Shown here piece after piece: positions 1-46,239 of a stretch of 46,239 nt of DNA (positions within the stretch are counted from its first letter, which is position 1; each line of letters opens with the position of its first letter). A program made the position numbers and the translations under genes. The notes beneath the pieces were generated by a model, which made no database searches, was not told the origin of the DNA, and saw only the letters and a program-made list of their open reading frames with translations. Location of the stretch: NCBI GenBank assembly GCA_031406795.1, contig JANOHV010000075.1, forward strand, positions 1-46,239, read 5' to 3'. Origin of the DNA: DATDCY01 sp031406795 [NCBI: Candidatus Rokuibacteriota bacterium]. GTDB lineage: Bacteria > JAUVQV01.

Positions 1-2043
1 GCGATGCGCAAGGTCCTTCAGCGGGACCGTGAAGCGCTTTTCGCCGACCAGCACCGTCGCAGTCCCCTGCCCTTCGACCGGCTCGACCACCGTGCCCCAG
101 CTCTGCAGCAGATTGACGAAGACGCGCTCCCCGGCGGCCAGGGCCGCCGGCGGCGGCGCCGCCAGCTCCGGTGGTGCGAGGTGTTCGGCCGACAGATCGC
201 CGAGTCGTTTCGCGGCGGCCTTGACGCGATCGGTCGCCCCCGCGCCGGGCGTCTCGCGCAGCAGGCGCAACTGCTCCTTGAGTTCGCGCTCGGCCTCGCG
301 CAGCGCGGGGCGGACTTCGCGCTGGAGTTTTTCCTTGCGCTCGGTCCAGGCGCGTTGCTGCTGCGCCGCGTGCGCCTCCAGCTCGCGGCGCTCCAGCGCG
401 AGCGCCGCGCTCGCGGCGGCGGCCTCCCGGCGCTCGCGCACCGCCGCGCCGCGTTCGTGTTCGAGCTGCTCCATCAGCCGGTCGAAGCGCTCCTCGCCGA
501 TCGTGCGCTGCGCGCGGGCGCGCGCGATCACCGCCGGTTCGAGACCGTAATTCTCCGCGATCGCGAAGGCCTGGCTGCGTCCCGGGATGCCGGCGAGCAG
601 CCGATAGGTCGGCCGCAGCGTGCGATCGTCGAACTCCATCGCGGCGTTCATCGCGCCCGGGGTGGTCGCGGCGTAGATCTTGACGGCGTTGTGGTGCGTC
701 GTCGCGATGGTCACGGCGCCGCGGCGCTGCAGCTCCTCAAGGATGGCGACCCCGAGCGCCGCCCCCTCCGACGGGTCGGTGCCGGCGCCCAGCTCGTCGA
801 GCAGCACGAGCGCGCCCGGACCGGCCTTGCCGAGGATCGACACGACGTTCTTCACGTGCCCGGAGAAGGTCGAGAGATTCTGCTGGATCGACTGCTCGTC
901 CCCGATGTCGGCCAGCACCTGCGTGAAACAGCTCATGCCGGTGCCGGCCTCGCCGGGCACGTGCATCCCGCTCTGCGCCATCAGGCAGAAGAGCCCGGCG
1001 GTCTTGAGCACGACCGTCTTGCCGCCGGTGTTCGGCCCGGTGACCACCAGCGTGCGCACCTGCGCGCCCGCCGCCAGATCGATCGGCACCGTGCGCTCGC
1101 CGAGCGCGGCCAGCAGCAGCGGGTGGCGGGCGCCGACCAGCGCGATCCTCCCGTCCTCCTCGAAGATCGCCGGCTCCACCATCGCCCCGTCGTCCGCGTA
1201 CGCCGCGCGCGCCCAGATCGCCTCGAGCTCGGCCATCGCCGCCGTCGCGGTTCTGAGCTCCCCGCCGCGGTGGCGCACGCGCTCAGAGAGCATCCGCAGG
1301 ATGCGCCGCGTCTCCTCGCGCTCGGCGAGGATCTGCTCGCGCAGGACGTTGTTCATCTCGACGACCGCCTGCGGCTCCACGAACACCGTCTGCCCGCTGG
1401 CCGAACGATCGTGGACGATGCCGGGAACCGCGCCGCGGCTGCCGCTCTTCACCGGGATGACGTAGCGCTCCTCGCGCAGCGTCACGATCGGCTCCTGGAT
1501 CGCCGTGGCGTGCGCCGCCTCCCCCATCATCCGCTCCAGGGCGCCCACGACGTCGCGTCGGGCGCGGCCGATCCCGCGGCGCAGGCGCAGCAGCTCCTCG
1601 CTCGCGTCGTCGCGAACCTCCCCCTCCGGGGTCAGGCAGCGGCGGATCTCCCGCTCGACGTCGGCGACCTCCGGTATGCCGTCGGCGTGGTGCACAAGCT
1701 CCGGGCACCCTTCGGCGCCGCGGATTGCGCGGGCGATGCGCCCGCAGGCGCCGGCGAACTCCGCCACGAGCACGAGGTCCTGCCCGTCGATCCAGGCGTT
1801 TTCCGCGCGCAGCTGCTCCAGGTGCGGGGTGATGTCCCGCGAGCCGCCCCACGGCAGCGCGCCGTTGACCTCGCGCAGTTTTCGCATCTGCGATGTCTCG
1901 CGCAATCGCAGGCGCACCAGCCTTCGATCTGTCTGAGGCTCGCTGGCGGTGATCAGATCGGCCCCGAGCGAGGACGGCGCCCGCTCGCGCACAAGCTCGA
2001 CGACGCGTCGGAATTCCAGGACAGCGAGGCTATGTGGATCCAT
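1..2043 (-). CDS. mutS2: Endonuclease MutS2, C-terminus beyond window
   Basis: MutS-family ATPase that binds branched DNA or stalled/collided ribosomes, depending on the organism. The minus-strand frame starts at ATG 2043 (MDPHSLAVLEF) and stays open to base 1, giving 681 residues. The Walker A motif GPNTGGKT lies at residues 336-343, the Walker B motif LLDELGAGTD near 411-420, and an Arg/Glu-rich coiled region follows the ATPase. MutS2 proteins are about 780 aa and end in an Smr nuclease domain; that domain would lie outside the window, so its presence is unknown. The mismatch-recognition domains of MutS are absent, as expected for MutS2. The next gene upstream (2142-3095) runs the same way, 98 bp away. 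The long plus-strand frame over this region is antisense shadow. Confidence 0.96.
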   Translation of the reverse strand, partial: MDPHSLAVLEFRRVVELVRERAPSSLGADLITASEPQTDRRLVRLRLRETSQMRKLREVNGALPWGGSRDITPHLEQLRAENAWIDGQDLVLVAEFAGACGRIARAIRGAEGCPELVHHADGIPEVADVEREIRRCLTPEGEVRDDASEELLRLRRGIGRARRDVVGALERMMGEAAHATAIQEPIVTLREERYVIPVKSGSRGAVPGIVHDRSASGQTVFVEPQAVVEMNNVLREQILAEREETRRILRMLSERVRHRGGELRTATAAMAELEAIWARAAYADDGAMVEPAIFEEDGRIALVGARHPLLLAALGERTVPIDLAAGAQVRTLVVTGPNTGGKTVVLKTAGLFCLMAQSGMHVPGEAGTGMSCFTQVLADIGDEQSIQQNLSTFSGHVKNVVSILGKAGPGALVLLDELGAGTDPSEGAALGVAILEELQRRGAVTIATTHHNAVKIYAATTPGAMNAAMEFDDRTLRPTYRLLAGIPGRSQAFAIAENYGLEPAVIARARAQRTIGEERFDRLMEQLEHERGAAVRERREAAAASAALALERRELEAHAAQQQRAWTERKEKLQREVRPALREAERELKEQLRLLRETPGAGATDRVKAAAKRLGDLSAEHLAPPELAAPPPAALAAGERVFVNLLQSWGTVVEPVEGQGTATVLVGEKRFTVPLKDLAHR

Positions 2044-2096
2044 AATCGTTTCTCTTGATCGTCCTGTTCTTCCCTAGGGGCGAGAATGAGCTGGGT

Positions 2097-2119
2097 GGAG
2101 GGGTGGCGCGGAGGGGAGG
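2097..2119 (+). repeat. GC-rich 23-bp direct repeat, copy 1
   Basis: A 23-bp G-rich block (GGAGGGGTGGCGCGG followed by AGGGGAGG) sits between mutS2 and the NIF3-family gene. The same 23 bases recur at 3220-3242 on the other side of that gene, and GTCCTGTTC is shared a short distance upstream of both copies. Function unknown. Confidence 0.55.
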
Positions 2120-2141
2120 CCTCCGTCGCCGCAAATTCTTT

Positions 2142-3095
2142 CTAGCTCCTCTTGAAGCGCTTGAACCCTGAGGTCTCGATGATCTCGAGCGGCCCCTGCT
2201 TCTCCAGCACGTCGAGAATGTGATTGATCCCGACGTTGTCGCTGGCAATGTGCCCGGCGATCACCGCATTGATGTGGTTCTTCTCCGCTTCCTTGATGTG
2301 ATCCTCCGACAGATGCATGCAGACCACGGTGCCGACATCGGTGCGCGAGAGCTTTTCGAAAGCCTCCTTCGATCCCTCCGTGCCGCCCGTCATGTCGACG
2401 AGGACCTTGCCGCAGCGGTTCTTTTCCGCCCCGCAGACGATCTTCGGGGGGATGCCCAAGCTCGCGGAGTGGCGATATTCCGGGATCTCCAGCAGCAGGT
2501 CGACCACCGCGCCGACGGTCTGAGGCCGCTTCGCGTCGAAGATCTTCTGCAGACACGAAACCACCTGGTTGTCCCCGGGGGTGTGCACGCACATGAACGG
2601 CAGGCCGAGCAGACGCGCGGCGTCGACGGCGCGGGTGTGGTTCAACGGCAGCAGCCGGCGCGAGACCTCGCCGATGCGCGTGTTCAGCAGCGCCTCCGCG
2701 GTCGCGATCGGCACGCCGACCGAGTGCAGGATGTCGGCCTGCATTCCCATGACATCGCCGAGCCTGGCGAGAGCGCGCCCCTCGGGGTGGTGGGTGAGCA
2801 CGAGATCGAGCCGCCGCTTTTCCCGCAGCCGGTCCGCAAGCATCAGCTCGCCGACCTCCATGTCGATGCCGACGATGATCGATTGCACCTCGGTCTCCGG
2901 GGCGCCGTTGAGGATGCGCGTGTCGGCGTAGGGGTTCGTCAGGCGCTCGTGGTCGAAGAATTCGCGGTCCTTCTCCTTGAGCTCGTCGTACTCTTTTTTC
3001 ACCGCGGCGAGTTCCTGCTCGATCCGTTCATTCCCGCGCGGGTCCGCATCGCGCCCCGCCTGCACCGCAGTGCGGTAGATGTCGATCAGCTTCAC
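2142..3095 (-). CDS. NIF3-family (DUF34) protein
   Basis: 317 aa, ATG start at 3095. NIF3/DUF34 proteins form toroidal hexamers with a dinuclear metal site; their substrate is not settled, although related proteins have GTP-cyclohydrolase-like folds. The metal-binding motif THHPEG is at residues 101-106, and a second conserved His/Glu region (MHLSEDHIKEAEKNH, then AGHIASDN) lies near residues 257-285. A charged, probably helical segment at residues 24-48 precedes the conserved core and is less usual for the family. The gene is flanked by two copies of a 23-bp G-rich repeat. The family assignment is good; the exact function is unknown. Confidence 0.8.
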   Translation of the reverse strand: MKLIDIYRTAVQAGRDADPRGNERIEQELAAVKKEYDELKEKDREFFDHERLTNPYADTRILNGAPETEVQSIIVGIDMEVGELMLADRLREKRRLDLVLTHHPEGRALARLGDVMGMQADILHSVGVPIATAEALLNTRIGEVSRRLLPLNHTRAVDAARLLGLPFMCVHTPGDNQVVSCLQKIFDAKRPQTVGAVVDLLLEIPEYRHSASLGIPPKIVCGAEKNRCGKVLVDMTGGTEGSKEAFEKLSRTDVGTVVCMHLSEDHIKEAEKNHINAVIAGHIASDNVGINHILDVLEKQGPLEIIETSGFKRFKRS

Positions 3096-3341
3096 GTTCG
3101 CTCCTCCTGGCTGTTCTTCAGCTCATCACGCCGACGGGAATACCGCACGGCCGGAAGAGTGTACACCGAAAAGCCGGCGGCTCCTCGCCTGCCGCTGTCC
3201 TGTTCGTGAACGAGATGGCGGAGGGGTGGCGCGGAGGGGAGGTCTCCATGGCGGAGCGCAGCGAGGCCGATGGAGGTCCGCAGCGACAGGACCCCGCAGC
3301 CTGCACGGGTACTGAAAGTACTCCGGGGACGTTTGGTTTCT
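3096..3341. other. Intergenic stretch with repeat and small hairpin
   Basis: 246 bp between yqeY and the NIF3-family gene, both on the minus strand. It contains the second copy of the G-rich repeat (3220-3242) and a short hairpin at 3307-3324 (GTACT-GAA-AGTAC core). The hairpin lies just after the yqeY stop and could act as a weak terminator, but no T-run follows it. No convincing ORF or RNA gene seen. Confidence 0.5.
3220..3242 (+). repeat. GC-rich 23-bp direct repeat, copy 2
   Basis: Identical over 23 bp to 2097-2119. It lies upstream of the NIF3-family gene (minus strand) and downstream of yqeY. The following bases (TCTCC versus CCTCC) are also similar. Confidence 0.55.
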
Positions 3342-3788
3342 TTACGCGGAGAAGCGGGCTTTAATCAGCTTGTTCACTTCGGCCCCGTCCGCGCGGCCGG
3401 CGATGCGCGGCACGATCCACTTCATGATCTTGCCGATGTCTTTCATCGACGCCGCCTGGGTCTCGGCGATCGCCTCGGCGACGAGCGCCTCGAGCTCCGC
3501 GGCGCCCATGCCGGCCGGGAGAAAGCCCTCGATGACCTTGAGCTCGGCGGTTTCCTTCTCGACCAGTTCCGGGCGGCCGCCTTTGGCGAACATCTCGATC
3601 GACTCCTGCCGCTTCTTCACGCCCGAGCGCAGGATGTTGACGATCTCGTTGTCCTCGAGGGGACGGCGCTTGTCGATCATGGCGTTCTTGATTTCGGAAA
3701 GGGAGAGCCGGATGGCCGCGACGGCCACCCGGTCCCCGGACTTCATCGCCGCCTTGAGCCCGTCTTCGAGCTGGTCTTTGAGGCTCAC
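3342..3788 (-). CDS. GatB/YqeY domain protein
   Basis: 148 aa, GTG start at 3788 (MSLKDQLEDGLKAAMKSGD). It matches stand-alone YqeY proteins, which share the C-terminal helical domain of the amidotransferase subunit GatB; YqeY has been suggested to act on tRNA, but its role is not established. The length is typical. The start is supported by the purine-rich site AGGAGA located 9-14 bp upstream, which overlaps the rpsU stop codon (TAGGAGA), so translation is probably coupled to rpsU. rpsU-yqeY is a common pairing. No membrane segment or signal peptide. Confidence 0.93.
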   Translation of the reverse strand: MSLKDQLEDGLKAAMKSGDRVAVAAIRLSLSEIKNAMIDKRRPLEDNEIVNILRSGVKKRQESIEMFAKGGRPELVEKETAELKVIEGFLPAGMGAAELEALVAEAIAETQAASMKDIGKIMKWIVPRIAGRADGAEVNKLIKARFSA

Positions 3789-3800
3789 GGACAGCGTCTC

Positions 3801-3977
3801 CTACTTGCGCTTCTTCTTGCGGGCGGCCAGCGCCTTCTTCTTGCGACGGACGCTGGGCTTCTCGTAATGCTCCCGGCGGCGGATCTCGGAGAGGACGCCG
3901 GACTTCTCGCAAATCTTCTTGAAACGACGCAGGGCACTCTCGAAGGATTCATTTTCCCGAACCCGGATGCCAACCAT
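3801..3977 (-). CDS. rpsU: 30S ribosomal protein S21
   Basis: 58 aa, too short to appear in many ORF scans. Translation reads [19 protein letters not shown], then the KPSVRRKKK region and a Lys/Arg-rich tail, which is the complete S21 protein. S21 is a small basic 30S subunit protein near the mRNA exit and anti-Shine-Dalgarno region. The start ATG at 3977 has an AGGGGGG run upstream. The TAG stop forms part of the yqeY ribosome binding site, so the two genes are one transcription unit. A candidate promoter with -10 TAGAAT lies at 4028-4057. Confidence 0.96.
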
Positions 3978-4027
3978 CTAGTATGCTATCCCCCCCTTCA
4001 CCGCAATGTAGTCTGCGAAATTTTTGC

Positions 4028-4057
4028 ATTCTAACTGACATGTGCCAACAAACGCAA
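4028..4057 (-). promoter_or_regulatory. Candidate sigma-70 promoter of rpsU-yqeY
   Basis: On the minus strand, -35 TTGCGT (4052-4057) and -10 TAGAAT (4028-4033) are separated by 18 bp, about 50 bp before the rpsU start. The -10 matches 5 of 6 consensus bases, the -35 only 4. Just upstream, GGGCGCCC followed by TTTTT (minus strand, about 4063-4075) might end the hisI transcript. Confidence 0.45.
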
Positions 4058-4110
4058 GGAAAAAGGGCGCCCGGTGCGCTTCCCGCCGCAACGAATCCGC
4101 CCGCTCCCGG

Positions 4111-4479
4111 CTATTCCGCCGCTCGCGTCAGCGGCAGCGGCTGAAAGAAGCAGCTCACACTCCCGGTGTGGCAAGCCGGCCCGGTCTGGTCCACCAGCAC
4201 GAGCAGCGTGTCGGCGTCGCAGTCGGCGCGCACCTCGCGCACCCGCTGCAGACACCCTGAGGTCTCGCCCTTCTTCCAGAGCTTCTGGCGCGAACGACTC
4301 CAGAACACGGTGAACCCGGTCGTCAGCGTCAGTTCCAGCGACGCGCGGTTCATCCAGGCCACCATCAGCACCTCGTGGGTCGTGGCTTCCTGCACCACCG
4401 CCGTGATCAGACCATCCGCGCCGAACCTGAGCGGGGGAAGCGCCCCCGGCGGGAATTCCGTGTGCTGGTGTCCGCTCAT
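4111..4479 (-). CDS. hisI: Phosphoribosyl-AMP cyclohydrolase
   Basis: 122 aa from ATG 4479. HisI opens the adenine ring of PR-AMP, the third step of histidine biosynthesis. The conserved block [16 protein letters not shown] is at residues 60-75, followed by the zinc/magnesium ligands CDAD (87-90) and CHTG (103-106). There is no fused HisE pyrophosphohydrolase domain. An in-frame TTG at 4539 would add 20 residues with no family similarity, so the ATG preceded by AGGTG is preferred. hisB lies directly upstream, 69 bp away. The remaining his genes are not in the window. Confidence 0.93.
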
Positions 4480-4548
4480 GCTTTCACGCACCTGGCGTCC
4501 CGGAACTGCGGCTCTGCGGTCATGGCTCGTGCTGCGCAACCTGGAGGG

Positions 4549-5133
4549 TCAAAGCACGCCTTTCGTCGAAAGCGGACCCGCGATGCGCGCGTCGGCGGTG
4601 GCGGCCTCGCCGAAGGCGCGACCGAACGCCTTGAAGAGCGCCTCGAGGATGTGGTGCTGGTTGCTGCCGTAGTTCAGCGAAAGGTGCACGGTGGCCTGGA
4701 GGTTGGTGACGAGTGCGCGGAAGAACTGCTCCGCAAGGTCGATGTCGAACCCCCCCATCTGCCCGGGGATGGTCGAAACGTTGTAGACCAGGTACGGACG
4801 GGTGACCAGATCGATGTGCACGCTCGCGAGCGCCTCGTCCATCGGGACCCCGGCCTGCCCGTAGCGACGGATGCCGGCACGGTCGCCGAGCGCCTGGCGC
4901 AACGCCTGACCGAGCGTGATGCCGACATCTTCGACCGTGTGGTGCAGATCGATGTCGGTATCGCCGGAGGCTTCGATCTGCAGGCTGAACAGCCCGTGTT
5001 TCGCCAGCAGGGTCAGCATGTGGTCGAAGAAGGGGATGGTGGTGCTTACCTGGATGGGACCGCCCTCGAGGCCGACCGTGACCGCGACCCGGGTCTCGGT
5101 GGTTTCGCGCCGGATGCTCCCCGTCCTGGCCAT
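4549..5133 (-). CDS. hisB: Imidazoleglycerol-phosphate dehydratase
   Basis: 194 aa from ATG 5133 (MARTGSIRRETTETRV), the normal length of the monofunctional enzyme; it lacks the N-terminal phosphatase of enterobacterial HisB. It dehydrates IGP to imidazole-acetol phosphate using two Mn ions. The metal-binding motifs are visible: FFDHML, DLHHTVEDVGI and SNQHHILEALFKAFG. A longer frame upstream to 5244 has no family similarity and crosses the likely promoter, so ATG 5133 with GGGGAA upstream was chosen. It forms a unit with hisI and is divergent from rpmH. Confidence 0.95.
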   Translation of the reverse strand: MARTGSIRRETTETRVAVTVGLEGGPIQVSTTIPFFDHMLTLLAKHGLFSLQIEASGDTDIDLHHTVEDVGITLGQALRQALGDRAGIRRYGQAGVPMDEALASVHIDLVTRPYLVYNVSTIPGQMGGFDIDLAEQFFRALVTNLQATVHLSLNYGSNQHHILEALFKAFGRAFGEAATADARIAGPLSTKGVL

Positions 5134-5200
5134 CGTGAATCTTCCCCGCTCCCGCCGTGCCAAGGTTGCCTGCTGCAAACGCCGGATTGTACCGCCGCAG

Positions 5201-5229
5201 ACAGTACCGCCGCCGCCGTGGTAAGTCAA
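5201..5229 (-). promoter_or_regulatory. Candidate sigma-70 promoter of hisB
   Basis: On the minus strand, -35 TTGACT (5224-5229) and -10 TACTGT (5201-5206) have 17-bp spacing. The -35 lies inside the palindrome at 5225-5242 and is back to back with the rpmH -35. A TACAAT at 5186-5191 is a possible alternative -10 but has no good partner. Confidence 0.5.
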
Positions 5230-5242
5230 GATTATTCTTGAC
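5225..5242. promoter_or_regulatory. Palindrome linking divergent -35 boxes
   Basis: GTCAAGATTATTCTTGAC is a perfect inverted repeat with 7-bp arms and a TTAT centre. Each arm supplies the TTGAC of one -35 box, for hisB on the left and rpmH on the right. It could be an operator, or simply two symmetric -35 elements. Confidence 0.6.
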
Positions 5243-5266
5243 ATTAGGGTGAGTCGCCACTACCAT
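5238..5266 (+). promoter_or_regulatory. Sigma-70 promoter of rpmH-rnpA
   Basis: A perfect -35 TTGACA (5238-5243), a 17-bp spacer and -10 TACCAT (5261-5266), 64 bp before the rpmH start. This is the best -35/-10 pair seen for this operon. Confidence 0.65.
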
Positions 5267-5330
5267 TTCCCTCTTTGATGAACGGTATGGGACCGTTCGC
5301 AGCACAGGTTGGTGACGAGGAGAGCACTCG

Positions 5331-5465
5331 ATGTCCATTACGTATCAGCCGAAGAACAAGAAGCGTCAGCGGACCCACGGGTTCCTCGAGCGCATGAGCA
5401 CGGTCGGCGGCCGCAGGGTCATCAACCGGCGGCGGCAGAAGGGCCGGAAGAAGCTCAGCGTCTAG
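5331..5465 (+). CDS. rpmH: 50S ribosomal protein L34
   Basis: 44 aa, a complete L34: [20 protein letters not shown], then the [20 protein letters not shown] region. It is a very small, Arg/Lys-rich protein of the large subunit. ATG 5331 is preceded by GAGGAG at a good distance. It is followed 10 bp later by rnpA, the standard rpmH-rnpA order near bacterial replication origins. A consensus-like promoter is at 5238-5266. Confidence 0.97.
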
Positions 5466-5475
5466 CCCGCGATTC

Positions 5476-5826
5476 ATGGGCGAGTTTGAATTCCCGACCG
5501 GTCTGCATCTCAAGAAGCCGTCGGAGTTCCGGGCGGTCTTCGACCGGGGGTCAAAGCGCCACACGCGGGGCTTCATTCTTTTTCGCGCGGCGAACCGTCT
5601 GGATCGGCCGCGCCTCGGCGTTTCGGTCAGCCGCAAGATCGGGGGAGCCGTCGTGCGCAATCGTGTCAAGCGGCTGATCCGCGAGGCCTTCCGACTGAAC
5701 TGGCGCGCCTGGGAACTCGCGGGCGCGGATCTCGTGGTGATCGCCAAGCGGGGAGTCGATGCGCTGAGCTTTCAGGAAGTCTCGCGGGAGTTCGCCGGTG
5801 CCCTGCCGTTTCGAACCCGCCGATGA
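5476..5826 (+). CDS. rnpA: Ribonuclease P protein component
   Basis: 116 aa from ATG 5476. It is the protein cofactor of RNase P, which matures tRNA 5' ends. The signature [13 protein letters not shown] is present, as are the upstream [15 protein letters not shown] strand and the N-terminal substrate-binding aromatic region (FRAVFDRG). The stop overlaps the yidD start (ATGA). Part of the rpmH-rnpA-yidD-yidC operon. Confidence 0.95.
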
Positions 5827-6041
5827 AGACCGGCGCCAGGCTGCTGATCGGCCTTCTAACCCTGTACCGGCGGTTCATCTCCCCGCTGCTGCCGGCCGCC
5901 TGCCGCTTTTACCCGTCATGTTCATGTTATGCCATTGAGTCAATTGAGAAATATGGTGTCGGTCGCGGGGCGCTGCTGACCCTGCGACGGCTCGCGAAGT
6001 GCCATCCTTTCCATCCCGGCGGGTACGACCCGGTTCGCTGA
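5823..6041 (+). CDS. yidD: Membrane protein insertion efficiency factor YidD
   Basis: 72 aa, ATG 5823 overlapping the rnpA stop by 4 bp. Contains the family motif [17 protein letters not shown] and the C-terminal [11 protein letters not shown]. YidD is a small inner-membrane-associated protein that helps YidC insert membrane proteins; the N-terminal amphipathic helix ([18 protein letters not shown]) is evident. Its place between rnpA and yidC is the usual one. Confidence 0.94.
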
Positions 6042-6061
6042 CCCGTCCGGTCGAGGAGCAC

Positions 6062-7756
6062 ATGGATAAGAGAACGATCCTGGCCGTCGGCCTGATCATC
6101 CTGGTGATCGGGGCCTACAATCTCTTCATCATCCCGACGTTCGCACCGCCGCCACCGCCGGCACCGCCGGCACCCCTGGCGCAGCGGGATGCACCGGCTC
6201 CCGCGCCGACGGCCGTCCAGCCGATCGCTGCGGTGCCCGCCGCTGTGCCCGGCCAGGCTCTCGCGCCTGCCCCGGTGGTGGCCGTGCCTGCCGAGGAGAT
6301 CGTGATCGATCGCCCCAACTGGGCGGCCACCTTCTCCAACGTCGGCGGGGGCCTCAAGAGTTGGGGGCTCAAGTCCTACACGTATGCCAAGGGTCAGCTC
6401 GATCCTGCCGGCGCCGCGATCGGGGGCGCGCCTCTCGAGATCGTGCGCCCCGGATCGGCAGCACCGCCGCTGTCGTTCACGTTTGTCGACCCGGCAACGC
6501 AGGCGGCTTTTTCCGCGCCCATGGCGATCACGAAGACGGCTGACGGCTTCACCCTGACGGGTGACGACAGCCATGGCCTGCGTCTGACCCGGACCTACCG
6601 TTTCTCCGCCGACCAGTACCTCATGGAAATGCTGATCTCCATCGAGAACAGCGGCGAGAGCCCGCGCTCGATCCCCTGGGAAATGGCGTTCGGCCCCGGC
6701 CTTGACCGCAATCTCCCTGAAAAGGACAAAACCGACGAGGGCATCAAAATTCTCGTGGCCGGGAGCCTGGACGATGTGAAGATCAAGAAGGTCGGCGAGC
6801 GCCGGGAGCTGGGGCAGGTTTCGTGGGCAGCCATCGGCAACCGCTACTTCCTCGCCGCCCTGGTGCCCATGGAGGGCTCGCTGTCGGCCTTTGCGCGGCG
6901 GACCACCACGACGGGCGAGGAGGTCGGCCTTCGCTCCGAGAGTGTCTCGCTCGCGCCGCGCCAGGCGGTGAGCTACCGCATCGCGACCTACCTCGGGCCC
7001 AAGGACCGGGCGCTGCTCACCGCGGCCGTCCCGGGCAAGGAGCTGGAGCGCGGCGTCGACTACGGCTGGTTCTGGTGGCTGGCGCTGCCCTTCCTGGTCA
7101 TCCTGCAGTTCTGTTTCAAATTCCTACACAGCTACGGCCTGGCCATTGTCGCGCTGACGCTGCTGGTCAAAGCCGCGCTCTTCCCGATCAGTTTCAAGAT
7201 GTTCCGCTCGATGAAGAAGATGCAGGAGCTCCAGCCAAAACTGGCGTCGCTCAAGGCGAAGTTCAAGGGCGACAACCAGGGCCTGCAGCAGGCGACCATG
7301 GCGATCTACAAGGAGCACAAAGTCAACCCGATGGCCGGCTGCCTGCCGATGGTCGTGCAGATCCCGGTCTTTTTCGCGCTGTACAAGGTGCTCTACAACG
7401 CAATCGAGCTGCGCGGCGCGGGGTTCCTCTACATTCCGGACCTCTCGCTCAAGGATCCCTACTACATCACGCCGATCCTGATGGGCGTGACGATGCTCAT
7501 CCAGCAGCGCATGACCCCGTCGGTCGGCGACCCGATGCAGGCGAAGATGATGATGTTCATGCCGGTGATCATGACCGCCATGTTCATCAACTTCTCCTCG
7601 GGACTGGTGCTCTATTTCCTCTTCTCGAACATCATGTCGATCGGCGAGCAGAAGCTCTTCCGCGCGATCGCCGCCCGGGGGCAGGCGAAGCCCGCCCCCG
7701 AGGACGATTCCGGCGGCGGCCGCAGGAAGAAACTGCCCCGCGAAAAACGCCAGTAA
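6062..7756 (+). CDS. yidC: Membrane protein insertase YidC
   Basis: 564 aa from ATG 6062 (MDKRTILAVGLIILVIGAYN), with GAGGAG upstream. It is a Gram-negative-type YidC: an N-terminal TM helix (residues about 5-27), a Pro/Ala-rich linker (30-75), a large periplasmic beta domain (about 80-330), and a C-terminal insertase domain of about five TM helices beginning near residue 340, with the conserved MKKMQELQPKLASLKAKFKG cytoplasmic loop. The large periplasmic domain indicates a diderm organism. The C-terminus ends in a basic tail. The jag/khpB gene often found next is missing. Confidence 0.96.
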   Translation: MDKRTILAVGLIILVIGAYNLFIIPTFAPPPPPAPPAPLAQRDAPAPAPTAVQPIAAVPAAVPGQALAPAPVVAVPAEEIVIDRPNWAATFSNVGGGLKSWGLKSYTYAKGQLDPAGAAIGGAPLEIVRPGSAAPPLSFTFVDPATQAAFSAPMAITKTADGFTLTGDDSHGLRLTRTYRFSADQYLMEMLISIENSGESPRSIPWEMAFGPGLDRNLPEKDKTDEGIKILVAGSLDDVKIKKVGERRELGQVSWAAIGNRYFLAALVPMEGSLSAFARRTTTTGEEVGLRSESVSLAPRQAVSYRIATYLGPKDRALLTAAVPGKELERGVDYGWFWWLALPFLVILQFCFKFLHSYGLAIVALTLLVKAALFPISFKMFRSMKKMQELQPKLASLKAKFKGDNQGLQQATMAIYKEHKVNPMAGCLPMVVQIPVFFALYKVLYNAIELRGAGFLYIPDLSLKDPYYITPILMGVTMLIQQRMTPSVGDPMQAKMMMFMPVIMTAMFINFSSGLVLYFLFSNIMSIGEQKLFRAIAARGQAKPAPEDDSGGGRRKKLPREKRQ

Positions 7757-7840
7757 ACAACGGTGCAGGAGCCCGGGGAGCCTGCCATTCCCGTGCGGAC
7801 TTCGGGGTCCTGCCGGCCACCCCGCCGCCGGGGCGGACCG

Positions 7841-7865
7841 GTGCACTCGCGAACTGCGAGTGCAC
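7841..7865. repeat. Perfect 10-bp-arm hairpin between yidC and mnmE
   Basis: GTGCACTCGC (7841-7850), loop GAACT, GCGAGTGCAC (7856-7865), a perfect inverted repeat in the 181-bp yidC-mnmE gap. No T-run follows on either side, so it is not a standard intrinsic terminator. It may be an RNA hairpin, an operator or a processing site. Confidence 0.6.
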
Positions 7866-7937
7866 GCAGGATCAGGGGCGAAGCCCTTCCTCTCCGGCGC
7901 GTCGACCCGCGAGTCGGGACGACGTGAAAAGCGCCTC

Positions 7938-9323
7938 ATGAAGAGCCCCGGCGACGACACGATTGCGGCGGTGGCCACCGGGGCGGGGGGAGGCATCGGC
8001 ATCGTCCGGATCAGCGGCCCCGACGCGCTCGCCATCGCCGCCCGCATCTTCCACGGCCGGGGAGGGCGCTCACTCGAAACCGCCGCCCCTTTTCTTCTCG
8101 TGCTCGGCGCTGCACACGACCCCGATTCTTCCGAACCGATCGACGAGGTCTTCGCCGTCCACATGCCGGAGGGCCGCTCGTACACCGGCGAGCCGATGGT
8201 GGAGATCCAGGGCCACGGTGGCCGCGTCGTGCTCGAGGCTGTGCTGCGCGCCACCCTCGGCGCGGGCGCGCGGCACGCCGGTCCTGGAGAGTTCACCAAG
8301 CGCGCATTCCTCCGCGGCCGGCTCGATCTCACCCAGGCCGAAGCGGTGGCCGAACTGATCTGCGCCGAGGACGATGCATCGCGGCGCATCGCGCTGCGCC
8401 AGCTTCATGGCGCAGTCGCGAACGAAATCGACCACGTGCGCGAACGGCTGCTCGATCTTGTCGCTCGCGTCGAGGCCGCCCTTGATTTCGAGGAGGGGGA
8501 GATCCCCGATGAACTCCCCTCGCCGGATCAATTTGAGTTTCTCGCCGGCGAGATCAGGCGCCTGGCGGGAGGAGCCGGCAGCTCGGGCGGCTCGAGCAAG
8601 GGCGTGCGCGTCGCGTTCGCAGGGCGCGCTAATTCAGGAAAATCAAGTATTTTCAATTACTTACTTGATTTCGAACGATCGCTTGTCGCCCCACTTCCCG
8701 GTACGACCAGAGACTATATCGAGGAGCGGTCCATGATTGGCGGGGCTGCGGTGACCCTGATCGATACGGCCGGCCTGCGTGCGACTGCCGACCTCGTGGA
8801 AGCCGCGGGGATACAGAGGAGCCTCCAACGGATCAAGGACGCCGATCTCGTCATCCTGGTCCTGGATGGATCGGAACCCGCCCACCCCGATGACCGGGGA
8901 CTCTTCGAACTTGCGTCAGACCGCTCGCCAATGGTCATCATCAGCAAAGCCGACTTGCCGGCGCGCCTCGACCTCATCGCCTGCCGCTCCACTGCGGTCG
9001 ATCTCCCGCTCTTCAACCTCTCGACGGTCACCGGCTCGGGTTTTCCTGAATTCACCGCCGCCCTGACCAGCCGCTGCCAAGCCGCTCGCCGGGCGAACGG
9101 CCCCGCGACGACGGTACCGAACATCCGGCACCGTGACGCTCTGGAGAGGGCCTCGGAGCACCTTGGCGCCGCGGCCCTGCACGCGCATTCGGGCGAAGGA
9201 GTGCTTGATCGGGTGGCGCTCGAGCTTCTTATGGCGTTAGCTGCGCTCGGAGAAATTTCCGGCCAGACCGCGACCGAGGAAATCCTCGAGCGTATCTTCG
9301 GCCGCTTCTGTGTCGGGAAATAG
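7938..9323 (+). CDS. mnmE: tRNA uridine-5-carboxymethylaminomethyl GTPase MnmE
   Basis: 461 aa from ATG 7938. With MnmG it modifies the wobble uridine of several tRNAs. The N-terminal tetrahydrofolate-binding domain is at residues 1-120. The G domain has GRANSGKSS at 229-237, TTRD (G2), DTAGLR (G3) and SKAD in place of the usual NKxD (G4). The C-terminal FCVGK at 457-461 carries the essential cysteine. The start is chosen because similarity begins at SPGDDTIAAVATGAGGGIGI. The P-loop segment has unusually AT-rich codons and a perfect 10-bp inverted repeat (8640-8671). mnmG is not adjacent. Confidence 0.96.
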   Translation: MKSPGDDTIAAVATGAGGGIGIVRISGPDALAIAARIFHGRGGRSLETAAPFLLVLGAAHDPDSSEPIDEVFAVHMPEGRSYTGEPMVEIQGHGGRVVLEAVLRATLGAGARHAGPGEFTKRAFLRGRLDLTQAEAVAELICAEDDASRRIALRQLHGAVANEIDHVRERLLDLVARVEAALDFEEGEIPDELPSPDQFEFLAGEIRRLAGGAGSSGGSSKGVRVAFAGRANSGKSSIFNYLLDFERSLVAPLPGTTRDYIEERSMIGGAAVTLIDTAGLRATADLVEAAGIQRSLQRIKDADLVILVLDGSEPAHPDDRGLFELASDRSPMVIISKADLPARLDLIACRSTAVDLPLFNLSTVTGSGFPEFTAALTSRCQAARRANGPATTVPNIRHRDALERASEHLGAAALHAHSGEGVLDRVALELLMALAALGEISGQTATEEILERIFGRFCVGK

Positions 9324-9330
9324 GCCAGCG

Positions 9331-9993
9331 GTGAATGATTCGCAGCGAGAACTGCTGGTTTCCGGAGCCGCCGGGCTGGGGGTCGAACTCACCGACGACG
9401 CTTTGGAGCGCTTCTCGGCCTACCTGGCCCTGCTCCAGGTGTGGGGAAAGAAGATCAACCTCACCACCCGCCTGGAGGCGTCGGAAGCGATCGTCTATCA
9501 TTTCCTCGACTCCCTGGCCGGGGCCGCCATCCTCTCGGGAGCCCCGACTGCTCGCGTGGTCGATCTCGGCGCCGGCGCCGGGCTGCCGGCGCTGCCGCTG
9601 AAATTCGCTTTGCCCGGGCTTCGGTTGCTGCTCGTAGAGAGCGTCCGAAAGAAAGTCGCCTTCTGCCAGGAAGCCATCCGGGCTACCGGCGTGACGGGAG
9701 TGGAGGCGATCTGGGGCAGGGGAGAGGAATTCGGCGCCAGCCCGAAGCACCATCGGGGATACGACTGGGCCGTCAGCCGGGCGCTCGGAGCTTCCGCGGA
9801 CGTTGCCAGGCTGGCGCTTCCGTTTCTCGCCCCGGGTGGTCGTCTCCTCCTCTACAAGGGGGAACCGGACCTCAGAGAACTCCAGGAGCTCGAATCATTC
9901 TGCAGGGAGGGAGGCGGTTCCTGGGAGCTGCGCAAGGTTAATGTGCCCCATCTGAAGGCCGCGCGATCCCTGATTGTTGTCAAATTCCGGTAG
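9331..9993 (+). CDS. rsmG: 16S rRNA (guanine(527)-N(7))-methyltransferase
   Basis: About 220 aa. RsmG methylates G527 of 16S rRNA using SAM. The SAM-binding motif VVDLGAGAGLPALPL is present, followed by LLLVESVRKKVAFCQE and the acidic/aromatic pocket typical of GidB. Two GTG starts are possible: 9310, overlapping the mnmE end by 14 bp, and 9331, which has AGG at a better distance and gives a family-like N-terminus. The mnmE-rsmG-parA-parB order is conserved near many origins, although mnmG usually lies between the first two. Confidence 0.94.
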   Translation: MNDSQRELLVSGAAGLGVELTDDALERFSAYLALLQVWGKKINLTTRLEASEAIVYHFLDSLAGAAILSGAPTARVVDLGAGAGLPALPLKFALPGLRLLLVESVRKKVAFCQEAIRATGVTGVEAIWGRGEEFGASPKHHRGYDWAVSRALGASADVARLALPFLAPGGRLLLYKGEPDLRELQELESFCREGGGSWELRKVNVPHLKAARSLIVVKFR

Positions 9994-10121
9994 GCCCTGA
10001 CGTACAAACTCACCTCTCGTTCGCGTGCGCGAGGCATCGGAGGCAGCCCTTCGGTCGTGCGTCAGCGCCGCTCCGTGCTTTTCGGCGGCGCCGCGCATCT
10101 TCCCCAACGGGGCCGAAGCGA

Positions 10122-10137
10122 TGTTCCACGTGGAACA
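10122..10137. promoter_or_regulatory. parS centromere-like site 1
   Basis: TGTTCCACGTGGAACA, a perfect 16-bp palindrome matching the known ParB-binding parS consensus (TGTTNCACGTGNAACA). It lies 153 bp before the parA start. Confidence 0.92.
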
Positions 10138-10163
10138 TTTATCAACGGTCCCGGCGGCGGCGA

Positions 10164-10179
10164 TGTTCCACGTGAAACA
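10164..10179. promoter_or_regulatory. parS centromere-like site 2
   Basis: TGTTCCACGTGAAACA, a second parS with one asymmetric position, 42 bp centre to centre from the first, which is about four helical turns. Both sit in the rsmG-parA gap, which is 296 bp long and otherwise has no gene. Confidence 0.9.
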
Positions 10180-10289
10180 ATCCTCCCAAGCTCTTGTGGC
10201 TTCTCCCCTTTCATCACCTGGAGGTGTGTGCTAGCATGCTGCGTATTCCGGGGGAAAGCGGCAGTGGCAGCATTCGGGAAAGGCGGAGC

Positions 10290-11102
10290 ATGGGACGGAT
10301 CATAGCCATCGCCAACCAGAAGGGCGGGGTTGGCAAAACCACCACCGCCGTAAATCTTGCCGCGGCGCTCGGCGTCGCCGAGAAGCGAACGCTGCTCATC
10401 GACATCGACCCCCAGGGAAATGCCACCAGCGGGACCGGTATCAGCAAACATGAGGTTCCCCTGAGCATCTACCATGTCCTGATCGGCGAGAAGACTCTGG
10501 CCGAGGTGGTCCTGCCGACGGCCATACCCTCACTGTTCGTCGCGCCCTCCAACATCAATCTCGCCGGTGCCGAACTGGAGCTCGTCAATCTTCCCGAACG
10601 CGAAACCAGGTTGCGGGACGCCGTCTTGCCCTGCCTTGAAGAGTACGACTACCTCATCATCGACTGCCCCCCCTCTCTTGGGCTCTTGACCGTCAACGCC
10701 CTGACCGCTGCCGGAAGCGTCCTGATTCCCCTGCAGTGCGAGTACTATGCTCTTGAGGGATTGAGCGAGCTTCTGAATACCATCGGCCTCATCCGGGCCA
10801 GCTTCAACCAGCAGCTCGCCATCGAGGGGATCCTGCTGACCATGTACACACCGCGAATGAACCTTTCCAAGCAGGTCGAGGATGAGATCCGCGAACATTT
10901 TCCCAACGAAGTGTGCCGCACGATCATCCCCCGCAATGTCCGTATCAGCGAGGCCCCGAGTTTCGGGCAACCCGTCATCCTCTATGATGTGCGCTCGAAG
11001 GGCGCAGAGTCCTACCTGCTGCTGGCTGAGGAGATTTTGACGCATGACCAGAAAAGTGCTGGGGCGGGGGCTGGGAGCCCTCATCCCGTCGAGAACGCCT
11101 GA
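10290..11102 (+). CDS. parA: Chromosome partitioning ATPase ParA (Soj)
   Basis: 270 aa from ATG 10290 (MGRIIAIANQKGGVGKTTTA). It is a Walker-type ATPase that binds DNA when ATP-loaded and moves or positions ParB-parS complexes. The deviant Walker A KGGVGKTT is at residues 11-18, Walker B LIIDCPPSLG near 120. A longer upstream frame (to 10194) has no similarity. parB begins 59 bp before the parA stop, so translation is coupled. Two parS sites lie upstream. Confidence 0.96.
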   Translation: MGRIIAIANQKGGVGKTTTAVNLAAALGVAEKRTLLIDIDPQGNATSGTGISKHEVPLSIYHVLIGEKTLAEVVLPTAIPSLFVAPSNINLAGAELELVNLPERETRLRDAVLPCLEEYDYLIIDCPPSLGLLTVNALTAAGSVLIPLQCEYYALEGLSELLNTIGLIRASFNQQLAIEGILLTMYTPRMNLSKQVEDEIREHFPNEVCRTIIPRNVRISEAPSFGQPVILYDVRSKGAESYLLLAEEILTHDQKSAGAGAGSPHPVENA

Positions 11103-11913
11103 ACATATCCCGGCTCCGGCGGCGATCGCCCCTTCGGCCGGGCTGCTTCAGCTTGACCTCGGAAAGATCGTCCCGAACCCCCATCAACCCCGCAAGGAGT
11201 TCGCGGCGGACAAGCTCGACGAGTTGTCGGCGTCAATCACCTCGCGCGGGATGATCCAGCCGGTCATCGTACGACCCCTGGGCGATGGCCGCTATGAACT
11301 CATTGCCGGGGAGCGCCGCTGGCGGGCCGCTGGACTGGCCGGCCTCGCGAAGATTCCCGCCGTGGTGCGCCACGCCGAGTCGGCGGAAGCCCTGGAGTTG
11401 GCGCTGATCGAGAACATCCAGCGTCAAGATCTGAACCCGATCGAGACGGCCCAGGCCTATCGGTACCTGGCCGAGACTTTCGATTTCTCCCACGAAGAAG
11501 TGGCGGCCAAGGTCGGCAAAGACCGCTCTTCGGTCACCAATCTTCTCCGGCTCCTGAACCTTCCCGAGGAGATCCAGCAGGACCTTGTTTCGGGAGCACT
11601 CAGCATGGGCCACGCCCGCGCGATTCTCGGGATCCAGGACCGCTCCGGTCAGCTTGCAGCCCGAGCCGCCGTGCTCGGAAAAGGTCTCTCCGTGCGCGAG
11701 ACCGAGCTGCTGGCAAAGCGCTTCGGCAGGCCAAAGAAAGACCAGCCGGGGAAAGATGTTAAAAAAGACATATATATCAATGAGTTGGAGAATTCGATGC
11801 GCGCTGCCCTCGGCACCAAGGTGACGATCAGGCACCACGGAAAGCGCGGCGTCATCGAGCTGCATTATTTTTCGGTCGAGGAACTCGACCGTCTCGCCAA
11901 CCACCTTCGCTAA
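11044..11913 (+). CDS. parB: Chromosome partitioning protein ParB (Spo0J)
   Basis: 289 aa from ATG 11044. It is a CTP-dependent clamp that loads at parS. The N-terminal ParA-stimulating stretch MTRKVLGRGLGALIP, the CTP-binding GERRWRA at 89-95 and ENIQRQDLNPIETA at 123-136 are present, followed by an HTH parS-reading domain (about 145-215) and a C-terminal dimer domain. A Lys/Asp-rich linker around residue 225-240 is locally AT-rich. The partner sites are at 10122-10137 and 10164-10179. Confidence 0.96.
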   Translation: MTRKVLGRGLGALIPSRTPEHIPAPAAIAPSAGLLQLDLGKIVPNPHQPRKEFAADKLDELSASITSRGMIQPVIVRPLGDGRYELIAGERRWRAAGLAGLAKIPAVVRHAESAEALELALIENIQRQDLNPIETAQAYRYLAETFDFSHEEVAAKVGKDRSSVTNLLRLLNLPEEIQQDLVSGALSMGHARAILGIQDRSGQLAARAAVLGKGLSVRETELLAKRFGRPKKDQPGKDVKKDIYINELENSMRAALGTKVTIRHHGKRGVIELHYFSVEELDRLANHLR

Positions 11914-11925
11914 AAGGAGTCTTGG

Positions 11926-12390
11926 ATGACACTCTCGGCCCGGTTGTTCGGAGAGGAAGAGCGCTCCACGAAAAAAGAACGCGTGCCGGCCGCCGCGAAC
12001 GGCAGCAACCTCAACGCCTTCCTCGGCGAGGGAACCAGCTTCAAGGGCACACTGACCTTCGAAGGAACCGTCAGGATCGACGGCCGCCTGGAGGGGGAGA
12101 TCTTCACCAAGGACACCCTGGTCATCGGTGAAGGCGCCCAGGTGAGCGCGGCCATCCACGCCGGCATCGTGGTGATCAGCGGCACGGTGCACGGCAACAT
12201 CACCGCCGAGCGCAAAGTCGACATCCACGCGAGCGGGCGGCTCTACGGCAACATCAGCACGCCGTCGCTGGTCATCGAGGAAGGCGTCATCTTCGAGGGC
12301 ACCTGCACCATGGGCAGCGGCGCCGAGCAGAGCGCGGAGCAGGCCGAAAAAGCTCATGCCGACGAGCGGGAGCGGCTCTTTTCCCGATAG
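11926..12390 (+). CDS. Bactofilin family cytoskeletal protein
   Basis: 154 aa from ATG 11926 with AAAGGAG upstream. The central part is the repetitive right-handed beta-helix typical of bactofilins (GEGTSFKGTLTFEGTVRIDG through about residue 125), with disordered charged ends. Bactofilins polymerise without nucleotide and can anchor ParABS or cell-wall enzymes. Its place 12 bp after parB suggests a role with chromosome segregation or cell shape, as seen for ParB-linked bactofilins in Myxococcus. That role is an inference here. Confidence 0.92.
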   Translation: MTLSARLFGEEERSTKKERVPAAANGSNLNAFLGEGTSFKGTLTFEGTVRIDGRLEGEIFTKDTLVIGEGAQVSAAIHAGIVVISGTVHGNITAERKVDIHASGRLYGNISTPSLVIEEGVIFEGTCTMGSGAEQSAEQAEKAHADERERLFSR

Positions 12391-12406
12391 AACCCGGACT
12401 CACCTA

Positions 12407-12428
12407 GATCCGCGCGTACGCGCGGATC
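12407..12428. repeat. Perfect 22-bp palindrome (GATCCGCGC family)
   Basis: Starts GATCCGCGCG, ends CGCGCGGATC, fully self-complementary. It lies 16 bp after the bactofilin stop. Shares the TCCGCGC/GCGCGGA arms with the hairpins at 12589-12609 and 27979-28000. Confidence 0.75.
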
Positions 12429-12588
12429 CAGCAGAACAGCAGGCCTCTCAACTCACCGGGAAAAGCCTGATTTCGCCCACGAAGAGCAGGGGGGGCAGCG
12501 GTCAAGCAACGCTTGCAGCGAGCATCACAGTCCGGTATGAGCCACAAAACCCGAAACACAAGACCAGCTAACAAACCTGCCTCAACTG

Positions 12589-12609
12589 ATCCGCGCTTTA
12601 CGCGCGGAT
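12589..12609. repeat. Hairpin ATCCGCGC/GCGCGGAT
   Basis: 8-bp arms ATCCGCGC and GCGCGGAT around a TTTAC loop. Related to the palindromes at 12407-12428 and 27979-28000. On the plus strand it could end the bactofilin transcript, though only a short T stretch (TTT) follows. Confidence 0.7.
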
Positions 12610-12628
12610 TTGGGACTCATTTACCTAC

Positions 12629-12659
12629 TTGACAAAAAACGCCTACAATAAGGTAGAAT
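12629..12659 (+). promoter_or_regulatory. Candidate promoter of the atp operon
   Basis: Perfect -35 TTGACA (12629-12634) and -10 TAGAAT (12654-12659), but the spacer is 19 bp, longer than ideal. It is 45 bp before the first atp start and in a locally AT-rich stretch. Confidence 0.45.
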
Positions 12660-12704
12660 CCACGCGCTTCACCGGTCTTGTCGGTAACAGCGAGGAGAGG
12701 GTCC

Positions 12705-13130
12705 ATGCTCGACATTAACTGGACGTTTTTGACTCAGCTCGGCTTCTTCCTCGCCTACATGGCGATCGTCAACCTGTTCCTCTTCCGTCCGATGCGCGCC
12801 TACCTGGCGCGCCGACAGCGCACCATCGACAATCTCAGGGCCACGGCGGGGGGCTCCGAGTCCGCCCTTGGCGAACTCTCCGCGCAGTACACCCGCAAGA
12901 TCGGCGCGGCCCGCGAGGAGAACCTCTCCTGCCGAGCCGACGTTCGCCGGCAGGCCCTCGCCGAGCAGAAGACCCGGCTCGACGAGGCCAAGCGGCAGGC
13001 GGTTATCGCCATCGACGCCGCGGAGGATGACCTGGCGAAGGAAGTCGCCGCCGCCCGCGCTCACCTGGAGCGCGATGCCCAGACGCTCGCGGCGGCAATC
13101 TCCGCCAAAGTTCTCGGGAGGGCTTCGTAA
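12705..13130 (+). CDS. atpX: ATP synthase F0 subunit b'
   Basis: 141 aa from ATG 12705 with GAGGAG upstream. One N-terminal TM helix (residues about 5-27, TFLTQLGFFLAYMAIVNLFL), then a long charged helix, the b/b' stator design. A second, longer b subunit follows at once, so this organism builds a b/b' heterodimeric stalk as in Geobacter and phototrophs. The stop TAA overlaps the next ATG (TAATG). Confidence 0.9.
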   Translation: MLDINWTFLTQLGFFLAYMAIVNLFLFRPMRAYLARRQRTIDNLRATAGGSESALGELSAQYTRKIGAAREENLSCRADVRRQALAEQKTRLDEAKRQAVIAIDAAEDDLAKEVAAARAHLERDAQTLAAAISAKVLGRAS

Positions 13131-13717
13131 TGCGCCGCCTGTTCAGGACCGCCGCTGTGCTCACCCTGCCCGTGGTGCTGGGCGCCAGCGCCGCCTTCGC
13201 CTCCGCAGGGGGCGGGCACGAGGCAATGCCTCTCGACAAGATCCTCTGGGAGATGGGGATCAAGATCCTTGATGTCGCCATCATCGCTTTTTTCGGGTTC
13301 AAGTTGCTCTCCAAGCCGATCGCGCAGGCCATGGCCGACCGCAGCGCGGCAGTGCGCCGCGCCCTCGACGAGGCGACGGCCGGTCGCCGCGAGGCCGAGG
13401 CCCGCCTCGCCGAGTTCCAGGCGAAGGCTGCGGGACTCGACCTCGAGATCGAGGCGCTGCGCGTGCAGGCCGGCGCCGACATGGAGCGCGAACGCGCGAT
13501 GCTGATCCAGGAGGGCAAGGCCGCCGCCGAGCACGTCGCGCAGCATGCCCGCGAGACCATCCGCCAGGAGGTCGCCAAAGCCCGGGCCGAACTGCACCGC
13601 GATGCGGCCGACCTCGCCGTACGCCTCGCCGAACAGCAGGTGCGCTCGACGATGACCGCCGCGGATCAGAGCCGGCTCGCCGGCGACTACTTCAAGGAGA
13701 TGGAGGCCGCGCGATGA
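13130..13717 (+). CDS. atpF: ATP synthase F0 subunit b
   Basis: 195 aa from ATG 13130. It has an N-terminal signal-like hydrophobic stretch (residues 6-24, ending ASAAFA), a second hydrophobic helix at about 41-60 (GIKILDVAIIAFFGFKLL), then a long Ala/Glu/Arg-rich coiled coil forming the peripheral stalk. A cleavable-looking N-terminus is found on b subunits of several deltaproteobacterial lineages. Overlaps b' by 1 bp and atpH by 4 bp (ATGA). Confidence 0.92.
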   Translation: MRRLFRTAAVLTLPVVLGASAAFASAGGGHEAMPLDKILWEMGIKILDVAIIAFFGFKLLSKPIAQAMADRSAAVRRALDEATAGRREAEARLAEFQAKAAGLDLEIEALRVQAGADMERERAMLIQEGKAAAEHVAQHARETIRQEVAKARAELHRDAADLAVRLAEQQVRSTMTAADQSRLAGDYFKEMEAAR

Positions 13718-14267
13718 TCGCCCGAACCATCGGTCGCCGCTATGCCAAAGCCCTGATGGCCGTGACCATCGATCGCCGGGAACAACCCGAGGATCTGCTC
13801 GCCGAGCTTTCGGCCGTCGCGGCGGCCCTCGCGGGCGAGCCGCGCTTCGGGGAACTCATGAGCAACCCCAAAGTTCTTCTCTCGGAGCGCCTGGCTTCTC
13901 TCGGCCGGTTTCTGGACAGCCTGCAGCCCCGTCCGCTGGCCCGCCACTTCTTCGAGATGCTCCTGAACAAGGGGCGCCTCGGCGCGCTTCCCGAGATCGT
14001 CGATGAGTTCCGCCTCCTCGCCGACGAGCGGGCAGGGGTGATCCGGGCCGCGGTGACCTCGGCCGCGCCGCTCGCCGACACGGACACCGAGCGCCTGCGC
14101 GCGATCCTCGGCGCCCGCTTCGGCAAGACCGTCGTTCTCACCAGCGCCGTCGACCCCGGGCTCATCGGGGGTCTGGTCGTGCGGATCGGCAGCCTCTCGT
14201 TCGACGGGAGCATCCGCTCGCAACTCGCCGCCATTCACCGTCAACTCCTGGAAGAGGTGACCTTTTC

Positions 14268-14271
<4 letters not shown>
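13714..14271 (+). CDS. atpH: ATP synthase F1 subunit delta
   Basis: 185 aa from ATG 13714. It begins [14 protein letters not shown], the usual OSCP/delta start, and ends with the [20 protein letters not shown] signature. It joins the F1 head to the b/b' stalk. ATGA overlaps on both sides point to strict translational coupling within the operon. Confidence 0.95.
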
Positions 14272-15776
<1,505 letters not shown>

Positions 15777-15809
15777 GCGAGCTCTCCCGGAACCGGCAGG
15801 AGATCAGCG

Positions 15810-16664
15810 ATGGCGAACCTCCGCGACATCAAGCGGCGGATCAAGAGCGTCAAGAGCACGCAGCAGATCACCAAGGCCATGAAGCTGGTCTCGGCGGCGA
15901 AACTGCGTCGGGCCCAGGAGCGCGCGCTGGCCTACCGCGACTACGCCGACGGCATCCGTGAGGTCGCCGTGCACCTCGCGGCGCTCGGCGGCGCCGAGGG
16001 CAACCCGCTCGCCGAGACGCGCGAGACCCGGGCGATCGATCTGATCGTCGTTTCCTCCGACAAGGGCCTCGCCGGCAGCTTCAACTCCAACGTGCTCAAC
16101 GCCTCGCGGCGCTTCATCCACGAGAGGGCCGACACGGCAGTCAGCATCGTGGCCGTCGGGAAGAAGACCCGCGACTTCTCGCGCCGCCGCAGCTGGGCGA
16201 TCGTCGACGAATATCTCGACACCTTCCGCGGCGTCAACCGCCCGATGGCCGCCGTGATCTCCCGCCAGGCCACCGAGCGCTTCCTCGGCGGCCAGAGCGA
16301 CGAGGTCTGGCTGCTCTACAACGAGTTCGTGTCGGTCATGACCCAGAAAGTGGTGCTGCGCCGGCTGCTGCCTCTCGAGGGCGCGGAGGCCGAGGAAGCC
16401 GGCGGCGATCCGATCTTCGAGCCGAACCGCGCCGAAATCGCCCGCCAGCTCTTCCCCGAGCTGGTCCTGAGCCAGATCTACCGCGCCCTGCTCGAGAGTT
16501 CCGCCAGCGAGCACGGGGCGCGCATGGCCGCGATGGACTCCTCGACGCGCAACGCCGGCGAGATGATCGCAAAACTGACCCTGATCTACAACCGTGCCCG
16601 CCAGGCCGTCATCACCAAGGAGTTGATCGAGGTGGTGAGCGGCGCCGATGCACTGGCCGGCTAA
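15810..16664 (+). CDS. atpG: ATP synthase F1 subunit gamma
   Basis: 284 aa from ATG 15810 with AGGAGA upstream. Central rotor shaft: the N-terminal helix (MANLRDIKRRIKSVKSTQQI) and C-terminal helix (AGEMIAKLTLIYNRARQAVI) that form the coiled coil are conserved, with the SSDKGLAGSFN motif between. The operon is then interrupted by a 160-bp gap that holds an inverted-repeat element before atpD. Confidence 0.96.
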   Translation: MANLRDIKRRIKSVKSTQQITKAMKLVSAAKLRRAQERALAYRDYADGIREVAVHLAALGGAEGNPLAETRETRAIDLIVVSSDKGLAGSFNSNVLNASRRFIHERADTAVSIVAVGKKTRDFSRRRSWAIVDEYLDTFRGVNRPMAAVISRQATERFLGGQSDEVWLLYNEFVSVMTQKVVLRRLLPLEGAEAEEAGGDPIFEPNRAEIARQLFPELVLSQIYRALLESSASEHGARMAAMDSSTRNAGEMIAKLTLIYNRARQAVITKELIEVVSGADALAG

Positions 16665-16683
16665 CACGAACACATGAAAATTG

Positions 16684-16807
16684 CAGGTTGCTCAAAAAGG
16701 TCCAGGTGCAAGGCGGGCGAAGGCCCGAGGAATGAGGCGTACGAGTTGTACGCCGCAGTGACGAGGGATGAGCCCAACGCCGCAGATGGGCCTTTTTCAG
16801 CGACCTG
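16684..16807. repeat. 124-bp inverted-repeat element inside the atp operon
   Basis: The whole stretch folds on itself: the left end (CAGGTTGCTCAAAAAGGTCC) is the imperfect reverse complement of the right end (GGCCTTTTTCAGCGACCTG), and the exact centre is GGCGTAC-GAGTT-GTACGCC. Similar palindromic intergenic elements recur in Geobacter-type genomes. No ORF. It resembles a non-autonomous mobile repeat, and on the plus strand it ends just before the atpD ribosome binding site (AAGGAGG). A truncated relative is at 42154-42177. Confidence 0.85.
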
Positions 16808-16812
16808 TTTAA

Positions 16813-18369
<1,557 letters not shown>

Positions 18370-18807
18370 GTGAGCACCGCAACGACGACCGGCCTGCTGT
18401 TGCTCAAGGTCCTCACGCCCGAGGGCTCGATTCTCGAGGGCGACGTCTCCGAGGTCACCCTGCCGGGCAGCGAAGGCGAGCTCGGGGTGCTGCCTGCGCA
18501 CGCGGCGCTGCTGACGAAGCTCATACCCGGCGTGCTGGCCTACCGCGCGCCGGACGGGCAGGGGACCATCGCCGTCGGCCGCGGGGTGGCCGAAGTCCGC
18601 GACGACCGGGTGATCGTTCTGGTGGAGAGGGCCGTGCCGGCCGAGCTGATCGACGCCGCCGCCCTCGATCTGCGGCGCAAGCAGCTGTTCGCCGAACGCG
18701 ACTCCGGCGTGGCCGAGGAGCGGCTCGAGGCGATCGGGGAAGAACTCGCGCTCCTCGAGGTGCAGCTGAGCATCGCCCGCCCCGGCAGCCCCGAACCTGG
18801 GCACTGA
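18370..18807 (+). CDS. atpC: ATP synthase F1 subunit epsilon
   Basis: 145 aa, GTG start at 18370 touching the atpD stop. The N-terminal beta-sandwich has the family motif PGSEGELGVLPAHAALLTKL, and a C-terminal helical hairpin follows (ALDLRRKQLFAERD...). Epsilon couples the gamma shaft to the c-ring and can inhibit ATP hydrolysis. Last ATP synthase gene of the operon; subunits a and c (atpB, atpE) are not in the window, consistent with the split atp loci of Geobacter relatives. Confidence 0.95.
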   Translation: MSTATTTGLLLLKVLTPEGSILEGDVSEVTLPGSEGELGVLPAHAALLTKLIPGVLAYRAPDGQGTIAVGRGVAEVRDDRVIVLVERAVPAELIDAAALDLRRKQLFAERDSGVAEERLEAIGEELALLEVQLSIARPGSPEPGH

Positions 18808-19555
18808 CCGGGACCACGGCGGACTGATCCTCAGGCAGCCGGAGCGCGGGTACCGCTACAGCCTCGACCCGTTCCTGCTCGCCGACTTCTGCCGGCCTCG
18901 AGCCGGCGAGCGCATCCTCGATCTCGGCGCGGGCGTCGGGGTGATCGGCCTGCTGCTCGCGAAACGCCATCCGACCGTCAGCGTTACCGCCATCGAGCTG
19001 CAGCCTGAGCTTGCGCGCTTTGCGGCTGAAAATGCCCGCTCCAATGCCCTGGAGGACCGCTGCCGAGTCATCCGCGGCGACCTGCGCGATGCGCCACGGT
19101 TTCTGCCGCCGGAGCACTTCCACCGGGTGGTCGCCAACCCGCCGTTTCGCCGGCCGGGCTCCGGCGCGACTCCCCCCGACCCCGGCAGGGCCCGCGCCCG
19201 GCTGGAGTTGAGCTTCACCCTCACCGACCTCGCCCGAACGAGCGCGGCGCTGCTGCGATTCGGCGGAACGCTCGGCGTGATCCATCTGGCGGAGCGCCTG
19301 CCGGAACTCTGTCACGCCCTGGCGGCAGCCGGTCTGACGCCAAAAAAACTCCGCCTCGTCGCCGCCCGCGCAACCGCGGCGCCGCGGCTCTGTCTGGTCT
19401 CGGCCATCAAGGGGGGGCGGCCCGGTCTTGCCGTGCTGCCGCAGCTCACGCTTCACGATGCGGGGGGGCGGTATACCGACGCCGTGGCCGCGTTGCTGCG
19501 GGAGCAGGGCGCCGACAAGCCGGCGGGAGTCAAAAAACACTCACCTGACGAATAG
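18797..19555 (+). CDS. N6-adenine-type SAM methyltransferase (TrmN6-like)
   Basis: About 252 aa. The SAM motif ILDLGAGVGVIGLLLA (residues about 39-54) and the N6-methyltransferase motif NPPF (114-117) are clear, and the N-terminal LRQPERGYRYSLDPFLLADF is typical of the tRNA1(Val) A37 N6-methyltransferase family (TrmN6/YfiC). No ATG, GTG or TTG precedes the conserved N-terminus after the last in-frame stop (18767); the only plausible starts are CTG 18797, overlapping atpC by 11 bp, or CTG 18824. A later GTG at 18941 would delete part of the SAM motif. The substrate is inferred, not shown. Confidence 0.82.
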   Translation: MGTDRDHGGLILRQPERGYRYSLDPFLLADFCRPRAGERILDLGAGVGVIGLLLAKRHPTVSVTAIELQPELARFAAENARSNALEDRCRVIRGDLRDAPRFLPPEHFHRVVANPPFRRPGSGATPPDPGRARARLELSFTLTDLARTSAALLRFGGTLGVIHLAERLPELCHALAAAGLTPKKLRLVAARATAAPRLCLVSAIKGGRPGLAVLPQLTLHDAGGRYTDAVAALLREQGADKPAGVKKHSPDE

Positions 19556-19584
19556 TTGCGACACTGTCGCGTTTGTACTATATT
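19556..19584 (+). promoter_or_regulatory. Sigma-70-like promoter
   Basis: -35 TTGCGA (19556-19561), 17-bp spacer, -10 TATATT (19579-19584), directly after the methyltransferase stop and 24 bp before the next ATG. It would separate the genes from 19609 on from the atp operon. Confidence 0.55.
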
Positions 19585-19608
19585 CCTCCGCACGGAGACT
19601 AAAAGAAA

Positions 19609-20103
19609 ATGGTGCCCGGATTCAATACGGATTTCAAGTACCGCGGAGAGACCTACCACGTGCAGACCGAAGACAACGGGGTGGGCAACCCGGTGGTGGT
19701 CACGCTGCTCTACCACAAGGGAGCGATCCTCGCCTCCCGTCGGACGCCGTACCACGAGCTGGCCGGCAAGCCCGGGTTCGAGCAGGAACTCATGGGACTC
19801 ATGAAGAGCCAGCACAAGGATCTGATGCGTGCTCTGCTGGCCGGCGCCTATGACAAGAACGGGGCCGCGCCCGCGATTGCCGGGAGCAGCGGCGAACACC
19901 CCTCCGACGCTGCCGCCGCGGTTGCCGGCACGGCGCCACCCCCGCCGCTCGAGCCCAAGCCCGCCATCAGGCCCCTGCGCGCCCCGCGCGCGAACGACGC
20001 TGCGTGCCAGACGGCGGCGCCCCCGACGTCAGCATTGACGCTCGACGAAGCCATCCGCAACTACCTGGAGAGCTTTGCCGCGACGGCGGCCGCAGCCAAC
20101 TGA
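19609..20103 (+). CDS. Conserved hypothetical protein
   Basis: 164 aa from ATG 19609. Residues 1-85 form a compact conserved-looking unit (FNTDFKYRGETYHVQTEDNG, then ILASRRTPYHEL), followed by a Pro/Ala-rich, low-complexity linker (90-140) and a short C-terminal helix (LTLDEAIRNYLESF). I recall similar N-termini in uncharacterised delta-proteobacterial proteins but know of no function. No signal peptide or membrane segment. It has its own promoter candidate and precedes a CtpA-type protease gene by 55 bp. Confidence 0.75.
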   Translation: MVPGFNTDFKYRGETYHVQTEDNGVGNPVVVTLLYHKGAILASRRTPYHELAGKPGFEQELMGLMKSQHKDLMRALLAGAYDKNGAAPAIAGSSGEHPSDAAAAVAGTAPPPPLEPKPAIRPLRAPRANDAACQTAAPPTSALTLDEAIRNYLESFAATAAAAN

Positions 20104-20158
20104 GACGATCGGCACCTGGCGAGAGCCCGGCGAACCACTAAAGGAGCCGCGAAAACGA

Positions 20159-21538
20159 ATGGGAGTGTTCAAGCAGAGAAACCTGGGATCCGCGACGATC
20201 GTCCTGCTCGCACTCGTCGCGAGTCTCGTCGTGGGGGTGAGCAACTTCGAAGCTGCCACCGGCAGAGAGACCTACGACAAGCTCAAGCTGTTCTCCGAGG
20301 TTCTCTCGCTCGTCGAATCCAGCTATGTCGACGAAGTCGACTCGGGCAAGCTCGTCCAGGGCGCCATCCGCGGCATGCTCAAGGAACTCGACCCGCACAC
20401 GGCGTACATGGACGAAGAGATGTTCAACGAAATGCAGGTCGACACCAAAGGAGAGTTCGGCGGGCTGGGGATCACGATCGGCCTCAAGGCCGACGAGCTC
20501 ACGGAGATTTCGCCGATCGAGGACACACCGGCCTGGCGCGCCGGGATCCTGGCCGGCGACCGCATCATCAAAGTCGACGGCGAGAGCACCAAGAACATGA
20601 GCGTCGAGAACGCGGTCAAGAAGATGCGCGGGGTGCCGGGGACGCCGATCACCGTTTCGATCATGCGCGACGATTTCAAGGAGCCGAAAGACTTCACCAT
20701 CGTCCGCGACGTCATCAAGCTCAAGAGCGTCAAGTCCCGGATCATCGACAATGCGGTCGGCTACATCCGCGTCACTCAGTTTCAGGAACGCACCGAAGCC
20801 GACCTCGAGCAGGCCCTGGCCGCCCTGTGGACGCAAAACGCCGCCCTCAAGGGGCTCATCCTCGATCTGCGCAACAACCCGGGAGGTCTGCTCGAGCAGG
20901 CCGTGCAGGTTTCCGGGTCGTTCCTGGAGAAAGGCAAGCTGGTGGTCTACACCAAGGGACGGAAGGCGAACAACAATGTCGAGTACAAGGTGCGCGGCAA
21001 TGGCGGGCGCACCGCCTTCCCGATGGTCATCCTCGTCAACCACGGCTCGGCCTCCGCCTCGGAGATCGTGGCGGGCGCTCTCCAGGACTGGGGCCGCGCG
21101 GTCATCCTCGGCGTCGACACCTTCGGCAAGGGTTCGGTCCAGACCGTGATCCCGCTTGAGGACGGCTCCGGCTTGCGCCTGACAACGGCGAAATACTACA
21201 CGCCGAAGGGCCGCTCGATCCAGAACACCGGGATCAAGCCCGACATCATCGTCCCGGCCGCGGTCATTCAGGTCAAGAAGGCCGGTGAGAGCCAGCTCGC
21301 GAAAGAAAGGGACCTCGACGGGCATCTCGCCAACGAGACCGAGCCTGCGCCCGCGGGCACGCCGCCGCCCGCCACGCCGGTAAGACCCGCGCTCGAAAAC
21401 GAAGAGGACGCGGATCCCGAAGCTTTCGAAGCGACGAGCGACGAGGAGGACTTCCAGCTCCAGCGGGCCCTGGACCTGCTCAAGACCTGGGACATCTTCC
21501 ACAAGAACCAGGGTGCCTCCACCGCGAAAGCGGACTAG
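20159..21538 (+). CDS. ctpA: S41 family carboxyl-terminal processing protease
   Basis: 459 aa from ATG 20159, AAGGAG upstream. N-terminal signal anchor at residues 11-31, then a PDZ domain (about 95-170) and the S41 protease core. The catalytic pair is Ser299 in GSASASEI and Lys324 in FGKGSVQ, 25 residues apart as in Prc. The C-terminal 90 residues are acidic and Pro-rich. Such enzymes degrade periplasmic proteins or cleave C-terminal tails. It is followed at once by the deacetylase-like gene, the usual pairing in diderm genomes. Confidence 0.95.
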   Translation: MGVFKQRNLGSATIVLLALVASLVVGVSNFEAATGRETYDKLKLFSEVLSLVESSYVDEVDSGKLVQGAIRGMLKELDPHTAYMDEEMFNEMQVDTKGEFGGLGITIGLKADELTEISPIEDTPAWRAGILAGDRIIKVDGESTKNMSVENAVKKMRGVPGTPITVSIMRDDFKEPKDFTIVRDVIKLKSVKSRIIDNAVGYIRVTQFQERTEADLEQALAALWTQNAALKGLILDLRNNPGGLLEQAVQVSGSFLEKGKLVVYTKGRKANNNVEYKVRGNGGRTAFPMVILVNHGSASASEIVAGALQDWGRAVILGVDTFGKGSVQTVIPLEDGSGLRLTTAKYYTPKGRSIQNTGIKPDIIVPAAVIQVKKAGESQLAKERDLDGHLANETEPAPAGTPPPATPVRPALENEEDADPEAFEATSDEEDFQLQRALDLLKTWDIFHKNQGASTAKAD

Positions 21539-21539
21539 C

Positions 21540-22655
21540 GTGGCCGCACGCCCCCGGAGGCGTCGGCGCGTTGCGCCCCGGCTGCGCTTCCGACGCTGGC
21601 TGCGCCGACAGGATCGCCTCACGCGCGTGCTCGCGATTGCGGTGATCGCGCTCTCGATCGTGGTGGTTGCACTGATGGCCCGGCTTCGCGACGGGACCCC
21701 GCCGAATGCCGGAGCCGCGCGCGGCGCACGTACCGGCGAAGCCATTTCGCAGGCGACGACGAAACGGGCACCCGCGGTGCGGGGCCACCCCGCGCGAACG
21801 CCGGGGAAGGCGCCAACGCCGCAATCCTTGTCGCCGCAAAAGGCGACGCCCGTTCTTGCTCGAACGGCGACTGCCGCATCCGATCACCCCGGCGGCCCGC
21901 GCCTCGCCATCGTCATCGACGATCTGGGGCAGAGCTACACCCATTTCGAGCAGCTGGCCGGCCTGGACATCCCGCTTTCGATCGCCATAATCCCCGGGCT
22001 GCCGGCTTCGGCGCGCACGGTGAGCGAGGCCTCCCGGCGCGGCATCGAGATGCTCCTGCACCAGCCGATGGAACCGCACGAGGAAGGGGGCAAGAACCCC
22101 GGCGCGGGCGTGCTGCTGACTTCGATGACCGCGGCGGCCCTGCGCGCGCAGGTACGCGCCGGTCTTGCCGCGGTTCCCGGCGCTGTCGGCGTGAACAACC
22201 ACATGGGCTCGCGGTTCACCGAGGACCCCGCCGGCCTCGGCGCCCTGATGGCCGAACTCAAGGAGCACGGCCTGTTCTGGCTCGACAGCCGGACCACGGC
22301 CGCGACCCGCGGCGTCGAGGCAGCGCATGCCGCCGGCGTGCCGGCGCTCGAACGCGACATTTTCATCGATGCCGAGGTCAGCAGCGATGCCATCCGCGGC
22401 CAGGTGCGCAAACTCGTCGAAACGGCGCGAAGCCGCGGTGCGGCCGTGGGTATCGGCCACCCGCACCCGGAAACGATCGCGGTCCTGCGCGAGCTGCGCT
22501 CGGAACTGCTCGCCTCCGGCGTGAGCCTGGTCGGTGTTTCGGCACTCCTGCGCAGCTCCCCCGTGGGCGGCCCGGGCGCGAGGCTCGCCGCCGCGCTGAC
22601 GGACAAGGCCGGCAGTGGCGGCACGGCAGCAGCAACGAAGGCGGCGACGCCGTGA
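21540..22655 (+). CDS. Divergent polysaccharide deacetylase family protein (YibQ-like)
   Basis: About 371 aa. Basic N-terminus, one TM helix (about residues 31-48), a Pro/Ala/Thr linker, then a deacetylase-like domain from about residue 120 with LAIVIDDLGQSY, MLLHQPMEPHEEG, VGVNNHMGSRFTED and AVGIGHPHPETI. The family resembles polysaccharide deacetylases but activity is mostly unproven. GTG 21540, just after the ctpA stop, is one start; GTG 21513 overlapping ctpA is also possible. The stop overlaps the tsaD start (GTGA). Confidence 0.88.
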   Translation: MAARPRRRRRVAPRLRFRRWLRRQDRLTRVLAIAVIALSIVVVALMARLRDGTPPNAGAARGARTGEAISQATTKRAPAVRGHPARTPGKAPTPQSLSPQKATPVLARTATAASDHPGGPRLAIVIDDLGQSYTHFEQLAGLDIPLSIAIIPGLPASARTVSEASRRGIEMLLHQPMEPHEEGGKNPGAGVLLTSMTAAALRAQVRAGLAAVPGAVGVNNHMGSRFTEDPAGLGALMAELKEHGLFWLDSRTTAATRGVEAAHAAGVPALERDIFIDAEVSSDAIRGQVRKLVETARSRGAAVGIGHPHPETIAVLRELRSELLASGVSLVGVSALLRSSPVGGPGARLAAALTDKAGSGGTAAATKAATP

Positions 22656-23725
22656 GAGCAGCCGCGCCCGGCGCGAGTTCCCGGCTCATCCTCGGCCTCG
22701 AAACCTCCTGCGACGAGACGGCGGCGGCAGTTGTCGAGGAAGGTCGCCGCGTGCTCTCCTCCGTTATCGCCTCGCAGGTCGCCGACCACCGGCCCTACGG
22801 CGGGGTCGTCCCGGAGATCGCCGGACGCAAGCACCTGGAAAATCTCATACCGGTCGTTCAGTCCGCGCTCGATCAAGCCGGCGTGCTGCCCGCCGATCTC
22901 GGTGCGGTCGCCGTGACCTCAAGCCCCGGACTGATGGGGGCCCTGCTGGTTGGCACCTCTTTCGGCAAGGCGCTGGCGATGGGTTGGCGCCTGCCCCTCG
23001 TCGAAGTGAACCATCTGCACGCGCACGCCCTGGCGATCTATCTCGACCACCGACGCCCGCGCCTGCCGTACCTCGCGCTGGTGGTCTCCGGCGGACACAC
23101 GACGCTGTTCCGCGTCTCCTCGGCGCTGGACCTGGCGATCATCGGGCAGACGCGCGACGACGCCGCCGGGGAGTGCATCGACAAGGTCGCGAAATTCCTT
23201 GGGCTCGATTATCCGGGAGGGCCGGAAATCGACCGGCTCGCCGCCGGGGCCAACCCGCAGGCGGTGCGTTTTACGCGCGCACTGGCGCACGCCTCGACGC
23301 TCGATTTCTCCTTCTCCGGCCTGAAGACCGCCGTCGTCAACCATGTGCTCGGCACCAGCCGGCTCCAGGGCCCGCTGAACCACCAGCAGGCCCCCCCGCT
23401 TGCGCAGGCGCAGCTGCGCGATCTTGCGGCGAGCTTCCTGGAGGCGGTGGTCGACACGCTCGTGGGCAAGACGCTGCGGGCCGCGCGCGAACACGGACTT
23501 TCGACCGTGGTCGTCTCCGGCGGCGTTGCGGCGAACAGGCGTCTGCGCGAGAAGATGACGACGGCCGGGAAGGCGCAAGGGGTGCGGGTGCTGTTTCCCG
23601 GGCGCGAACTGTGCACCGACAACGCGGCCATGATCGCCGGCGCCGCCTGGCATTTGGCGCGAAAAAAGCGCTTCGCCGGGCTGGATCTGCGCCCCTCGGC
23701 AAGAATGAAAACCGGCGCGTGCTAG
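22652..23725 (+). CDS. tsaD: tRNA N6-adenosine threonylcarbamoyltransferase
   Basis: 357 aa, GTG start at 22652 overlapping the previous stop. It transfers the threonylcarbamoyl group to A37 of ANN-decoding tRNAs with TsaB and TsaE. Motifs: ILGLETSCDETAAAVV at the start, metal ligands in NHLHAHALA, VVSGGHTTLF, DDAAGECIDKVAKFLGL, FSFSGLKTAV and VSGGVAANRRLRE. The family length (about 340-360) fits. The partner tsaB and tsaE genes are not in the window. Confidence 0.96.
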   Translation: MRAAAPGASSRLILGLETSCDETAAAVVEEGRRVLSSVIASQVADHRPYGGVVPEIAGRKHLENLIPVVQSALDQAGVLPADLGAVAVTSSPGLMGALLVGTSFGKALAMGWRLPLVEVNHLHAHALAIYLDHRRPRLPYLALVVSGGHTTLFRVSSALDLAIIGQTRDDAAGECIDKVAKFLGLDYPGGPEIDRLAAGANPQAVRFTRALAHASTLDFSFSGLKTAVVNHVLGTSRLQGPLNHQQAPPLAQAQLRDLAASFLEAVVDTLVGKTLRAAREHGLSTVVVSGGVAANRRLREKMTTAGKAQGVRVLFPGRELCTDNAAMIAGAAWHLARKKRFAGLDLRPSARMKTGAC

Positions 23726-23726
23726 G

Positions 23727-24911
23727 ATGAGCGGCATGCAGGATCCGCGCGCACTGATCTATCTCGACAACGGCGCGACCTCGTTCCCGAAACCGCCGAC
23801 GGTCGCGGCCGCCATGTCGCACTTCCTGCTCGAAGTCGGCGGCAGCCCCGGGCGCTCGGGACACCGGCTTTCGCAGGAGGCGGCGCGCGTGGTCTTCGAG
23901 TGCCGCGAGGCGCTCGCGCGGCTCTTCGGCGCCGCCGATTCACGGCGCATCATCTTCACGCTCAACGCCACGCAAGCGCTCAACACGGCCATCTACGGCC
24001 TGCTCAAGCCGGGCGACCGGGTGCTCACGACGGCCATGGAGCACAACTCCACGATGCGGCCGCTGCGGGATCTGGAGCACCGGGGCGTCATCTCCCTCGA
24101 GGTGCTCCCGTGCGACCGCGCCGGCCGCCTCGACCTCGGGCGCCTCCAGGCGGCCCTCGCGACGCGCTCAAAGCTGCTCGCCGCCGTGCACGCCTCCAAT
24201 GTCAGCGGCGCCATCCTGCCGCTGCGCGAAGTCGGCGCGATGACGCGCGCCGCCGGGACACTGCTGCTCGTCGATGCCGCCCAGTCGGCGGGTGCGCTGC
24301 CGATCGACGTGGAAGCCGACGGCATCGACCTGCTCGCCTTCACCGGGCACAAGGCGCTGTTCGGTCCTCAGGGTACCGGCGGCCTCTGGGCCCGCACGGG
24401 AGTCGAGCCGGAGCCGCTCGTTCGCGGCGGCACCGGCAGCAACTCGGAACTCGAAATGCAGCCGGAGTTCTGGCCCGACCGGCTCGAAAGCGGCACGCAG
24501 AACGCGGTCGGCATCGCCGGCCTTCTCGCCGGGGTGTCCTTCATCGCGGAGACCGGGCTTCCGGCGATACAAACGCGCGAGGAGGCGCTGACGAGGCGGT
24601 TGATCGACGGGCTGGAGGGTGTCGCCGGGATCACGCTGCACGGCCCGGAGCGCGCTGCCGCGCGCTCGCCCATCGTGTCGGCGACCTTCGCCGGCCTCGT
24701 CCCGTCCGAAGCCGGGTTCCTCCTCGAGGAGGGCTTCGGCGTACTCACCCGCGTCGGGTTGCACTGCTCGCCCGCCGCGCACCACACGCTCGGGACCTAC
24801 CCCCAGGGCACGGTCCGTTTCGCGCCGGGGTTTTTCACGAGCGACGCGCAGATCGACGCCACGATCGCGGCCTGCCGCTATCTCGCGGCGAAAAAGGCGG
24901 GCGGCCGATGA
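23727..24911 (+). CDS. Class V PLP aminotransferase, cysteine-desulfurase family
   Basis: 394 aa from ATG 23727; an internal ATG at 23736 has a better-spaced AGGA and may be the true start. It is a PLP enzyme of the NifS/CsdB group: IYLDNGATSFPKPPTV near the N-terminus, AMEHNSTMRPL, LLVDAAQSAGALPIDV, and the PLP lysine in FTGHKALFGPQGTGG. Near the C-terminus VGLHCSPAAHHTLG carries the likely catalytic Cys. It overlaps a DUF3343 gene by 4 bp and lies 430 bp from selC. Such pairs are often found by selenium genes, so it may deliver Se from selenocysteine. That role is inferred. Confidence 0.88.
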   Translation: MSGMQDPRALIYLDNGATSFPKPPTVAAAMSHFLLEVGGSPGRSGHRLSQEAARVVFECREALARLFGAADSRRIIFTLNATQALNTAIYGLLKPGDRVLTTAMEHNSTMRPLRDLEHRGVISLEVLPCDRAGRLDLGRLQAALATRSKLLAAVHASNVSGAILPLREVGAMTRAAGTLLLVDAAQSAGALPIDVEADGIDLLAFTGHKALFGPQGTGGLWARTGVEPEPLVRGGTGSNSELEMQPEFWPDRLESGTQNAVGIAGLLAGVSFIAETGLPAIQTREEALTRRLIDGLEGVAGITLHGPERAAARSPIVSATFAGLVPSEAGFLLEEGFGVLTRVGLHCSPAAHHTLGTYPQGTVRFAPGFFTSDAQIDATIAACRYLAAKKAGGR

Positions 24912-25168
24912 GCGCCGCTGCGGGAGCATTCGCGATCGCCACCTTTCACTCGACGCACATGGTGCTCAAGGCCGAGAAGCTGCTCAAGCAGGCCGGGGTC
25001 GGCGAGGTCCGCCTGGTGCCGGTGCCGAGTCAGGTCTCCTCGGACTGCGGGGTGACGGTGCGCTTCGCGGCCGCGGACGTCGCGCGCGCGGCCGGGCTGC
25101 TGCGGCCGCTCGAGGACCTCCAGGGGATCTTCGTCGAGAGCGGTGACGGCTGGACGCCCTACGCCTGA
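24908..25168 (+). CDS. DUF3343 small protein, putative Se/S carrier
   Basis: 86 aa from ATG 24908, overlapping the desulfurase stop (ATGA). The fold signature is AIATFHSTHMVLKAEKLLKQ, then VPVPSQVSSDCGVTVRF with an invariant-looking Cys47. DUF3343 proteins co-occur with selenium-utilisation genes and are suspected to carry persulfide or perselenide; this is a genomic association rather than a proven activity. The tight overlap implies it acts with the upstream desulfurase. selC follows 175 bp downstream on the same strand. Confidence 0.82.
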   Translation: MSAAAGAFAIATFHSTHMVLKAEKLLKQAGVGEVRLVPVPSQVSSDCGVTVRFAAADVARAAGLLRPLEDLQGIFVESGDGWTPYA

Positions 25169-25171
25169 GCG

Positions 25172-25189
25172 GCGGGACTCCGGTCCCGC
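25172..25189 (+). terminator. Hairpin after DUF3343 gene, possible terminator
   Basis: GCGGGAC-TCCG-GTCCCGC, a perfect 7-bp stem beginning 4 bp after the DUF3343 stop. No T-run follows, so termination would need Rho or another mechanism. Confidence 0.4.
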
Positions 25190-25301
25190 GTGCGGACGGC
25201 GGTGGCGTCCCGTCGCTCGCGCTTCAGCGCCGCGACCCCGGCGCGCTCCCCCGAGCTCGTTGATGCCGATTCCGACTCCGAAAGAAAACCCCCAAGCCAG
25301 G

Positions 25302-25330
25302 GTGGCATTTTCCCTGTTGTGTTCTATAAT
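25302..25330 (+). promoter_or_regulatory. Candidate promoter of selC
   Basis: Perfect -10 TATAAT at 25325-25330 with -35-like GTGGCA at 25302-25307, 17-bp spacing. The tRNA begins 13 bp after the -10, so transcription would start very close to the mature 5' end. Confidence 0.55.
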
Positions 25331-25342
25331 CCCTGCCAGCAC

Positions 25343-25441
25343 GGGAGCGGATGGGTCACTGGTGGGCCCCCCGGACTTCAAATCCGGTCGGCGGGCGCTA
25401 ATCACGTCCGCGGTAGGTTCGATTCCTACACGTTCCCGCCA
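25343..25441 (+). tRNA. selC: tRNA-Sec (UCA anticodon)
   Basis: 99 nt including the encoded CCA. The anticodon is TCA (25378-25380) in loop CTTCAAA, closed by the stem CCGGA/TCCGG. The acceptor arm pairs GGGAGCG with CGTTCCC, the discriminator is G and CCA follows. The variable arm is long (about 25 nt, GCGGGC/GTCCGC stem), and the T arm is GTAGG-TTCGATT-CCTAC. The extra-long acceptor/variable arms and UCA anticodon identify selenocysteine tRNA. It indicates that this organism decodes UGA as Sec, although selA, selB and selD are outside the window. Confidence 0.95.
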
Positions 25442-25470
25442 CGCCGCAGCCACATCAGGGGAGGGCGATC

Positions 25471-25674
25471 ATGCCTTATGCAAACATCCGCGTGACCAGA
25501 ACCGGCGTCACCCGCGAGCAGAAGGCCGAGATCATCAAGGGGGTCACCGACGTGCTCGTGAAGGTGCTCGGCAAGGATCCCGAGCGCACCTTCGTGGTGA
25601 TCGACGAGGTCGACACCGACAACTGGGGGATCGGGGGCGAGAGCATCACCGCCCGCAACTCGAGAGCGAAGTAG
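25471..25674 (+). CDS. 4-oxalocrotonate tautomerase family protein
   Basis: 67 aa from ATG 25471 with GGGGAGGG upstream. The catalytic Pro follows the initiator Met (MPYANIRVTRTGVTREQKAE), and the C-terminal part has the usual VVIDEVDTDNWGIGGE. Such enzymes tautomerise enol/keto acids as hexamers; the substrate cannot be read from sequence. It begins 29 bp after the selC 3' end on the same strand with no terminator between, so both may be on one transcript that must be cleaved to free the tRNA. Confidence 0.88.
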   Translation: MPYANIRVTRTGVTREQKAEIIKGVTDVLVKVLGKDPERTFVVIDEVDTDNWGIGGESITARNSRAK

Positions 25675-25684
25675 CGCCCCCGCG

Positions 25685-26758
25685 CTAGCGGTCGCCCTCG
25701 GCCATCGCCTTGCCGAACGCGGCCCAGAACGGATCGACCCGGGGGTGCTCCAGCGTACGGATGCGGCCGCCCTCGGCGAGCGTGATCCCCTCGGCCTCCG
25801 GGAGCGTCTCGCCGATGACGGCGGCGGCAATGCCCTTCGCAGCGAGGCGAGCCAGAATTTCCGCCGTCCGGTGCTTCTTGCACGTCAGCACGAGCGTCCC
25901 CTCGCTGATCGACGTGAACGGGTCGATCGCGAAGAGGCGGCAGACCTTCTCGACCTCCTCCGGCACCATGATCCGCTCGCGCTCGATGCGCATGCCGACG
26001 CGCGAGGCCCGGGCGACCTCGTACAGGCCGCCCCAGAGGCCGCATTCGGTCGCATCGTGCATCGCGGTCACGCCGTCCTCGCGCACGCCCACGGATGCTG
26101 CGATCGTGGCTTCCTCGACGACGCTCATTTGTCCGAACATGGCGTCCGCCCGCCGGGCGAAATCGGCCCCGTAGGCCGCCGCGACGCGTTTCGGGAAGGT
26201 CGCGGCGAAGAGCGCCGTCGCCTCGATGGCCGGGCCCTTGGTGATCACGACGTCCTCGCCCGCCCCGGCCATCGCCGGCGTCACATAGCGATCGCGCGGG
26301 CCGGTGGCCATCACGGTTGCCCCGCCGATCATCGGGTACTCGCAGCCCTGGTAGCGCGCCGTGTGCCCGGCGATGACGGCGATGCCGAGCTTGTCGCACT
26401 CGGCGTGCATCGCGCGCCAGAGGGTGACGAACTGCTCCTTGGTGATGCCGAGCGGCAGGTTCAGGTCGATCGTCATCCACCGCGGCGCCAGCCCCGAGAC
26501 GGCCGCGTCCGAGGCGAGGATGTGCACCGCGAACCACGCCGAGCGCTCCCAGCCGTACTGCGGCACGACGAAGACCGGGTCGCACGTGACGGCCATGACG
26601 TTGCCGCCACCGATGTCCACCACGCCGATGTCCACCCCGTGCTGCGGCGGCACGAGCACCGCGGGGTCGCGGCGCCCAAGCCGCGGGTAAATGACTTCCT
26701 CGAAGATCTCGGGCGAGATCTTGCCGATCTCGGGCAGCTCGTGCACGTGCTCGTTCAT
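25685..26758 (-). CDS. AIR-synthase-like (PurM/HypE superfamily) protein
   Basis: 357 aa from ATG 26758 with GGAGGG upstream. It has the two-domain PurM-type ATP-binding fold: the N-terminal part includes DIGGGNVMAVTCDPVF and LASDAAVSGLAPRWMTIDLN, the second part GAGEDVVITKGPAIEATALF and MHDATECGLWGGLYEV. This places it with HypE-like AIR synthase-related proteins. The Gly-rich loop and catalytic Cys/Sec-Lys pair of SelD are absent at the N-terminus. Convergent with the selC-tautomerase unit (10-bp gap). The substrate is unknown. Confidence 0.8.
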   Translation of the reverse strand: MNEHVHELPEIGKISPEIFEEVIYPRLGRRDPAVLVPPQHGVDIGVVDIGGGNVMAVTCDPVFVVPQYGWERSAWFAVHILASDAAVSGLAPRWMTIDLNLPLGITKEQFVTLWRAMHAECDKLGIAVIAGHTARYQGCEYPMIGGATVMATGPRDRYVTPAMAGAGEDVVITKGPAIEATALFAATFPKRVAAAYGADFARRADAMFGQMSVVEEATIAASVGVREDGVTAMHDATECGLWGGLYEVARASRVGMRIERERIMVPEEVEKVCRLFAIDPFTSISEGTLVLTCKKHRTAEILARLAAKGIAAAVIGETLPEAEGITLAEGGRIRTLEHPRVDPFWAAFGKAMAEGDR

Positions 26759-26855
26759 CGCTTTCCCTCCGCAGGCATTACCCTGACAGGTTGCGGGGTC
26801 GGCCCAGGCGGACCCTCTCAGCCGTCCGCAGACAGCTCCCCCAAGCATGGTCGGT

Positions 26856-27962
26856 TCAGTTCTTCGTGAAGAACTCCTTGATCGCGCCAGCCACCGTTTC
26901 GATCTGCTCGCCGCTGAGCCCCGGGAAGACCGGCAGCGAGAGCACCTGCTCCTGAATGCGCTCGGTCACCGGGAATTCGCCGGTCGCATAGCCGAGACCG
27001 GTGAAGATCGGCTGCTGGTGCAGCGCCTTCGGGTAGTACACCATCGACGGGACGCCGCGCTCCTGCAGGTGCGCCCGCAGCGCGCTGCGGCGGTCGGTGA
27101 GGAGGCTGAACTGGTTGTAGCTGTGCTGCGCCCCGGCCGCCTCGGTCGGCAGCGTGAGACCTTCGATGCCGCCGAGCAATTCGCGGTAACGCGCGGCATT
27201 CGCGCGGCGCTGCGCGTTCCAGCCCTCGAGCAGCGGCAGCTTGATCGAGAGCACGGCCGCCTGCAGCGAGTCGAGACGGCTATTGTAGCCGAGCAGCTCG
27301 TAGTGGTCGCGCACCTTGGCGCCATGACCGCGCAGCATGTGCACCTTTTGGGCGAGCGTGTCGTTGTCGGTCAGGATCATCCCCCCGTCCCCGATCGCGC
27401 CGAGGTTCTTCGTCGGGAAGAACGAAAAGGCCCCGGCGTCGCCGAGGCCGCCGACCAGCCGCCCCATCCAGCGCGAACCGGTGGCCTGGGCGCAGTCCTC
27501 GATCACCTTGAGCTTGTGGCGCTGCGCGATCTTGCCGATCGCCGCCATGTCGCACGCGAGGCCGTAGAGATGCACCGGAATGATCGCGCGCGTGCGCTCG
27601 GTGATCCGCGCCTCGATCTGCGACGGGTCGAGGTTGAAGGTCGCCGCATCGATGTCGACGAAGACCGGCCGCGCCCCGGCGTGTTCGATGACCTCCGCGG
27701 TCGCGACGAAGGTGAACGGCGTCGTGATCACTTCGTCCCCGGGCCGCACGCCGGCCCCGAGCAGCGAGAGCAGCAGCGCATCGGTCCCGGAAGCCACCCC
27801 GATCGCGTGGCGCACGCCGTGCAGCCGCGCCATCTGCTCCTCGAACCGGACCAGCGCCGGCCCGAGGATGTACTGGGCCCCCCGCAACACCTCGGTGAAC
27901 ACCCGCTCCAGCTCGGCCTCGATCGGGCGGTGCTGGCAGGACAGGTCGATGAATGGGATCAT
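26856..27962 (-). CDS. DegT/DnrJ/EryC1/StrS aminotransferase
   Basis: 368 aa, ATG 27962. It is a PLP-dependent sugar aminotransferase acting on nucleotide-linked keto-sugars. The PLP lysine is Lys185 in FFPTKNLGAIGDGG, with GVASGTDALLLSLL at 55-68 and the aspartate of VIEDCAQATG at about 153-162. It resembles WbpE/PseC-type enzymes of surface-polysaccharide pathways. It precedes a Gfo/Idh oxidoreductase-like gene on the same strand, suggesting an aminosugar pair, but other sugar genes are not next to it. Confidence 0.92.
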   Translation of the reverse strand: MIPFIDLSCQHRPIEAELERVFTEVLRGAQYILGPALVRFEEQMARLHGVRHAIGVASGTDALLLSLLGAGVRPGDEVITTPFTFVATAEVIEHAGARPVFVDIDAATFNLDPSQIEARITERTRAIIPVHLYGLACDMAAIGKIAQRHKLKVIEDCAQATGSRWMGRLVGGLGDAGAFSFFPTKNLGAIGDGGMILTDNDTLAQKVHMLRGHGAKVRDHYELLGYNSRLDSLQAAVLSIKLPLLEGWNAQRRANAARYRELLGGIEGLTLPTEAAGAQHSYNQFSLLTDRRSALRAHLQERGVPSMVYYPKALHQQPIFTGLGYATGEFPVTERIQEQVLSLPVFPGLSGEQIETVAGAIKEFFTKN

Positions 27963-27978
27963 GACTGGGTCTCTCCCT

Positions 27979-28000
27979 GTTCCGCGCTGAAGCGCGGAAC
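27979..28000. repeat. Palindrome GTTCCGCGCT/AGCGCGGAAC
   Basis: 10-bp perfect arms around a GA centre, 17 bp upstream of the aminotransferase start (minus strand) and downstream of the oxidoreductase. Shares TCCGCGC/GCGCGGA with the pair at 12407-12428 and 12589-12609. Confidence 0.7.
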
Positions 28001-28043
28001 CATGTAGCAGCGTTTGTCACATCGCCACGTTTGACGCATGGAT

Positions 28044-29066
28044 TCAGTTTTCTCCAGCTATCTTGATCTCGCGGCCCCCGGCGCACTGAGACTTCTCGGC
28101 GGCTTCGAGCACCCGCAGGACCGTCACGGCATTCTTGCCGCCCGCCCGCGGTTCGCGGCGGCGGCGGATGCACTCGAGGAATTCCCGGCACTCGGCGGCG
28201 AGCGGCTGGCCGGCCTCGATGTCGACGGGGCTGGCCCCCTCGTCGAGGTACTCGAAGACCTTGAGCGGCACGCCGGGGCGCACCTTGATCTGCTTGGCGA
28301 AGTGCTTGAGATGCGCCCCGTCCGCGGCCAACTCGTCGAACAGCAGCATGCCCTTGTCGCCGACCGCCAGCAGCTGCCGCTCGCGCAGCGGCGCCATCCA
28401 GCTCTCCTCGATGTGCGCGAGCGCGCCGCCGACCAGCGAAATGGCCGTGAATGAAATCTCCGGGAGACCCGGCTGGATGAACGCACGGGCCAGGCTCGAG
28501 ACCGCCGCGGGGCGTCCGCCGGTCACCATCAGGGCGATGCTGATGTCGTGCGGCCCCAGGTCCCACAGCACGCTGCAGCCGCCCTGGAGCCTGCCGAAGG
28601 CCCGGCGGCGGATGCCCAGGTAGCGCACCTTGCCGATCCGACCGCGGCGCACGAGATCGGCCATCGCGATCACCGCCGGGTGGTACATCAACAGGTGACC
28701 GACCATCAGCGTGCGGCGACGCTCACGCGCCAGGTCGAAGAGCCGCTGCCCCTCGCGGCTGGAGAGGGCCAGCGGTTTTTCCACGAAGAGATGCTTGCCG
28801 GCCAGCAGCGCCTCCCGGCCGATGCGGTAGTGCGTCTCGGACGGGGTCGCGATTGCGACGGCGTCGATCGCCGGGTCACGGAGCAGCTCCCGGTAGTCGC
28901 CGGTGAACTCGGGGCGCTCGCCGGCGATCTCCAGCCCGCGGAACTTCTTGTCGTCGAGGTCGGCCACCCGCCGCACGCGACAACCGCCGACCGACCCGAA
29001 CGTGCGCAGCAGGTTCGGCCCCCACGCGCCGAGCCCGATCAGGCCCAGCCCGATCTCCCGTGACAT
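28044..29066 (-). CDS. Gfo/Idh/MocA family oxidoreductase
   Basis: 340 aa from ATG 29066, which has AGGA 8 bp upstream; an ATG two codons earlier (29072) is too close to it. N-terminal Rossmann motif IGLGLIGLGAWGPNLLRTF, then the family EKP motif in GKHLFVEKPLAL, and the second-domain DLGPHDISIAL. WlbA/WbpB-like enzymes oxidise UDP-sugars before transamination, which would fit the DegT aminotransferase 81 bp downstream. The substrate is inferred. A tRNA-Phe terminator ends only 28 bp upstream of the start. Confidence 0.9.
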   Translation of the reverse strand: MSREIGLGLIGLGAWGPNLLRTFGSVGGCRVRRVADLDDKKFRGLEIAGERPEFTGDYRELLRDPAIDAVAIATPSETHYRIGREALLAGKHLFVEKPLALSSREGQRLFDLARERRRTLMVGHLLMYHPAVIAMADLVRRGRIGKVRYLGIRRRAFGRLQGGCSVLWDLGPHDISIALMVTGGRPAAVSSLARAFIQPGLPEISFTAISLVGGALAHIEESWMAPLRERQLLAVGDKGMLLFDELAADGAHLKHFAKQIKVRPGVPLKVFEYLDEGASPVDIEAGQPLAAECREFLECIRRRREPRAGGKNAVTVLRVLEAAEKSQCAGGREIKIAGEN

Positions 29067-29093
29067 TGCCATGTCCTGCGCCCCCGTGTCCGA

Positions 29094-29124
29094 CAAAAAA
29101 ACAACGGGGAGCACCGCTCCCCGT
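29094..29124 (-). terminator. Intrinsic terminator after tRNA-Phe
   Basis: On the minus strand: ACGGGGAGC, loop GGT, GCTCCCCGT (29104-29124), followed by TG and a run of seven T. A classic Rho-independent terminator, 10 bp after the tRNA 3' end. Confidence 0.9.
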
Positions 29125-29134
29125 CGCGACAATC

Positions 29135-29200
<66 letters not shown>

Positions 29201-29210
<10 letters not shown>

Positions 29211-30292
29211 CCGCTACAGCGCACGCATGGTACCCGCGGCCCCGGGGGGTTGTCAATCTGAACGGCCGGCATCCCCGGGGCGGGCCCCCGTCGCGGCCGG
29301 GCAACCACCGTCCCCGACAGCAGATCGGCCCAACCGCGGCGCCGCGGCTCGAACATCGCCCAGACGATGCCGACACCGGCGCACATCAGGCCGAGGACCG
29401 CGCCCAGCCAGCGCAGAAAGGTCCGGCTCCAGCTGAGGCCGCCGCCGTCGCCGGCCCGCACTTCGATGCCGACCAGCAGCTTGCCCGGCGTGCACCCCGT
29501 GGTTCCGTGAAAGAAGCCGAAATAGCCGAGACTGAGCAGTACGCCCAGCAGACCAAAGGGCAGCGCCGACGCCTGCAAGCCGGCGGCGGCCAGGAAAGCG
29601 CCCGTATCGAAGCCGCCAAGGTGAAAGGCGAAATACGCGCCAAGAAAGAAGAACCCGAGAATGGCCAGCAGCAGCGACTGATCAACCAGAAGCGCCAGCG
29701 ACCGGCGGCCGAGGCCGGCGACCTCCGGCGCCCAACAGCGCTCGGGGACCTCGTCGTCACGGTCGATGATCGGGGCGCCGCACGCTTCGTCGCCGGTTGG
29801 CCCGGCGGGGAACGTGAATGCCGGCCCCGGCAGGTCTGCGCCGGCCGCCGGCCAGCGCTCACCACGATCGGCCCAATCGACCGGGTCCAGCGCGATTGCC
29901 GGCACCTCCGGGACCGCGGGCTCCCCTCCCGCGAACAGGTCGTCGTCGATGCGAAACGGCGAGACGCCGACATCGTCGACGACTCCGGGATCGGCGACAG
30001 ATGCCGCCTCGAGATCATCCTCGCCAACTTCGATCGCTTCGCGCTCGATCATCCCCACGACATCACCTCCATGCTCGCTTCGTCTGCCGGGGGCCGCCCG
30101 GCGCCGCCGGTGACCCGGGAGCCACTGCCCGGGCAGTGAGTACTCCGGTTCGAAACGCGCGCCCGGCAGGTCGTCCGCCGGCTCGATCGGCGGGAATCCC
30201 GCCGCCGCGGCGGTCGCCATCATCGGGGCGCCGCAGTGTGCGCAGGCCTCGAGGAGATTCCGGCTCTCGTGGCCACAGCCGGGGCACCTCAT
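29201..30292 (-). CDS. Zinc-ribbon and RDD-domain membrane protein
   Basis: 363 aa from ATG 30292. N-terminal zinc ribbon with Cys pairs at residues 3/6 and 17/20 (MRCPGCGHE, CAHCG), a long acidic disordered region (about 40-190), then an RDD domain with three TM helices beginning AGLGRRSLALLVDQSLLLAI near residue 196 and including the TPGKLLVGIEV motif. RDD proteins are membrane proteins of varied or unknown function, some acting as Na/H antiporters. Its TAG stop lies inside the 5' end of tRNA-Phe. It follows rsmE by 22 bp. Confidence 0.85.
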
Positions 30293-30314
30293 CGGCGAAA
30301 ACCTTCGCGCCCGC

Positions 30315-31061
30315 TCACCCGAGGTCCCCCCAGCGGCTCTGAAGCACCGCGAGCGCCGCAATGCCCGCGGTGTCCGTCCTCAGGATGCGCGGCCCGAAGC
30401 TGACCGCGGCGAATCCCGCCTGCTGCGCCAGGCCCACTTCCTGCTCCGACCAGCTGCCCTCGGGACCGATGGCGACGAGCACGGATCGCGGCGCGGTGCG
30501 CGGGTCGATCACCTCGCGCAGCCCCTGTGCCGCGTGCTCCCAGAACAGCAGCCGCAGTTCGAGGGGGCTCGGGTCCGCCAGCAGGTCCTCGAACGAACAG
30601 AGCGGGTGCAGCACCGGTAGACGGGTCCTCCCGGACTGGGCGACGGCGGACTCCAGCACGCGCCGCCAACGGGCAACCGCCGCGGCGCCGGCGCCCCCCG
30701 CGGCCACTGTGCGCTGGGAGATCAGGGGCCTGATGCCGCTCACCCCGAGTTCCGCGGCTTTCTCGAGAACGAACGAGAACCGCTCGCCCTTGGGGAGCGC
30801 CTGGGCGAGAACGACGTTCAGGCCCGACTCCCGCAGCGGCTCGGCGCGGGAGAGAACGAGCCCGCGGCCACGATCCCGTCCGAGGTGCTCGACCCGGACC
30901 TGGTACTCGGCGCCCGCGCCGTCGGTCACTTCGAACTCGTCGCCCGGCCCGAGCCGCAGCACCGAGCGCAGATGGCGCAGACGCTCCCCGTCGAGCACCA
31001 GCCCGCCATCGCAGAATGCTTCGGGCGGGGCGAAGATGCGCCGCGGCTCAGCCATGGCCAT
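30315..31061 (-). CDS. rsmE: 16S rRNA (uracil(1498)-N(3))-methyltransferase
   Basis: 248 aa from ATG 31061 (an ATG two codons later is possible). SPOUT-class methyltransferase of U1498: the PUA-like N-terminal domain (LRHLRSVLRLGPGDEFEVTD) and the knot motifs LAQALPKGERF, AIGPEGSWSEQEV and FGPRILRTDTAGIAALAVLQ are conserved. The start overlaps the upstream kinase gene by 14 bp. Confidence 0.95.
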   Translation of the reverse strand: MAMAEPRRIFAPPEAFCDGGLVLDGERLRHLRSVLRLGPGDEFEVTDGAGAEYQVRVEHLGRDRGRGLVLSRAEPLRESGLNVVLAQALPKGERFSFVLEKAAELGVSGIRPLISQRTVAAGGAGAAAVARWRRVLESAVAQSGRTRLPVLHPLCSFEDLLADPSPLELRLLFWEHAAQGLREVIDPRTAPRSVLVAIGPEGSWSEQEVGLAQQAGFAAVSFGPRILRTDTAGIAALAVLQSRWGDLG

Positions 31062-31884
31062 CGCTCATCGGCCGTCTCACGACTTGGCGCGCGCGGGGCT
31101 TCGGCGCCGCCGCGCCGCCGGAACGCTTGGCTGGCGCGGCGGGTGCCGCGTCGGGGCGGGGCAGGGTAAAGCGCACGGTGAAGTCACGCCCGTAGCGCGA
31201 GCTGGCGCGGACCGTCCCCCGGTGCAGCCGCACGATGCGTTGGACGTTGTACAGCCCGAGGCCGGTGCCGGGCTGCGGGGTGATCTTCTCGTCCTGCACG
31301 CGGTAGAATTTCGTGAAGACCTTGGCGAGCGCCTCCGGCTTGACCCCCTGGCCCTCGTTGGTGACGAACATCTCCCAGGCGCTTTTCCGAACGCTGCAGC
31401 CCCAGACAATCTTTCCCGCCTGCCGCCCGTACTTGAGGGCGTTGAAGAACAGGTTGTCGTAGATGGTCAGCAGCATCTGCCGGTCGGCGAAGACCCGCAT
31501 CGCCGAGCAGCAACCGTCGCGGCGGACCCGCCCGAGCCGGGACGCGTGGTGAGGGAACTTGGCGGTCAGGTCGCGCAGCGTCACCTCGACCACATCGGTC
31601 TGCAAATCAAGCCACTCCCAATGCAGCATCTCCTCGCCGCCGTCGACCCGCCGCAGATTGAGAAAATCGCCGGTCATGTGCTCGATCCGGTAGGCGCTCG
31701 CGAGGACCCGGCCGAGCACCTCGGCCTGCTTCTGCGGCACCGCGCCGTACGCCCCCTCGGTCAGCAGGTTGCTGAACATGATGATCGAATTGAGCGGGTT
31801 CCTGATCTCGTGCGCGATGAAGTCCAGCAGGAACTCATACATATCGAGCTTGCGCTGCATCGGCGTCGTCGGCATGGCGTTCAC
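31048..31884 (-). CDS. Soluble sensor histidine kinase
   Basis: 278 aa, GTG start at 31884 overlapping the previous stop (GTGA); ATG 31875 is an alternative. It has a HisKA dimerisation domain with His25 in FIAHEIRNPLNSI and a HATPase domain with the N box YDNLFFNALKYG, NEGQGVKPEAL and GTGLGLYNVQ. There is no TM helix, PAS or other sensor domain before the H box, so it is cytosolic and probably takes its input from a partner. No response regulator is adjacent. The C-terminal 35 residues are basic and Pro/Ala-rich. Confidence 0.92.
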   Translation of the reverse strand: MNAMPTTPMQRKLDMYEFLLDFIAHEIRNPLNSIIMFSNLLTEGAYGAVPQKQAEVLGRVLASAYRIEHMTGDFLNLRRVDGGEEMLHWEWLDLQTDVVEVTLRDLTAKFPHHASRLGRVRRDGCCSAMRVFADRQMLLTIYDNLFFNALKYGRQAGKIVWGCSVRKSAWEMFVTNEGQGVKPEALAKVFTKFYRVQDEKITPQPGTGLGLYNVQRIVRLHRGTVRASSRYGRDFTVRFTLPRPDAAPAAPAKRSGGAAAPKPRARQVVRRPMSDGHG

Positions 31885-32741
31885 TCCCTCTCGTTGCGGG
31901 AAGGCGCAGTCTGGCCCCCCTGCTGGGCGATGCGCTCGCGGGCACGGCCGATGCGCTGGTCGACCAGACCCGGGTTGGGGTAGGTCGAGCGCACGCGTTC
32001 GAATTGCGCAAGCGCGCCAGGCAGGTCGCCGGCCTCCTCGAGCGAGGTGGCGATGCCGAACCCGGCCTCGGCGGCGAGCGCCGGATCGCGGGACTCCCGC
32101 TGCGCCTGCTGGTAGAGCTTCACGGCCTGGCCGAAGCGTCCGGTGACGTACCAGGCGTTGGCGATGCCCGCCAGCGCCTGGGGCTTGAGCGCGCTCTCGG
32201 GGTAGCGCTCCAGCAGCAACTCATACTCGGCGCGCGCCTGGTCATAGTCCCCGAGCGCGAATGAGCAACGCGCGACGGCGAACTGCGCCGCGTCGTTGCC
32301 CTCGCCGCGCGGATCGAGGCCGATCATCCGCTGGTACTCGACGATGGCCTGGCGGCAATCTCCCTGGCGCATTTCGAAGATCTCCCCGAGCAGCTGCTGC
32401 GCCCGCCGCGCCCAGGCTCCGGAGCCCTCCCGCCGTGCCAACGCGCGCAACACGACGACCGCCTCGCGCGGGTCGTTGAGGAACAGGTAGCTGGCGCGTC
32501 CGAGCCGGAAGAGCGCCTCCGGGGCGAGCCGGTGATCGGGATAGCGCTCGGTGAGCTCGCGAAAAAGGGCCGCCGAGCTGCGATAATCCCCCCGATCCCA
32601 CGCCGCCTCCGCGTTGCCGAACGCCCGCCGGGCGCCCCAGTGGTCGCGCGCCGTCGTGACGAGCACGGCGGCGAGCACCCCGACGGCCAGGCTGCCGGCG
32701 AGCCAGCGCGCCCATCGCGACGCGATCAGCGAGCGTGGCAT
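31881..32741 (-). CDS. TPR-repeat protein with N-terminal membrane anchor
   Basis: 286 aa, ATG 32741. One N-terminal TM or signal segment (residues 12-31, ARWLAGSLAVGVLAAVLVTT), then about six tetratricopeptide-like units of the YbgF/BamD kind (for example AEAAWDRGDYRSSAALFREL, YPESALKPQALAGIANAWY). It is likely periplasmic and scaffolds protein contacts. Overlaps the kinase gene by 4 bp, so the two are probably translationally coupled. It lies 17 bp after gyrA. Confidence 0.85.
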   Translation of the reverse strand: MPRSLIASRWARWLAGSLAVGVLAAVLVTTARDHWGARRAFGNAEAAWDRGDYRSSAALFRELTERYPDHRLAPEALFRLGRASYLFLNDPREAVVVLRALARREGSGAWARRAQQLLGEIFEMRQGDCRQAIVEYQRMIGLDPRGEGNDAAQFAVARCSFALGDYDQARAEYELLLERYPESALKPQALAGIANAWYVTGRFGQAVKLYQQAQRESRDPALAAEAGFGIATSLEEAGDLPGALAQFERVRSTYPNPGLVDQRIGRARERIAQQGGQTAPSRNERE

Positions 32742-32758
32742 GCGTCAGCTCCGCGCCG

Positions 32759-35220
<2,462 letters not shown>

Positions 35221-35234
35221 TCTCGTCACTTTCT

Positions 35235-35261
35235 CGGGAGGGGGTGAACCCCTCCCCTACA
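35235..35261 (-). repeat. REP-like element, inverted copy 1
   Basis: Minus-strand reading TGTAGGGGAGGGGTTCACCC and on to TCCCG. It forms a hairpin GGGAGGGG/CCCCTCCC around GTTCA-type centre, and is the inverted counterpart of the copy at 35272-35298. Confidence 0.65.
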
Positions 35262-35271
35262 CAAGGGTTGT

Positions 35272-35298
35272 CGTAGGGGCGGGGTTCATCCCCGCCCG
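35272..35298 (+). repeat. REP-like element, copy 2
   Basis: CGTAGGGGCGGGGTTCATCC and on to CGCCCG; hairpin GGGCGGG/CCCGCCC. With copy 1 it forms a head-to-head pair in the gyrB-gyrA gap. The GTAGGGGCG...TTCA...CGCCC pattern is a common bacterial intergenic repeat. Confidence 0.7.
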
Positions 35299-35305
35299 TG
35301 CGAAA

Positions 35306-38000
<2,695 letters not shown>

Positions 38001-38012
38001 CGGCGTCAGGCC

Positions 38013-39134
38013 CTAGAGCCGCATCGGCATCACGACACAGCGGTAGCCGTCGTCACCCAGGGGCCGCACGAGCGTGGGGCTCAGGATCTCGTTCATCTCG
38101 ATGATGACCTTCTCCTGCTCGATGACGGCGAAAACATCCTGCACATACCGGCCGTTCAGACCCAGTTCGATGTCGCCGCCGGTGAACTCGATTTCGACAT
38201 CCTCCGTGGCCTCGCCCAACTCCGGGTTGACGGCGGTCACGGCGACTTTGTCCGCCGAAAAACCAAAGCGCAGCAGGTTCACCCGGTCGGCGGTCACGGT
38301 GGAAACGCGGCGCACCGCGCGATAGAACGATTCGCGCTCGACGATGGCGACCCGGGTGCCCCCCGTCGGGATCACCTGGTGATAGTCGGGGAACTGCCCG
38401 TCCACCAGCCTCGTCACCAGCAGGCTCGCCCCGATGCTGATAAAGAGCCGGTTTTCCTGGAAGGACATTTCGACCGCCGAACCGATGTTCTCCTCGCCGA
38501 TGAGCTTGCGCACCTCGGCGATCGCCTTGCGCGGCACGATGACTCCGCGATTCCCGACGACCGCGGCCCGGCAGCGACGCTGGATGAAGGCCAGCCGGTG
38601 ACCGTCCGTGGCGATCAGCCGCAGATCGGCCTCGTCGCCGCTGACGGGCGCCACCTCGAGAAGAATGCCGTTGAGCGCCTGCCTCGTCTGATCGTGGGAC
38701 ATGGCAAAGGCGGTCTTCTCGATGGCTTCGGCGAGAAGCGCCGGGGGAATCTCGATCTTCTCTCCCTCCTGCCCGATCGGCAGGGCGGGAAAGTCGTCCT
38801 TCGGCAGACTCATCACCTTGAATCTGGCCCGGCCCATTTCGATCCGTAACCACCCCTTGTCGCCGTCGATCAGCCGGACATCGCCATCGGGCAACTCGCG
38901 CACGATCTCGAAGAGCTTCTTCGCCGGGGCGGTGACCACCCCCTCCTTGGCGATCTGCACCGGGTAGCGGCTGCGCAGGAAGATCTCCAGGTCCGTCGCC
39001 GACACGGCCAGTTCGGAACCGTGGGCTTCGAGCAGAACGCTCGAGAGAATCGGGACGGTGTTCTTCTTCTCGACGATCCCCTGGACCCGTGCGAGAGCAT
39101 TCGCGAGATCAGCCTTGGTGATGGTGATGTCCAT
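38013..39134 (-). CDS. dnaN: DNA polymerase III beta subunit (sliding clamp)
   Basis: 373 aa, ATG 39134. Three-domain clamp monomer: MDITITKADLANALARVQGI, PILSSVLLEA, the KLFEIVRELPDGDV region, and the C-terminal MPMRL typical of beta clamps. Tethers polymerase III and repair proteins to DNA. Directly follows the candidate oriC and dnaA. Its TAG stop is in the same frame as the small gene that follows. Confidence 0.97.
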   Translation of the reverse strand: MDITITKADLANALARVQGIVEKKNTVPILSSVLLEAHGSELAVSATDLEIFLRSRYPVQIAKEGVVTAPAKKLFEIVRELPDGDVRLIDGDKGWLRIEMGRARFKVMSLPKDDFPALPIGQEGEKIEIPPALLAEAIEKTAFAMSHDQTRQALNGILLEVAPVSGDEADLRLIATDGHRLAFIQRRCRAAVVGNRGVIVPRKAIAEVRKLIGEENIGSAVEMSFQENRLFISIGASLLVTRLVDGQFPDYHQVIPTGGTRVAIVERESFYRAVRRVSTVTADRVNLLRFGFSADKVAVTAVNPELGEATEDVEIEFTGGDIELGLNGRYVQDVFAVIEQEKVIIEMNEILSPTLVRPLGDDGYRCVVMPMRL

Positions 39135-39363
39135 GAGGTGTTTCCCCCCGTTCTTTACTAGTTGTTCGAACTATTAAAGAAAAACAACGTCGTTGTACTA
39201 GTACCTGTTGGAGCGGTGGAGAAAGAGAAAAAACCGAAGCGCAATCCGCGGTTGCCGACCGGGCAATGCTGTGGAGGAAGGAGGAAGTTATCCACGCTTT
39301 TGTGTTGCCGGAGGTTTCCACACGAAGCTGGGCCGCTGTCCACAGGAACAGTGTTGAAAGATC
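39135..39363. other. oriC: Candidate replication origin between dnaA and dnaN
   Basis: 229-bp gap. Three same-orientation DnaA-box-like 9-mers: TTATCCACG (39288-39296, one mismatch to TTATCCACA), GTTTCCACA (39314-39322) and CTGTCCACA (39336-39344), plus a weaker reverse one at 39270-39278. On the dnaN side is an AT-rich zone (39151-39202) with nested inverted repeats: TAGTT/AACTA around GTTCG, ACAACG-T-CGTTGT (39184-39196), and ACTAGT at 39157 and 39197. Boxes next to an AT-rich unwinding zone by dnaA is the typical oriC arrangement. Confidence 0.7.
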
Positions 39364-40701
39364 TCACGCCTGTATCCTCCGTGTGATCGTGTCGATCGTG
39401 TTCTGGACTTCGACGCTGGTCTTCTTCTTCTCGGCGATGATGTTCAGCGAGTGGATCACCGTCGAGTGGTCGCGGCCCCCGAACATCTTGCCGATCACCG
39501 GCAGCGAGGAGGAGGTCAACTGGCGGCACAGGTGCATCGCGAGCTGGCGCGGGTAGACCAGGTTCTGCGTGCGGCGCTTGGAGATCAGGTCGGAGAGCTT
39601 GATCCCGAAGTAGGTGGCGACCTCGCGCTTGATCTCGTCGATCGTGATCGTCTTCTCGCTGGCCGCGAGCATGTCCTTGAGGGTCTCGCGGGCGAACTCG
39701 ATCGTGATCTCGCGGTTGCCGAGCGAAGAGTACGCCCCGAGACGGACCAGGGCGCCCTCCAACTCGCGGATGTGCGACTTGATGGAACTGGCGACGAAGA
39801 GCGCCACTTCGTCGGGAATGGCGATCCCGTTCTGTTCGGCCTTCTTGCGCAGGATCGCGATCTTGGTCTCCAGGTCGGGCATCTGGATGTCGGCGATCAG
39901 GCCCCACTCGAAGCGCGATCGCAGCCGCTCCTCGAGATCCGGGATGTCGCGCGGCACCTTGTCCGAAGTGAGCACGATCTGCTTGTGCGACTCGTGGATC
40001 GAGTTGAAGGTGTGGAAGAACTCCTCCTGGGTCTTTTCCTTGCCCGCGATGAACTGGATATCGTCGATGAGCAGCAGTTCCATGTTCCGGTAGCGGTTGC
40101 GAAACGCCGACATGCGGTCGTAGCGGATGGATTGGATCAACTCGTTGATGAACGTCTCGGCGGTCAGGTACATGATGCGGGCGCCCGGGTTGCGCTCCAG
40201 GAATCGGTGCCCGATCGCATGCAGCAGATGGGTCTTGCCGAGACCGACGCCGCCGTAGAGAAAGAGCGGGTTGTAGGTCTTGGAGTGCCCGTCGGCAACG
40301 GCGAGGCTCGCCGCGTGCGCCATCTGGTTGCTGGAGCCCACGACGAACGTGTCGAAGGAATACTTGTTGTTGAGGACCGTGCCGCCGTGATGGATCGTCC
40401 GCGTGAAGGGCAGGTCATCCTGGCGCGGGCGCTCTTCCTCTGCCTTGCGCTCCGCCGGCTGGAAGACGACGGTGCACTCGCGCCCCGCGATCGCGGAGGC
40501 CGTCTCGCGGATCAGCACCTGGAAGTTCTCATTGAGCCAGTCCTTGAAGAATTTGCTGGGCACCGAAACGACGAGCGTCCCCTCGGAGAAGCGCTCCTGG
40601 AGCGTCGGGGAGAACCACGTCGAGAAGCTCTGTTCGTTGACGTGCGAGCGCACGCGCTCCTTGACCTGATCCCAGAGATCGAGAGGCTCCTGCGTGCTCA
40701 T
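39364..40701 (-). CDS. dnaA: Chromosomal replication initiator DnaA
   Basis: 445 aa, ATG 40701. Domain I (LDLWDQVKERVRSHVNEQSF), short linker, AAA+ domain with LFLYGGVGLGKTHLLHAIGH and LLLIDDIQFIAGKEKTQEEF, and the C-terminal box-reading domain with the signature FGGRDHSTVIHSLNII near residue 407. Full length. The gene reads left toward dnaN and gyrB. Confidence 0.98.
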   Translation of the reverse strand: MSTQEPLDLWDQVKERVRSHVNEQSFSTWFSPTLQERFSEGTLVVSVPSKFFKDWLNENFQVLIRETASAIAGRECTVVFQPAERKAEEERPRQDDLPFTRTIHHGGTVLNNKYSFDTFVVGSSNQMAHAASLAVADGHSKTYNPLFLYGGVGLGKTHLLHAIGHRFLERNPGARIMYLTAETFINELIQSIRYDRMSAFRNRYRNMELLLIDDIQFIAGKEKTQEEFFHTFNSIHESHKQIVLTSDKVPRDIPDLEERLRSRFEWGLIADIQMPDLETKIAILRKKAEQNGIAIPDEVALFVASSIKSHIRELEGALVRLGAYSSLGNREITIEFARETLKDMLAASEKTITIDEIKREVATYFGIKLSDLISKRRTQNLVYPRQLAMHLCRQLTSSSLPVIGKMFGGRDHSTVIHSLNIIAEKKKTSVEVQNTIDTITRRIQA

Positions 40702-41040
40702 GCCACCGTGGGAATATTCTTGAAAAGAATCAAGCTAACCTCTCGCCGGACAAGCAAAATCTGCCCCTGAAACGCCACGAATTACACACAGTCTTTTCAA
40801 CATCTGTTGAGAATCGCAAAAAGCCGTGTGTCTTCAGCAAGTTAGAGCAATTCGTCACGGCTGGTTCGGCAGCGTTTCCGCCCCAGATCCGCTCATGGCG
40901 CCGATGATAGCGCAGCAGGCCGCGAAAGACAAGGGCCTTCTGTGATTTCCCCGCGCTCCCGAGGGACGGCTTGACGCGGCGGCGGCGGCTGTGGTTAGAT
41001 GCCGCGACCGGCGCCAGACATCCAGACGCAGAGGGGCGAA
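40702..41040. other. 339-bp divergent gap between dnaA and cheC
   Basis: No gene seen. On the dnaA side a hairpin ATTCTT-TTC-AAGAAT (minus strand, about 40714-40728) lies just before the dnaA start, in an AT-rich leader with no clear consensus promoter. On the cheC side a perfect-start -35 TTGACG at 40971-40976 is followed after 18 bp by TTAGAT; this is only a weak promoter candidate. Confidence 0.4.
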
Positions 41041-41664
41041 ATGTACGAGCGGATCGACGAGTCGCGGCTGGACATCCTTCGCGAAATCTGCTCCATCGGT
41101 GCCGGCCACGCCGCGACCGCCCTCTCCCAGCTGACCGGCCGCCGCATCGATCTGGAAGTACCAAGAGTGCTCTTCACGAAGGTCCAGGAGGTTCCGCGAA
41201 TCGCCGGCGGCGCCGAGACCGTCGTCGACGGGCTGTACTTCCGCATCCTCGGGGACGCCAGCGGGGTGATCCTGATGATCTTCCCCGAGGAGAGCGGGCG
41301 CGAGATCGTGCGTCTGGTGCTCGGGAGCCAGCAGGCGCAACCCGAGGATGCGCTGAGCGTGTCGGCGATGCGCGAGATCGGCAACATCCTCACGTCGGCC
41401 TTCCTCTCGGCGATCGGCCAGCTGGCCGGGCTCTCGCTGATCCCCTCGGTGCCCGGGTACGCGCGCGACATGGCGGGGTCGATCCTCGATCTCGTGCTCA
41501 TCGAGCTCTCGCGCCTCGAGGACACGGCGCTGGTGATCGAGACCGTGTTCCGGGAGGCCGGCGAGGGGATCCGCGGCCACTTCTTCCTGCTGCCCGACCC
41601 CCACACCCTCGAGGCCACGCTGAAGGCCGCCGAGCGGGCCGGCTCGCCGCGAGGGCCGGCTTGA
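41041..41664 (+). CDS. cheC: Chemotaxis protein CheC (CheY-P phosphatase)
   Basis: 207 aa from ATG 41041 with GAGGGG upstream. CheC dephosphorylates CheY-P and binds CheD. The two pseudo-symmetric active-site helices are visible: the second, SAMREIGNILTSAF, keeps the Glu-x-x-Asn pair, while the first, DILREICSIGAGHAATALS, has Ser where Asn is expected (EICS for EIGN). A longer upstream frame from 40999 has no similarity. It overlaps cheD by 4 bp. No other chemotaxis genes are nearby. Confidence 0.92.
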   Translation: MYERIDESRLDILREICSIGAGHAATALSQLTGRRIDLEVPRVLFTKVQEVPRIAGGAETVVDGLYFRILGDASGVILMIFPEESGREIVRLVLGSQQAQPEDALSVSAMREIGNILTSAFLSAIGQLAGLSLIPSVPGYARDMAGSILDLVLIELSRLEDTALVIETVFREAGEGIRGHFFLLPDPHTLEATLKAAERAGSPRGPA

Positions 41665-42149
41665 GCAGGATCGCGGTCGGGATCGCCGAACTGCGCACCG
41701 GCGGTCCGGGGGAGGTGCTCGCCGCGGTCGGCCTCGGCTCCTGCGTCGCCGTCGCCATTCGCGACCGCACCCGACTTCGCGGTTCGCTGGCGCACATCAT
41801 GCTCCCGCAGCAGAGCGACGGCCTGCGCCGCCCCGGCGAAAACATGCACAAGTACGCCGACATCGCGGTGCCCGAGGCGATCCGGGCGCTCGAATACATC
41901 GGCTGCCGCCGCGCCGACATGGAGGCGAAGATCGCCGGCGGCGCGAGCATTTTCGATCTCGGGCGGGGCGTCGAGGGCGGGGACATCGGCAGACGCAACG
42001 TCGAGGCGGTGATCCGCGCGCTCGAAGAGCAGGGCATCCCGATGCTGGGCTCGGACGTCGGCGGTCGCGAGGGCCGGACCGTCGAGTTCTCGATCGACAC
42101 GGGAGAGCTGGCGATCAAGACCGTCCGCGGCGCCCGCCGCACGGTGTGA
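41661..42149 (+). CDS. cheD: Chemoreceptor glutamine deamidase CheD
   Basis: 162 aa, with a TTG start at 41661 overlapping the cheC stop (TTGA). CheD deamidates or demethylates chemoreceptors and boosts CheC. The catalytic Cys is in GLGSCVAVAI and the His in GSLAHIMLP; KYADIAVPEAIRALEYIGCR and KIAGGASIF are also typical. No ATG or GTG lies at a suitable place, and the tight overlap supports the TTG. The frame is open far upstream, but that part overlaps cheC and is shadow. Confidence 0.92.
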   Translation: MSRIAVGIAELRTGGPGEVLAAVGLGSCVAVAIRDRTRLRGSLAHIMLPQQSDGLRRPGENMHKYADIAVPEAIRALEYIGCRRADMEAKIAGGASIFDLGRGVEGGDIGRRNVEAVIRALEEQGIPMLGSDVGGREGRTVEFSIDTGELAIKTVRGARRTV

Positions 42150-42153
42150 CGGC

Positions 42154-42177
42154 CGCTGAAAAGGGCCCAGCTGCGGC
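42154..42177. repeat. Truncated relative of the 16684-16807 element
   Basis: 24 bp starting CGCTGAAAAGGGCCCA match, with two or three differences, the right terminus of the atp-operon element read in reverse (CGCTGAAAAAGGCCCATCTG...). The match stops 3 bp before the intI stop codon. The flanks also form GGCCGC/GCGGCC arms, so it could equally serve as a terminator between convergent cheD and intI. Confidence 0.55.
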
Positions 42178-42180
42178 CAA

Positions 42181-43449
42181 TTAGCCATCCGCCGGGCTTC
42201 TCACCATCAACCCCGGCCGGTTGAGCACGTGCGTGTAGATCATCGTCGTCGAGACATCCGAGTGCCCGAGCAGTTCCTGCACAGTGCGGATGTCCGCGCC
42301 GGATTCGAGCAGATGGGTCGCGAACGAGTGGCGCAGCGTGTGGCAACTCGCGCGTTTGGCGATCCCGGCGCGAGTCACGGCGGCCTTCACGGCCTTTTGC
42401 AGGACGCTCTCGTCCACGTGGTGCCGGCGAGTTCTTCCGGTTCCCGGCTCAATGCAGAGGCGTGCTGCTGGAAAGACATACTGCCAGGGCCATTCTCTCG
42501 GGGCTCCGGGGTACTTGCGTTCCAGGGCGGGCGGGAAGGTCGTGCCGAAGAACCCGGCCTCGCTATCGAGCCTCCAGAGGGCGCGGATCCGCTCCAGATG
42601 CTGGACAACCGCCTCCCGGTAGCGCTCGGGCAGTACCGACAGGCGGTCCTTGCGGCCCTTGCCCTCGCGCACCGTAATCTGCCGGCGCTCCAGGTCGAGA
42701 TCCTTGACCCTCAGAGTAATCAGCTCCTGCAGCCGCAGACCGGATCCGTACAGCAGGCTCGCCATCAGGGCGGTGTCCCCATTCATGGCCGCAAGGAGAC
42801 GCGAGATTTCGGCCCGGGTCAGCACAACGGGGATGAAGCGCGGTCGCTTGGATTTCTGGAAATCCCCCAGATCGCCGAGTTCCCTGCCCAGGGCCTGTTT
42901 GAACCAGAACACCAGAGCGTTGAGAGCCTGAGCCTGCGTCGATGCCGATACCATCCCGGCGACGACAAGCTGCTCCAGAAAAGCCCTGACGAGTGCGGCG
43001 TCGGATCCGACGGTCGGTCGGGCTTTGCGGAAAGCCACGAAGCGGCGAACCCACTGAGCGTACGACTCCTCGGTTCTGCGGGAGTAGCCCCGCGCACGAC
43101 AAGCGGCCCGCAATGGGTCAAGATCGCCATCAACCGTGCGCCCAGGGGGAGCATCCTCAACCACCTCCCAACGCTTGCCATACACTGCGGTAAGCAGTAA
43201 CCTCAACGAATAATACGCACTGCGGATTTTCCAGTCCTCGGCGCCGGGCGTGGATCGGAGGGTTGTCGTGAACGACTCCACATCTTCTCTGACTGCCGCA
43301 GGTAGCGGTTTTCCCTCGAGAAAACCAGCAAACCGCTCGACCCAACGCACGCACCACGGCCGCAGTGTCGCCGGCACCCCGGTGATTTCAAGTGCACGAA
43401 GATACGGCGTGTACCACGAAGCATCGGCGCAGAGCTTCCCGTCATCCAT
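42181..43449 (-). CDS. intI: Integron integrase with extra N-terminal domain
   Basis: 422 aa from ATG 43449, chosen for GGGAGGA 8 bp upstream. Tyrosine recombinase of the IntI type: Arg239 (GSGLRLQE), His370-x-x-Arg373 (CHTLRHSF), His396 (LLGH) and Tyr405 (TMIYTHVLN), plus the IntI-specific patch (PALERKYPGAPREWPWQYVF, 307-326). Family members are about 320-340 aa; this one has about 107 additional N-terminal residues whose pattern (RWVERFAGF, VREDVESF, SLRLLLTAVYGKRW) resembles the following core-binding domain at 108-195 (QWVRRFVAF, ALVRAFLE). It faces away from the cassette array, the usual integron geometry. Confidence 0.94.
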   Translation of the reverse strand: MDDGKLCADASWYTPYLRALEITGVPATLRPWCVRWVERFAGFLEGKPLPAAVREDVESFTTTLRSTPGAEDWKIRSAYYSLRLLLTAVYGKRWEVVEDAPPGRTVDGDLDPLRAACRARGYSRRTEESYAQWVRRFVAFRKARPTVGSDAALVRAFLEQLVVAGMVSASTQAQALNALVFWFKQALGRELGDLGDFQKSKRPRFIPVVLTRAEISRLLAAMNGDTALMASLLYGSGLRLQELITLRVKDLDLERRQITVREGKGRKDRLSVLPERYREAVVQHLERIRALWRLDSEAGFFGTTFPPALERKYPGAPREWPWQYVFPAARLCIEPGTGRTRRHHVDESVLQKAVKAAVTRAGIAKRASCHTLRHSFATHLLESGADIRTVQELLGHSDVSTTMIYTHVLNRPGLMVRSPADG

Positions 43450-43574
43450 GACCCATCCTCCCGCTTGGGCGACTGGGGTAGCAAAAGCCATGCTAGGCCG
43501 CCACCGCCCCGACTGGATAACACGGCGGCGGGTACGACTGGATAAAGCTGCCGCCACCTAATCAACTGTTAGCC
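43450..43574 (+). other. attI: attI recombination region
   Basis: Gap between the intI start and the first cassette. It ends in a GTTAGCC core (43568-43574), where cassettes join after the G. Two 11-bp direct repeats CGACTGGATAA (43510-43520 and 43535-43545), 25 bp apart, lie 23-58 bp from the core and may be accessory integrase sites, like DR1/DR2 of attI1. The intI promoter must also lie here; no clear consensus was seen. Confidence 0.75.
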
Positions 43575-43579
43575 AAGAA

Positions 43580-43897
43580 ATGGAAAAGAAACTGTTCTCC
43601 AGTTCAGTGTTCGAGTCACTGACTGACGTTGATCGTCGATCGCGATTGGATCAAATGGAACAGGAACTCAAAGCAATCATCGGTCAGTGCTCGTCACCAC
43701 AGCAATTTATCCATCGAACCAAACAATCAGTCGAAATCCTCAGGTGTATGGGACACGATCTGTGGAACGTTGACTCAGACAAAAAGACATTTGAAATCTG
43801 GGAAAGTGAATACATCCGTCCAAAACTGATGGGAAGGCTCGTCGTCGCCTTCAAGTACCCCAATCAAGTGCACGTCGAATGGTCGAGCAAATTGTAA
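43580..43897 (+). CDS. Cassette 1: hypothetical protein
   Basis: 105 aa from ATG 43580, only 6 bp after the attI core. Not recognised. It is a soluble, mixed-charge protein with an N-terminal helix-rich part (SLTDVDRRSRLDQMEQELKA), a His/Cys pair (QFIHRT, RCMGHDLW) and a beta-like C-terminus (LMGRLVVAFKYPNQVHVEWS). A+T-richer than the chromosome. As the first cassette it should be the best expressed from an integron promoter. It ends 3 bp before its attC site. Confidence 0.7.
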   Translation: MEKKLFSSSVFESLTDVDRRSRLDQMEQELKAIIGQCSSPQQFIHRTKQSVEILRCMGHDLWNVDSDKKTFEIWESEYIRPKLMGRLVVAFKYPNQVHVEWSSKL

Positions 43898-43900
43898 AAT

Positions 43901-44027
43901 GGCTAACCAGGCGTTGTAGCCGACGGATCACGCTTGCATTTCTGCCCTTTGAGGCTAAGGTCAATGCCAGCGGCAACGTTCTAATACGGGCAGGCAAGCG
44001 CGCCCGCGGCTAAACGCTACGTTAGCT
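43901..44027 (+). other. attC: attC site of cassette 1
   Basis: 127-bp imperfect palindrome. The 5' core is GGCTAAC (43901-43907), the 3' core GTTAGCT (44021-44027). Inner arms GCGTTGTAGCCG and CGGCTAAACGC pair with one unpaired base, the hallmark of attC bottom-strand folding; further in, CGCTTGC pairs with GCAAGCG and GCCC with GGGC. Confidence 0.93.
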
Positions 44028-44040
44028 TTGAAAGGATAAG

Positions 44041-44613
44041 ATGACCAAGGAGCGGAAGGCAATTCCACGGGTGATCCGGGATGGGGTGCTCAAGGAATAT
44101 CATCACTCCTGTGCGATATGCGGTGGCAAGAATCCGCATTTGCACCACATCGATGAGAATCCGAACAATAACGAACCCATGAATCTTATCCCTCTGTGCC
44201 CGAACCACCATCTTCGAGACCAACATGATCCGACGTCACCACTTGAAGCCGGAATTCTTGTCCTATTCCGGAAATTCAAGGATCCAACAGTCTTGTCACC
44301 CCAATTCTACCCACTCTACAAACGTCTCAAAGTGCTTGACACGCATATTGCCAATATCAGGGACCCAGACGTTCTCAAACAAGACCTGAAAGATCTCATA
44401 GAATTTGTGTCTACATTGGCTATGGGACAGTACTATTCGAAGAAGATTAAGGAAATCATGAAGATCTCTTCTTGGGCCACCACAACGGAAGACATATTGA
44501 ATTTCCGCTCACCACAATCTCCCCAGTACCTGTTTCGAAATGAGAGGGAACAAATCGAGGAAATGGTTGTTGAACTTCTCCGTTACCAGGGATGGGAATA
44601 CAAAGCAAGCTAA
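44041..44613 (+). CDS. Cassette 2: HNH endonuclease-like protein
   Basis: 190 aa from ATG 44041, AAAGGA upstream. Residues 20-60 form an HNH nuclease module: zinc Cys pair C24/C27 (CAICGG), HHIDENPNNN at 35-44 and LIPLCPNHH at 49-57. The C-terminal 120 residues are helical and unrecognised (YYSKKIKEIMKIS and so on). It could be a restriction-like or defence nuclease, or a toxin; no partner gene is in the cassette. The TAA stop lies inside the attC 5' core. The gene is clearly A+T-richer than the surrounding chromosome. Confidence 0.8.
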   Translation: MTKERKAIPRVIRDGVLKEYHHSCAICGGKNPHLHHIDENPNNNEPMNLIPLCPNHHLRDQHDPTSPLEAGILVLFRKFKDPTVLSPQFYPLYKRLKVLDTHIANIRDPDVLKQDLKDLIEFVSTLAMGQYYSKKIKEIMKISSWATTTEDILNFRSPQSPQYLFRNEREQIEEMVVELLRYQGWEYKAS

Positions 44614-44704
44614 CCAGGCGTTGTAGCCGACGATCCGGTCTGTCACGGTCTGTGCAGAGCACAGCCCGCGCCATCCCGTCCCGCGGTTAAACGCAACGTT
44701 AGGC
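44608..44704 (+). other. attC: attC site of cassette 2
   Basis: 97 bp, 5' core AGCTAAC (44608-44614), 3' core GTTAGGC (44698-44704). The first 22 bp after the first base of the core match the other two attC sites, and GCGTTGTAGCCG again pairs with CGGTTAAACGC. The middle differs, with its own hairpin (CTGTGC/GCACAG). Confidence 0.92.
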
Positions 44705-44715
44705 GGAAAAATACA

Positions 44716-45189
44716 ATGACAACAGACCGGCCCCAGTTCATCGCAATCGCGTTTGCTGGCATCGTGACCATAGCAGTCGTCTTCCGGGCACTACATGGCA
44801 TACTGAAGGCCGCCATTGCATCAACTATCCTCAATGCATGGCCTAAATACATGCCCTCTGACTTTCAACCGAGTGCCATGTTTACGGTGCTCATCAATGT
44901 GTTTGTCGATGCTATCACTGCTCTTCCAGTTGCGGTCCTTGTCGCGATCTTCGCTCGAATACTTCTCAGAAGACAGATACTGCCAGTGGCTAGCCTGTCA
45001 GCTCTTCTTATGCTTGCCCTCGATAAGAGAGTTCATCATTTCGTTCGAAATGAGTACGACGAGAACTATCTCGCCTTCGTGCTGAGTGCGGCGATCGGTC
45101 CAATAGTTCTACTCATAGCATCTTTTGTGTCAGACAAGGCCAACACTTCGAAGCAAGGAGCAGAGAAAATGCCTAACCAGGCGTTGTAG
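44716..45189 (+). CDS. Cassette 3: four-helix membrane protein
   Basis: 157 aa from ATG 44716. Four predicted membrane helices at about residues 8-30, 54-82, 90-104 and 121-141 (for example FAGIVTIAVVF and FVLSAAIGPIVLLIASFV), with a short positive loop LLRRQ. No family recognised. The reading frame runs into the attC site, so its last residues (PNQAL) and TAG stop are supplied by attC sequence. Confidence 0.72.
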   Translation: MTTDRPQFIAIAFAGIVTIAVVFRALHGILKAAIASTILNAWPKYMPSDFQPSAMFTVLINVFVDAITALPVAVLVAIFARILLRRQILPVASLSALLMLALDKRVHHFVRNEYDENYLAFVLSAAIGPIVLLIASFVSDKANTSKQGAEKMPNQAL

Positions 45190-45292
45190 CCGACAGTCAC
45201 GCTTGCATTTCTGCCCTTTGCGTTTAGAGTCGGCTCCAAGGGCAACTATGCAAATACGGGCAGGCAAGCGCGCCTGCGGCTAAACGCTACGT
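45171..45292 (+). other. attC: attC site of cassette 3, 3' core destroyed
   Basis: 5' core GCCTAAC (45171-45177). Long stretches are identical to attC1, including the start after the core, the CGCTTGCATTTCTGCCCTTTG block and the CGGCTAAACGCTACGT end. In attC1 the GT is followed by TAGC to complete the 3' core; here GTGCGAGG of a group II intron follows, so the site is split inside GT|TAGC. Confidence 0.9.
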
Positions 45293-46103
45293 GTGCGAGG
45301 TCTCGAAACCATCATCTTGCGATCTGAAAGGAGATCGCCACACCAAGTGCCCTTGTGGGTGTGTAGGCAGGAGGCGGGCTGGCGTGGTAACACGGCGGTC
45401 GAACATGCCTCGACACGGCACCGCGAAGGCTCGCTCTGCAATGGGGCGGGTCGTACCCAGTCGGGGGTGCTGGCCAAACGTGCAGGCCGCAGCATAAAGC
45501 GAACAGTGCAGCCTCGTGAATTTAGGCCGGACGGCGATAGCTGGGAGAGTCCGGTAGCGGGATAAACCAACGCGAGTTGGCTACGCGCCGACCCTCTACG
45601 TAGAAGGGGGCCAGTGCCTGTCGGGAAGCAAAGGGCAAACGCACCGATGGGGGACCCGGGGTAAGGCTGACAGCATGCACGGACAGATGATGGAGGTAGG
45701 ACCTGAAATCCCACCGTACCCCGTCGTTCTCCGACGGCGGTAAGCGGGCGCCAAGTCGGGTGCAACCGGCAAGATGACCGTTACGGGCGGAGGGATGTCG
45801 GAGGGGCCGGAGAAGTGAAGATGGGCAGGAGAGAAGAGTCTGCCTGGAGCGTGCGGCCCTGCTTCGACCAAGTCTGTTTTTCAGGGAGGGAGGCATGAGT
45901 GCCGTCAAGGCTAGGAACATGCGAAACACGGTCCGAGCCCTGCAAAACACACTCTTGTGCAGCGAAACAGTCGCTGGATAGGAGATTCGGAGCCCTCTAC
46001 GATAAAGTGTATCGGGAGGACGTACTGCGGACGGCCTGGAAACAGGTCAGGGCGAACGATGGGGCGCCCGGAGTCGATCGGCAGAGTTTCGAGTACATCG
46101 TAA
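45293..46103 (+). mobile_element. Group II intron (IIC-attC type), 5' fragment
   Basis: Begins GTGCGAGG, the group II 5' consensus, exactly at the attC 3' core. About 600 bp of structured, ORF-free DNA (domains I-IV) precede a degenerate reverse-transcriptase ORF at 45895. Similarity to group II reverse transcriptases ends near 46100, so domains V-VI and the 3' splice site are missing. It is in the same direction as the cassettes. The class C-attC assignment rests on the insertion site and N-terminal RT sequence. Confidence 0.85.
45895..46103 (+). pseudogene. Group II intron reverse transcriptase, frameshifted and truncated
   Basis: ATG 45895 opens [20 protein letters not shown], the start of a group IIC intron-encoded protein. 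After the TTG-TGC at about 45955 that frame stops (TAG at about 45979), while the next frame continues the protein as [20 protein letters not shown] and then [20 protein letters not shown]. Removing one T near 45955 restores one frame. Similarity stops after FEYI near 46100, leaving about 70 of over 400 residues, without the catalytic YADD. It is not functional as read. Confidence 0.85.
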
Positions 46104-46239
46104 GTCCTCGCCCTACCCCGACTGCACATTTTCCTCGTCGGCAGGCGTCTTCGTGATGGCCGCCGGGTCACGGTCGAGCGCCGGTCCGGCCGGGCGGTCT
46201 ACTGCAGGGTGTTCTTCTTCAACTCCGCGGGGAGGAAGG
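46104..46239. other. Unidentified sequence after intron break
   Basis: GC-rich DNA that is not intron. One plus-strand frame is open to the edge ([18 protein letters not shown], then VYCRVFFFNSAGRK) but has no start, and a minus-strand frame ends FLPAELKKNTLQ before a TAG at 46198-46200. Either could be the edge of a gene that lies mostly outside the window. Not identified. Confidence 0.3.

Follow-up and report, generated by a model that had tools for sequence, protein, structure and literature searches.

An integron integrase with tandem core-binding domains beside an attI with direct repeats 25 bp apart

Integron integrases, which enable bacteria to acquire and rearrange genes, are usually regarded as having one DNA clamp, and what the accessory repeats do at attI is unsettled. 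The window (the whole stretch of DNA that was analysed, 46,239 nucleotides) carries an integron integrase gene, intI, whose product bears an N-terminal extension ahead of its canonical core-binding (CB) domain. The questions raised by this locus are whether the extension truly belongs to the protein, what kind of domain it forms, and what a second clamp might do at the integron recombination sites. The open reading frame runs from an ATG at 43449 to a stop codon that ends at 42181, and its features are as follows.

42181-43449, minus strand: intI, integron integrase with tandem CB domains, 422 aa (open reading frame and profile)
43457-43462, minus strand: Shine-Dalgarno sequence GGGAGG, 7 nt upstream of the ATG (sequence)
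43183-43422, minus strand: CB1, the extra core-binding-like domain, residues 10-89 (profiles, repeat register and models)
43135-43182, minus strand: linker joining CB1 and CB2, residues 90-105, pLDDT partly low (model)
42892-43134, minus strand: CB2, the canonical core-binding domain, residues 106-186 (PF13495 and model helices)
42223-42825, minus strand: catalytic domain, residues 209-409 (PF00589, E = 1.7e-38)
42415-42564, minus strand: presumed IntI-specific insertion (patch III region), about residues 296-345 (approximate bounds)

By all tests made the product of 42181-43449 is an integron integrase, and its oddity lies in the tandem CB architecture and in the attI. The curated IntI profile TIGR02249 matches residues 110-421 at 403.5 bits (E = 6e-121), passing its cut-off of 265, PF13495 is found at residues 111-192 (E = 6.6e-25 with the whole protein as query), and residues 105-406 superpose on VchIntIA (2a3v) with a Z of 26.6. 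In a 24-protein alignment (A3) R239, K267, H370, R373, H396 and Y405, which we take to be the tyrosine recombinase catalytic residues, are invariant, and K264 is nearly so. The region around residues 296-345, which we take to be the IntI-specific insertion, lies within both the TIGR02249 match and the 2a3v alignment and is conserved in A3. The sequence-only reading, which had recognised the IntI residues and the IntI-specific patch in a protein of 422 aa, is thus borne out by profile, invariant columns and structural alignment. It had also allowed for a true start near residue 105, and this is refuted: GGGAGG precedes the ATG at 43449, nothing resembling a Shine-Dalgarno site is found upstream of the in-frame TTG of residue 113, and the extension is present in 57 of 107 parsed loci, so that a wrong gene start is ruled out as its source.

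Computation confirms that the CB domain is present twice, the extension being the additional copy. When residues 12-97 are laid without gaps on residues 109-194 (an offset of 97), 15 of 86 positions are identical and the BLOSUM62 sum is +15, the next best register reaching -33; none of 2000 shuffles attained this score at that register and, with the register left free, 0.3% of them equalled the best local score. The paired motifs from which a repeat had been proposed (RWVERF/QWVRRF, VREDVESF/ALVRAFLE and YGKRW/LGREL) all share this offset when read by eye. Profile comparison using hhalign aligned the extension of the family with the CB domain of standard IntI proteins (93.4%, E = 2.5e-7, 79 columns, score 41.3) and with the CB2 of the extended proteins themselves (96.2%, E = 2.1e-9), and none of the controls (40 column shuffles, a reversed profile and three catalytic segments) exceeded 16.7 against the score of 41.3. 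A chance repeat is ruled out by these controls together with the shuffles at offset 97. Taken alone, the extension of the window protein matches Phage_int_SAM_4 (PF13495) at E = 0.0037 and 18.1 bits, below the cut-off of 27; across the family, hits to the same profile at E<=1 were obtained for 16 of 17 extensions, the best at 3.2e-7. No NCBIfam profile matched within the extension of the window protein. Another kind of domain was also rejected, since among the 10 Pfam families matched by any of the 17 extensions only two, both integrase SAM-like families, were matched by more than one, and the sole PHROGs family with hits from more than one extension was the integrase family phrog_1 (4 of 17). 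Against solved structures the extension profile placed chains of lambda Int and VchIntIA on top, with weak E-values of 0.009-0.14. The window copy is divergent (20-35% identity to 16 relatives), and CB1 is close to neutral in charge, with 12 K/R and 10 D/E as against 14 and 10 in CB2 of the window. In an alignment read by eye, the position that aligns with the conserved W133 of CB2 holds W36 in the window protein and a residue other than tryptophan in most relatives.

Structure prediction points the same way. A model of the full-length protein (31 sequences, mean pLDDT 85) places helices at residues 10-22, 30-43, 54-66 and 72-89 of the extension, which mirror the four of CB2 at 106-119, 124-142, 150-163 and 169-186. 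Residues 1-105 were also modelled alone (three sequences, mean pLDDT 83), and the best solved match of this model was the CB domain of VchIntIA (2a3v, Z 11.3, 2.9 A, 90 residues); two further integrase-family proteins followed at Z 6.7 and 4.6, beyond the Xer CB domains discussed below, and the remaining listed chains lay at or below 3.1. As Z values below about 13 can be common among helical bundles, the fold assignment draws on the ranking and the drop in Z and not on Z by itself. In Foldseek, the top three hits to residues 1-105 were chains of 2a3v, with weak E-values near 1. The models thus predict a four-helix CB (SAM-like) clamp fold for residues 10-89 and, as far as models go, the helices, pLDDT and structure ranking rule out a disordered or unrelated fold, either of which would have spoken against the original proposal. 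The extra domain itself, proposed at residues 12-97, is present, whilst its bounds were slightly off: residues 10-89 fit the model helices best.

The extension is not peculiar to the window: profile searches, a check proposed at the outset, find many other IntI proteins with it, a family trait that one sequence by itself could not reveal. The first relatives seen to carry it were a viral contig (L001), plasmid pTs485 of Candidatus Thiodictyon syntrophicum, and a Thiodictyon metagenome-assembled genome (MAG). Among 72,556 plasmid records searched by tblastn, pTs485 was the sole match for the window extension and for its own extension, and the L001 extension had no match there. The record of the Thiodictyon MAG is classed in Chromatiaceae; in the family of this MAG 113 of 194 genomes searched had an IntI match at E<=1e-60 and, among the matches listed, at least 68 of these 113 had the extended form. 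In a draw of genomes at phylum level, 73 of 398 were matched at E<=1e-100, four with extended rows (the Thiodictyon MAG among them), and at class level the extension profile matched 39 of 274 genomes at E<=1e-5; five of the weakest among the latter (E near 1e-6, frames of 325-361 aa) probably represent CB domains of the ordinary kind, and if so they too would speak for the relationship of CB1 with the CB domain. A pattern scan of named genomes reached close relatives only (two loci in one Thiodictyon MAG), and a search of viral contigs with a three-row alignment of the extension confirmed nothing. Six viral loci (L051-L056) at first resembled relatives of the extension and are all counted as chance matches; of these L051-L054 were scanned and proved to be three phage portal proteins and one protein without a Pfam match. 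Two contigs of the Thiodictyon MAG (G001; L058 and L059) carry extended integrase genes, with one standard gene and fragments in addition. Three other loci (L210, L212 and L216) keep the extra CB domain, and no catalytic part of intI was found within them, such that they appear to hold truncated or decayed integrases.

Across the parsed loci, the extension was found at E = 2e-20 or better in 57 of 107 and had no match in 50; these 107 loci were picked by rank, 24 of the 57 extended ones built the profile, and a few represent one gene twice. In a tree of the part that all the proteins share, the 45 extended rows fall on one side of a single branch (SH-aLRT 94); the exact place of the window protein and of L001 is unsure because both are long branches. 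The extension is therefore a trait of one sizeable branch of IntI, with a single origin. It is also under purifying selection in the relatives: the median dN/dS is 0.18 for the extension, 0.13 for CB2, 0.09 for the catalytic domain and 0.29 for the linker (from 153 pairs among the extended relatives, with identities of 60-97% and 129-150 pairs usable per region), the ratios being rough because many dS values exceed 1.

What lies beside the integrase gene is an integron, with an attI core site, two attC sites whose bottom strands fold, and a third attC that is apparently interrupted.

43510-43529, plus strand: attI direct repeat, copy 1 (25-bp offset)
43535-43554, plus strand: attI direct repeat, copy 2, 80% identical to copy 1 and 25 bp away (repeat search)
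43557-43563, plus strand: candidate attI L box CCTAATC (inferred from where it lies and from its resemblance to L boxes in other extended loci)
43568-43574, plus strand: attI R core site GTTAGCC (core alignment; one base off GTTRRRY)
43569-44021, plus strand: gene cassette 1, ORF 43580-43897, no Pfam match at 0.01 (sequence)
43902-44027, plus strand: attC 1 (bottom strand of 43902-44026 folds with z -4.8, top strand -4.2)
44022-44698, plus strand: gene cassette 2, ORF 44041-44613, no Pfam match at 0.01 (sequence)
44609-44704, plus strand: attC 2 (folding: bottom strand z -3.3, top strand -1.8)
45166-45292, plus strand: attC 3, its R' end apparently interrupted by a group II intron (repeat families D1 and D2)

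By analogy, crossover at attI would take place after G43568. The score of the 20-bp repeat pair is reached by 0.5% of 2000 shuffles at any offset and by at most 0.05% at offset 25; the repeat unit has a sequence of its own and holds no plain copy of the window L box. The protein of cassette 2 (44041-44613) shows a CxxC...HH...H pattern that resembles an HNH nuclease. A probable group II intron (45292-46239) seems to begin in the R' end of attC 3; its Rfam match (RF02003, 45325-45497, E = 2e-5, 32.9 bits) falls below the cut-off of 49, and an ORF at 45899-46156 resembles the beginning of a reverse transcriptase of the group II type, ends early and has no Pfam match at 0.01. The integron has dnaA and a cheC-like gene (39364-41664) as neighbours, and elsewhere the window encodes a selenocysteine tRNA and a TPP riboswitch (25343-25437 and 26747-26852).

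Repeats with this spacing recur beside extended integrase genes. In 44 non-redundant extended loci a single spike was seen at offset 25, with a mean score of 7.9 against about 4 elsewhere and 34% of loci scoring >=9, whilst in 34 standard loci the mean at this offset was 4.2 and none scored >=9; the best offset was 25 in 17 of 44 extended loci as against one of 34 standard loci (p = 1e-4). New loci gave scores >=9 at offset 25 in three of 14 extended and none of 17 standard cases (p = 0.006); the 17 standard loci here wrongly include L187, whose intI is of the extended form and holds an internal stop, and L192 has a class 1-like 19-bp repeat. When pooled, with L187 and L192 omitted and the class 1 control L167 kept apart, strong direct repeats 25-27 bp apart were found in 23 of 59 extended and two of 50 standard loci (p = 8e-6); they were absent from 36 of the 59, and in 13 extended loci of the pool the best strong repeat had another offset. 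An attI below 150 bp was dropped from the set of 44 and 34 loci and from the inverted-repeat set described below, and one below 110 bp from the new and pooled sets, as were near-duplicates; the surveyed loci were taken by rank and are thus no random sample. A further 11 extended loci (three with truncated genes), which have no matched control and stand outside the pool, include six that score >=9 with a best offset of 25-27. The sequence of the repeat varies among lineages and its spacing hardly varies. Core alignment, in which the core was placed in 29 of the 44 extended loci by a scoring matrix trained on the same loci, indicates one ancestry and, in several of the loci so aligned, the repeated unit copies the L box together with a GATTC flank, lying exactly 25 bp before L and often accompanied by an inverted partner. 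The same repeat method applied to a class 1 attI1 returned a pair at 19 bp, taken to be DR1 and DR2. The earlier proposal that a second clamp could alter attI recognition gains indirect support from the repeats beside extended intI genes, a support that concerns attI and not attC, with the proviso that the extension has one evolutionary origin, for which reason clade and domain are inseparable as the cause of the repeats.

How might a second clamp and these repeats belong together? The account that we favour, and hold at roughly even confidence, is that an IntI of working type gained CB1 ahead of its normal CB domain once, via duplication or via capture of a similar domain, and that CB1 most likely grips double-stranded DNA beside the canonical half-site at attI, such that protomers tile the site in head-to-tail order, with their modules spaced at 25-27 bp. 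CB1 would lengthen the hold of each protomer and thereby set the attI modules 6-8 bp wider apart than in attI1; docking at attI might be fixed or strengthened by this, or its topology filtered, whilst catalysis and recognition of folded attC would stay with CB2 and the catalytic domain. Computation shows the domain with its predicted fold, its single branch and selective constraint, and the association with attI repeats; contact between CB1 and DNA, the role of the repeats as its sites and a change in the reaction are what we infer on this account. Against tiling stand the extended loci that have no strong 25-27 bp repeat (36 of 59), the near-neutral charge of CB1, the dissimilarity of the window repeat to its L box, and the mostly non-tryptophan counterpart of W133. 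Somewhat more tentatively, and with a little less than even confidence, the branch may represent a separate mode of attI recognition, with two tandem clamps per protomer, a modular attI of 25-27 bp units and strict or ordered docking on double-stranded DNA, recognition of folded attC being unaltered.

The near neutrality of CB1 would also suit a module with the clamp fold that binds protein, joining protomers on attI or in the synapse with little contact to DNA, in which case 25-27 bp would reflect the packing of protomers. The CB domains of tyrosine recombinases make contacts between subunits too, and since the repeats extend the L box they could be read by CB2 and the catalytic domain. However, several core-aligned loci preserve the GATTC flank as well as the L box, a hint of additional contacts to bases, and we regard a protein-protein role as possible, if on the unlikely side. 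Less probable again is autoregulation, whereby dyads beside intI would let the integrase repress its own promoter, with CB1 and the repeats in the service of this control. Within the first 200 bp before intI, 57% of 47 extended loci and 16% of 38 standard ones have a best inverted repeat that is significant against 40 shuffles (p<=0.05), and Chromatiaceae are reported, in the available part of one source (PMC3108266), to have no LexA homolog, so that another control of intI is conceivable. Yet some of these inverted repeats fall in the first cassette and not in attI, and the direct repeats continue as far as the L box of attI and take it in, as would be expected of recombination sites. It is scarcely credible that a harmless relic or a misplaced gene start accounts for the extension: its divergence in the window protein could be read in this way, but the ribosome-binding site at 43449, a dN/dS of 0.18 in relatives, the confidently modelled CB fold and its retention in over half of the parsed loci (57 of 107) all argue the opposite.

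The interest of the locus lies in the fact that, across a whole branch that is frequent in the family of the Thiodictyon MAG, wider spacing of the repeats accompanies the additional clamp. With a second clamp and repeats 25 bp apart the integrase may grip its landing site by a new mode, and the tandem-CB branch bears on how attI docking works and on why cassettes enter at attI. Neither an IntI with two CB domains nor a spacing of 25-27 bp appeared in the titles and opening lines of abstracts listed by searches of an open-access library, and a description may exist elsewhere. One standard IntI, on viral contig L048, has a long upstream repeat with a 42-bp period.

Among known systems, the arm-binding tyrosine recombinases (lambda Int and the Tn916 type) carry a further N-terminal domain ahead of the CB domain, and their attachment sites hold additional repeats. 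The window integrase and its relatives share both attributes with them; the extra domain of lambda Int and Tn916-type recombinases has the arm-binding fold, whereas the fold predicted here most resembles that of CB domains, which rank first among the chains listed when the extension alone is compared with solved structures. XerA-type and other simple Xer recombinases possess one CB domain only and are not known to carry the IntI insertion, and CB1 as modelled from residues 1-105 alone resembles their CB domains (4a8e, Z 10.1; 5hxy, Z 9.8). The available text of one account groups integron integrases with the simple recombinases and mentions only the insertion in the catalytic domain (PMC8138268). 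In the portions available of three sources, attI1 is made up of L, R, DR1 and DR2, all of which are bound by IntI1 and needed for optimal attI1 x attC recombination (PMC8946536, PMC12901181, PMC3518468); such accessory repeats favour attI1 x attC in class 1 and are described, in part of one of these, as absent from Vibrio attIA (PMC8946536), and an excerpt of another report describes an Aeromonas attI as without DR1 and DR2 (PMC10609294). The window protein has CB2, the catalytic residues, the insertion region and the attI/attC context in common with standard IntI (IntI1, VchIntIA; TIGR02249); standard IntI has one CB domain where the window protein has two, and the attI repeats of the extended branch are often 25-27 bp apart, in contrast to 19 bp in attI1 and to attIA, which has none according to the available part of PMC8946536.
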